A stretch of 64,000 nt of DNA from the NCBI GenBank assembly GCA_005281725.1, contig SSBO01000012.1, positions 1,966,194 to 2,030,193 on the forward strand. The letters are read 5' to 3'. Below, in pieces: positions 1 through 64,000 of the stretch. The DNA comes from Wuchereria bancrofti (Eukaryota; Nematoda; Chromadorea; Rhabditida; Onchocercidae). Both the position numbers and the translations under genes were made by a program. Numbering within the stretch: the first letter of the stretch is position 1; the number at the start of each line of letters is the position of its first letter. Below the pieces are notes generated by a model. It saw only the letters and a program-made list of their open reading frames with translations, was not told the DNA's origin and did not search any database.

Positions 1-1167
1 AATGAGAGTGAAACAAATATATGGTTAATAAATAGCATACTAAATACCCGAGTGAAATCAATTACCCGGATCCTTCGAGAACATTTGCAATGCTACGTCT
101 CATTCTTTTAGTGTAGTTGATGTGAAATTTAACCGGTGACGATTTAGCAACAGGGAACAATAAGCAGAGCAAAGAGGAAATGCTAGAGTAAAATGAATTT
201 CACAAATGAGCAATTTTTATGAGATGGGTTGGATATATTTTAAAAGAGCGAGATATTTTTGTGTAAAGTAAAGGAAATGAATTTTAAGAAGCTGTTTGCT
301 ACTGATTGAAATGTTTTTGAAATTTTTTCTTTCTTATAATTCGAATTTTGAAATGATAATATAACTAATATTAGCAATAATAATGCTAGTTCAAATTAGA
401 AATGAAAGTAATATGTGATGTAAGCAAAATTTAAAATAACAATAATAAGTTATTATCAATGCTTTCTTGTTAATTCATCAAAAAAAAGGAAAAGGAAAAG
501 TAAAAAAAAGAAAAGAAGGAAAGAAAAGAAACATTAATGGTGAAAAGAGAAGATTGTTAATCATTTAGGAATATTTAAAAAAATAAATCATTTCTGCTTT
601 AGGTTCTATTAATCTTCGCTGTTTTCATTTAAGAAGGTAATTAAGGAAGCATCAAAATAACAAACATAAATAACAGTCATTACTAAAATGTTCCTAAAAA
701 ACGAATTTATATCCGTTTCTTTCGTATCATTGCCACACCACTGAATGTAATTTAAAAAAAAAAATGAACTCATTTCTATCCCTGAGTGGCAAATTAATTT
801 TTCAAAAAATAATAAACTGCTCATTATGCCATATCATTGATTTCATTAAAGAAAAAAGAAACAGAAATATTTAACACTTTTCCCAGTTATTAAAGCTTAA
901 ATTCATCATTGATAAAAAAAAATGTAAAAGATGCAAACATTTTATGATTTCTCATTATGAAGTTCCAGTGGATAAGCCCTTAATATCTTATACAAAGTAA
1001 GTGCATTTGCATGAGAAGTTAATAAGTGACATTTACCTGACATTGCCATTATTGAAATTAAAATAACAGCTAGAAATCAAATGATGGATTAGTGGATAAG
1101 AATTGAATGATAGAGAAAACGAATTTTTTTTTTTTTCAAAAAGGTCAATTTTAACAATTGAGCATAT

Positions 1168-1345
1168 ATCAAATGATCGAATCTGATATTTACTTAAATA
1201 CGTAGAGCATCTAAGTCAAATACTCATTTGATACTCTAAGTGTGATATACATTTGAAAAGGTCAAATGATTAAACCTGATATTCACTCGAAAATGTCAAA
1301 TGAATACATTTTTTCTTAACCTGAACGCATCAGATGATTAAATGC
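1168..1345. repeat. Degenerate short repeat, ~94 bp apart
   Basis: A 27-base word starting TCAAATGATCGAATCTGATA (about 1168) recurs as TCAAATGATTAAACCTGATA (about 1262), followed in both by a TTACT/TCACT-like end. A shorter third relative (CAGATGATTAAATGC) lies near 1330. Each copy is preceded by an AAAAGGTCAA-like word. This could be the remnant of a diverged tandem repeat or of a small non-autonomous element. Confidence 0.4.
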
Positions 1346-1879
1346 AAAAAAAAAATTTTGATAAATAAGAATACATGCAACAAACCAAAATCTACCAAAG
1401 CTTTTTTATCTGAACGTATATGATTCACCTTTTGAAGGGAAATTTGAAAAGAAAAAAGAGTACAGCGTAAGAGTTATAATTAAGTTTCTGTTACGTATAA
1501 AATTAGCAGAAACAATTAAGTAGTAATGACTTGCATGATTACTGCTCTTTGATTTCTTTTTTTCAAATATTTCCTCTTTTTTTTTCGTCTTTTTATCCTT
1601 ACTTTTGCAATCTTCAAATTGCACTATTCTTCTTGTTTTCCTCTGGAAAATTGTTTTTATATTTTGACAGATTTTGTTTCAATTTACAAAGATTAACTTT
1701 GTTTTTTTTTTTTTTTTTAAAAACACCTGTAAGCAAGTAAACACTAACAAATGATACATGATAAAGGAACATCTGAACGAATAGAACTAACAAAGATAAA
1801 TTTTGTTAAATAAAGCCATTTTATTTTATAGCTGATATTTTGCATTTTAAAATGAATATTCAGAATTTATCACATGTCT

Positions 1880-2012
1880 GTGTGTATGTGTCTGTTGTCT
1901 GTGTGTGTGTGTGTCTTTATATATATATATTTATTTATGTGTGTATTACCTTTGTGTGTATACATATGTGTTATGTGGTGTATGTGTGTGTGCGTGTGTG
2001 TATGTGTATGTC
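1880..2012. repeat. TG/GT microsatellite
   Basis: An imperfect run of TG dinucleotides, interrupted by short TA stretches, covers roughly 130 bases. It is an ordinary simple-sequence repeat in intergenic DNA. Confidence 0.85.
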
Positions 2013-2482
2013 ACACTAGTAATCATTAATGATGAAATCACATGCGTAAAATTTTGAACTTAAGTAAACAAATTGCAAAAAAAAGAAAACGAAAAAAGTA
2101 GATCTATTAAAACTTTCAAGTACTTTCGTTCTAATTTATTTCAAATTGACATAAACAAAAAAGAAAAGAGGAAAAAAACGCGAAATATTAATATTTTCTC
2201 AACTATTGACGACTTTTATAGTTTTTGTTATTAATACTGAAATGATGATTTATTTAAATTCGAAATGATCAAAAAATTTTTGATCACTTAAAAAATAGTG
2301 CTAATAGTTGTAAGCCAATGTAATGCTATCTAGAAATGTAAGTCTTATCAACATAGTACTAATCCCACTTCTAATTATTCATCTGAGATGCTCAGTTATT
2401 TCATATCGGCACTTTTCAGAATGTTGCATCTTTGAGCTGCAACTTTTTCGCCTTCTCTTAATGTTGTACGTAAGATGGTAGT

Positions 2483-2547
2483 GATAATAATGATGATAAT
2501 GGTGATTATGATGATGATGATGATGATGATGATGATGTTGATGTTGA
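2483..2547. repeat. GAT trinucleotide microsatellite
   Basis: The stretch contains tandem GAT/TGA units, mostly perfect in the middle (about 2507-2540) and drifting to GTT at its right edge. Confidence 0.85.
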
Positions 2548-3465
2548 TGGTAGGAGCTGTATTAAACTTTTAATGATTGTAATATTTGTTGGTACATGCT
2601 GAAATTCGGTAGTCCACTTCGTGTCATTATGTACGATGTCCTTTCATTTCTCCTCCCAGCATCATTTCCGTCTACTTTCAAATGACACTGATGATATTTT
2701 CTTTTCAACCCTTACACATTCACTCATCACTGATCTTTATTTAGGTTTTGTGTCAATGAATGCATGACATATCTTTGTTCCGTCATCTCGCAACATTTTC
2801 GCTGTTTTATGCTATCGTTTAAAGACATAAATAGAGTTGCTTAAATGCACAAAGAGTAAGTAAACTTAACTAGCGTAACAGTTGGGCTACTTCGAATGTA
2901 TTGCGATAAGTGTTGTTCATAAGTGTTAGTATTGGTGACGTAGTTGTTGAAGTTAACTGATGGTACTGTGCTTGATTCTCGTATGCAATAAGTGCTATTG
3001 TTAAGCATTAAGTAGTTCTGTATGTTCTATAAGTGTATGTTACACGTGAAAAGTTTGTGCACAGTTTTCACAAAGCTCGCAGACTACTTTAATTATGTTA
3101 TTTGCAGGCTGTTTAACATGTATTAATGTATATATAAATATTATTGCTCATTAGATTTGTCGTCACAGCGTAAAGGAATTGTCACTGCAGAAACGTCTTT
3201 CCTAAAAAAGGTTACTTTACTTGCCTTCCAAAAATAATGCCCTTATGAAAATAATGATATTGGTTTGATGTTGTCGTGAACGTGCGGTAGAATAGGTGGC
3301 GTAGTTCTCTAGAATTAGTCGGACTAAAACCACTATTCATTTTTGGTATGTATTTTATCGTCACTTATTTTCAGAAAATCACCGTTTTATCACTACTAGT
3401 TTACTTGTCGAGAAAAATTAAGTTTATTGATTTCGTGTCCTTCTGCTTATTTATAATCGCTTGAC

Positions 3466-6400
3466 ATGGGTGTATGGTTTGTGTTTGGTGCAGTTTTTGC
3501 ACTTGCAAGAGCAGAACAAGTCGATCCACTCACCGATAAGGATCATTTCAAAGTATGTTGTTTTTACGCTTATAGTTTCCTCAGTTTCAAGGTCACGTCT
3601 GAGTTGATAGCATTTCACTACACGTGCCTTGTTAAGCTACAATTCTTTTTGATTTGGTCTTCAAAGACATTATGGTTTTAAGGCTGGTGGACATGATAGC
3701 AGATTTGACCATGAGGCATTTCTCGGTAAAGATACTGCTGAATCAAAGGATGTCGTAAGCAAAGAACGTCTTGCGTAAGTATTTGATGACCGTTACTATT
3801 GGAACATATAGATTTGTTTGAAGATTTTGTGTATTACGCCACAATGGTAAAAGCGTATTGAGAATGGCCGAAAACGGAGATATAGAATGCCAGTTATATA
3901 ACATTTACTTAGATCTATTTTTATAGAAATGTAACATGTCACCCATTCACTCATTTATGGTTTGGTCTGACGAATGATGATTTGTCAAGGAGTATTGACA
4001 CATGCTTGTTATTACAAACGCATCGTTGGTTGAAAAGACCAATGCTGGATAGGCAAGTCCCGTTGCAAAAAACACGGCGGAAGGTCACACTGGGTGGTGA
4101 TAACGGAGCGGATTGATTTTAATACGTTGTCCTTTTTCCATAAGGCAAATCCTACATTCGTTCTCAAAAACAGTAGTAACGCTAAGGACGGTGTTATTGC
4201 TACATTTTGAGAAACAAGAGGACATCATAATCGCTGCAAGATCTTCCATACGCCTTTTTTGCTCATGGTGATAAATGCTTTGGTTGTGATCTGAGCTGAG
4301 AAGAAATCTGTAAACCTGATATGTTGGTCTATAAGCTCTATACGCTTTCTCAGTCCTTTGTGTTCGTTAATATTTTGCGCATGACAGGACCTTTTGTATT
4401 AGATTGACCTACAACTTGTTTTGTTGTCTTCCGAAACAAGATGGTGAACATGAGCAGTTTTGAAGAAGAAAACCTGGATCTGTGGATTGTTTTCATCGAA
4501 TGAATCTTTGGATTTCTTTGATGAGAACCCTAAATGTTCTGCGAAGAACTGCTGGATACTGATTTTTGAAAAGTTGTCAGGGTGCTGCAAAGGAGGAGTT
4601 TGTGGGCTGATCTACAAATCCGGTTTGAAGGTTAGTCTGGAAGTCGTCTCTTAGTGTAGCAATTACGAGATTGCTAACTTTGAGCTTTTTTCATGGAGTG
4701 TCATCTCTTTTAGTTTTGGCCCGAAAGTAGGTGTTGAATTTGCTTACATATTGGGTGCACTAAGATGTAGTTGATGAGGTACCAGTGTTTTATCGAGGAA
4801 TCGAGGATGTATCCAGATTGTTTTTAAGTTGTATTTTTGCTGAAAGATACTGTTTGTGATCGTGAGCTGCTATTTTGCGCAGAACTCTAGCAGGAGGGGC
4901 CATTATCGTTGCACTTTCCAGTACCATGTTTGCTTAATACTCCTCCTCACGGCCTTAAAGAGATGGAGCCTATATGCCGAAAAAGATAAGCATGTTGCTT
5001 ATTGTGTAGTAAGAGGCATAGGAAGACAATACGATCAGAATGAGCTGCCGACAAGTTTACAAGTTTGCATACGATCGAGTTCTTGATTATGAAGCCGAGA
5101 GTCTAATGGTTTATCTAACCAGAAGAGTGGTATCATTTCCTTTGAGACTGCTTTCTTCATGTAAGCGAGTTTCACTGAAGGAAACAGTGTCGGTATGGAT
5201 TCGTGCCAGTAATAGAACGACGCTCGAAACGTCTACTGTCCACAGTATCAAACATGGTTCTGATGTTTCAACATGTGAGAGTCAGTCTGAACACATCTCT
5301 GGAGACAAATGTATGCCGTTGTTTTCTTATTTTGGTTAAATCGCAGCAGAAAAAGCTCGTTAACCATTGTTAGTCAACCGGGTCCGGGTAAAACGTGGAA
5401 ATGAGCTTTAGTTATGTTACATTTTCCATGTTCATGGAGCGATTAGGGCTGTCCTTGAAAAAGTTCGTTTGGTCATTCAGGATGCTGCTGAACAAGACCA
5501 TTTCCGGGGTTAGTCTTGAGCGATCAAAGTCTTGACTCGCCTGCATGCAGGGTTGGGTCTGCAGCCTTCAGTGCACTTTACATCTGCTATTTCGCCCCTC
5601 ATCATTGCTGTAGGGCTTCGTGAAAGCGGGATATCCTTCAAACTCGCATAGCGGTTTTATGAGCTCAGTATGCACGGAATTACCACCATCTTTTGCATCT
5701 GATTTCATCTGTTAGGTCAAGCAAGCTTGGATTGTGGTAGCGACATTTTCAGGTCGGAGGTGTGCTTGGGGTATCATCGTAGATGACTGACGTGTGGCCA
5801 GGTATAAAGTCAGACCTATCCTTCAAGGATGATTTCCTAAGGCCAGTGAACCCATCTTACATATAAACACCTTGTCTGATCCTTCAATTGAAACCTGTTT
5901 CGCTTGGGAAGTCTTATTGGAGGTATATGCTACCTCCAAAATGGCTCGCAACTTCACAAGAGCACGCAAGCTCCTTTCCCACGACAGGACTGTTGCGGAA
6001 ACATAACATTTATATAAATATTAAGCAGCATGTTGAGCAATCTGACTCAAATTACCTTAGCAAGTTCATGAAATTTTGCAAGCTTTAACAAATAGTGATA
6101 CATGAATTTGTAACAAAATTGAAGTTTTCAGGAAATTAGTTGCGAAAATGGATGTAGATGGTGATGGCTTCTTGGAAGAATCTGAATTAAAAGATCACAT
6201 TGACTTTATGCAAAAGCGATATGTTAATAACGATGTTGATCGAACATGGAAAAATTATAATGCGGAGAAAGTTAAGGATGGAAAAATCTCATGGAAGGAT
6301 TACGTGTGAGTTGATCCTGGTCCCTTGCAGAGTGCAATTCTATCACTGTCGTAGTTGGGACTGAATGAAATAAAATGTTGAATTTTTAGAGAAATGGTTT

Positions 6401-7662
6401 ATGGGACGGTGGGTGAAGGACAAGAACTAAGTCCTGAATATCAAAAAATGATAATACGTGACGAAAAAAGATGGAAAAAAGCTGATTATGATTCGGATGA
6501 AATGCTTGATCGAACCGAATATGGTTGTTTTATGCATCCTGAGGACTGCGATCACATGCGCGATGTTGTTGTTCAGGTGAATGGAGAGTAGCAAAACAAA
6601 GTTGGATTAAAGATCACTTTAGATGAACTGTCACACAAGTTATACACTAAAAGCCACTCGTATTATATCGTATTTATGCATAGTTTGTGGACTGTTCGTA
6701 TTTTTTAATTTTGTTATTTTCAGGAAACACTCGAAGATATTGATAAAAACAAAGATGGATTTGTGGACCTTGACGAATATATTGGTAAGTTCACTACCAT
6801 ACATGCATAATGTTCATAGAAGTAGCTGATTATGTAAAGATAATTCTTGTGACCCGTTTTCTATAAATCTTTGTGTTACCTCTGAAGACATCTGTTTTCA
6901 CAGAGTAATAAGTTCTTCACTTCTGCACATCTGACATGCCTGAAGCTGTAGAAGGGGCAATATGCCAATTTTTATCATTGTAGGTGACATGTACAGGCCG
7001 GAAGATTACCCAGAATTGAACGGCAAAGAGCCGGAATGGGTTGCCAGTGAACGGCAGATGTTCAAGGAGCATAGGGACAAGGATGGTGACGGCAAACTGG
7101 ATCAGGTATTACTAGGAACTATCTTCTTAAGAAGCTTTGCATTTTCTTTTTGCATAACGAATTATTGCTACTCTGTTTTAGAATGAAATGAGGGATTGGA
7201 TAATGCCTATAGGTTTCGATCATGCTGATGCAGAAGCAAAACACTTAATTGGTATAGCCGATGAAGACAGAGTAAGTTCAAGACGTGCTTATGAGATATT
7301 GTCAAATATTACTAGAGTTTACAAAATTTGTTTCATTTCTGAGCACTACTGCTTCCATTTCATCTTATCACAAATTGAACAGAAATTGTAGAAATAAGGA
7401 TTTAGTCCTACTCGTACCTTAATGGGATAACTTGCAGTTTGACAAGATTACGTCTGTGAGGAATGTGGGAGTTAGAATGACTCACTAACTTTATAAACGT
7501 TTGGGTTCTCATTCTGAGATACTGCATTCCCTATGTTTATCATTTTTGCAGGACGGAAAGCTATCTCTGAAAGAGGTTTTGGATCATTATGACACATTCG
7601 TTGGATCACAAGCAACTGATTACGGCGAACAACTAAACAAACATGATCCTGCGGAACTTTAA
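3466..7662 (+). CDS. calu-1: Calumenin/reticulocalbin-type EF-hand protein
   Basis: CREC-family calcium-binding protein of the secretory pathway. Exons: 3466-3552, 3683-3774, 6132-6305, 6390-6576, 6724-6784, 6984-7105, 7182-7271, 7552-7662, giving 307 residues, the usual CREC length. The chosen ATG opens a signal peptide ([18 protein letters not shown]) followed by the family's FDHEAFLG segment. Six EF-hands are visible: canonical loops [12 protein letters not shown] (1), [12 protein letters not shown] (4), [12 protein letters not shown] (5) and [12 protein letters not shown] (6, spanning an intron). Loop 2 ([12 protein letters not shown]) lacks the first Asp and is probably weak; loop 3 is [13 protein letters not shown]. 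elegans CALU-1 is known to affect cuticle and muscle, so a role in folding of secreted proteins is inferred. The C-terminus KHDPAEL is not the standard HDEL/HDEF retention signal. Intron 2 is 2.4 kb, far longer than the rest, and carries retroelement-like sequence. Confidence 0.93.
3940..5950 (-). mobile_element. Decayed BEL/Pao-like retroelement in calu-1 intron 2
   Basis: This intron segment is less AT-rich than its surroundings and gives broken but familiar-looking peptides on the minus strand. Near 4050-4100 the frame reads [17 protein letters not shown], which resembles the BEL/Pao segment before integrase (LPP, then Arg, then P-F-Q-H-x-G-L-D-Y). Further on, near 3960-4000, NTP-stop-QIIIRQT resembles the integrase G-x-P-x-x-I-I-S-D-N stretch. 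Near 4700, [12 protein letters not shown] lies where reverse transcriptase meets RNase H in these elements. Stops and frameshifts are frequent, and I found no LTRs or target duplications. The family assignment is inference from memory of the family and needs a translated search. Confidence 0.35.
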
Positions 7663-8421
7663 CTAGGTAATGAAAGTGACGGCTAATTTGATACGTCCAT
7701 ACTTCTTTGAATTTGAATTAAAATGCTCGTCTACTTAACTTATGCGTGAAACTTCATATTCGATACGCACTGCAATGATCAGTAACATGCTCCGAAATCT
7801 TCTCGTAACCAAAAGAATTGCAAGGAGAATTTTGGTCGATGTTCACCGTAGTTTTGATACATACTATTTACTCGCTGCTTTATATTTTGTTACTCATTTT
7901 AAGCTAATGTTGCTGCTCTTTAAATTTCTATTTTTCAATATTATGGTGATAAATTCAATTTTTTATATGACAGTTTAACTTATAAGTGAATTAGTTCATT
8001 GATTATAACATGCATTCTCATATAGAAAACAAATCACTCGGAACCAGAGAAAAATCAAAGACCGGAAATGTGATTTTTCCGAATAAAACTAAACGACTAA
8101 ACCTTTCAAAAATAGAATCGATATATACATGGAGTATTTTAAACAAAGCAACACCAACAATATCACATCAAATCCACACGCACCTTCGAAACCGTGTCGG
8201 TGCAACAGAGTAACTAGTACCAATGCTATTGCAATCAAGTGAGTATATGATAACCAAGAAATATCTTGATTCGAAAATATGCTAAGAAAAACCTTAGCAT
8301 TCTCACCTAGGCATTTATAATTCACTAATCCCAATGTCTATTAAGTATTTAATACATGGAGCACTAACAAACACGACACATAAACTCATGCAAAACATCG
8401 AAAAGGAAAATTTCCGGAATA
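7663..8421. other. Convergent intergenic spacer and 3' UTRs
   Basis: This is the 3' space between the calumenin gene (+) and the MOB gene (-), which converge on it. It should hold both polyadenylation regions. Short open frames occur on both strands, but none has splice sites or recognisable sequence. Confidence 0.5.
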
Positions 8422-11021
8422 TCAGCATGTTTGCGAGTAAGGCTTGCACATCAATGCGGTTGTCGTCGGATAACCGCCCCAGCTGCCACTTTTTGATGAT
8501 GGGAACTGCTGAGGGCCGTTGGGTCCATTACTGACTTGTACTATCTGATGACCACATCCGTGGTACAGCATTGCTGGGCGTACCAACTTCAATACATCAA
8601 CTTTAATAGTGCATCACGCACTCTAACCATGAAGATACGAGCAATTCGGGGGAAACATTTGAAATTTCAGCAATATGTTCATAAGCATAACACTCAGAAT
8701 AAACTTGTTACCTGCAATGTGTGTGAGAGGGCGGACAGTTCCTTACTCTCCAGAAGATCATACATTTTAGCAATAGAATACATGTGTGCTACAACCAATC
8801 CGTATTGAGACCGCAAATTCAAAGTAGCTAGCTGTTCCCAGTGATTCGTGTATAGGTGTCCGCAACTATGCCAGAGTAATCGTATTAAACGACGACAATG
8901 ATTTTCAAAATTACTCGGGAAGGCAGATCCTGACATTCATTATTACAAATATTATAAGATTTAACAGAACTGAAAACTTTCAAGTTGATATTACGGCAAA
9001 GAAATTCTATTTCATTTAAACATCCTTATACTTGTGAATATAGAACAGTTCTCTGCCATACCAGGTATTTTTTGCAATTCGGGCATAAGTTGAAAGAGCG
9101 TATAAATTCAAAAATTATAAGCGTAAAAAAAAGACAGTTCATACTTCTTTTCCTTTTTGCAGATATTATAGTTCTGGCATATAATAGACTTTCAGTGACT
9201 AAAAAAACTTCTAAACCTTACCATATTTAGTTGGGTAAAGTCGCTCATCTTTTGCGCTTTTTTCGCAGAATGATAATACACAATCGATGTACTGCATAGC
9301 TGAATATAGGTGATGCTTCCTCCTTTCATCGATCCAGTGTGCTTTCCTGCAACTTTCTTTGCAGTAATTATTTTGTAATTTTGTTTAAAGTTTGCTTTAT
9401 ATATTATTTAAACTACAGAGAAGCAAAACCTGAAATGTTACCCAAAAGATATTTATATAGTGAATTAAAAAAACAGTACTGCATCTAAGCAAATTCAATT
9501 TGTTACATTACACAATAGTTTTTTAATGCGTTTAAATTAAAAGTATGACTGTGAAACTTACGGAACACCTGGATAGGACATAATAGGACATGAGACCGGT
9601 GTACACACTTCTGATATCGTTCCACACAAAGCATTTACATTCTCGAAAAGACATAACGCTGAAATATGCTCCTGTCCACAGAACTTTAGCTAGCAGTTCG
9701 TAAAGTCATAATTTTTAGGTTTTAATTGTTTGTCAGTACAATTCAACCTTAAGTAAATAATAACCATATAACTTACTATGTGTAGCTAACCATTCATTTT
9801 TATCCATTCCCTGAGGTAGCTTCGAAAGTCGCCTAATCATCTGCAAAAAGGATAAATTATTTTCTACCTCCTGAAAGCTAATTCTGTTTGAAAATGCTAT
9901 GCTCACACATTGTTTCTATCGAAATATAGAAATTCTAATGTTCAATGAATTTAACCATACCAAAAAAATATTCGTAATGGATGAAATGATATCAAAATAA
10001 ACAACACCTACTTCATCATCGAAAGAATCACACACACCCATTTCAGATAGTGCTTTACGTTTACAATTTGGAGCATGGATGTATGTAGTAGCATTTTTCC
10101 CTCCATTCGATGACATGCGTCGTGCTGAACGACATCTTTCATTTACACCCTTGCGTCGCGATCTCCTGGAATTGATTTATATTTATTTGGCTCCGTATTG
10201 AATTTATATGTCCTTTAAAAAAAGTATCCTAAACCCATATACACCCATATCGAAGAAAAGAGTTTTCAAAACATACACATTCCGAATTACCAAAATTGAT
10301 CTGTTCCCAGAAGAGAAACGCTTCATTTATTATAAACAAACACTTCTGTTAAATATCTGATCAGATCAACGAGTTGAACGATTGGACAAGATTAACAACA
10401 TATTAGAGAAAAAAATCTGTTCGGATACGTTAATATTTATTTCACTTTAATTTAAGACTAGTGGATGATCACTTTTGCAGAAGTCAGCTCCAAATTATTT
10501 GTGAATGATTCAAAGTACAAAATATGAAAGATTAATGAGCTGTAATAAGACTGGACAAGAGATATTAAAAGAGTGAGATAATAAATTGCTTGTACTATTC
10601 GAAATGTACATTTCCAAACATCATCTGGAAAAACTACTGCATGCAATTTTTAAGCTCAACACTCTTTCATGTGTAACCTCGATAACACACTAAATGAGTT
10701 AAACTCAAAAAAAAAAAAATAAAAAGAAAAGGAAAATTGGGCATGTAGCTTTCTGCATTCATTCTACTCTACATGAATAATAAATGGGGGAATAAAGTAA
10801 CAAAACTGAACTCACATTGCAAATGAGACGATATTAGAGAGGAATATTTTAGCAAGGCAACAACCATCCTCGCTCACATCTTTAGATGAATGTCTTGATA
10901 ATGTGCTTCGCTTTGCATGTGACTGCGATTTCACATTTCCAGTAGATACTCCAACTGACCCACTTCCACCAGCTGTTTCCGTATTCGGATATTTTTCAGT
11001 CAATATCGACGTTACCTCCAT
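8422..11021 (-). CDS. MOB2: MOB kinase activator, MOB2-like
   Basis: MOB proteins bind and activate NDR/LATS kinases; MOB2 is the NDR-specific type. Seven exons on the minus strand: 11021-10816, 10165-10012, 9840-9777, 9658-9562, 9346-9222, 8929-8712, 8544-8422, with phases agreeing and 328 codons. The Mob/phocein domain begins with LPQGMDKNEWLATHTLCLFE and runs through VNALCGTISEVCTPVSCP, YPTKYG, LLWHSCGHLYTNHW and MYSIAKMYDLLESKEL. The four zinc ligands are present as Cys-x4-Cys (VCTPVSC) and His-x4-His (HLYTNH). The pattern LATHTL-x-LFENVN and TKYG fits MOB2 better than MOB1 or MOB3. The N-terminal ~130 residues are Ser/Arg/Lys-rich and unrelated to the core, including RSRRKGVNERCRS. The C-terminal 40 residues are Gly/Ser/Pro-rich. 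An alternative upstream first exon is possible. Confidence 0.88.
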
Positions 11022-14000
11022 AGCTACACCTAATTAACAGGACATTTATTAACAGCACTTAGCTATTACAAAGCAGACTTTCCGCTACTATGATCCTATA
11101 CATTTAATGCAGCCTGTTGCAAAACATCCCCATCATTCTCAACTACGTAATATTCCTTTTATACCATTCTTATTAATTTCTCACTCCTGCATAACTGATC
11201 ACTGATAGCTACTACTACACTTGTTGCTCCACTTTTCTTATGACGGACACAACTCGGCTGGTTTCTGACCTACATTAAATAATTAATGCAATGTGTCAAT
11301 ACTTCTGAAAGTGCAACGACTTCTTGTTAACAAAGTGCCAATTAATACAATTAGGAAAAAACCTTGTCATTTGCACGCAGTTCCACGCTTATCAAATAAA
11401 CTGTGAAGGAAAATAGAAGTTGTGTCGTTTTTCACATTTGTTCAATACCTTCGAAAACGCTCAAAAGGCTCCCTATAGCAGTTACCTTTTCACTTAATCA
11501 TGCTTACGCTCATCATGCAAGTAAAAAATGAAATACGACCAGTTGAAAACGGAAAAATCGATATCCACGTAAAAACCTTCTCAATCGATTAGAATTGACC
11601 AAATTCATAGCGAAAACATAGGGAAAACAATCTCAAACAAATATGGAAAAATTCAGAACTGGTTGCACAACTAGCAGCACCAGCATCACCAACTTTTTTT
11701 TACAAGCATAAAAAGTACCAACCCTTCACACTTCTTTTCTTCATGTATGTAACTTTCTGAATGTGAACCAGATGAAATACACCAGATTTTAATACTCGGA
11801 TATTGTGTGAATATTATTAGACAATCAGTGATCTTGGAAACATCACATAATCTGGTGCTAGAGATGGACAAAGAAAAAAACATTACCAACTTTTCTGCCG
11901 ACGTTAGAAAATGCAAATTTTCGTCATTTTTTTTACGTATTGGTTCATCTCAGAAAGTTAAAAAGTTATGGTGTAGGAAATAATTCTAGAACTACAAATG
12001 AAGATTTCGATTTAAAAAAAATTAACTTTCAATAAAAAAACTGTACAAACTAATACGAAATTAAATATAACTTTGTGATTTTCTACTGTTCCATTCTGAC
12101 CCTTTTCGTTCCAGTTCTTGTTTTTTTTTTTTTTCTGCTTTCATTTGCTCAACTATAAGGGAAATAACCAATATAGACCAAGGACAAGAAATCCTACATC
12201 ACACCCAATCAATAAGCAACAACGCTTTTCGTTATAAGATTGAACACAGTAACGGAAACCAAGATCCTACTTTCTTACATTCCTACACCCAAATCATGAC
12301 GAAAACATGACGTGCCATCTGCCACGTATATGTACAGTTATACTTACATCTCAGGTATACGAGTTTTCGAATATAATTTTGGCCAATTATTGAAAAGATG
12401 ACATACCAACTACATTGGTACCTGGAAAAAGAACAAAAAAAGAGGGAAAAATGTGGATGCTGTTCTACAAAGATCTGGGAGGCAGCCATATTTCTGATTT
12501 TTTCTAAAGTTCGACCATTTCCCAAAAAGTTTTTAGGAAAATTTATCCACGATAATGATGAGAATTTTTGTCAATAAATGATTTGCTTCACATAATTTTC
12601 ATTAGAGAAGGATGGAAGATGAGAAATTAAAAATACTGTTCTGATTCAATTAATAAAGGATGAAAATGCATGAACGATTATATTAAAAGAAGGTTGAATC
12701 AATTATATTAAAGTTGTGCCGGTTGTTGTTCCAGCCAAACAGAAATAAGAAAGTAGTGAGAAGTAAAATCAATCATTAATGTAGTTTTGCATTTTTAGAA
12801 TAGCGAAGTTGACTTTTCACATGACAAACTATGCATAAATATTAATTGAATAAGTATGTCAACAAAGCTAACACGAATCAAATAAGAAACAAAATTAATA
12901 GGTCGTAATAATTACACTGGTGTCCCCTTAGCGGTTAATAGTACAGCTTGCGAGAGTGAAGTGAAATGGTCCTTCACAACACTGAAAGTAGAAATACTCC
13001 AACCGTCCTCTTCTCTCAGTCTTTATCATCACTCTTACAAACAGGAACAAATAAGAACCAAAGAAAAAATTGCTTGTAATAAGAGGAAATTATTAAATAC
13101 GTTTCATCCAAAACTAACGAATAATAGTAATACTATCGTTTCTATACCAACAGTGATCTTAATATTTGAATGAGAGTGGTGGGAGGGGACTGTCACCAGC
13201 GATCGTTCACCTGAGAATACACTTCACAAACACAAACACACATACACACATACGCACAACCCAGTAAATCAATCTTCCATCTCTCGCAACTGGGAACAGT
13301 GAAATATGAATTGTTATATGTGCAACATACATCCGGTACTTGTGACAACAGGCATGTCGCTTTGCATCACAAAAATTGGGAAATTTGATCTGGTACTTTC
13401 GATACCATCTTAATATACAGTGACTAGAAATGGATGGTTTACCTCTAAGAGATGTTCATCTTTTCTACCTACCACATACCACTGTTCCTCATCTTCATAT
13501 CTAAGATAATGAATTTCACAATTCTTATTTTTGGTATTCCGGAAGTTCGATAGTTATACCTGAACAGTATTTAAATCCCTGTCAATTACAATTACAAGAT
13601 TAAATGAAGCAACATCTTATGATGGGCTCCAATATGTTGCGAAATTATTAAGTTTCGTCATTACTGCATATCCAACAAACTTCAAATAATAGTCACTGAA
13701 TACAACAAATTCATAGAAATTTGACAAGCTGTACAACTGTCAGTTTCATTCTGTGAATCTCCTATTTCGCCATACTTATCCTTACCTTATATTTTATTTA
13801 AAAAATTTCTGAAAATTTTCAACTTGACTTAAGTCGGTAATAATTCTCATCCTCTATATAGTTAGTCCTTGCTAAAATTCATATAGAATTCCTTCGCACT
13901 TCTTATACTGCATTTTTATGGAAAAAATTCATCGGTTTGAAGGTTGTCAGACTGCTAAAATCAGTCAAATATAAATACAAATTAAAGCAAGGAAACATAC

Positions 14001-14538
14001 AAATGGTATTTCTTGTTGGACAAGATTTCTGTAGTTTTATGCAAGAATGTGAGTGCTTAAGTTCTTTCTTCAGCGCAAGAAGTGAGTGGTACTGAGAAAA
14101 AAGGAAGGATAAAAGGGAAAAACGGAACTTAATTAATGTGCACAGAAGTAGGAATAAGCATTCAACTGATTTATAAGCAAAGTTTTTACAAGTTCAAATT
14201 ACTAAAATATTTGTCTATGAAGTAAAGCAGTCTCTTTTAAAAGATTTGAAAAGAATCTGATGAGGAGATCAAATTACAAATAGACTAATTTATAAAATCA
14301 ATAAATGGAAGGCTAAAATCAATAAATGGAATATAAGCAACTAATGTTACTTATATATACTTATTGCGAGAAGCACTTTACCGATATCAGTTTGCGGTGT
14401 GAACAAAACAAGGTAAAAAATAATGCTACAAACATAAATAGCGCACCTGTTAACAATCCAGAGATTACACCAATCTTACATAATTCTCAAAAATAACCTC
14501 AATATGGAATCCTTTATCGGAAATATCAAGACTTACTT
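11022..14538. other. Intergenic or intronic AT-rich DNA
   Basis: No exon can be assigned with confidence. One short minus-strand candidate lies near 13480-13530 (peptide NCEIHYLRYEDEEQWYV, followed by a GTAGGT donor), but it has no partner exon. A CA-rich microsatellite sits near 13220-13260. Confidence 0.5.
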
Positions 14539-14733
14539 GGTTATCCATTCCACTGTATCACGAAGATAATCCGGAAGAAGCCGATCAAAGCGGCTGTTGA
14601 TTTTGTTAGACGCCAGTGTAATTAGGTGTACTGACGAGTTTGACCATTCAAAATAAAATATACCGGTTATCCAATGTTTGCATTCGTTTGCATTATCTCC
14701 CACCAAATTTCCGGCGGATTCAGTAGAAATGAG
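14358..14733 (-). CDS. Exon(s) of an unrecognised gene (partial)
   Basis: The minus-strand stretch 14733-14539 is open, preceded by a strong acceptor (ATCTTCAG) and followed by GTAAGT. It encodes LISTESAGNLVGDNANECKH and continues with a balanced composition to DYLRDTVEWITK. A following exon from about 14446, after acceptor TTAACAG, matches its phase and reads CAIYVCSIIFYLVLFTPQTD, a likely membrane-spanning segment, running open to about 14358. A further candidate upstream exon begins after TTTTACAG near 14820 (PRLLTFAIISYRSSSRLLD). I do not recognise the family. It is the only gene-like signal between the MOB gene and synaptogyrin and could be part of a longer minus-strand gene. Confidence 0.45.
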
Positions 14734-14833
14734 CTGAAGATACAAAGAATTAAAATACAAACATCGAGTAATCTACTCGAACTACGATAAGAGATAATCG
14801 CGAACGTCAGTAGTCGTGGCTGTAAAACAAAAA

Positions 14834-16910
14834 AAAAAAGAAATTTTCGTAAAGAATGTCACCAAATTATGGGAAGTCCCGAACAAACCGATATCGCCGG
14901 TCGATAACGAGGACAAACTACACCGATACATTAACAGGACTAAGGAGGAACGTATAAAATCCGAGCCATTCCACCGGTAATTTGCGGATTTGTTGCTATG
15001 CAATTCATTTCATGTTGAATTGAAAGATTATCCTGAAGAATGGAAGAGGCTAAGGCGGTAGTGTTCATGGAATAGCGCACATGTCTCAATACCGTAAGTA
15101 AGTGGGCAACACATTATTAACCATCACTCCCCAAGCATTGAATGATCTAATGAAATGTTATGGGTGCGAGTACCCAATTCAAAATCATATGCGGGAATTA
15201 CGCATATGAAGAACATCTGAAGTAAGCTTGACGAGTTCTTCTTTTTTTCTTTACGATAATTTTAAGGGAAACATAGTCTTGGTATTAGTATTTCTTTACA
15301 AGTTTTCCAAGAAGAACTGCACAATGTCCAATGATGAAATCACTGCTTATATGCTTTGGAATTTTCTGGAAAACATCTATCGACATCTTTTCACTGCTAT
15401 TCCTTTTATGACCACTGGATGTATTCGTTAGAATGTAAAATGATCATTCTCTATTTTCATAAGAAGAGAGTTTTTTGAGATATAAGAGGGAGAGGATGAT
15501 CTCATCTTTGAAGAATTTTCTGATTGAATAAAAGTTACTATCTACTATCTCCGATATAGTTGTATTTTTTTCCCTTTTTTTTTAATGTAGTACAATTTCA
15601 TCAAAGTTATGTTTTTTTTTTTTTTCTCTCTCTCTCTTCTAAAATATTACTTTCATTCATTATGCACTCTCAGAGATCAGTAGAAATAATTTCGATGTCA
15701 TTGATTCACTCATTTCCTTTCTCATCGTTACATTTTTTTATCATTTTTTCTTACCATTTCGATGGATTTCGAATAGAAGAAAAATCGGTGATACTTCTTA
15801 TCATAAATGTTAGTGACATTTGACGGTAATTATTTTCAAGTAACATGCTAATACATAGTAAAGGAAAACAAAAATTCATGGAATGTTTTGGTGTCCTAAC
15901 ATCCCATATAACGAAGAAAATCGAAGCATTGTTTGTAATCAGTAGTAGGAGTAGCTAGGCTAGAATTGCTTATAAGAAAGCCTAGCTATATTGAGAGAAG
16001 GAGGAGAGAAGGCCTAAGTCCGATAGCTTCAGAGTTCTGACAATGTGAGTTGCTTTGAGGTTCTTTTGATCAATTTGTGCGAATATGTACTCCCCGTGCT
16101 GGAGCAGATTGAAGAGATCTTTCTATGGCAAGACATTTTCCATTTCTCTTTTAAAGTATATACATTATCACGCCTCACTAAATTATCTTAGGCTTTTTTT
16201 TTTTTTCAATTTTATCGAAATGAAAGTTTTCAGTTTAACAACTGATAAACTCAATTGGATATTTCAGCCATAATGTGACTTAATTATTGTCTAATTTTAT
16301 CTAATTAGTGAGTAAATTAATTGGAAATGGTCTGATGAACTTTAAATAAGCTGATCGGAATTGGAGTGCGGATATGTCCGAATGTACAGATGAATCACTT
16401 TCATAACCCCTAGGTTGTTATCGCCGCTTTGCAATTGTATTTTATTGAAAATCACCTTGAAAAAAATAATTGCGCATTTTTTTAAAATAATTTTTATCTG
16501 AAAACAGGGAAGAAGCAAAAGGAATCACTTAAAACAATAAAAATTGGCTTAGCATGTAAGGAATGATATTTGTCGATGTGGAATTTTTTATTTGTCATTC
16601 AGTCCAATACTTTTCTAAATTCTCATTTAGCTATATTTTATTGTGGGAAAGTATTTCTGTTTCCACTGCTCAACTTTTTTCAGAAATCCTTTCACTTCGA
16701 AGTGCAATTTTCTTCACAAACTTGAGCATTTTTCATATAATACGTAAAGATTTCACCTGAAACATTTGCTTGTTTCATGAAATCATACCAATAAAAGATT
16801 ATTCTTACTGTTAATATGGTATCATAGTAAAATAACTGAATTCGTGTGATGGCTATACAAATCAAAAATATGACAAGAACTGAATTTCTTAGAATTCAGA
16901 TACAATCTAA
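14834..16910. other. Intergenic, upstream of synaptogyrin
   Basis: No coding exon is supported. The sequence has poly-T and CT runs (about 15610-15640) and short random open frames. The synaptogyrin promoter should lie near its right end. Confidence 0.5.
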
Positions 16911-18860
16911 ATGATGGAGAATGTTCGAGCATATGGTGCCGGCCTAGCTGGAGGACAATTTCAACTGGGCGTTTTCTTGAGAAAACCGGCTGTTATCTTG
17001 CGAATCTTTGCTTTGGTTGGTGAAATGTAGATTTTTTTTTTTTGTTTGAAAAATATCTACCTGATTAAGATATTCCATAAATGAAAATATTGGCGAAATT
17101 TTTTGGTTGGCTGATGGTATCTGTTAAGATGAAGACGAAACTCTTTGTAGCAATTAACTGAAGAATGCTAACCTCATTATCATCATCACCATATATTTTT
17201 TAGTTGCTGAATTATGATCATATATTTCGCAACTTGAAATATTAGACTAGGAAAATGCGCATATCAGTGATAGTTTCTTTTTTTTTAAATATTTTTACAT
17301 TTAAGGTTGTTGGTCTTGCACAGTGGATCGCCGTTTCACGTGGTGGTTGGTATACACCAGAAAATGGTGACAAACAAATTTGCCTTTATGCCAATAGTTC
17401 ATCGACCTGTTCTTTCGGTTCAGCGATGGGTTTTTTTGCTGTTCTGAGTTCATTGGGTCTATTGTTTCTAGATGCTAAATTCGAAAAAATTAGTTCGATT
17501 CCAACTAGAAAACGTGCTGTAACCACCGATATGATCCTTTCTGGTTTGTTGACTATGCTGTTGTTTTTTCGGTCGCATAATATTGAATCGTTTTTTATGA
17601 CTACTGAAACTTTTATTAGCCCAGAAAACATTGGATACGTTAGATACGATCTTGAAAGTTTATTTCTCGAATATGAACTTTTCTTCATTGATCGATGATC
17701 AATTGTATGAAGGAGATCAGACTACTTTTTCATTACTGCGAAATTTTTTTTAGCCATCTATATTTATTATTTGTGTTATTTGTTTGATAATTCTCTTCTC
17801 TGTTATCAATTTTTGAGTGGTTGATCAAAAGCTTTCTCTGTTGTAACATTAAAGAGGAATGCATAAGGATCCTAAGTATCAAACAACAAGTGAAGCACGG
17901 ATATTTAAAACATTTTAATGTTTAAATTTTAAAGCGAGTTAGAATTCCAAAATATTTTTCTCTTAAATTCCAAATTAATTTGGAAAATACTGCCCAAAAA
18001 GAATAAGTCATAATTTTCAGCACTGCTGGCATTCTTATTTCTGATAACTTTTTTTTCGTTATGGTCAAAGTATGGTGAGGTGGATATAAGCAAACCGTAC
18101 GATGGCGGTTTGGCCAAAAGCGCCATTTTATTCGCGTTTCTATCCTTCATTACTTGGGTGGTTTTTTGGTCCTGTTTCACTAAATAGTAGCGAATTATTT
18201 TTATTCCACTACTAGAAGTTTGGACGAAATTTTTTAAGTTTAACATAAGATCAGGTTTTGGATGATTAAAGAAAATACCAATTTTAATTTCAATTGTATT
18301 TTTTGCAAACTTTCTGCTGTTCCAGTAAACTTCTTTACACTTCTTTAATATCATAAGCAATTGACTTTCATAATGGGATAATTACTATTAAAAATTCATC
18401 GATTTTAGGGCGCGGCTGCGTTTTTGGCATGGAGACGATACGAAGAAGGTGCAATAACAAATTTCGTACCATCATATGAACAAGATTTCACAACTGGGAT
18501 ACATGCTGGACCAGATTACAGCTATGGTGGTGAAAGCGATATCGGCGTTGCTGGTCAGTTTATTTTGACAAATGAAGCTACTCGAATCATAATGTTAAAT
18601 GTTAAAATCAAATTAAAAAAGTTGCGAGGGATTATGAAAATTTTAGATTGTATTATGAAAAAACATAAGTGACATTTAATATTGTTTTCTCAAACATTTC
18701 GAATTATTGTCACTCATAAGATTTTATTTATTCTGAAAAGTTTAAAATTTGAAATATTTCAGGACAAAGTGACAGAGGTACATATCAAAATGCTCCATTT
18801 ACAGCAATCAATACAGCAGAATCTCCAGTGGATATTACAAAAAGTTATCAGGGATATTAG
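16911..18860 (+). CDS. sng-1: Synaptogyrin
   Basis: Four-pass MARVEL-domain protein of synaptic vesicles. Exons: 16911-17015, 17306-17543, 18021-18157, 18409-18553, 18763-18860, giving 240 residues with agreeing phases. The start MMENVRAYGAGLAGGQF matches the family's N-terminus. TM1 includes VILRIFALVVGLAQWI. The first loop has paired cysteines in DKQICLYANSSSTCSFGSAM (family pattern: FCIYN...ACSYG). TM2 is FFAVLSSLGLLFLDAKF, TM3 is ILSALLAFLFLITFFSLWS, and TM4 is SAILFAFLSFITWGAAAFLA followed by WRRYEEG. The tail ends in ITKSYQGY. The exon 1 to 2 junction uses a weak donor (GTTGGT) and an AAG acceptor, so it may be off by a codon or two. An open frame on the opposite strand over exon 3 is a shadow. 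Confidence 0.93.
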
Positions 18861-19559
18861 CTGATTTTTTTTTTTTCATTTTTTTTAGCAGAGCAGAAAA
18901 TGCATAGCTCAAATATGTACACATCTTTTATTAACATCCAGCATTTTTTTTTTTTTTTTTGAAATTGTGCCTTATAATAGAAAACACAAGTAACTACTGT
19001 GATCCAGTCAAAGAATAAGTTTAGTTTTAGAAGGGAACTATTACATCCGCAGTAAAAAAAAAGGAATTGCTAATCATTTATGTATTTTTTTCAGTTTATT
19101 TACACATAATTTCTATCACTTTAAAAAAAATTGCCTATGATTCTTATATATGAGCAGTTATTCCTGAAAAAGGCAAATTTTGAATCTTTGATGATTTATG
19201 ATTTATGCATGAATGATATGTTATAGTATCATTGCTTTAAAGTGCAATATGTATGCTTTTCAAATCATATGTTTCTTTTAGAAATTTCTTACCTGCTTCA
19301 CTTACAGTAAATTGAATCGGGCAACCTGTACAATCGCTTTCATAAACGTTAGCTTAGCTTTTAGAAAATGTAGATTTTCTCAAAATTAAACATTTTCTAT
19401 TTATATTTACATGCAGTTTAAATTATTTTAATATCTTTTTTATAGCAATTATGTCAGATCTTTTCATACAGACGAAAAATAGACGATGTTCCAGAATTCT
19501 GATAACTTTTCTTACTATCTAATATTTTTGCTGAAAAAAAGAGTGTATTTATCTGTATA

Positions 19560-19866
19560 ATTCTTCACGGGGAATAAAGCATTTATGGAAATTAAAATTA
19601 TTCCAAAATATGATATATTTTTTTTTAATTGATTTTAATATGATATATATTTAAGGTGTTAAATTTGATATCTAAAAGAAAAAAGTTTTAAAAAAACGAA
19701 TCACCGCAAAATNATTCTTCACGGGGAATAAAGCATTTATGGAAATTAAAATTATTCCAAAATATGATATATTTTTTTTTAATTGATTTTAATATGATAT
19801 ATATTTAAGGTGTTAAATTTGATATCTAAAAGAAAAAAGTTTTAAAAAAACGAATCACCGCAAAAT
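19560..19866. repeat. 153-bp exact duplication flanking a single N
   Basis: Bases 19560-19712 and 19714-19866 are identical by eye over all 153 positions, including the length of a nine-T run, and are separated only by the ambiguous base at 19713. Both copies start ATTCTTCACGGGGAATAAAG and end ATCACCGCAAAAT. This is what results when two contigs sharing a terminal overlap are joined with one N instead of merged. The true genome probably has one copy. Confidence 0.9.
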
Positions 19867-20225
19867 TTGATTATTGTTACTACATCTTAACATCAATTGC
19901 TTTACGAAAAAGATCTGATAGAATGAGTTAAAAAAAAAGGTAATAACTTGAAAATTCCAAGCAAATGCTCATATTTTTTAACTTGCTGTTACAAATTCTT
20001 AATATAATATGCACTTTCATTCTTGAATGAAATAAATATGAATTGAACTATGCTGTAAGACAATTTAGGTGCAATAAAATAGCATTAGCTTATAAAAATA
20101 TAAATATCAAAGAGAAAATATTAATGAAAATAGAATTGAATTATTTTGTATAAAAATATTTTATGATATTGAATAAAAAGAATGATTAGATGTAGCTGTT
20201 ATATATTATTATAGTAATATTCCCG

Positions 20226-20227
<2 letters not shown>

Positions 20228-20270
<43 letters not shown>

Positions 20271-20279
20271 TACTTATTT
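20228..20279. repeat. Poly-T tract of 52 bases
   Basis: An uninterrupted run of T occupies this interval. It could be the poly-A tail of a minus-strand retroposed transcript, but no coding sequence is recognisable on its left, so a simple homopolymer is equally likely. Its exact length is unreliable in any sequencing method. Confidence 0.9.
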
Positions 20280-21166
20280 ATTTGTTAAATCGTAGAATAT
20301 ATTACTAATACTTATCATTATTGTCCATTTTTTCTTTCTGCTTCCTTCCAGCCCGCTTTATCTTTTTCATTTATTTTACATCCAATTACAACAATGTAAA
20401 GAAAAAGAAAAGACAGATGAAAACTGGCTTATAAGAATGATTCTATTACATTGGTAGCCATTGCATGCTGCAAAAGTTATTCGTCACTTTTCTTCAACTT
20501 TCTATCCGTTACCTATTTTTGTCATCTCCCAATTAACCACCAATATCATCGGTTATTCTATTCAATGCACTGAATGCTAATGTTGAATTAACAACTTAAA
20601 TGAACTTTTGACAGGAAATTTATTTGCTAATCAAATGACTGATCATTTGCTTTTATCTATTTGATGATTGCTCTCAAAAAAAAAAAAAACTGAGCTTTGC
20701 CAGGAGTAATTTACAATTAAAGTTAAAATCTTACATGAATGTACTAAGTAGAAAACTTGTTTAATTTAAACTGGTAATAATTATTTCTAGTCTTTTAAGC
20801 AAATAACAGAAATTTCATGGATAAATTTATTAAATTCGATTTTTTTCTAAATTCTCATCAAATTGCATGCTTTAATTTGATACACTGTTTTGAGATAAAA
20901 ATGGAGGAAAAGCAAATTTGATAATTTCGAATTTTCAATTGTCAAAGAAAGACAAAAAACAAAATATGTATTCCCACCAGCTTATTTTACATTATTTTCT
21001 GCTTAATCATGTTTAATTTTTTTCTCTTTTTTTTGATTAATTTTAATAGACTTAACTTTATTCACTTTTATTTCGCCTATTATCCGATGAAAAATTCAAA
21101 TCAAACTTTTTTTTTTCTTCTAGTAAAAACAAAGAATTGCAGATTAAATTAAAATAATTCAGCCAA

Positions 21167-23207
21167 ATGGTTAATGATATTGAAATTCGAGAACGTTTAT
21201 TATATACTGAAAAGCTTAAATATTTGGCATTTTTTGGTGTTGCAACAAGTGCTTTTACTCCAGTTGTTTGTGTAATGTCAATTCCACTACTTTATAATTA
21301 CTTACAATTTGTTCAGACACAATTACAAACCAAAACTCAATACTGCAAAGTAAGTATAAATCATTATTCATTGATCGATAGTAAGAGTATAATTAGAAGA
21401 TGATCATATGATCATTTTCTCAACTGAGCTACCTATGAATCAATAACAGTATTACATTAATAGTTGTAGTACACATTGAAATTTCGTATCAGAGAAATCA
21501 TTAGATTAACCTTTCCTTTTTTGTTATCATTTGTCTTAGTATGAGTAAATTATTTGCAATTATGATAATGAATTATTGTTAAGATTAATTGCTATGAAAT
21601 GAAGAATTGTCTTAGTTATATGAGTTTGATTATATTTCAAGTAAATATAATAATATAATGACAGAAGAAAGTATTTTCTTTTTTCGTTTATTTCATTATG
21701 CTTAATGTTAATAACGAATTTAATTTTAATGCAAAATTAGTATTCTATACAAATTTGAATTTGTATAAGAAAACACTTTTCTTTTCCATTTCTGTCTTTT
21801 TTTAAAATTATTTATGTCCAACATATTTTTTAATATGAAATTTGGAATTACAACCGTGTGTTAAAAAAAAATAATATTACTTTCATCTCATTTGCTAATG
21901 TTCATATTACAGTGATAAAAAAAAAAATGAAAATTTTGGCTATAGGATCGATCATTAGAGCTTTTTAAATGATTATCTGAAAGAAATTTGAAACAAAAGC
22001 GAGAAGGAAATTTTGATCAAGAAATGCTCAATAGAAACGATAGTAATGCAGCGTGTAAGTTAATTAAATGTTTAATGAAAGATAAAACTTAATAACAATA
22101 ATTCAAATAGTGATAAAGTTACCTTACTACCATTTTGGAATTATGGTTGCTGTGCATATTTTCTATTAGGTTATAAGTGTGAATACGGGTCATCGGATCC
22201 AGCTGGACCAAAAGGTCGCAATGGGAAAAATGATGTGGATGGATTACCAGGAAGCAATGGAATACCGGGAATTGATGATGATGTGATTGTTACCAAAGGA
22301 ACTGATTTCTGTTTTGAATGTCCACCAGGTATGATAACTAAAATTGCGTTATTTTCGAATTTATTATTTATATGATATATTTTTAAGAGCTGCTGGACCT
22401 CCAGGACTTGCAGATCCTAAAGGTCTACCTGGTATACCTGGCGTCCCAGGCTTGAATGCTGATGGTAGTGAACGAGGTCCACCAGTTCCTGAGCCTCCTG
22501 GACAGCCAGCAAGTTCTGAAATATGATTTTTTTTTTTGTTGGAAGAATCATTTTTTCGAAGAAAAAAATATTATTTTCTTTTAAACAACTTTTTTTAGGG
22601 TTTGCCAGGACAAGCCGGACCTAAAGGACAACCAAGCATTGATGGACATATCATTAAACAACCCGGACACCGGGATTTCCAGGTTTACCAGGCAAGAGAA
22701 TCCTTATCAATCAAATTTAAAATAGCGAGTACAACCCATGTTTCCAATTTATTTTTTTCTTTTTTTTTGAAATAATCATTAAAATTCTTTTGAATTAAAA
22801 ATCCAAAAGTGTTAAAGTCTTTTTGAAATTTTGAAAGTTACGCAAACAATGAAATATTTTGACCGTAGTTAAGCTATGAAGGATGAAACACTACAATATG
22901 ATATGGTACTTTCAGGACCACAAGGTCCAGTTGGTAGTCCAGGAGTTCAAAGTCTACCTGGAATACCGGGACCATTAAGTTAGATTAATTTTAATATCTG
23001 TTGAAGCATTGAGCACTTTAGATTATGATTATATTCATAGTGTAATAATTAAAATTTATGAACATAGACTATCCACCAGGAGATCCTGGTATTCCAGAAA
23101 TCGATGGTCGACCTGGCTTTTCTGGAAAAAAAGGTATCACTGGAAAACGTGGACCAAGTGGATCATGCAACCATTGTCCAGATGCAAGAACAGCGCCAGG
23201 ATATTAA
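21167..23207 (+). pseudogene. Cuticle collagen, disrupted
   Basis: The layout is that of a nematode cuticle collagen. An N-terminal exon (21167-21352) has a hydrophobic anchor (YLAFFGVATSAFTPVVCVMS). A linker exon follows (21946-22054), then Cys-flanked Gly-X-Y blocks (22170-22328, about 22390-22526, about 22600-22700, 22918-22981, about 23070-23207) ending in CNHCPDARTAPGY. Breaks: TGA at 21970 in the linker frame; TGA at 22524 with no usable donor to the next Gly-X-Y block; a frame change near 22668, where GTPGFPGLPGK continues in another frame; TAG after GIPGPLS near 22981; and Gly lost in GVQSLPG. Both termini remain well preserved, so the decay is recent or some breaks are sequencing errors. 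Functional collagens of this type form the worm's exoskeleton after secretion and trimming. Confidence 0.75.
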
Positions 23208-24472
23208 CAAAAATAATATAAAAACTTATTCTGTTTGTAATGGATTTCTATTAAAATGGAAATTTATTTTTGATACATCGGATGAACATTTCAGAAAACA
23301 ATATTTTAGTAAAATTTGTTTGATGTAACGCTGAATTCGTCAAACAATTCAGTTTATAAAATGGACAAATAACACAGTATACTTTTTACATTTACAGTAA
23401 TTACTAAATACTTACAAATAATTCACATTTAAAATTTTTAGTTAGGTCATCTACAAGTGATAAATAACAGAAACTTCGGAATTTTTTAACTGGTTTTTTT
23501 TTTTTTTGTCCATCGGTATTTTTTGTAAAGTAAAATGCAGTTTTTTTTTCTTAGCAAAATAGCAATCGTGTGACAATAAACCTCTACCAACCAGTTTTCA
23601 TTTCTGTTTCATGAAGAAAATATGAAACTGAAAGTATTGCCGGAAACTGCTCAAAAAAAAAAAAAACAACTAAAAAAAATTCAGTAATAAACAGTTTTAA
23701 TAGCTGAGTTTGGATTTGAAACTATTACTGAAAATATGTTTATCGTTTATCGATAGTGAAAGAGTGATTTATGAATAATCGAAATGAGCAAATAAGATAA
23801 GTAGCTGCACTATAATAATAATCACTGGATGTAAGTTAAATTGTGAAGGAATAAAATGACACTTACTAATGTCATTGATAAAGTTTTCATTTTATTATTT
23901 TAAGACGAAATTTTTCAAATAAACTGGTTTCCCAGAAATGCTTGCAGTTTTTTCAATTTCCGAATAAAATATAAACAAAAACTGGTTCACGGAGAATATT
24001 TGTTATTAGATAATAAGTTGCTTAAAAAAAAAAAATTGTTTTACTACGAAAAAAATTGATGAATAAAAAAAAAAGGAAAAAAAACAAATCAAAAAAAGAA
24101 ATGATATATGATATTTATATATGCTATTTCTCTTTTAAAATGATCTATTTGAAAACTTTCAACACTTCAAACTAGCATCAATTAAATTAAATTAGTGGGA
24201 AAAGTCGCAAAAAAACCTTACTTTTATGGTAATTTTCAGTTTGTAAGAAATGTAAAAGTATGGCATTCAAAATTTTCGACTAATCAAAGATGGCACTATT
24301 ATGTGTTGTTGGAAGAAATTTAAGAAATCATAATTAGCATAAAAATAACATAGTCATGTAGAGTGTATAATTTTACTAACATTGGGAGAAAAAAATTTTT
24401 CTTAATGCAATTAGCAGATGGTAATACAAAAAAAAGACTTCTTTTTTCTTCCTTCTTTTTTTTTTTTTAATT
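23208..24472. other. Intergenic spacer
   Basis: This AT-rich DNA lies between the collagen locus and the 3' end of the Ig-family gene, with several poly-A/T runs. I see no exon. Confidence 0.6.
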
Positions 24473-27400
24473 TCAAATTGGCCATGTGGGAAAAAAGTGA
24501 AGAACAAAAGGAATAAGTGTTAATTGTTGAAGTGATAATGACGCAGATCGTGTAAGCTTAGATAATTTGATTCTTGAAGTTGTTTTTACAGCTACTGTAA
24601 CCGCATCACCAATTCCAGCTTCATTTTCTGCTTTAAATCTAAATATATATGTTGTTCCTTGACGTAATCCACCAATTTCATATAATCCATTCTTATCTAT
24701 AAATGATGAAAATTTTCGTTAGCAAATATACGTATAGAAAATGTTATGATGTATCATTGCTTAATTATCATTTGTTAATTCAAAACATATCATTGATTAA
24801 TTTAAAATTTATTATTTTAGTAAAATAATATCTTTGTGCTTTCATAATATAACAAAAAAAGAAAAAATGAACAATTAAACTTACTTAAAGGTACATTCAT
24901 TTTAACAGCATGCGCAAACCAAACACGATTATTTTCTCTGGTTTGATCACGACTCTTAAATTATGTATTAGTTTACGTCATAATAAATTTCTGCCAATCT
25001 TTTTTTTTTTTTTTTAAATAATAAAAATTTATGAAATACTTTAAATATTCATACATCATAGGATGAACATATAAGAAAAAGAAATTAAAAATTTATAAAA
25101 TTTACTTTTATTTTTTTTTTTTTTTTGTTTTTTGATAGAAGAAAAAAAAAAATTAGAACTTGTTCTAGGATGGATTTCTTAATATATTCTATAATATAAC
25201 GTCGTATTGGCAATTGTTCACCAAATCCTTCCTCAATTTTCCACAACACATAAGTCATTCCAACATCTTGCAATGAAACATGAACTTCACCAGGTGGAGC
25301 TGTAATGTAAGATTCGTTTTTTTTTTTCGCTTTTCTTTTTTAAAATTATTATGAAATTTTTTAGAGTAATGAAATATTGCATACTTGCTTCTTTAACAGC
25401 AATTGTTTGTTGTGACTTTGACTTTCCATTACTCACTTCGCATTGATATTCACCCAAATCATATTCTGTTGGTGATAAAATCTAAAGTATGATAAAATCT
25501 AAAGCAAATTAACATTTAAAAAAAAAAAAAAAAAAACGACAATTTTTGTATTAGAAATAATTAATAGCATATTGTTATGCTATGAAATAGAGAATGATAT
25601 TAAGTTATTTAAGATAACATTTAAACGAGCTTTACATCATACACAAAAACACAATAATCAATATATAATTGTTAAAGTTAAATTAATTCAAAAGAATCAA
25701 GGAATGAAGTTACCTTAAGACAACTTCTTTGATTTAAAACATCAATTAAAATAATATGATTGGTATCGTTCCGGAGCTCATCACTACCTTTCAAATATCG
25801 AAAATGCCTAGCAGGTGGATTCGAACGTGTTACGTTACAACAAATTTGAGCTGAATAATCCAGAACAATAAAACGTTCCACAAACGGTTTATTGAATTCC
25901 GGAGACGCTAAAATTATTCGTTTCGATCAATATGCTATTCCGAATATGACTTCAAAGTCAAAATGTTATACCATCCATGGAAATTGAAAGCACCTTTTTT
26001 TTTGTCTTCTACTTCTACATTTATAAAAAAAGACGAATCATATATCTCTTTCTTTTTTTTCTTTTTCAATTTTAATAGCTAAATTGGAGGAATTATTAAA
26101 TACAAACACCAAACGTCTAATCGAATTTCGTGTTGCTCAACAACTGTTGCATCATATTTTTCGAATTCTTGAACTGATAAGCATTTGATGATAACATCTT
26201 GGTACTCATTCGTAAGCCTCTTAACAGTTACTTCTGATCCAGCCGTAACAAACAACGTCTCTACAATATATGAATATCTAAAAGATTAGAATTAATTTCA
26301 ACATTCAATTCATTTTTATTCTATTTTAAATCAAATTAATTAATGCTAAAATTTTCAACTTGTTAAACAATCTATGAAATAAAATAATTTGAAGTGCATG
26401 ATACAATAGTAAAAATGAACAGATCAGTCAGATCTCATTTCATTTTAATCATATAAAATCTCTGATCGTTCTCTAATTCTTTCACTAAATTATTAATCGT
26501 TGATAATATCACTTTTAGATTTTATGTAATTAATTTATGTAATTAATCCAAAGAAATAGATTCAAATGAATCATATCCTACTTAATGAGCAAATTCAATC
26601 TCTTAATGGCATTTAGTTTGATTTAGTACCATGATTAATTTTATGCTATCAAAAATATGATAAAATGAAGCTATGATAAACCATTAAGTGGAAATCCGTT
26701 ATGATTCGTAATGTAGGTTTCCGGTTGTGGATTGCCAGTGGATCCACAATCGATGGTCAACGATTCGCCAAACATCCCTCCAACAATATCATTGTTTTCA
26801 TTCCAATGAATTTCATCTAAAATTGTTTTATCGTTGGAAAATTTTTAAAGATTTTTTTTTTCTTTTAATATTGTCTAATACAATTAATTCGATTATCTTT
26901 TTCTTCACATATTTTTCATCAAAATTAGAAATTTAATACCTACGACGATGATTTCCACTTTCCAATTAGCCGAAATCCTTCTGGAATTCCTGGCAACACA
27001 TTTATAGATTCCGGTATCACGTTTAGCAATTTGGGTAAATACCAACGATAACTTTTTATACATTGAGTCATGCTCTCGTAACTCAACAGTAAATAGACTA
27101 AAAACTACGAGTTGTATAATTTAAGTTCGACAAAGTGAATGATTATAGTGAATGATTACAATGTGTAAATTATAACTTTGTAGTAAGTAATATTATGACA
27201 CTAAGCATAATAAAACATCTCACCTCAAACCTATCAGGTAGAAAGATACGGATCAAGATAAACAATAAGATTTTACCTCATCAATAATCCATTAAATTAT
27301 GTCAAATGATAAATCGCATTGATAATATTGAAGTACTGAAGTAGTTTAATCCTGTCAGTTTATCAGTGAGTAAAGTAGAACTAACTTAAGCTTTAATATG

Positions 27401-29251
27401 TTTTAAAGTTAAAAAAATATTACTTACCTATTTGAAGATTCGCCATCTATTTTACGACCAAATTCATTTCGCCATGCAAGATGTAAACAATTTAAAGAAG
27501 TCTGCTGACAGATGCAAGAAATCCGAAATTTACGATCAACTCGAACCACATATCGACTATTGTTAAGAGGTGGTGGCTCAAGACGTAATAAATTCGAGCA
27601 CTTAGCCCCCGTTATCACACCTTAATTAATTATGAAAAAATTAGAATTAAAAGTCTGAACCGCTGTTCACAATAAATAAATAAACAAATAAATATTTCTC
27701 ACATTTTCCTCATATTTGAATTCAATGATTTGTTTAAAGTTTTAAGCAAATACACAGGTTAATATGGTTTATTGTGGCAGAATGTATATTCAGGCTACAT
27801 AATTCTGTAATGACTGATTCTAACTCATTTTTTTCGTACTTTTGAATTTTAACTTTTTTTTTTACTTTTTGTATTCGTAAAAGTTTTACATATATTGTAT
27901 TAGAGGTACTTTTAGCTATGAAATAAATAATATCTTAATATTATTTATTTTATATTTATACTTCTTTTTCTAATGAAATTGAACTTTGCCATTATCATAC
28001 CTTGTTTTGATTTCCACTTCTCTACCTTTCTTTAGGAAAAAAAAATGCAGTATGAAGTTATGCTTTACACAACTTAAATCCAACTATGTGGCTTTTAAAT
28101 GAGGCAATTTAACTTTTACTAGACTTTAGGCTTTGTAGAAAACAAAGATAACAGAAAGGTTTTGCCCTTATTTGCGCCATCTCTAGCAGCTCATTTTTTT
28201 CTTCGTCTTTTTTTTTCCTTTCTGAAAAAAAAAAAATGCTTTTTGAAATATTACTTATTGAGATATTTAACTGAAAATAGTAATTGTGAGAATGGAAGGG
28301 AAAAAAAAAAGAGTAAATATTTAAAAATAAAGATAAATACATTCATTTAGTTCAATAATTCTATAAGAAACGGAAAATATAGAGTTGTTATAAAAAGAAT
28401 GAATAGAAATATATGTCGGATATTTAGTAAGATCTAAATTAAATTTTCGTCCTTTTCATTTTTTTTTTTTTTTTTGCTCGCAAATATTCGATATTATATT
28501 TAGCGAATGGCCTGATTAAACTGTAATTAAATTTCGTTGCTCGTTTAGCTTATTTTAATTATTAAGTATGATTACTTGATATATGTGTCTATTATATATG
28601 TATGATATTAACTTATTGCTAAAAAGAAAAAAAATGTCTGGAAGACGTAAAATAATTTATTATCTAAAAAAAGAAAAAGAAGATATCATTGAATCATTCT
28701 GAAATAAATGTAAACAAGAATAGATGAAATAAAAAAAAAAATGTAATAAAACGTTAGAATATTTTGTGATTAAAAAAAAATTGTTTTTTAAAATAAATTT
28801 AATAAAGTAGTAAAATAAAATGAAATAAAATAAAACGGAAGAATTTAAAAGATAATTGTTAACGAGTAATAGTAGTTGTCAAAAAAAGTTAAAATTTCAA
28901 TGAACAATCAACATCATTTATTCATACTTTTCCATATTACTGTTAGCATAAAAATTTTTGTTCATATTTGGTATTTGATTTTTTTTTCTTTTTTGAAAAT
29001 TATTCAAAAAAAAAGTTTGCAAAAATATGCAACAAAAAAAAAAAAAAGGAATGTTAGCATACAATTTTTTTTCCTCGGAAAAAAATAATGAAAGAGAGAG
29101 AGGGAGAGAAAGGGAGAAAGAGAAACAAAAAAAAAAAAAAAAATAACATACCGGCAAGAAGAGTAAAAGTAATCAGTGTGGTAATGATAATAATAATATC
29201 AATGAAGACGTTAAAGCTAACTGTGATTGACAAAGGCGAACTGAATGACAT
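24473..29251 (-). CDS. Secreted/GPI-type Ig and FN3 adhesion protein
   Basis: Cell-surface immunoglobulin-superfamily protein of 487 residues. Ten exons: 29251-29152, 27620-27428, 27097-26940, 26816-26682, 26260-26108, 25907-25714, 25481-25385, 25299-25160, 24954-24885, 24696-24473; all phases agree. Exon 1 is a signal peptide (VFIDIIIIITTLITFTLLAG). Ig1 spans exons 2-3 (ISCICQQ ... DTGIYKCVARN). Ig2 spans exons 4-5 (GESLTIDCGSTGNPQPE ... VIIKCLSV). Ig3 spans exons 6-7 (AQICCNVTRSNPPA ... DLGEYQCEVSNGKS). One FN3 domain spans exons 8-10 (TPPGEVHVSL ... YIFRFKAENEAGIGDAV). The protein ends with a small-residue stretch and the hydrophobic tail LSLQQLTLIPFVLHFFPTWP, with no cytoplasmic residues, which suggests GPI anchoring. 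C. elegans RIG-3 is a GPI-anchored Ig/FN3 neuronal protein and is the closest analogue I can suggest; NCAM-like relatives are the alternative. Exon 2 uses an AAG acceptor, and the exon 4 and 5 donors are weak. Confidence 0.87.
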
Positions 29252-30508
29252 CGATGATTGGAAGTAGTTTGAATCATAGCATATTGACTAAAAATGAAAA
29301 TGACGCAGAAGGAGTGAAAAGAACTAAAAAGGCCTAAGATTGATATGTTTGCCACGCCTATTCTTTCCTTTTCTTTCTTTATTCAGTCTTAAAATTCGAT
29401 TGAATTCAACTATTTATATATGTATGGATGGATCAGTTTGGCCTCTTTTTGACAAACTTTACTACTTCCAATAGCTTTAAATAAGCTTCATGCTATTCTC
29501 ACCAAAGCAACATTTCCTTCCGCTATTGTTGTTGTTTTGTTGTTTGCTACAATCGCCTTAAATCAGTGCTTGTCGAAATGATATAAAATTGCAACTAAAA
29601 CTAAATTTAAAAAAAAAAAAGAGAGAGAAAGAAAAGGAAAAACAAGAGAAAAAGGAAAAAAAAAATTAACACCAAAAATACTTGTAAAATGTGAAATTTT
29701 TTACGAAATAAAATGATAATACATATGAAATACAAATGATTATCATAACAAATGCAAACTCTGCATTATTAGTAAAATATTGAAAAATTGAAAGGTGTTA
29801 AACACTTTCTTAATCTCATCATTCCATTTTTGTTTCATTAATTTTAGTTGAATTGTTAACTTATTATATGATTGAAGATGAAATCTTAGATGATGATAAT
29901 AATTTTGTTTTCAAATGTAAAAGTGCTCAATTTAAGTATTTACTAGTACCACTTTTTTAATTATTAGTATTGTTGTTGTTGTTGTCATTTTTGAGCTTAT
30001 TTTTAATATCATCATATAAAGAAATAATAGTAGATGTGAGTATGTTATAACATTAATCATTAATTATATTTTTTCATATTAAATTTTCCATCAAATTTTT
30101 TATTGTCATAGAAAGTGGGTGAACTATATCTCGAGAATAATTTGCAGATATGGAAAGATGGCATGTTGATGAAAGTTGCAGTTAAATGAAATGAATTTAA
30201 TGAAGGTAACGAAGGAGTAAGAGGAAGAAGGAAAGGAGAAAGGGGTGGTTAGATGAGGAACAGAAAGATAACCACCAACCAAAAGAGATGTGAGTACTCA
30301 TTGTATTGGTAATTAAACTTCTCAAACCGTTTGCATTGCAAAACATTCCATACATTCCCGAAATAGCTCGGTCAGCATTGGCATTTGAAGAAAGGGTTAT
30401 TCAATTGCATCAACCCGTCCCATTTTTTAAGAGGTCTGATAAACGACGACGTCACATCATCATCATTATTTATGGAAATAACGCAGCAGTAATTGGAATA
30501 GCACCATA
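29252..30508. other. Divergent intergenic region
   Basis: This stretch lies between the Ig-family gene (-) and the CHH-like peptide gene (+) and so contains both promoters. A 67-codon open frame (30306-30509) ends exactly at the CHH-like start codon but shows no recognisable sequence and is probably leader. Confidence 0.5.
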
Positions 30509-30946
30509 ATGACAAATCCTAAACTATTGATACTGTTTCTGGATGCTGCATTAGTTATGGAATGTATTTCGTTTCTGCATAATGCTTGGATATTTACAAC
30601 TTCAACAACCTCAAAACCAGGCTGTTCAATTTACAACGATGAACAATTGCATATTATCATGGATCGAGTTTGTGAAATTTGTCATGAGATGTATTCGCAT
30701 CAATACCCTAATACAAGGGCCGATTGCAGGTTTGAAATGCAAATTTTTCCTTTTTTAAATTAATGAAGAGTTATGGAAGGAAATCTTTTGGATTGTTATT
30801 TAAAAAATGATTGTAGAAATAATTCGATTAAAATAGTATATAACAATGTTAAAATTTGAAATGGTATTTTCAGATCAGACTGTTTCCGGAGCAAGCATTT
30901 TCAATCATGTTTGGACCATTTTCGACCTATGATTCCGTATGGTTGA
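30509..30946 (+). CDS. CHH/ITP-family-like secreted neuropeptide
   Basis: A 97-residue secreted peptide from two exons, 30509-30729 and 30874-30946, joined in phase 2 inside an Arg codon (TGCAG|GT ... TTTCAG|A). A signal peptide (LLILFLDAALVMECISFL) precedes a six-cysteine domain: GCSIYND, then DRVCEICHEMYS, then ADCRSDCFRSKHFQSC. This reproduces the crustacean hyperglycemic hormone / ion transport peptide spacing, including C-x2-C and C-x3-C, with Tyr/Asp after Cys1 and a C-terminal LDHF like LDDL in the family. Nematode members of this superfamily are known, for example from C. elegans. The protein ends in PYG-stop; a terminal Gly can be converted to an amide, but there is no dibasic site before the domain. 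Its receptor in nematodes is not known to me. It converges with a GPCR gene 600 bp downstream. Confidence 0.85.
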
Positions 30947-31546
30947 AGCTCTCCCTCTTTCTCTCTCTCTCTCTCCCTCTCTCTCTTTCTTTCCCTCTAT
31001 AACTGAGGATTAAGCAAATGTTTTCTATATGTAATCTCACAACAAAAACTCTGCCAATACTACTTTTGTAATTGTTTTTTTTTTTCGATCCATTAATCTT
31101 CTTTGAGCTACTAAAAGTATTCAAGAGCTTGAAAATCAACTGATAAGCCTGATATGCCTAACCCAGTAATATGTAATGACTACTTCATTATTACAATGTG
31201 TTTCTCAAATGCCAAATTAAACTTCACTTTTTTTTGATCTCAAAGAAAAAAAGAAAAAAATGAACCAACCATCCATTCAGCTTTGGCATCTTTTGTCCAT
31301 AAATAATTCAAATGGTTACTAGAATCATGTCGTAGGCACTTATTATATGTTGGCAACATGTTTTACAGTAATCATAATAATAACAACAGCAACAATTAAA
31401 ATAATAATAATAAATAATAATAATAATGATAATGATAATAAAAAAAAACAAAATTATCAAGACTGTACAGAAAGAAAACTGTTATATTTATTATTTCATA
31501 ATATCATTATTTTAAAGAAGTGATCTCATGCCTCAAAGCACTTCAA
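30947..31546. other. Convergent spacer with CT and AAT microsatellites
   Basis: This is the 3' space shared by the CHH-like gene (+) and the GPCR gene (-). It contains a CT-rich tract (about 30949-31000) immediately after the peptide stop codon and an AAT/ATA tract (about 31376-31440). No exon is seen. Confidence 0.7.
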
Positions 31547-34500
31547 TCATTCTGATGAACATTTCACAAGTGCATCACATTTAACATTTTCAATCAAAGT
31601 TTCTGTAATACTATTAGGACTAGCAAATTTTTCTTCCTTACAACTTCTTCCAATTTTTGAAATTGAACGTTGATTCCTTTGCTGAACGAAAGATTCCTGT
31701 AATGAAATATTAAAAGCTGAAAATAACATAAATTAAATTTACAAATTTCTTCTATTGCATCAAAGTGAATTTTCTCTGCAGTCCATTTAAATATGATTTT
31801 ATTTCATTAATATAACATTTAGTTACAACTTTTTGTATGGTCTAAATGTTGTTTACATCGAGACTCTTCAAAATGCCTCACTGTGACAATTGATAAATTT
31901 AAAAGCCATAGCCTTTTAAAACGAAATATTTGTTTTAATGAAACATTTCTTTTATGCAATAATTAACAGTATCTCGATTCATCGGCTTTTTTTCTAAATT
32001 TAATATCGGACTTATTTTGACTTAGAAATAGCAATAAAGATATTGGCTTTCCTTTCCTTAAATTTAATTTGAAGAAAATGATTTAAGCATGGGAATTAAA
32101 TTTTAATCAAACTTTTGCAATAAAGCAGTTGCAATATTTTAAATATATATCTCAGCCTCAAGTCTATTTTTAATTCTTATAACTTTAACTACTGAAGTAA
32201 AATTGTACTAAAAATGATACCTCAATTTATTATCATTTCGAAAATCTCAGAAGTTGGGATCAATTATAAAGTTATCAAATAGCTTATTGAATATTAAGAG
32301 AACGGTTTAAAATTGTTTGTTTTAATTTTACTCACTATTTGAAGTTAAAAAATACTTTTTTTTGTTTTTTGTTAAAAAAATATTTTTCTTTTTTGTATTT
32401 CTATGTTTCCATTAGAATGAATGCTAATTTTAATGAAAGATATTCTTTATCATTTTTGAAAATATTACATATTTATCAATGATTATTATAATGATCAAAA
32501 TATTAACCTGTGCAGTTTGATTTGAAAGTTTATTCCATAATTGATTTGTTAACTCATTGAGTCCAAGTGCTTTCATTCGTTTATAATTACGATTAACAAT
32601 ACACGGACACAAAAGAGCGGCACAAATCCGTCGAAATTTACGACCAAATATCGAATAAATAAAAATATTTGAAGCACTGAAATTAAGAAAAATGTTGGAG
32701 GAATTTTTTTCTTTTTTTTTGAAAAAAAATCAATTAAATAAAACAGTGCTTTTTAGGAAATGCTTAATTTAACCATTTTCAATTATTTTATCTAAAAAAT
32801 AAAATGATACTCCAGTTAATGACACAAAATGGTTTGACAAACATTGCATGCATCTTTAGATATCAATCAAAATATGAGACTAAATTAAATATATTCCCAA
32901 AAGATAAGTTATACTAATGAAAAAAAGATAAAGTGACAAACCTATTGACGCATACTAATAAATTTGCAATAGGTAAACGTAAGCGAAAGAATTGAGAATA
33001 TTCGGCAAAGAATGCTTCAATAATGTGATTAATACCAGCCATTAAATTACAAGCAATAAATGTTAAAATCATTACAAAAGCCATAAGTGTACAGTGTCGT
33101 TCTTTTTCATCCAAATTTGCGGTACGACTCATCAAAGAGCGACGGATACGGTATGCTTGTTGTACTGATCGGATAACGATAACGTTTAAAACAATCATTG
33201 TTGTCCAAGGAATGATGATTAATAGTAACAAATAACCGTAAGTATTATATAAAACAATATAAAGGCCGTTGGTACGTAACGGCGTTGGAGCTAAACGACC
33301 ACATTCATCTAATGTTAATTCGAACAGTGATGGTAATTTGTAAACAAATGATACTGTTGCTATCACCGATAAAACCAACTTGGCACGTGATGTCGAACAC
33401 CACACGCGGGTTTGCAATGGATATTTTACAGCTAAGTACCTGAAAGTTACGTACTTTTCTTATATTTCGCTTTAGTTTCAAATTGAATAATTTAATTGTA
33501 TTCATCGAGAAATTAATAACAGGCAATTTTCCCAACTTTTCATGATATTTCCAAAACTATCAATTTTGAAATTCTTAGTCAATATAGATGAAAAAAAAAG
33601 CTTACTTTCAACTAGCAATAGCTTTTGTGTAATAAGACGAAAAAAGTAAGCCAATAATTTTAAAAATTTTCAATTATTCAGTTATACGAAATTGTCATTC
33701 ATTAATGCAAATAAAAAAGTGAAAAATAATAATCATTGAGTATTGCTAACAAAGTTTTACCGATCAACAGTGATAGCTACACATGTCCATACTGAAGAGG
33801 TCTGTGCTGCAAGGGATATTGGATAACTGACAAGTGTCGTCTTCCAAAAAAATTCACATACTGCACCTTGTTGCTAAAATTTCAAAGTTTTGCCGATTAA
33901 ATTTATTTAAATTTAAAAAATTATATGTTTGATCAAATAAAACTAATACTTCATTTTTCATTTTAGTAACGATAACAATTTCTGTAATGTATTAATTCGA
34001 GTGATGGGAAGACGTAATCACATGTGCTGTTAGCGTAATTACATATCTATTGTTAAGCATAGTCGAGAATGGTGTACTTCTACGAGTATCATCTCGAGAT
34101 ATGCATGCTAGCATATGAAATATTAATATTGATGATCATTAAAATAACAGCAACAAATAACAATGATACGATGAAATATTTTGTTGTTGTCTAGGAGATA
34201 TAGTTAGTACTAAAAGAAGCAGTAGTAAATGCAAAAGTTTCAGCTTCAAATTTCATGCAAAACAAAATTTTTAACGAAAAAGCGCAGTCGTTCATAATAA
34301 TTTTTACATATGCTTATTAAAATTTTCATATTTTCATAATAGCTGAAAAAGCTCCGTGATTACTCTTTGTAAGAAATTTGAAATTTCAAGTGGAAAATAC
34401 AAAAAAAAAAAAAAAATTGATCACTCAAATCATTCTTTATCAATACTTCACTAATCTATGATCATGAAACATACTTCCAATATAATAGTATTTTTGATCA

Positions 34501-37500
34501 ATGTTTAAGAAATGTACGATGAAGTTTCCATTTTAGTAAATGCAAAATTTATTCGTGCTTTGATTGTTTGATTGCCAACCTACATTAGCTTCATTTTTAT
34601 CATTTCATTTGGAAAAAATATTTCATTCGAGAACACTAATAAGGCAATCTGTTACAATCGTTAATCAGTACTTTTTTAAATTTGCCTCCCAGATATGAAT
34701 TAACTGAAATATCGTAATTTTCCAATTTGACATTTATAACCTGCTACTATCAAAAAATACATTTAATATTACTTTTTTTATTTTTGAGATGATATAAGTA
34801 AAAAAAGAAAAAAACAGATTTACATTCTTAAAAAAAAAAAAAAAAAAAAAAAACAGAGGCTTACATTCTGCTGAAAAAGCTTGCAATACTAATTGTTAAA
34901 TTTATTGATCAGATTAATTTTTTCATACAATGATGAGTTAAGATGATTTTAACAAGCAAATAAGCTTTATCACTCGCAGATTATTACTTAAATTTAAGCT
35001 CTCATCTATGATTGATTTATGGTGGAGGAAATACGAGAATATAAGCGTATGGTATAATTATTAAAGTTATTATGGAAAATTGGCCACCCTTCTGTCTAAG
35101 CTACTGTCTAGGAAATATGATTAATGTTCAAGCTAATCTTTTTTTTTTTTTGTTGTTGCTAAATTTTTCATAATGTTATTATTGATCAGAAGAGAAAGTA
35201 ATAAAAGAAAAGAGCAATAAAGTAACAATAAATTGTTAAATTGTTTAATAGGCAGATGCATTCGTGTGGCAGATTACTGTGCGCATATTATCAAAAATGA
35301 TAAAATTACCTTTTGAAATTTTGTTCTACTATTTTTGGAAATTTTTTTTTCTTTTACCTCTTGCAACACATTCTTTTTAATCTTATAAAAGGGAACTATT
35401 GAAATATTGAAATATAAAAGCATAAGCTTTAAGGGAATGAAGAGAAATGTAACATTTCTGTTTCAATGATTTAAGCAAGTAATTGGCTTGTCTAGGTTAA
35501 GAAATTATTATGAAAGACTGAGCAATTATTTCGTTTGAGTTGATGAAGGAATGTTAATAATTGTAACTTCATTAAGTTATATCGATTATTGGATGATTGA
35601 TTCTTGTTGAGAAATAATTTTAAACGTCTACGATTTCTCTCATATATTTATCTTAGTGAACACTTTTTCTTTTATAATTTTTCCATTTACTAACAAAATC
35701 TTTTTCATATTTGTGCATTATTTTTCGCTTATATATGCAAATTATTTATTACAGTTAATGGTTTAATCATCCACATTTAAGATTTTCTATTGGATAGACG
35801 AATTGGTTTAAATGGAATCGAAAGCTATAATCTCATTAATTCTGAAAGAACACCGAAAGTAAAGCATATAATTGATCCAAATGAACACATGAATATCTCT
35901 CCTTTTTTTTTTTTTTTTTTAATTCATTTTTCCTTTAGCATTTTAAAAAGAAAAAAAAAAAAATGATCAATAAAGTGAATAACTTCTGCTGTTTCTCATC
36001 ATTTCAAGATTCTCATTATATCTAATAAATATTTCAATTATCACAATAGCAACACTAATGTTATTGGATTTAGCTCACATATTATATATAGCTAAACCAC
36101 AAAATTATATATAAAGCTATAAAAATTTATACATATACAAACAAATATATGTATATATAGCTTGAATGAATTTCAATGATTAATTAAAATATTGATCATG
36201 GTTGCATGATGATTAAAAATTCAGAAATTGCTTAAAAGCTAGTTAGTTGAGGTATTTCGAAACGTTCCAGTAAATTCATTAAGCATTATTGAAAAGGAAC
36301 AGCGGTAAATAAATAGCGATGTCAGAACATGCCTGAGATGCTCAATGTACTTTTAAGCAAAATGATTCTCAGCAGAAAAGAATGCAAGAAATTTTCTAAA
36401 AATTGATCTTACATTGTGGTCTTTCTTTTTTCTTTTTAGTTTTAAATAAAAATTCAAAATAGTTTACCATTTTCAAATATTTTCAATAATAAATTCATTG
36501 CATTCTACCAATACTTTCTTTCAGTACCATTAGCATTTCTATTTAGGTAATTCAAATTTGAATCAGTGGTGATCATATTAATCAAAGTTATGCAAAAATT
36601 ATAAAATCCATTCCGATAGTTCATCTTAAGTGTTGTTTTCATGATAATTTCGCACCGTGTTTATAGGCTCATGAACATCAAAATGATTCCTAATGATGAT
36701 GAAGACGGATATTTTGAATTTTAAATTAGCCAAATAATTATGTAAATTTTGATTTCAACATTAATTTTACAAGGAAATTTTTTCATTTATTATATCTATT
36801 GAGTCACTAATAATCAAAATTACAAGTTTTGCTGACAAATCTACTCAAATCTATTTGTTTTTCTGCATCAAGTCATATAATAATAATTCACTACATGACA
36901 AAAGCCGATGCTGCAACTAACGACATTTGATTTGCGTCACCGTATGTTACTTGCAGCGTATGCTACTTGCAAATCGTGTTTTCAATATTGTAAACGTAAG
37001 AAGTATAAAAATTGCGGAACGGTTCACTATAAAAAATATAACAAATAGAAGTTGTATCAAACAGTAGGCGCATATTTGATCTATTGTTAAGTCATGCAAA
37101 GTGATGTGAAAATTGTGTTATTGCAAAAAAGTAAATCAATCTGCATGCCTTTAAGGATTATTTATGCAATTTGTTGATAGTACAAATTTTCTCAGCACTT
37201 TTTTTAGTATATTCTATATGCTTTCACAGATTTTTTTTTTCTAATTAAGTACTTAATGCTTAGTAAGAAATTAATTAAAAAAAAAAAAAAAAAAAAAGGA
37301 GACTTACGTTATTTTGCAAACAGATCTGCATAGGAGGATAAATAAGAAGTGATACAAGTAAAAGAATTAAATCGAAAAATGATAAACCAGCCAGATAAAT
37401 GTTTAATGAAGAGCGCATTTGTGGACGAGTGAATATGATGACACATACGGAGGCAGCAAATACACCAGCCGTACAAACAAGTGGTAATACGGTGGTATAA

Positions 37501-37604
37501 ATGATATGTTGAGCGAAATCAACAAGATTATCAGTTCTTTGGGAATCAAGGGATTGTGACATATGGCATCCTGAATGATGATTATAATCCATCGATAAGG
37601 ACAA
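31547..37604 (-). CDS. Class A GPCR, FMRFamide/neuropeptide-receptor type
   Basis: Seven-transmembrane receptor of 408 residues. Exons: 37604-37308 (N-terminus, TM1, TM2), 33873-33761 (TM3), 33439-32942 (TM4 to TM7), 32676-32508, 31696-31547 (C-terminal tail); phases agree. TM1/loop: IIFTRPQMRSSLNIYLAGLS (family pattern: MRSSxNxYL). TM3 starts at a conserved Cys (AVCEFFW) and ends in VDRYLAVKYP, a DRY-type motif. The second extracellular loop has its partner Cys (LDECGRLAP). TM5 includes YGYLLLLIIIPWTTMIVLN. TM6 includes LMAFVMILTFIACNL. TM7 reads LPIANLLVCVNRSASNIFIY, so the usual NPxxY is replaced by an N-x-S-A-S-N-IFIY version, as in FMRFamide-receptor-like proteins of nematodes. The first intron is 3.4 kb. 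The ligand is not predictable from sequence. Confidence 0.88.
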
Positions 37605-37790
37605 TAATGATAATTATGATGATAATAGTGATAACAGTGTTTGGTTTAGTTAAAAAATTATTGTTTTGATCCATTTGATTAAGAACTAATAGACGGCATA
37701 TGATTTAGCACTGACCATTTGGCCTTGAGGAATGATTGTTAGAGTCCTTTCCTGACTAAGTAAGTCCTATTATTTCCACTCTTCTATTTC

Positions 37791-37817
37791 ATCCATCCAT
37801 CCATCCATCCATCCATC
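37791..37817. repeat. ATCC tetranucleotide microsatellite
   Basis: About six to seven tandem ATCC units lie just upstream of the GPCR start codon in the direction away from the gene. Confidence 0.9.
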
Positions 37818-40800
37818 TCTCCATTCATTTTGTTCCACCACACCCCTTTTACCCTTTTCATTGCCCCACCCAAACTTCAACGTCTGTCACCAGTACTTAC
37901 TCACCATATGTTGTCTCGTCCACCTGAACTAAAAATAGCTCTTTTGAGATGTATGCATTATTGCTTCAGTAAGGTCAAACATTTATAGATGATACTTTTG
38001 TTGTCATCCATAATTATTCTTTTGTTACAATAATATAATGGAACTTTACAACAGTTAAAATGATATCATTGATAAGAAATTGATAGGACTATTGTAATGA
38101 TACAGTAAAGTAGAAACAATATAGAGAATTTAATTACAATTAAATTGAAACAGAAAAGCCTGAAATGAATAGATTCAAGGCAAACAATCAGGTAAAAGAT
38201 AAATGAAGCGTAACAGGAGATAATTGAAAAAAAAAAGTGAGAAAAGGAAGAAATTAAAAATTAAGGATGAAAAAAGAAAAAGAAAAGAAAATGAGAGAGA
38301 AAGAAACTTTGACAATGTTAAAACTTTTTAAGTTAATGTAGTCGCTTGACATTTGCCAGAGAAGCAAATGCATTTTGGAGTAGCATTTGGATGATAGAAA
38401 TGTAAAAGGACGAAGGTGACGAAATATATCAAAATAATCAGATTGGTGCTTTCCATAGCTAAGAAAAGTGAATCTTTTTTTATCTGTGCTTTCCATAGCT
38501 AAGAAAAGTGAGAAAAGTGGATCTTTTTTTTTTTTTTTTATAAGATTAGTTCTGAAATTTATGACGTTGCCTTTCAAATGGATTTCTTTTTTTTTTTTTG
38601 TTCCATGATTTTATTTGAATTTCTAAGCTACCAATTTTACAAGTTTATTAACGCAAATACAACATTCATCAAAACATTTCCTCTTTACAAAATTTAATTG
38701 ATATGACTTAACTAATTTGTATTGTGTTTGTGATTTACCAATAAAGTTTTTCTAAAAACATTATTTTTACTGATTTACTTAAATACGAACAGATAAATAG
38801 GGAAATAAAATTTAAGGAAGCAAAAGCTTCCTCGAAAATGCTTCCTTTTGAAAATTGTAATTAATTTTAGAAAAGCTAGTAGTAGTTTCTGAATAACAAT
38901 TTGATTTTTGTTCTTCTCATATTCATCAATATCATCAATGATTTGACAGGTTGTTAAGAAAGTGAAAAGTTGCATCATCTTAAAGCATGTTTTCGATTTG
39001 TTAGAACGTTTGTCATGAGGATTTCTTTAACATCAATATTTTAAATCAGTTTAAAGATATAGCAATTCTAAGTTTTTAGAAATCATTTAACAACTGCCAC
39101 AATGGTTTTATATTGAAAAGCAATTATAATTTTCATTTGTTATTGTTAACAATGGAACATAGCGTTGTATTTGAATAGAAAAAAAGAAAAGGAGGAAGTA
39201 GCCAAAATTGTGCTTAATTTACGAAATCAAATGAAGTTTAAGTGATTTACGACATTTTTTCGCTCATATAATAAAATAGTGAAATAGTAAGAGAGTAGTA
39301 AGTAGTAGCAGGTAGTAGTACTGGCAAATTCGAATTCATCTGTTACGATCAGTGACTGTAAAAGGACGATGATTGAATTAATGATTATTGATAACAGCAT
39401 TTTTTAATAATAATTTTTAAAAAAAATTGTTAGCAAAATCATGTTTGATGTAATAAATTCGAATTAAAGCAAGTAATACTAATTGTTGCATTGCTGAATT
39501 TTGGTAAATAGTAATTGGAAAAGATTTTGAATATTTTGAATAATTGAAACAATTGAAATTTTTATTGTCATTATTAAGTTTGATAATTGAATCAATAAGA
39601 AATTTTTCATTAAAGAATTAGATTCGAACCATCATTTTTTTTTCTTTTTTTCTAACTATTATTATTAAACTAAATCAAGTAAATAAGCTTTAAAGATAAT
39701 GAAGTTTTTCCAGATATTTCCAGAAATTTGATTCGTGCTAAATATTCACTGTTATCTGGTTGCAAAACTGCCAATATCATATTTCGTAGTAGAAAAAAGC
39801 AATTCAATACCTTAGTATAATTAATATAAACTCTGTCCCAATCTAATAAAAAAATTTGTAAGTTTATGAGCAAAACAGAAAATAAGCGAAAATTTGATTT
39901 CATTATTTTCTTACTGCTGAGGAAAACATAAAAAGATTTATAAGTAAGTCCTTCTTGACACTCCGAAATATTTTATTCCTTCTAAAAAGTCAGGAAAATA
40001 AGCATTTCATCATAAAGAAGTGTCTTCTCCAAAATTTTGCACATTTCAAAACATATGATACGTCAAATTTTTTTACACAAGACGAATAGTTTTAAATGCT
40101 TTTAATGGTTCCCAGTGAAACATTTCATGTGTAACCTAAAATTTCATATCTTGAAATTTACTTTTAAAATAACAAAAAGCTGTTTGATTATATTCTATTA
40201 CAGTGATAAGAATTTTCTGCATTATGTTTAACTTGTAGAAAAAATATGATAAACCAAAACGAAAGTATTGATTATAACTTATGAGCCTGATAATAAATGA
40301 TAGCACAGTGATAAAGTATGTAAAATTGACTGCCGCAATAAGCAATACTATGTTCATATATTATACCAATCAGTGTCATATTCTTGCCATTGGGATTTAA
40401 AAATCCTATTTTAACCATTATTTATAACAATATATCCATTTTAAATCTCTCGTTTTTTTATTACTATATAGAATGAAGCGCCTACTATCATTCTCTAATT
40501 TCGTGTTTATCTTTTTCCCTGCACTTTCCCGCTATTCTAGGCGCTTTCTCGTGGTTAACATACAAACTTTATCAGTTCTGTTTGAATAATTTAAAAAAAA
40601 AAAAAAACCAGTGATACAAAAGTTGAATTTTAAATTTCAATGTGAAAAGCATATGTGAACAAATTGCAAATTGCAGGTATAATATTATCTCATAATTTTT
40701 CTCTTTAGCATCATCTTAGACATAATTTATGAATTTGATAATTATAGTTTAAGAGAAAAAACACTAATTAATTTCAATTTGTTTGTTTAATAGCCATAAT

Positions 40801-41384
40801 AATTCGTTTCCCAGATTCAGTGTGTAGCGCGGAGAGTTGTATATATATTAGTGAAAAATGATAATTTAGGGGAGACATGCATCTCAATAAGTTAACATTT
40901 AAGAATTTAAAAATTGCTCGAAGTTTAAATTAAATTTCAAATCGAATAGCCATTGTAGTATGAAATAACTGCTATCAATCATATCAGTCACTTCATACAA
41001 TATCATGATATATCACTATTGCTCACTTATCATTATCAATATAATTTCTTAATGAGGAATTAATTAATTCAATCATATACTGATTCAAACAATCAACAAT
41101 TTTTCATCAACATTTTCGCAACTTTCTGAAATAATTGACTCTTGTACAGTGAATGCATGTATGCATGTTTATCTATGTCTGTGTGTATGTGTATGTGTGT
41201 GTTTCTAAATGTGTTAATGGTGTGGTGGTCGACAATGTTTAATTTCTGTTTCGTTTCACCATTCGATCTTATTCCATTCCCAGTTCACATTGATTATTTC
41301 AATGGCTTGGTTGCTTTTTGCCATGTAATTTCAAAAATAACACTACCATTTGCTCATTATGTCAACATTTCCTGAACTATTGCT

Positions 41385-41456
41385 GTCATCGCTGTTGTTA
41401 TTGTTGTTGTTGCTTTTGTTGTTGTTGTTATTGTTGTTGTTGTTGTTGTTGTTGCT
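41385..41456. repeat. TTG trinucleotide microsatellite
   Basis: This is a run of TTG units with occasional CTT/ATT interruptions. Confidence 0.85.
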
Positions 41457-41838
41457 TTCGTTACTGTTTACACTGCAGCATTAAATTATGATCAAGTATT
41501 ACTGATATGATTGTTATTTATGATATGTACAAAAAGCAATATGAAGTTTTTAGTAACAAATTATTTTAAAAAATTTATGCTTACTATTATTTGTAATTAA
41601 TCATTTCCGACAATCGTATAATTTAGTTAACTGCATTTCATCGTAATTATTTCATATTTATTATATTTAAAATTTTCCGGATTAAAATCTTGGACATTAA
41701 ATAATACAAGTATAGTGATGGCGCTAAATGATTGCAACAGACTACATTTGTGATCAAATTTAATCATGCAATGTTGCGTGTTCTTTGGAAGAATTGTCTG
41801 CAGCGTGTAAAAAGCAGTCTTATCATGCGGCGCTCGTC

Positions 41839-43385
41839 ATGGTGAGAGCTTTGCTTAATTTTTTCATACTTTTCTAATTTCTTTTTAAAATGTTACCATC
41901 CCGATATTTTCCGATGGAACAAATTTATCCTGTTATTACATATCGTCTTAAATATATGTGCATGTCAATACACTTTTTCGGTTTTTTTTTTTTTCTTCTT
42001 TTTTTATCAGGAATAATTCTAGCAATAATTAAGTGCAAGAAATGGAGATTTTTGAATTTGCTTGATCCTTTATTTTTTTTTTCTCATTTCTTACAAATTT
42101 TCCGTATTCTATTATGATAATGATTATTATTACTTTTAAATTAGCTATTATCACTTCAAATAAATTAATGATTAAGCGTTGATACATTCGAAAAAAATTT
42201 CTCCACTAAATTTTGCTTTTCAGATTTTTGTAATAATTTCACTGCTTATTCCAATTGTCTTATATAAAGGCGAATACTGCGGTGAGAATAAAATACCATT
42301 TGGAATTGAAGTTCATCCAAATGCTCAACCATTGTTGCACTGTTCCCGTCCATCTTGCTTTGAACGTCGATATGCGGTCCGCTTCATTTTTTCATTTCTT
42401 TTAATTCCAATTTTTACTTGGTTATTTCATTTGGAATAATTTGTTGATCCATTAAACTTTTCCTCTACAAGTAAAAGTATTGATGAATCTGTTGCATTCA
42501 CAGACGCTGATTTCATTTGTTTAAAAAAGAAATTGCGAAAATCTTTGATAATACAAAATGCTCAGGAAAAAAAAAATCTGAAATTAATCAACAAGCTTAT
42601 TTTGAAGTGCTAAAAAGCACATCAATTTCGATTTTTCTTTTTCCTAGAATTTGCAGAAAAATGATAGTATTAATTGTTTTGTAGGATTGTGATGATCGCG
42701 CACAGCGTAAATCTTGCGAATCAAATGATAGTTGGGTTGGAGGCTTTGAAAAGGGTTACGGGAATCATCAACCGTTTGTCTTTAATTTTGTCTGTTCATA
42801 TGACCTAATTTTTTTTAAAGTTAGATTGCATTTCAATTTAGATTCAAATACAATAGTTTTAGGATGGTATCAATAATCGATTTTGAAGAGCTAAGAAATT
42901 AAGTTCATTTAAAACTTGAAGAAATTGTGACCTTCATTAAATAGTCCTTTTTTTTTGAAAAAAAAGACAAAAAAGTAGAAATTCAGATTGTATGTGCAGT
43001 GTTGTGCGTTTGAAGGCTTAGCCGATCATTCCAGTCCGCTTTATCATACAATTATTAAGCCTGGACAGTATTTCGAAGGTGAAGAGCAAGTTGAGGAAGA
43101 GACCGATACGGTTATCTCATTCGATGTTATCACAGATTTCAAGATGATTCGCCCAACTAATTTATCGTAAGTCAATTTATAAATTAAACTGTATAATCCC
43201 TAACTTATATATCTGACCAGAAGAACATTGTATGGGAACGTTGAAAAAGTTGAAATATTCATATTATAATTTGCTGATCTGAGGTACTATATTGCAGGAT
43301 TTTTTATGAAATGACAGTACGACGCTTACGATGCCATGAGTTACCTCCCGTAGACAGGATTAAACGTACAAGACGTTGGCCGTAA
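41839..43385 (+). CDS. Warthog (Wart domain) hedgehog-related protein, no Hog domain
   Basis: Secreted Cys-rich protein, 174 residues in the proposed model. Exons: 41839-41841 (ATG only), 42224-42376, 42685-42777, 42979-43166, 43298-43385. The second exon supplies a signal peptide (IFVIISLLIPIVLYKG) and the start of the Wart domain: YCGENKIPFGIEVHPNAQP, then CSRPSCFE. Later landmarks match the family: NDSWVGGFEKG, LYVQCCAFEGL, IKPGQYFEGEE, ISFDVITD, and the closing FYEMTVRRLRC. No autoprocessing Hog domain follows; the protein ends with a basic tail (RIKRTRRWP), as in short C. elegans warthog proteins, which act in cuticle and epidermis. The start is uncertain: ATG at 41839 followed directly by GTGAGA is in phase, but a longer first exon further upstream is possible. 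The exon 3 donor and exon 4 acceptor were chosen to keep the frame. Confidence 0.82.
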
Positions 43386-46355
43386 TATCCTAATTGGATA
43401 TTAATTTAATCCTTAAATTACATCTGTTCTTTAAATTATCATTTATAGTAACAGAAAGTATGAACAAAATATTTGTTGTCCAAAGCTTAGCGATTTACTC
43501 AATCAGTTATGATATCGTCGATTTGTATTAATAAGTACTAAATTCATTTTAGGAGAATGTGAACTCAAAAATCATGAAAATCATAAAGAATTTTTTTTTT
43601 TTATTTTCAAGTGTTTTTATGTTTTGAGATATATTAAACATTCAATAAATAACGGATATTAAATGCTTCAGTTTAATTGATTTGAATAAAATGATAAGCT
43701 ATCATATTATGTTACCCTTTGGACCATTATATATAATACATGTCCTCGAACTAACGATACATATGTACAAATATATTTCAAGCGGTGAATGTTGAAGTTG
43801 AAGTTGAATTCAAAATGTCTATCGCACACGAAGGCTAATGCTCTCATATTATTTTCTAGGTCTTTTTAAAATTTTTAAAAAATTGATTTTTTGGTGATTA
43901 AACAATTCAATGTGAACAGCTATTCTTCTTATAAATGATTGGCGGAGTTTAAGAAATTTGCTCCTTGCGAATCAAATCACGCTGTCTGCTTGAGCGATTG
44001 CATTGTTGTGATAGTCGTTGCAAAAGACAAGAATGAATGAAAAAGAAAAAGATCACATGAGAGTATGTAATGATTTCTTTGAAATTTATCCTAAAACAGG
44101 CTTTCTACTTTTAAAACAATGAGACGGCGGCATTCTTTGAAAAAGAACACAAAATTTCGATTTCTATTTTGATATCGCTTTACGATCAATTTCATTTGCA
44201 AATTACACAATTCAAATGTGGCAGTATTTAACTCATTTAACACTAACAACAATATTAATCTTTGACCGGTAATTGTTGTCGATACTCAAAAGAAAAAAAA
44301 AAATGCAGTATAATATATTTGATATTAAATTTTGTAATGTAATTGTAAGAAATAACAATTTTACACAGTTGAAATTTTAACAATAACAAAATTTTCTTCA
44401 ATTATAACAACATATTCTAAGGTTGTTTAATAATCCCTCAACTTCAGCATGAATAATAATCCCTCAACAAATACAAAACCATTAATTGTGATTCTTTAAA
44501 TTCTACTCCGCTTGGAGTAATTGTTGGATGAAATAAATAAATGACACTTGTAATCACTTGTAATATTATAAACAGCAGAATTTATAAACTTTCATATACA
44601 AATAACATCATTAATCGAGTAATAATAAAGAAAGAATTTCTGAAATCTAGTTATTTTTTTCTTTTTATGTAGCAATTTTGCTGTAATAGTTTCACTTTTG
44701 ATTCGCATCTATAGCACTACAAAGATATTAGCCATGACTGTCGAATAGATTGAAGTAAAGTTAGGCATTAACTTGATAAATTTAATAGTATTGTTTGCCG
44801 ATATCAGTTCAACAAATGCAAATTATTGCTTTAGTTTTTCGTAAGAAGTAAAAATTAATATGAACATTTTTCTTTTTCTTACAATTAGAAAAAAATTTTT
44901 AAATAGGAAACAAAAAAAAAGTGACACTTTGCTTGTCTCATATTCATTAACGCTTTTAAAAAGCATTCGTGATTCATCTGTTTATTAATCTATTGACATG
45001 CTAATATATGATTTGTCAGAGCTATTCATATTCATCAGCTTATTAAATTTTAGGATATATGGTAAACAGTATCTGAAGACTTTTTTAACATATCATATGC
45101 AACAGTTTGATTAAAAAATATGAATACACTCATACTATTTAAGCAAACAAAAATTGATGAATGCCTAAGTTCGTCTTAAATAGCTGAAAGAGGTATTTAT
45201 TTATTTGTATGCGATTGTTCTTTATCTTTCTAAACATTTTAAATTCTCATTAGTTAAATTTGTATCCATTAAAAACTGCTTGACACAATCGAACGTCAGT
45301 TCCTAGTTGCAAGATATTTTATATGTCAGATAAGGCAATAGTGATAACCTGTTAAAAATTATTTGTATTTTCAACCGTTAGACTGTTAATTTAATTCATC
45401 CATTAATTATGCTATCAATATTTCAATTCTTTTGGTTTCAAACAACTATTATCTAGCAGTAATATCACTCTCTTTCTTTCACTCTAAAGTAACTTATCAA
45501 AATCTTATAAAAACATATTCGATTATATCGAAATATAACTTAAAATACCACAGATATAACAAAGCAGTTTTATAAATTATTTCATTTTATTTAGCACAGT
45601 AGCTGACATTTTGTACATACAAAATTTCCTACAATTTTTTTTTTTTTCTTCATTAATTCATAAATCCGGAAAGATCATTTCTAATCGTAATTTCAATTTG
45701 CTTTTTCATAATGTTTTTTTTTTTTGTTCGATTTAATACTTAATAATTTGATTATTTATTGCATCAATCATTACATTTATTTTTGCTAAAAAAGTTGGAC
45801 ACTATTTTTCGTAAAAATTAAATTTCAGTTACGCATGTTGAAATTAGTTCCAAACCAGCGTCATATGTGATAGATGAAGGATAAGTCAAAGAGATGGTTG
45901 TGTCTTTGAAAACCACAACTGTTATATCAGAACCATTGGTACATTTAAATGCTATGTGCCACTTTCCAGTAAGTAAATTTATTTAATTTATCAGAGTTAA
46001 ACATCGATTTTGCAAGCACAAAAAAGAAAAAGTTTCCCGAACAAAAATCACAAGAAGGTCACAACTATTTCAAAAATGTTAATTTGTATCATGTAAGAAA
46101 TATTAATGATCAAAAAGCTCAGATCTACAACATACGGTATGAATTTGCAGAAAGAAAACGAAGGTCAGGTTTTTATTGAAAATGCATTAATAATGAATAT
46201 CACAGGTGTATCAGCAACCAGTTTAGTTGACCATGGACTAATACAATCGGTTTATATAAATGTAAGTGTAGTGCTCAGTTAAGAAATAATTTGCTTTGCT
46301 GGCGACTGGTTGAATTTTATATCAAAATTCTGATACCTAATATATATCTCTCATA
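43386..46355. other. Intergenic spacer
   Basis: AT-rich DNA between the two hedgehog-related genes, with no exon seen on either strand. It should include the 3' UTR of the warthog-like gene and the promoter of the ground-like gene. Confidence 0.6.
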
Positions 46356-46533
46356 ATGGTCCTCGTCTTATTCTCTCTCCTTGCTCTTATTCCGCAATAC
46401 CAGGCAACTTTTCTTGGTCCTAGTCAAGATTGTAATTGTCCACAAACATCATTATGTTCTGTTTGTCCAATATCTTGTCCATCACTTTTTCCACCGCTTT
46501 GTCCTCCACAACCTCCATGTCCTCCACAACTAC

Positions 46534-46564
<31 letters not shown>

Positions 46565-48906
46565 TCCGGCATCTCCGCCATACCCTCAACAACCACTTTG
46601 CTTGCCTTGTCCACCACCAATACCAGTGCAACCTCTTTGTCCACCAAGCCTTCAACATCTTCTGCTACCTTGTCCACTACCACAACCATCGAACTCTCCT
46701 TGCAAGCGCAAGAAGCGTTCTACACCAGTCACTTCAGTCGATAACGATTATGGTACCAATGTTCATGCTTTGTGCACCAGCAACTATATTCGTAAAATTA
46801 TCCTAAAGGTAAATCTATTCTCACTATTTTAATTACAGTTTTTTTTCTCTTCATTTACAAGATAATTAAAATTATTAACTTAACTATGGTTTATGATCAG
46901 TAATTTCACTATCTAAGAAGGTACTAATAACTAATACATAATAGGTTTAATGAAACTGACTAATAACTAATAATGCACCTAATAATTTAAATAATTGAAA
47001 TTATGTTGCAAATCTGCAAATTAGTTCCTCATTAATTTTCAATCATATAATTCAAAACTTTTTGGAAATTACATGTCTGGAATTCTCCGAAAATTTTCAA
47101 CACTTAGCAACTATTTGCTTATCGAAGTGAAATAACCAAAATTTACAAGGGACAAACTATTCCTATGTTCTAAAAATTGATATTTAAAAATTTTTTTTCG
47201 ATATTTTTAAATACTATTTTTTGAGTTTCCCAGTTTACTAGAAGTTAAAGCAGCCAACTAATCCCTGAAATGACAGGAGCTATTTTAAAAAATTTGTTGC
47301 TAGTAATGGATAAAACCATTTGTGACTTTAACGGTGATTTTGTTTCATCTTTTAATTATTCTTGTTTGATTGATTTATATTTAGAATTTGATAAGATGAA
47401 CATTTCTTCGTCCTCAGATAAAAGTTATTAAGAAAAATCAAAAATCTGCAGAATATACAAAATGAAACTTCAGCCTTTTTATTCCATTTTAAGTTTTGAA
47501 TCACTTGACTAATCTGCACTTTCACTTCAACCAAAAACTTTTTTTTTAAGAAGTTTAATTCTTGCTACTGAAATTTATAATATGTGAAAAATTATGGGCT
47601 TTAATCTAAAAATTCTTGAGCAACTCATTTAAACTACTTGTGAATTGCTGCAAATACACTGCAAAATACAAAGACAAAAGTTTCGAAACAGAATTTCAAT
47701 TGTGAGGAACTGTAGTTTTATTCCGCTTTACCCTTAAATTCCTTTTTTTTTTTTTTTTGAAAATAAATCATGTCAATACTAAAGAGTAGGGCCAAGATAT
47801 CTCTACTACAGCAGTCCATACTGAAACCAACTATTCGATCAAAAACAAGATTTGACAAAATTCGTATGTATAAATGGTGTTCATACTCTTGTAACCAATG
47901 ACCCAGCTATTTTAAAATACCTCAAAACCCTCAATAGTTAAGCAATTAAGCATTTAGAGCCTACCATTTCCTAAAACTAATCTTCACTAACTGAAATTCA
48001 TTTGTCAAAAGCTGCTAGCTGATACTATCAAAATTTTTTTTCGCTCTAAAATAAGCAACTTTTTAACACCGGAGGACGTTATCTTTCATCCAAGATAATA
48101 AAAACTGTAGTTTGGAGTGAACTTTGCAAACAAATGAGTTTAAATTTTGAAATTTTTGTTCAAAAATTTTTTTTTCTTCCAAAATTCATATTTTTATCAG
48201 AAATTTTATTGAAATCGGTCATTTAATATTACTGAAAGGTAGGAATTAGATAACAGCTTCTAAACTAATAAATAGGGTCTTTTCGGAACGACGAATCAAT
48301 TGAGCTAATTACCAACCAACTTTAAACATTCAATTTATAGTAGATTATAAAATATAAAGTTTCAGCATATATTATGTACATACAATATTTTGATATTTTA
48401 ATGCAATTTTCTAGAGCAAAAATTGACAGAGCAAAAGTCAGTGGACATTTCACCACTGATAACCTGTTTATGTCTTCATTTAACTCATGATCAGGAAAAA
48501 GGGAAAGAAAGAAACATTTGAACGAAATTTGTAACGCTATCCTTTTCTAATTTCTCTGATTTAATTGAAGTAATTGAACTGACCGTATACCAAATTTGAA
48601 TTGATTGTATTTAAAATAGGCGCATAAATCAATGAATGCGTAGGAAATCACAAATAAATGATGATAATCCTATTAAATTTCAAATAAATGATTAAATAAA
48701 GATAAATACATTGTAATGAAATGTTTCAGAATTTGAGCACAGATGCGAAAATCTCGAAAGCGGCAATTTATTCGGAATTGAAAGCGAAACAAAAAGGTGA
48801 TTACGTGGTTTTATGCTCGCAATCCAGTTTATTATTTACAAGTGATTCAACAAATTACTGTGTTGGTGGAAATACAAATCATCTTTGCTATGTATTCGAA
48901 CTATGA
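46356..48906 (+). CDS. Ground-like (hedgehog-related) protein with Cys/Pro-rich leader
   Basis: Secreted protein of 209 residues from two exons, 46356-46808 and 48730-48906, split by a 1.9 kb intron (AAG|GTAAAT ... TTTCAG|AAT, phase 0). It opens with a signal peptide (MVLVLFSLLALIPQYQAT). Residues 25-115 are a Cys/Pro-rich segment with repeated CP-x-P units and a run of ten prolines. A furin-type site (CKRKKRS) follows. The C-terminal ground-like domain begins ALCTSNYIRKIILKNLSTDA, continues KAAIYSELKAKQKGDYVVLC, and ends with NYC and the typical HLCYVFEL. Ground-like proteins are nematode-specific hedgehog relatives secreted by epidermal cells and glia. Open frames of His-rich, Val-rich and Thr-rich composition over the proline tract are shadows of it. 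A polyadenylation-type AATAAA lies near 49043. Confidence 0.88.
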
Positions 48907-50502
48907 GAAAAACCTGTCTAATTTTTCACATAACTCTTTTTCACAAAAAGTTTCTACTTGTTAACAGCTGATGTTATTTCACTCGCATTTGAATATTTTT
49001 AGAAAATTTTATATCTAAGAAGTAATAAATTATATCAAGCTTCAATAAAAAAAAAAAAAGGTTTAATTTTGATACTAGTTACTAATTTTAGCTAAATATT
49101 CCATCATTTCTAGTTTTGTTGATTTTTGCAATATTGTTAAATTGTCATGATTCATCTTTAGTTCTATAAATTTTTGTAAAATCATAAATCATTTTTCCTT
49201 TTTTTTAAAAAAATATTCAAAAAGAGGAAGAATCTCAAACACATATAATTACTGTTTATCTTGTAAGTAAAAAGCGATTCTGAACGTTTTATATCAATTA
49301 ACTGATTTTTTTATTGCAGTAATTTAAACAGAATTTTTTAACTAGCACAATAAACAATAACTATAATAATTATTTGTCTTTGCTTTTCTTTTTTGGAAGA
49401 AAAAATATTACTCAACAAGAAGAATAATTGATGTTAACATTGTTATTTGTCTCAAACATTTATTAGCCAGGTTGTCTTTTTATATTCTCATTTCATTTGT
49501 ATTTTCAAGTTGATAAATTTACATCATTTTTGATGCTTTATTCAATGGCTCAATAATTTCGTGCGGTAATGTACCAATTAAATTGATTAGATTAAATTAG
49601 ATGTATTTGAACGGATGAAATGATTATTTTAACTAAAAAACTTGAAATAATATAAGAAATTATAATATTAGAGGATAGAAATACTTGCACTTCACTACAT
49701 TTAATGTAATTGAAATCAACGCAAAATAAAGCAAAACAAAAAAAAGAGAGATAAGGAAGAAACTTTGTTTCACAGAAATGATGAAAATAGTTGAAGAGTA
49801 TAATGCTAATGTGTGGTCATAATCTACAATACTTTGCATGCATTGAATTAGAAATTTTAGTCAATTAATGTAATGAAACTATGGACAATAAAAATGTCAT
49901 TTAGCTCTATCGCTCCGTAATATACCAAAGAAAAAAATAGAATAAAATGAAAGCAAATTAATTGCACCATATATTGCCAAATAATTACAAATAGCAATAA
50001 AATGGTTAAATATAAATTTTCCATTCAAGATCATAAACATAAATAATTCCCTATACGTAACATTTTCATAACAAAATTCCATGAGTTCGGCATTTGAGAA
50101 ATATAAATGGCCCCAAAAACTATACCAAAGAATAAAGGAATTTATAAGAGTCAGAACTAAGTTCTAGGTAAAAACAATTAGGTAAACTAATAGCTTTGCT
50201 ACAGGTATCTATAAAAACTACCAGCCAGCACTATACCGGAAAACTCATAGCTAAACCAAGTAATGGCATCTACTACTTATGTAAATGTAAATTGATGTTT
50301 AGTCAGAGCTTCTTTAGTTTCACATTGGGTGCGTGAATTTAAGTGTGGCCGCGTTAACGTCTTGGCGGATGGTATATGAAGGTGCGATAGGTCTAATTTG
50401 GTTATTATTGTAGTTGTGGTGAGGCTTGATGTGGTGGTTGGTTGGGATTGAAGTTTAGTGCGGATTTGTGGGATCGATTTAAGACGATTTTAGTGTAAGG
50501 GG
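48907..50502. other. Intergenic spacer upstream of nap-1
   Basis: Mostly AT-rich. Base composition shifts to more G/T-rich around 50320-50500, just before the nap-1 start codon, as expected for a promoter or leader. A 61-codon minus-strand frame at 49897-50082 has two hydrophobic stretches but no other support. Confidence 0.5.
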
Positions 50503-52699
50503 ATGGAGTCGAAAGATGTTGGTGAATTAACTAAACCAAATGGTTATGATACGGAAGGCAAGGAATTTATCAGTGCTCTTCCTAAAAGCATTAAACGACG
50601 AATTCAAGCACTGAAGAAATTGCAAGTCGAGGGTTTGTGTATATTTTATCGTATTTTATCATCCACACATTTACTTGGCTTTTATGTAGAATGGTATGGG
50701 TGATGGAATTCAGTAAAAAATTTCTGAAGTAAGCAAAAAAGTGAAGATCTTGAGAAGTTAACAGTGATGAGGGATAATAAACCATGAGTGCTTGTCATGA
50801 AGTGATTATTTCGAATATTATTGAGGCACTGTTTAGGTATTAATGTTGAAGCTCATTTCTATGAACGTGTGCATCAGTTAGAGGTAGAATTTGCTCCCAT
50901 GTTCAATGCTTTGCATGATAAGGTAAATTGTTCTTTTTTCTGTTTCGTCTTCTCTATTACAGTCATTGGTCTTGAAACAAATCGATAACAAAAGTTATCA
51001 AGTTGTTAGCAATCTCAGGAGGACTGATAGTTCTGCCACAGCACAAGCGCTGGAATGTGCACAGTGATGCTTAGTGGTTTGCTGTTCACCGCTCCCCCTT
51101 TCATACAGATAGTGAGATAATTTGCATACTGTATACTGCTAGTGTTAATTGTTTATTCATGTTTCTGCAACAATGGGTCGAGCTTGTTACATGTTGTTTT
51201 GGATTAGGATAAGTACCAATAGATTTGTTGAACTCTAAAGGTTTTAAAGAAGGATACAACCTCCTTTGACGACCGATGGATCAAAACACTTGGGGTTTAT
51301 TTTATTTATCTGTTGTGTTACTTGCAGAGAAAAGCGATTATAACGGGTACATATGAACCCACTGATGACGAGACTAATTATCCGATTCTTCATGGTTATA
51401 CAAAGGAAGAAATCGAGGTGACTATCCAGTTTTGCAAATCATTTTAAAAATATCTTTATTTGTTGTCCGTGGGGTATTTTTGGATTTATTTCCAGCAAAT
51501 GGAAAAAGCATCAGCCCCGGAACCTAACCAGCCAACAAAAGGTGTTCCAAATTTTTGGTTACACTTGCTTAAAAATGTAGATCACGTTTGTGAGATGATC
51601 CATGAACACGATGAACCAGTACTTCAACATCTCATTGACATAACATGTGACGTCCAGGCTAACCCGGATGTAAGTTTTCATCATAAATATTAAAGTGTGT
51701 GGTTATCGATAAGGTTCCGGAAAAGATGTTGATCTGACATTTTTTTCTGGGTAGCGAAGTCGGTATTGCAACTTGTAATTGGAGTTTTGTGAAAATGTTT
51801 GATGTTTAGTATATGCTGGGTTTTAGACATATGTGGTTTTTATTGGATAAACTTTTTAGTCATATACTCTGACATTCCATTTCGAACCCAATGAATATTT
51901 CACTCAGACAGAGTTGAAGAAATTTTATACCCTACAAGTTGCTCCGGATGAAGACGATATTTTTGATTACGATGGTCCAGTAATAATTAGTGCCAAAGGG
52001 TAAGTTATATTTGATTTTTCCTAATCGTTAGTATTTATCCATGGTGCTCTCTGGCCGAGGAAATCGTTAAACTGCTAATTGAGAGACATATATGTACATC
52101 ATCTTACCAGTAGTTGCAGTATTTTAGATTACCATTGTTAATTACAGCACCGAAATAGATTGGAAAGAGGGAAAAAACGTTACAAAGAAAATTATTAAGA
52201 AGAAGCAAAAGAAAGGCAGCGCTGCTGGTCGCTTCATTACAAAAACTGTGAAAGCTGACTCTTTCTTCAACTTCTTCGACCCTCCACTCATGGAAAATAA
52301 GAATGAAACCAATGGAAATGATGATGTTAGTATAATCGTGCTTCGTTTTTTTATATATTTATGTATTTTCAGATATTTGTGGTTTATTCGAGAGTCAAAC
52401 ATTTCATGGGTTGCAACATAAGCATTCACTATAACAGAATATAAAAGGCTGTTGAGCGAAGTGGGTGGTAAACAAATCTAGGTTGCGAACTGGTAACAGT
52501 TTTTTGCTCCTTATGGTTCATTAATCCTTGATTTCAGGATATTGAAACTCAGGAACTGTTGCAAGCTGATTTCGAGATTGGTCAGCTATTCCGTGACCAA
52601 ATTGTGCCTAGAGCAGTGCTGTTTTACACTAAAGAAGCAATGGATGAAAATGAAATTTTCGATTATGATGCGGATGAGGATGAAGATGAGGTTCTTTAA
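50503..52699 (+). CDS. nap-1: Nucleosome assembly protein (NAP1)
   Basis: Histone H2A-H2B chaperone acting in chromatin assembly and histone import. Seven exons: 50503-50632, 50837-50922, 51328-51417, 51496-51669, 51860-51999, 52148-52325, 52538-52699, giving 319 residues with agreeing phases. Landmarks of the NAP domain: ALPKSIKRRIQALKKLQ, the dimerisation helix FYERVHQLEVEFAPMFNALH, KRKAIITG-type RKAIITGTYEP, GVPNFWLHLLKN, the earmuff strands YTLTFHFEPNEYFT and DGPVIISAKGTEIDWKEGKN, then SFFNFFDPP and QADFEIGQLFRDQIVPRAVL. The C-terminus is acidic (DYDADEDEDE) but shorter than usual, ending at VL-stop. The GAG|GTTCTT there could also act as a donor to an unseen extra acidic exon. It is the first of three genes in the same orientation. 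Confidence 0.94.
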
Positions 52700-53559
52700 T
52701 CAACTATTATGTTTCGTATTTGAAATATATCATTCGCAACGATCTAGAATCTAATTTGATTGGATTCACACTAAATGTGTGCCTTCCAGAACCGTCCCTT
52801 CCGGGCTTATTCTGTTACTGTAGGTAATTTTTTAGTCTGCCATCAATACTCGCCTCATTAATATTATATTTACATCATTTTATGTATTTCATAGTACGTA
52901 ACCGGTACCCCCATAACCACACTCCTGTGGGTTTCCGAATAAATTTTTGCTTTAACTTCATTTTTCTCTGGATCAAGAGAACTATTATGTTGTTCAGTTT
53001 CCCTGCACCTTATTGTAACATTGGATTCAGCGGAAATTATTTTGATCATATTCAGTTTTTAAAGAATATTCATTGTTGCAGATTTTTTAAACAGGTGATT
53101 GTTTCAGACGGAACTGTTTGACGAAAGTGATAATGCATAAGTTCTGTCGTCGGAACTATCTGCTTAATAAAATCACTCATTGCTGTACTGTCAAATTGTT
53201 TTGCTCCGTTTTAATATTTTTGATAAAGTGTTTTCAACCATGAAAATTTTTGATGAATGTATTCCATTGTGTTTAAAAAGAAAGAGATTTATTAAAATCC
53301 TTCGTTGTGCATTTGATAACATTCACTACTGTTGGTGTTTTTGGCATACGGTACTCAGAACTATGAAAATTGGAACACTTGATGCGATGTTTTGATTCTC
53401 TAAGAGTATTCTGGTAGCATCGGGAGTTTTATAAGTTGCTGAATTGCGGATTTAAAAGATTTAATTTATGGACTTATGCGCTACAGTTACCAGTGTTGGC
53501 TTAATATATTAATTTTCATTGTGATATTGATGTATTCATGAGAAGCAGGTGAAGATATA
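52700..53559. other. Spacer between nap-1 and the next gene
   Basis: About 860 bp with no recognisable exon. The length is longer than typical spacers inside nematode operons but not excluded if nap-1 has a long 3' UTR. A further nap-1 C-terminal exon may hide here. Confidence 0.5.
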
Positions 53560-56106
53560 ATGGACGAAGTGGAAGCTCTGAGAATACTGGATCAATTGTC
53601 CCATGTAAATATTGATAATCCGGATCTAGCAAATCTATTGAAGAGTGAGGTCTTGCTTGACCGCTCACTTTATTCGCTTCCGGATTGTGCAGTGCGTCGT
53701 CGTTTTTTTTCTATTATTGAATGTTTCCTTATTAGCTTGTGGCAGAAAAGCTATTTTGGATACAAACATTTGGATGAAGAGGTGCATCACGTAGTTTCCG
53801 TATTTGGCATTTTGAAAGATGTAGTCTTGGAAATTTGTTTCGGTGCCGGTATGTGTCCATTCCGTCCATTACTTTCAAATTTTCTTAGCATTTCTGTCGA
53901 GGTTCTCTTTTTAGACTACATCTTTTGTTCCGCTGATAAAATCGTCCAATATTGTACAACGGTGTATGTTGAGGCCCTGCATGTCATTTGAATCTTTCAG
54001 TGGCTTGTTAAACTGATCGCTGTTAGATAATGGTTATGACGTATCATTCCACTCGGTGGAATCAAAATATAATGATGATTTCATCTCTCTTAGATATTCG
54101 TATCTATAATTTTTACATTGTAATCTCATTTTATAGACACCGTATGGTTTGGTGGTGAGCAGTCAGGCCTTAAAACAAATCCGTTGAATAATGCAATCGT
54201 GTTCCTCAGTTGCTGTTGGCATGCAGCTGCACTTGCTGTCAATATATGTAGTTAGTGTGAACTTTGCGTTTTTTTCTGGTAGTTTGTGTTTATTCTACTG
54301 AGATTAATCGTCCATTTACACAAAAATAGTTGCAGAAATGAGAGCTTTACAAATTCTTTAAACTATTATTTCATTGCGAGTCTTTTTTTTTCTTTTTTTT
54401 TTTGAAAGGAATTTCTGTATCCGTTTGATAGCCACTTGTTTTCAGGTGCTAGTGAAATTCAGGATTTATTAAAAACTTCGACTCGATTGATTCCACAGCA
54501 CAGTTGTTTGCCAACAGCCTTACTGACGCAGGATGAAAGATGCCTTTCTACTGCTGTTGCATTATTGCGCATGGAAACTGCCGAAATGTAAATTTCTAAA
54601 ATTGACATAAACGATTTTTTAGCGATACTGATTCGTGTAATGGACAGTGATGCAATTTGTGGTGTGCTGGTCAACGCTTGGGGGGATTCATGCAATTTGA
54701 AAATGAAAATAAAATAGGCAAAATCTAGCTAAAGTAAAACTTAACTAAATTTGGTATTTCAGAGAGGTGATTTCGTTTGAAAAAACTAGTTTGGTAGCAG
54801 AATGACTTGAACACCAGCAAATTAATTAAAGGAATTAATTACTCTTAAATTTTAGCGACACACCACCTCAGCTTAAAGCCATGTGGTTGTTCCGGCACAC
54901 TTTATTTTCAATCGCCTATGACTACAAGGTGTGGTATTCTCTCTTAGTATCTATTTTATTCAATTTGTTATCCTTTCAGTAAAGGGAGATTTACGAAAAT
55001 GAATTCATCTCTTTTTTTTTTTATAACCACCTATTTTGAATAGGATGTTGTTGTTGAATATATCTTATTGTTCTGCTTTTATTTAAAAATTTGCACAGGT
55101 AATTCTGGATTGGCTCTATTCAGAGTTAGCCGCTGTACCTTTTGTATTGCGTTTCCTCAAAATGCTGATCAAACAACAGAGGGATGTCGATAAGCAACAA
55201 TACAGTAGTTTTTCGTGTTTGCAGTATGTTTCTTCATATGATTTTCTAAGTGACAATAACGGATTTCCTTGGTACGATATTATAGTATTGATTCTTAAAC
55301 GCGAACGCATGCTTTGTTTTAATAGATTTTCATTCGGGAAACAAATTAACATTTTGGAGTAAAGTGGAACATATCTGTTTAAGAAAATTAAGTTTTTTTT
55401 TTACCGCTGTTTTGTATTCAGCACCTTCAGTTGGTCTAGTCTACAAATTATGAGAGATTTTTAGAAAACATGACTTGGTTGCATTTCGTTGACACTTCCT
55501 ATCATATTAAGATGTTATGAAAGAAACAAGAAAACTCGATTTGTTCGGAGCAAAACGATTTCTTCTGGTAACGGTCTAACTCTCTGCATTCGACAACTGC
55601 ATGGAGACTTACCTGTCACTACCTCCTATACATTCTCCAAGATCGAAAGGGTCTCTAATTTTTTTTTTATCTTGGAGGCAGTAAATGGATTATTCATAGG
55701 GCACCAGAAATTGAATATCTTGTTATTGAGTTAGGTGGAGTTATATACATAGGTGTTAGTATTTGGCATTTCAATTCTATTTTATGCATAGAACTTTGGT
55801 AATCCTTCTAGATTTATTACACTGATGGACCTGTCATCAAATGAAAGAATAATTAGGATGTTATAGGAAGTATGTCTGATGGTACCTGAACCAAATGAAG
55901 AAGAATCAGGCGATCAACAAATTGTGAAATGTTTCGAGAACTTACGAACTTCTTGTATACGTTTGCAAAATTCGGGTGATGCCCCGTTTAATGTGATGCC
56001 CATAATTGGTATTGTTGAACAGCTGCGGAAGGCAATAATGGAGAGTGATACTGTTTTAGCACGCAAGTGTAGCCACAGAAATTATCAAGAGGCGAATATG
56101 ACGTAA
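53560..56106 (+). CDS. Unrecognised helical protein, multi-exon
   Basis: I do not recognise this family. The first exon, 53560-53848, starts MDEVEALRILDQLSHVNIDN and ends at a perfect donor (GCCG|GTATGT). It is followed by 54137-54250, 54446-54587, 54856-54928 and 55099-55223, all with matching phases, and by a probable last exon ending at 56106 (MVPEPNEEESGDQQIVKCFE to the stop). The link between the exon ending 55223 and the last exon is unresolved: phases do not match directly, so a missing small exon, a different donor or a sequence error is needed. The sequence is rich in Leu, Cys and amphipathic helices (LALVN-type repeats; VPFVLRFLKMLIKQQRD), consistent with an all-helical ARM/HEAT-like scaffold, and has neither a signal peptide nor transmembrane segments. 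The acidic PEPNEEESGDQQ linker lies before the C-terminal helices. It sits between a histone chaperone and a splicing-type factor. Confidence 0.6.
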
Positions 56107-56588
56107 CATAAACGATGAATTTCTATGGGATTAATGTTTTTGTTCGTATTACAGTTGTGTATTTTATCTGTATTGATATTCCGTTTTGGGTTTTTTCTTT
56201 TTTTTAAAAAAAATCAATAAAATGGTCTAATAGGTACAGAATTTTGTTAATGAAAGTTTCTTCATTAATCCATATTTTCTACATGCAATTAAAACTGTCA
56301 ATCTACCTTAGGAATGGTGCTGTCGTGGGAATAGGTTTCGTAATTAGAGTGCTTCAATAGGCAACTGGTTAGTATTGCTTTTAGCGAGTTGATTCTGGAC
56401 CTGGAGTTTACATATTTAGGCGATGCGTTAGTTTGTGTCATGGAGGTATGTTGTCACGTGGTGGGGCTAAGGGTTTGTGAGTTTTTAGGTGTTAGGTTAA
56501 TAGTATCTTGGGTTGACTGTAATGCTGACATAGGTGGGTTTGTTGAGATTTTCAAGATGAACTGTTTACTTGCAGAGTGGTCCTGACA
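56107..56588. other. Short spacer upstream of SR-protein gene
   Basis: 480 bp, with a T-rich stretch near 56200 and a G/T-rich stretch 56400-56580 directly before the start codon. No exon is seen. The distance would fit either separate transcription or an operon. Confidence 0.5.
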
Positions 56589-59283
56589 ATGTCGTCATCT
56601 GGAAGCGATCGTCATCGATCAAAAAGTCATTCTCCTAGAAGGTCTGTTTGTTCGTTGATAAAAGAAAGAAGAAGGTGCTTGGAAAATCAGCAGTTGAGAG
56701 AGTTATCCGAGAAACGTATTCGATGATCTCATGACTCATGATAACTTTTTAGCGTTTATTTCATGGGGGATCTCATATCTCAATTCTCCCTCTTTGGTAT
56801 GTATATATACGCTATCAGAATTAGTGCGATAATTTATTTGCGCTGAAGAAACCAAATGTTTTAATGTTTTAACCTAGAATAAATCTGGTTAAAGTTGCGC
56901 AAATCAAAGTGAAATTGTTTTTTTGGTGATGGCTTATAGTCTCAGTATAATTTGTGGTTTTCACATGCCATGCTTCCAGTGAACGGTCTGACTCACGTAG
57001 CAATACACCACCTCGTCGTCGTAGCCGTTCAAGATCTGTTGATCGTGCGGCTGAGCAGCTTGGTCGGCTTCATATATGTAACTTCGATGAGAGTTTGAGA
57101 AAAGATGATCTAAAAGACGCATTCGGGTATTTCTTCTAACCCTTTTTTTTGGAAACTAGTATTATGAACGCATTGATTTATTCACATCTGAATCATGTTT
57201 TTAAAGACAGTGTAATTTTGAATAAGATTATAATATTTTCACACTTCTATTTAATTTACAATCAAGTAGATTAGGGAACTTTATTCACTGGTGATTTTTG
57301 TAAGCTGTTACATAGTTCATAAAGTAATTTTTTATATTGGTGAAGCAATTTAGCAAATTTGGTGACATCGATAATGTTTGGTTGGCGTCGTATCCACCGC
57401 TGTTTGCTTTTGTGACATTCAAAGCGAAGGAAGATGCTGTTGATGCGCTGAAAGAGATGAATAATGCGTGCGTAAATTCATAGACGATTGATTTTATATT
57501 AATTATTACACAGAGCCTAAAGTACGATGAAGTTGATGTATTTTACATCAAAAAATTTTGGGATTGGAGAATAATTTGAGGCTTGAAGATGTAATGCAAT
57601 TAGTTTATGTTACCAACTGTTACCGATATGCAGGTACATTGGAAGAAACAAGATTAAGGTGGCTACAGCTCATCCACCAAGAAAACCAGGTGAACGTGGT
57701 CCGCCTCGTCGCTATGGTGGTGGCGGTTATCGAGGAGGTGGTGGTCCACGGTTTGTATTTTTCCTAATTTTCTATCACTTTTTCCTATACTATGTAATTA
57801 CTTGAAATTCATTCATTTAGTTCCGCTATTGGTTGCATAATTTATATTTCAGTTCATATGGTGGATATGGTGGTAGGGGCGGTGGATATGGCGGAGGAGG
57901 TTACGGAGGAAGATCAGGAAGTTCTCGCTCATATGGTGGAGGCGGTTATCGAAGCAGTTACAGTGGCAGCGGAAATGGTAGTGATCGAAGGTAGGATTTT
58001 TGATCGATGAATCGTGTTCAGGATTGTGCATCAGATTGAATCCAAAAGAATTAACGTCTTTCTGCACTTTATTTCATGACTAATACTATCTTCATCCCTC
58101 TCTTGATTTCAAAACGCTACACTTCGTGTCTGATGGTATGTATATCTCCGTGATTTCAATCTGAACACAATGAACTATGTTTGATTTGAAAGGTTTCGTT
58201 TATTCTAAGAAACGAAACTACTGCGGCTAATGAGCTGATGGGGATTATAAGTAAACCAATAAAACTTATACTTCATGCCACTTTCAAGCTGTCAACTGGT
58301 TATGTCGAAAGTTTCTAAAATTCATTTTTCTTTATATTCCAGTACTCAGTCTCTCTTAAATGAAAGGAAAGAAAGCATTGCTTATGTATAAACCGGTCCG
58401 TTCTGCATTGGCCGAACTATGCACACTGGTGTTCGGGTACGAATGAAATGAGTTATCCTCACTTACGGCTTCTGCCGGCCAAGCCAAATTTTGGTACTAC
58501 TCATACGTAGATGATTCGGTTAACAGTTGTACGGTGGGCGGATACTGGTAGCTTTGACAAAATCGGCTACATTTGATTGTGTAAATTGCTGGATTCCGCG
58601 ATGAATAATATTGGTGGTTACATCACAAGATATTCTTTTAAATGAAATATTGGGCATTGTACTACTACAAGTGGTAAGTCCGATTTTGCGCACTTGTATT
58701 TCTGGGTCCTGCTCCTCAGTACGTTCCTTTTTTGTCTTCGAAATTTTCCGATTATGAAGGCCGTTTTTAGTCTTTTTGCCGGTAATGCTGTAATGTGATT
58801 TGGTTGTTCGTGGTTTCTGGCAAAATCATTTAAGTGGTATGTGTCGTGATGTTCAGAATTGTAAACTAATTTTACTTAAAATTAGCCAGTGCGACATTGG
58901 AGTTGTTTCTCAAGTGCCGGTCAGATGTTGCCCCCAAAATAACAGTAGCATATCAAGTGAGACTCTGCATATCGAATCGTCACTGGTCCATTTGTCTATC
59001 AATAACATGTTTATCAAACTGCTAGTGGTTCATCTGTTTATTGGAGTTTAAAAAACATTTTCTGAAAGCTCGTTATTTTCGTGTTTTATTGGGCTGGGAC
59101 CAGTAAACAATATACATTGCATGAGGACTATGTGCTGTGAAATCTGCACTGTTCTAATGCTTAGTTGTGTTCCAAGGGAAATCCAGTAAAGGTAAGCTCA
59201 TTTCTTGCATATTGTCAGCTTCAGTATTTCTAGTGATGGTATCTTTCAGGAGTGGCAGTAATCGATACAGTGATCGCCGTTGA
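56589..59283 (+). CDS. SR-type RNA-binding protein with RRM and RGG-like tail
   Basis: Predicted splicing or mRNA-binding factor of 200 residues. Exons: 56589-56641, 56980-57126, 57354-57467, 57634-57750, 57853-57990, 59250-59283; phases agree. The N-terminus is Ser/Arg-rich (RSKSHSPRRSERSDSRSN, then RRRSRSRSVDR). One RRM follows: RNP2-like RLHICNF, helix LRKDDLKDAFGKFGDIDNVW, RNP1-like PLFAFVTFKAKEDAVDALKE and YIGRNKIKVATAHPP. The C-terminal third is Gly/Tyr/Arg/Ser-rich (GGYRGGG and SYGGYGGRG repeats) and closes with SGSNRYSDRR. The RRM with VWLASYPPLFAFV is closest to the SRSF3/SRSF7 group, but the leading RS segment is unlike it, so orthology to a specific C. elegans rsp gene is left open. 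The last intron (57991-59249, 1259 bp) is much longer than the others, and the last exon encodes only ten residues. Confidence 0.88.
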
Positions 59284-60018
59284 TTGGTTCTACCATTCCA
59301 TGCAAGCAGTGATTTTTCCTTAAGTCTCTATTGATGTTGTTTTTCAATTTGCTCCATATTTTGAAACCAAAATTTTATTTTCCTGTTCAGGTCATGTCAG
59401 CAAAAGAAATCTTTTTGTTTCCGGTATCTAAAAAGTTAAAATTTTTCGCGTTGTTGATTTAATTTGCTTTTTGCGTTTGTTCAGAAATTTGAATGGCTAC
59501 TGAGTAATTAAAGAAAAGTTAATGTACGAGCTGTATGTTGATAATATTGCACTATAAAATATACTAACGTAATTACAAGTATATCTCATTGCGCAGACGA
59601 AAGTAAAGCAGAAGTTGGCACGTGAAATTCGGAAGCAGTTTTTGGCAAACATATATATAGAGTACCGTTAGTAGTTTGAAAATATTTTAGAGAGTTTAGG
59701 ATGTGTATGGAGTTTGTAACTTCCGTAATTGCTTGAATTGGTATTTGAGAATTGCTATATTAGTACGTCTCCGATGGTCGTTTGCGACGAAGAGTAGTTG
59801 GATTCGATGCGGAATACTATTGCCAGACGCAGTGGGAGGTATGTTACATCCAGTTACTGGGAGTAGGGTAGTATTGTTGCGTGCAGAACAACAGTAAAAA
59901 AAACCTTGTTGATGTGGGGTGCATTAGTTAAGAACTTCCCGAGGGGATTGTAACATTTAACTGAGCTTATTAAATTCATTAGTTGAAGGGTTTATTATTC
60001 AACTTTGCATCTTCCTCA

Positions 60019-60414
60019 TCAAGCAACTGGATATATAAGATTGGTTAGTATTCTATCGCTTTCTTCATGAACCTCCTGACCTGTACAGTCGCATTTGATT
60101 TGAGAATATATAGGAAGGAAAATGTGACAATTTGTAAACAGCATAATGAATAATTTTAGAAGGTGACCATTCCTCATGTTTTTTACTTTGCTCTTCCATA
60201 TAGCGTCGCTTTTTTGTCCGTTCCTGAGTATAAGATACACTGAAGCATGAGTTACTGCTGGAGCAAATTTCTTCTGTGACAAGGTATTAATTGCAAATTG
60301 CTGTTTTAACGTTTGACAATGAGAAAAAGTTTTGCAATGTTCGAAGAACATGTATGCTTTTTTTAGGTCTTCAATACTTTGAATCTGAATTAGGGAAGTG
60401 AAAGTTTCATGCAA
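60019..60414 (-). CDS. Possible unrecognised exon, 131 codons
   Basis: This is one of the longer open frames for this AT content. A plausible acceptor (CCTAATTCAG) sits near 60385, in front of IQSIEDLKKAYMFFEHCKTF. The frame runs through a hydrophobic stretch (HLLKLFIMLFTNCHIFLPIY) and ends in IKCDCTGQEVHEESDRILTN, then LIYPVA-stop. I cannot link it to any family or to an upstream exon, and chance is a real possibility. Confidence 0.25.
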   Translation of the reverse strand: MHETFTSLIQIQSIEDLKKAYMFFEHCKTFSHCQTLKQQFAINTLSQKKFAPAVTHASVYLILRNGQKSDAIWKSKVKNMRNGHLLKLFIMLFTNCHIFLPIYSQIKCDCTGQEVHEESDRILTNLIYPVA

Positions 60415-61115
60415 TATTTTTCTAATCTATTCATTATTTGGTACCGAAATCTCGTCTCTGAGTTATTTATTATAAGTTATTAAATGCTTCAAGTTCACCA
60501 TGTAAATATATAAGACTAAGGCAGTTACATTATTACCTTTCTTACACCTTGTAGGATTCGTCGAATAATATTCCGTGCATCACTTTTAAGATACAGTTAA
60601 GGCCATATCGGTCATTTATTAAAAAAAGATTGTCCTAACTATTAAAAAGAAATCCTAACTCAACCCTAATCGCAATTGTAAACAGTTTGATTTAAGTTTA
60701 TCGTCTCAAACTATACCATTTAACACACCCTGAAATCATGCATTTTCGAAATCAGTATAAACCAAACACATTCGGTTTTTGATAGAAGTATGGTCCGGTA
60801 ACTGAAACAAATATGGTAAACCTCAGATATGTTATAAATTATATTCTAGATAATGTTGGCTGTTTGTGTGTATGTGAATGATCAATGCTTTCTCAAATTA
60901 CTACACACAATCATTTGGGGGATTATTGATTATTGATAACCTACTTTTTATGCAAATGAATTGATAAGTAAGAAAGAAATGGTCACAAATTTATGCGTTC
61001 CTTTGAAATAACAATGAAACAATGAGAATTTCTGAAATGCACTGCATGATTACATTATAGCAAATCGGACGCTTTTGTCCATGTATTTGTATCGTAGGAA
61101 AAAAATATTTGCCTC

Positions 61116-61150
61116 CCCAGATCAGCAATCGAAAAGTTTGCTGATCTGGG
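61116..61150. repeat. Perfect 13-bp inverted repeat (hairpin)
   Basis: CCCAGATCAGCAA at 61116-61128 is the exact reverse complement of TTGCTGATCTGGG at 61138-61150, with a 9-base loop. Immediately to the right are two copies of CTGGGAAGATT (about 61146 and 61194), and CCCTTTTTGGTTAACTG occurs near 61180 and again near 61331. The cluster resembles a small mobile-element remnant or a structured RNA, but neither is proven. Confidence 0.75.
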
Positions 61151-61365
61151 AAGATTCCCTTTTTGCCTCTTCCCTTTTTCCCTTTTTGGTTAACTGGGAA
61201 GATTTGTTTGATGTATATGCAATATGTGAAGTAACACAGTAATATTTCCTTTATTAACAGAAGCAACAGTATAAAAAAATTTATAAAAATTGAGGTACAA
61301 ATTGATCATTACGAGTGGAGGTGATCCGATCCCTTTTTGGTTAACTGTGATTGTTTTAGCTCAAC

Positions 61366-61383
61366 ATATATATATATATATAT
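61366..61383. repeat. TA tract within a short palindrome
   Basis: TCAACA, followed by an (AT)n core of about 18 bases, then TGTTGA forms a self-complementary unit that could extrude as a cruciform. Confidence 0.6.
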
Positions 61384-62039
61384 TGTTGAACTGGAAGTGG
61401 TGATGATAAATTCTTTGTTGGGTTTCAAGGATAGTGACAGTCATAATGTAAATATGGAAAAGGGGAGGTAATTTAAGGTTTAAATATCAATTAGGGAACA
61501 ATGTATAAAGGTATAAGTATGCTTAAAATAAAGAGTTTATGTATAAGTATTATTTGTGAAGGGTTCATCAATTATATTTCCTACCCTAACTTTTTTTTAC
61601 TCTAATTTATATATATATTTTTTAATATTTTAGAGTTTAGCGACACTAAAATTTCGCGACAACTTATGGCTATGTCTGAAGTAGTTCTGCCACAGATGCG
61701 ATACATTATAGCATATACTGTTCTAACAATATGAAGTAGAAATGAGAGAAATGATTTCATCCATAACAATGCATGAGTTTGCATCTACAAATTTTGGGAA
61801 TAATAAATAAATCGAAAAGTTATTGTTTTGTCTGGAAAAGTAATTGAAAGTTATTAGTTATCAAAAAAATGATTCAAAAAAATTACGATTATCATTATGA
61901 CTATCTTTTGGTTAATTCATATAATCATCAGTTTATTCATTTGAAAAGGAAATTATGGTTTACTTGCGATGAGTAAATAAAGAAAAGAATGCATGCATAA
62001 AGTTGATTTACGATAAAAATGAAAATGAATATGCATGTT

Positions 62040-63436
62040 TGTTATTACTAAATAATTGAAACAATTCCCATATGAAATGCCGGAACGACTGTTGTCAGAA
62101 GAATGTCTGATAATTTGAAAATTAAATTGCGGGTTCCATATCACCTTTAATTCATTGATATACTCTTTTCATCGAAATATTTCAAAGTTTTGTAATTTCA
62201 CAAAATTTGATAAGCTGCAATTTTTTTTTCCAAGTTTTATAATATTCAAAAAAAAAAAATAGCAATTTAGTATGCTGCTTAATCCAGTTGTAAAAGCAAG
62301 CATACCTGAGATTTCTTTTTTACTTGAAGCATTTGCAAATTTACTTTTACTGAACAAATATCCTTCAGAACTTATTGATTTGTAAAAAAAAAAAAATAGA
62401 GAAGAAGAGATGAATTTTTAATTTCAAATCTCATTGAAAAATCGAATAAATATGGTCAATACAGAGTATCTTTTAGCAAATAGTGACGTAATTGAATCTT
62501 ATAACTTGACAGATAACTGACTATCCGTAAGGAAATCAAATCTACCATGGAATTGTCAGTGATAGATCAATCAAACAAAGTGCATTTTCCTCCATCTACA
62601 CATTAATTATTTTATAGCTTATATTTTTGAATATTTTGAAATGTTTGTTTAGTGTTTATCAAAATTGCTATTCATTTTGTCTTTTGCATGGACTGATTGA
62701 AAATTTTTGTAAACTGAATAAAATGGATTCAGTAAACTAAATAAAAAATACAGCATGATTAATCGACCAGTGAAAATCTTTTCCTAACAATTATAGAAAC
62801 ATTAGTACAACATATTTAAACATATTTAAAGTGCAAAATTTTTGCTTAAAAAAAAGAAAGAAAAAGAGAAGAGGGAAAAGTGGAATTATGTTGAATTGTA
62901 GTCACCTTTTAGCATCATCTATTTAATCACATTAAGTGCAGTAATGAGCATAATAGAGATATATTCATATTGCACATATCTCAAATAATATATCATAATT
63001 ATAATGCTGTGTGATAGAAAAGTTAAATTTCAATGAATGTTATTAAATTTAATGTCTACAAAATCAGGTCGATCTTACTTTTCAAGTGCTCACTTTTTTT
63101 TTTTTTTCATTTATGAGTTAGTGAATAATAAATGAAAATTTCAAAATTTACTTTCTGTTTATTAAATGAACATTTTCTAATTTTGTTCTAAAAAAATCTT
63201 CGTAATACAATCAGTTAATTGAATTTTGAATTAAATTTCCAGATGGTTCATATTACTTGATGATCTGAAAGATCCATAAAATAATCATTAGGAAGGTAGG
63301 TACCCTTTCTTACCGCTTCAAAATGTTCTGGTAACATAATAACGTAATTTTGTGATAAATGATCACAAGAAGATATAAATGATATTTTGCTGTTGTAAAC
63401 TTGATAAATGATTGCAGTTACTTCAACTATTTTCAA
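62040..63436 (-). CDS. Possible exons of an unidentified minus-strand gene
   Basis: Three minus-strand pieces have both composition and splice sites in their favour. The first, from about 63395 to 63320, follows TTTACAACAG, encodes KISFISSCDHLSQNYVIMLP then EHFEA, and ends at GTAAGA. The second, near 62372-62308, encodes GYLFSKSKFANASSKKEIS and ends at GTATGC. The third, near 62140-62045, encodes VIWNPQFNFQIIRHSSDNSR then SGISYGNCFNYL. I could not join them in a single verified reading frame and do not recognise a family. Confidence 0.22.
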
Positions 63437-64000
63437 TTTATTTTAAAACTTGCATCATTCAAATGTTCAATATCACTTTTTTTCCACTCTTTTTTTCTGC
63501 TTTGTTAAGATGAGGATTTAATGATAAATATGAAAGTATGGATATAAGCAATAATTTCATACAATTTAGCTGTATTGAAACATCGTTCACCTACTGCAAC
63601 TGGTTATTGTCACCTGCTTGGTTCAATGAGTTGGACTTATTCTTATTAATAAGTTTAAATTCATAATTAATCAAAATTTATAAGTCATAAAAGAAAAATT
63701 GAAATCCAAATGATTTTTCACATTTTCTAAACTTCATCTAAATGATTTAATAATAAATGGGTACTTAAATAGGTTAATAATGCATAAATTAGATCGCTAC
63801 TTTTTTTTTCACATACTTCTCTGAAACTCATTCTTTATGCAAGAAATTTTTAAAATTACTGCGAGTAAACTTTGTGAACAAATTAAACAATCAAAAATAA
63901 TACGATATTTTATGAAACATTCCCACTACATCTTCAACGATTTTCTGCCATCCATTTCCGTTTTTTAATCAGTTCTAGCTTTCCAGAAATTTTCCTTTTA

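What the first reader, a model, noticed from the sequence alone, without database searches (positions are those of the whole stretch)
30509..30946. CHH/ITP-like neurohormone gene in a nematode
Two small exons encode a signal peptide and a six-cysteine domain with the CHH/ITP spacing (C-x15-C-x2-C-x12-C-x3-C-x8-C by my count). The second exon is only 73 bases, so gene finders may drop it and lose the last two cysteines. In arthropods the family controls sugar, moulting and water balance; its role in a parasitic worm is essentially open. The terminal PYG suggests possible amidation.
Basis: partly seen in the sequence, partly recalled or inferred. Interest (0 to 1): 0.75.

Follow-up and report, generated by a model that had tools for sequence, protein, structure and literature searches.

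The report
Nematode CHH/ITP-type peptide hormone gene
This is a real, short two-exon gene for a secreted six-cysteine peptide of the family that includes the crab and insect hormones for sugar, moulting and water balance; the family was already known in nematodes, and this worm has a second member about 360 kb away.

Summary
Confirmed. Exons 30509-30729 and 30874-30946 (+) splice in phase 2 into a 97-aa precursor matching Pfam Crust_neurohorm (E=4.5e-9, 36.5 bits, cut-off 25) and crustacean CHH 5b5i (E=6.8e-6). It is identical to W. bancrofti WUBG_06441, so annotators already had it whole. C3-C4 is x14, not the x12 reported; x14 holds in 46 of 46 complete database proteins examined, against 12 in the arthropod chains shown. 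The intron lies in the codon after the fourth cysteine, described as ancestral (PMC2841656, passages).

New here: a second CHH gene about 360 kb upstream, three-exon by my model, with a Lys-Arg site. A short-alignment tree separates the two groups and suggests duplication before the spirurid-ascarid split. The window-type group has no dibasic site in 5 of 5 complete members; a terminal glycine occurs in 3 of 46 proteins, all window-type.

The family in nematodes, one Brugia peptide included, has been in print since 2010. Hormone function and receptor remain inferred.

The parts
30509..30729 (+). Exon 1, coding: putative signal peptide (about residues 1-21, inferred) and cysteines C1-C4 of the CHH domain; ends in phase 2 in the codon after C4
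   Evidence: PF01147 match residues 39-89 of the spliced product
30730..30873 (+). Intron, 144 bases, GT...TTTTCAG, phase 2
   Evidence: same phase and place as published for the family and as in the paralogue L002 by my reading
30874..30946 (+). Exon 2, coding, 73 bases with stop: C5, C6 and an 11-residue tail ending in PYG
   Evidence: P0001 identical, P0002 and P0003 closely similar. A scan of 30730-63500 (+) for such 3' exons gave 15 candidates including this one; the minus-strand control also gave 15
30623..30729 (+). Exon-1 part of the six-cysteine domain (C39 to C73)

Best explanation
The gene encodes a secreted peptide hormone of the CHH/ITP/MIH family. Shown: the open precursor, its six cysteines with family spacing (plus two residues between C3 and C4), the intron at the family place and the conserved relatives. 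Inferred: the signal peptide is removed near Ser21, leaving about 76 residues. Three disulfides form, C1-C5, C2-C4 and C3-C6 by the family rule (recalled), so exon 2 supplies one partner in two of the three bridges. The terminal glycine may be converted to an amide. Neurosecretory or other cells release the peptide into the body cavity, where it most likely acts on a membrane guanylate cyclase of the Gyc76C kind, raising cGMP and tuning ion/water, metabolic or moult/reproductive state. It is one of two such genes found in this genome and belongs to a group without a dibasic pro-region site.
Confidence: 0.75

Rival explanations
1. A CHH-fold peptide turned to a host-facing secreted role in these parasites (as CHH-type peptides were recruited into arthropod venoms), rather than an internal hormone.
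For: CHH peptides were probably recruited to venoms several times (PMC7560641, passages). The top VIA row is a spider venom peptide, TaITX-1.
Against: The family is spread over nematodes, with hits in Plectus, Auanema and Caenorhabditis auriculariae (free-living, recalled), and the core is strongly conserved. The spirurid/ascarid lineage is wholly parasitic (recalled), so the host link is not informative. No secretome evidence.
Confidence: 0.08
2. A conserved secreted family member whose signalling role differs from osmotic/metabolic hormones, for instance a moult or germ-line regulator, possibly through another receptor class (GPCR) as reported for Bombyx ITP.
For: MIH and CHH functions differ within the family; Bombyx ITP/ITPL receptors are GPCRs (PMC12611267 section 7); C05E11.6 RNAi affects reproductive ageing. 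No dibasic pro-region site, as in MIH-type precursors.
Against: It lacks the glycine at position 5 after C1 that marks Type II/MIH (window residue 44 is Asp). Drosophila ITPa failed to activate TkR99D and PK2-R1, the two relatives of the Bombyx receptors that were tested.
Confidence: 0.14
3. A decayed or unexpressed copy (pseudogene) beside the working paralogue.
For: A second, intact-looking gene exists on the same contig.
Against: Open frame, consensus splice sites, 91% identity to Onchocerca and a near-invariant core.
Confidence: 0.02

Closest known systems
W. bancrofti WUBG_06441 and its 90% cluster (P0001); O. flexuosa P0002; Thelazia P0003
   Same: Orthologues by the tree and length: P0001 identical, 91 and 81% identity over the alignment, terminal Gly
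   Different: In the databases hypothetical, unnamed or named only by domain; no function given
Ascarid window-type genes (Toxocara P0006, Ascaris P0007)
   Same: Same tree group, support 96/93; no dibasic site
   Different: Tail 18 residues with internal PGR, no terminal Gly
Brugia malayi BM17906 (P0011) and the paralogue here (L002)
   Same: Same domain and spacing (for P0011); in L002 the same phase-2 intron after C4
   Different: Longer precursor, Lys-Arg site 12 residues before C1, no terminal Gly. The single 102-aa Brugia peptide of PMC2841656 fits this gene's length better than the 97-aa precursor (inference; figure not seen)
C. elegans ZC168.2 (ITP 1) and C05E11.6 (ITP 2)
   Same: Nematode CHH-family peptides
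   Different: Not among my hits under those names, so orthology to the window gene is untested; ITP 2 lacks the family intron
Arthropod CHH / ITP / MIH (5b5i, 5xs1, 1j0t)
   Same: Six cysteines, CxxC motif, CR-x-x-C core; profile E 1.1e-9 to 1.4e-4
   Different: C3-C4 two residues shorter; CHH and ITP have a dibasic pro-region; longer tail in CHH (recalled)

Membership tests
CHH/ITP/MIH (PF01147) | Match above Pfam gathering score | tested here: met
   36.5 bits against 25
CHH/ITP/MIH (PF01147) | Six cysteines in family order and spacing | tested here: met
   15-2-14-3-8; C3-C4 two residues longer than in the arthropod chains shown, as in 46 of 46 complete database proteins (pattern allowed 12-15; P0001 included, P0021 of unnamed source)
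CHH/ITP/MIH (PF01147) | Phase-2 intron in the codon after the fourth cysteine | tested here: met
   Exon 1 ends AG|, Arg74 follows Cys73; rule from PMC2841656 passages
CHH/ITP/MIH (PF01147) | Signal peptide | tested here: inconclusive
   Hydrophobic N-terminus, also in close relatives; no signal-peptide predictor on hand
CHH/ITP/MIH (PF01147) | Three disulfides C1-C5, C2-C4, C3-C6 (pairing recalled) | not testable with these tools
   Model coordinates not available; helices at 45-62, 69-75, 81-89
CHH/ITP/MIH (PF01147) | CHH/MIH fold | tested here: inconclusive
Type I (CHH/ITP) precursor | Pro-region with dibasic cleavage site | tested here: not met
   No dibasic pair in residues 1-38; the paralogue has one
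Type II (MIH/GIH) | No pro-region, glycine at position 5 after C1 | tested here: not met
   No dibasic pro-region site, but residue 44 is Asp
CHH/ITP hormone function | Hormonal activity, cGMP receptor | not testable with these tools
   Sequence only

The most novel reading that the evidence does not exclude
Nematodes carry at least three old CHH lineages. The window-type lineage, so far seen by name only in spirurid and ascarid parasites, is a separate hormone that lacks the dibasic pro-region and in filariae/Thelazia ends in an amidation-ready glycine. It has its own receptor and a lineage-specific task such as moulting, osmotic or host-transition control.
Probability: 0.25. Interest if true: 0.6.

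Novelty: new member of a known kind. Interest (0 to 1): 0.36.

Why it matters
In the papers I searched I found no function for this hormone family in filarial worms. A clean gene model, its paralogue and their separate ancestry make the question testable: which receptor, which tissue, which stage. Lys-Arg or Arg-Lys sites before C1 in the paralogue group and in Plectus argue against the published scenario in which, among nematodes, such sites arose in the Caenorhabditis ancestor; whether they are cut is unknown.

Tried and rejected
A second alternative 3' exon (as in ITP/ITP-L): the + strand from 30730 to 63500 gave 15 acceptor-plus-two-cysteine candidates, the true exon among them; the minus-strand control gave 15; the paralogue's locus L003 gave only its own exon. 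So no evidence for an L-form.

A third CHH gene in this genome: searches with window exon 1, a paralogue exon and an ascarid third-type exon at E<=10 each returned the same two places. The PF01147 family search of the genome found nothing, not even the known gene, so it is uninformative.

Foldseek against PDB with model 1 gave 8 matches, the best at E=4.7, none of the CHH family. BFVD with model 2 gave 42 matches with E<=10, none with E<=0.001. The helical N-terminal segment may disturb both. 5b5i and 5xs1 were not among the six VIA rows.

The '1 TAA' that one search shows inside the paralogue comes from the match running 18 bases past the donor site, not from a broken gene: with the exon ending at the donor, has no stop.

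Literature: ten searches, seen as listings; one search found 0 papers, and searches listed only 15 of 704 and 10 of 16. No listed title or abstract start was about a second filarial CHH gene; that is not proof of absence. The nematode NLP survey PMC8764417 has 0 occurrences of 'hyperglycemic', 'CHH' or 'ITP' as whole words in its main text. PMC3916258 uses 'neurohormone' only for acetylcholine. Figures, including Figure 3 of PMC2841656, are not held, so I could not check which Brugia gene was drawn there.

Full report
What is there. On the + strand, 30509-30729 and 30874-30946 are two coding exons with a GT donor and a TTTTCAG acceptor. Joined in phase 2 they give a 97-residue protein with six domain cysteines spaced 15-2-14-3-8.

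Is it real. Pfam places it in Crust_neurohorm at E=4.5e-9, 36.5 bits against a cut-off of 25, while the exon-1 read-through frame reaches only 18.2 bits. Sequence search of solved structures finds crustacean CHH 5b5i at 6.8e-6; MIH 1j0t and 5xs1 are not significant with the single sequence (0.28 and 0.45). A profile of 43 relatives finds 5b5i at 1.1e-9, 5xs1 at 9.4e-5 and 1j0t at 1.4e-4. The protein is identical to W. bancrofti WUBG_06441, and Onchocerca and Thelazia have 97-residue counterparts. All 43 proteins of that alignment (of 46 complete ones; P0021, P0027 and P0032 were left out) match the same Pfam family at E<=0.01.

Family features. The intron lies in phase 2 in the codon after the fourth cysteine, which PMC2841656 (passages) gives as the ancestral arrangement, found in every CHH-family gene known then except Caenorhabditis ITP2 and the Trichinella gene. 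Of 65 fetched proteins, 46 have a complete six-cysteine domain by my pattern (which allowed 12 to 15 residues between C3 and C4). All 46 have 14 there; 45 have 15-2-14-3-8 and one (P0032) has 17 between C1 and C2. The 46 include P0001, identical to the window, and one protein of unnamed source, P0021. The arthropod chains aligned have two fewer. So a longer C3-C4 loop looks like a nematode mark. The other 19 of 65: 15 have C1-C4 without a correctly joined C5-C6, and 4 are otherwise incomplete or interrupted.

A second gene. Searching the window's own genome (86.5 Mb, 108 contigs) with exon 1 gave the window and one other place, 51% identical, about 360 kb upstream on the same 24.1-Mb contig. 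By my reading it has three coding exons: L002 719-880, 1426-1617 and 1959-2037. Its product has a Lys-Arg site 12 residues before C1 and matches PF01147 at 1.7e-10. It is 95% identical to B. malayi BM17906. Its intron after C4 has the same phase and place. The single 102-residue Brugia peptide in PMC2841656 (section 6) is longer than the whole window precursor, so it is more likely this paralogue; I could not see the figure. If so, the window gene is the one missed in 2010.

Ancestry. A tree of 49 rows on 57 columns (few columns; only 10 of 45 inner branches starred; the arthropod outgroup branch is extremely long; several long-branched rows) puts the window type with Thelazia, Onchocerca, Toxocara, Ascaris and a four-cysteine fragment of Anisakis (96/93, starred). 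The paralogue falls with Setaria, Loa, Brugia, Dracunculus, Anisakis, Gnathostoma, Heterorhabditis and Auanema (91/98, not starred). A third group holds Anisakis, Parascaris and Toxocara with two long-branched rows, Acrobeloides and Aphelenchoides (97/87, starred). Three kinds in Anisakis and two in this worm suggest that the duplications are older than the spirurid-ascarid split. Dibasic pairs before C1 occur in all 8 database rows of the paralogue group (Lys-Arg in the filarial, Dracunculus, Anisakis and Gnathostoma rows, Arg-Lys in Heterorhabditis and Auanema) and in Plectus, and in 24 of 46 proteins overall, strongylids included, some of them probably inside the signal region. This does not fit the published scenario in which, in nematodes, such sites arose in the Caenorhabditis ancestor. 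C. elegans ITP 1 and 2 were not among my hits by name, so their place is open.

How it probably works. Signal peptide removal, three disulfides, possible amidation at the final glycine (3 of 46 proteins end in Gly, all window-type filarial/thelaziid), release, and action through a receptor. The best-supported receptor in flies is the membrane guanylate cyclase Gyc76C (PMC12611267, passages and section 7), and that paper also reports ITP-type genes in nematodes. This genome has 35 exon-level cyclase-domain matches in about a dozen places, which may include adenylate cyclases. The only worm phenotype I found is for C. [quoted passage not shown] All steps after secretion are inference.

Verdict. 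A real CHH/ITP-family gene, already present in databases and of a family in print for nematodes. The useful additions are the corrected spacing, the paralogue and the likely older ancestry.

Noticed in passing
window 32917-33459 and 37278-37613, - strand: Exons of a rhodopsin-type GPCR just downstream of and opposite to the hormone gene: 7tm_1 E=3e-11 (also Srw) in the first; weak, below-cut-off matches in the second. No evidence that it is the receptor.
   Followed up: partly
G000:C12:1635060 to 1636378 (in L002): Second CHH-family gene with a Lys-Arg site, about 360 kb upstream on the same contig.
   Followed up: yes
window 51448-51690 +: Exon of a nucleosome assembly protein (NAP E=6.3e-16).
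   Followed up: no
window 6106-6306 + (further exons seen by eye to about 7700): EF-hand exon (EF-hand_1 E=4.5e-6), calumenin-like by eye.
   Followed up: no
window 24476-27621 -: Exons of an Ig/fn3-type adhesion-like protein by eye: fn3 E=0.0047, below the cut-off, in 24476-24718; no family in 25681-25926.
   Followed up: no
window 17246-17695 + and 22079-22372 +: Weak, below-cut-off matches to MARVEL (E=8e-5) and collagen repeats (E=0.0011).
   Followed up: no
database proteins P0008, P0012, P0015, P0016, P0017, P0060: CHH-family proteins of nematodes carry misleading database names (Saposin B-type, FLZ-type, CHHC U11-48K-type, Zf-Tim10_DDP, Nudix, IMS_C), some with a lost or misjoined last exon.
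   Followed up: partly
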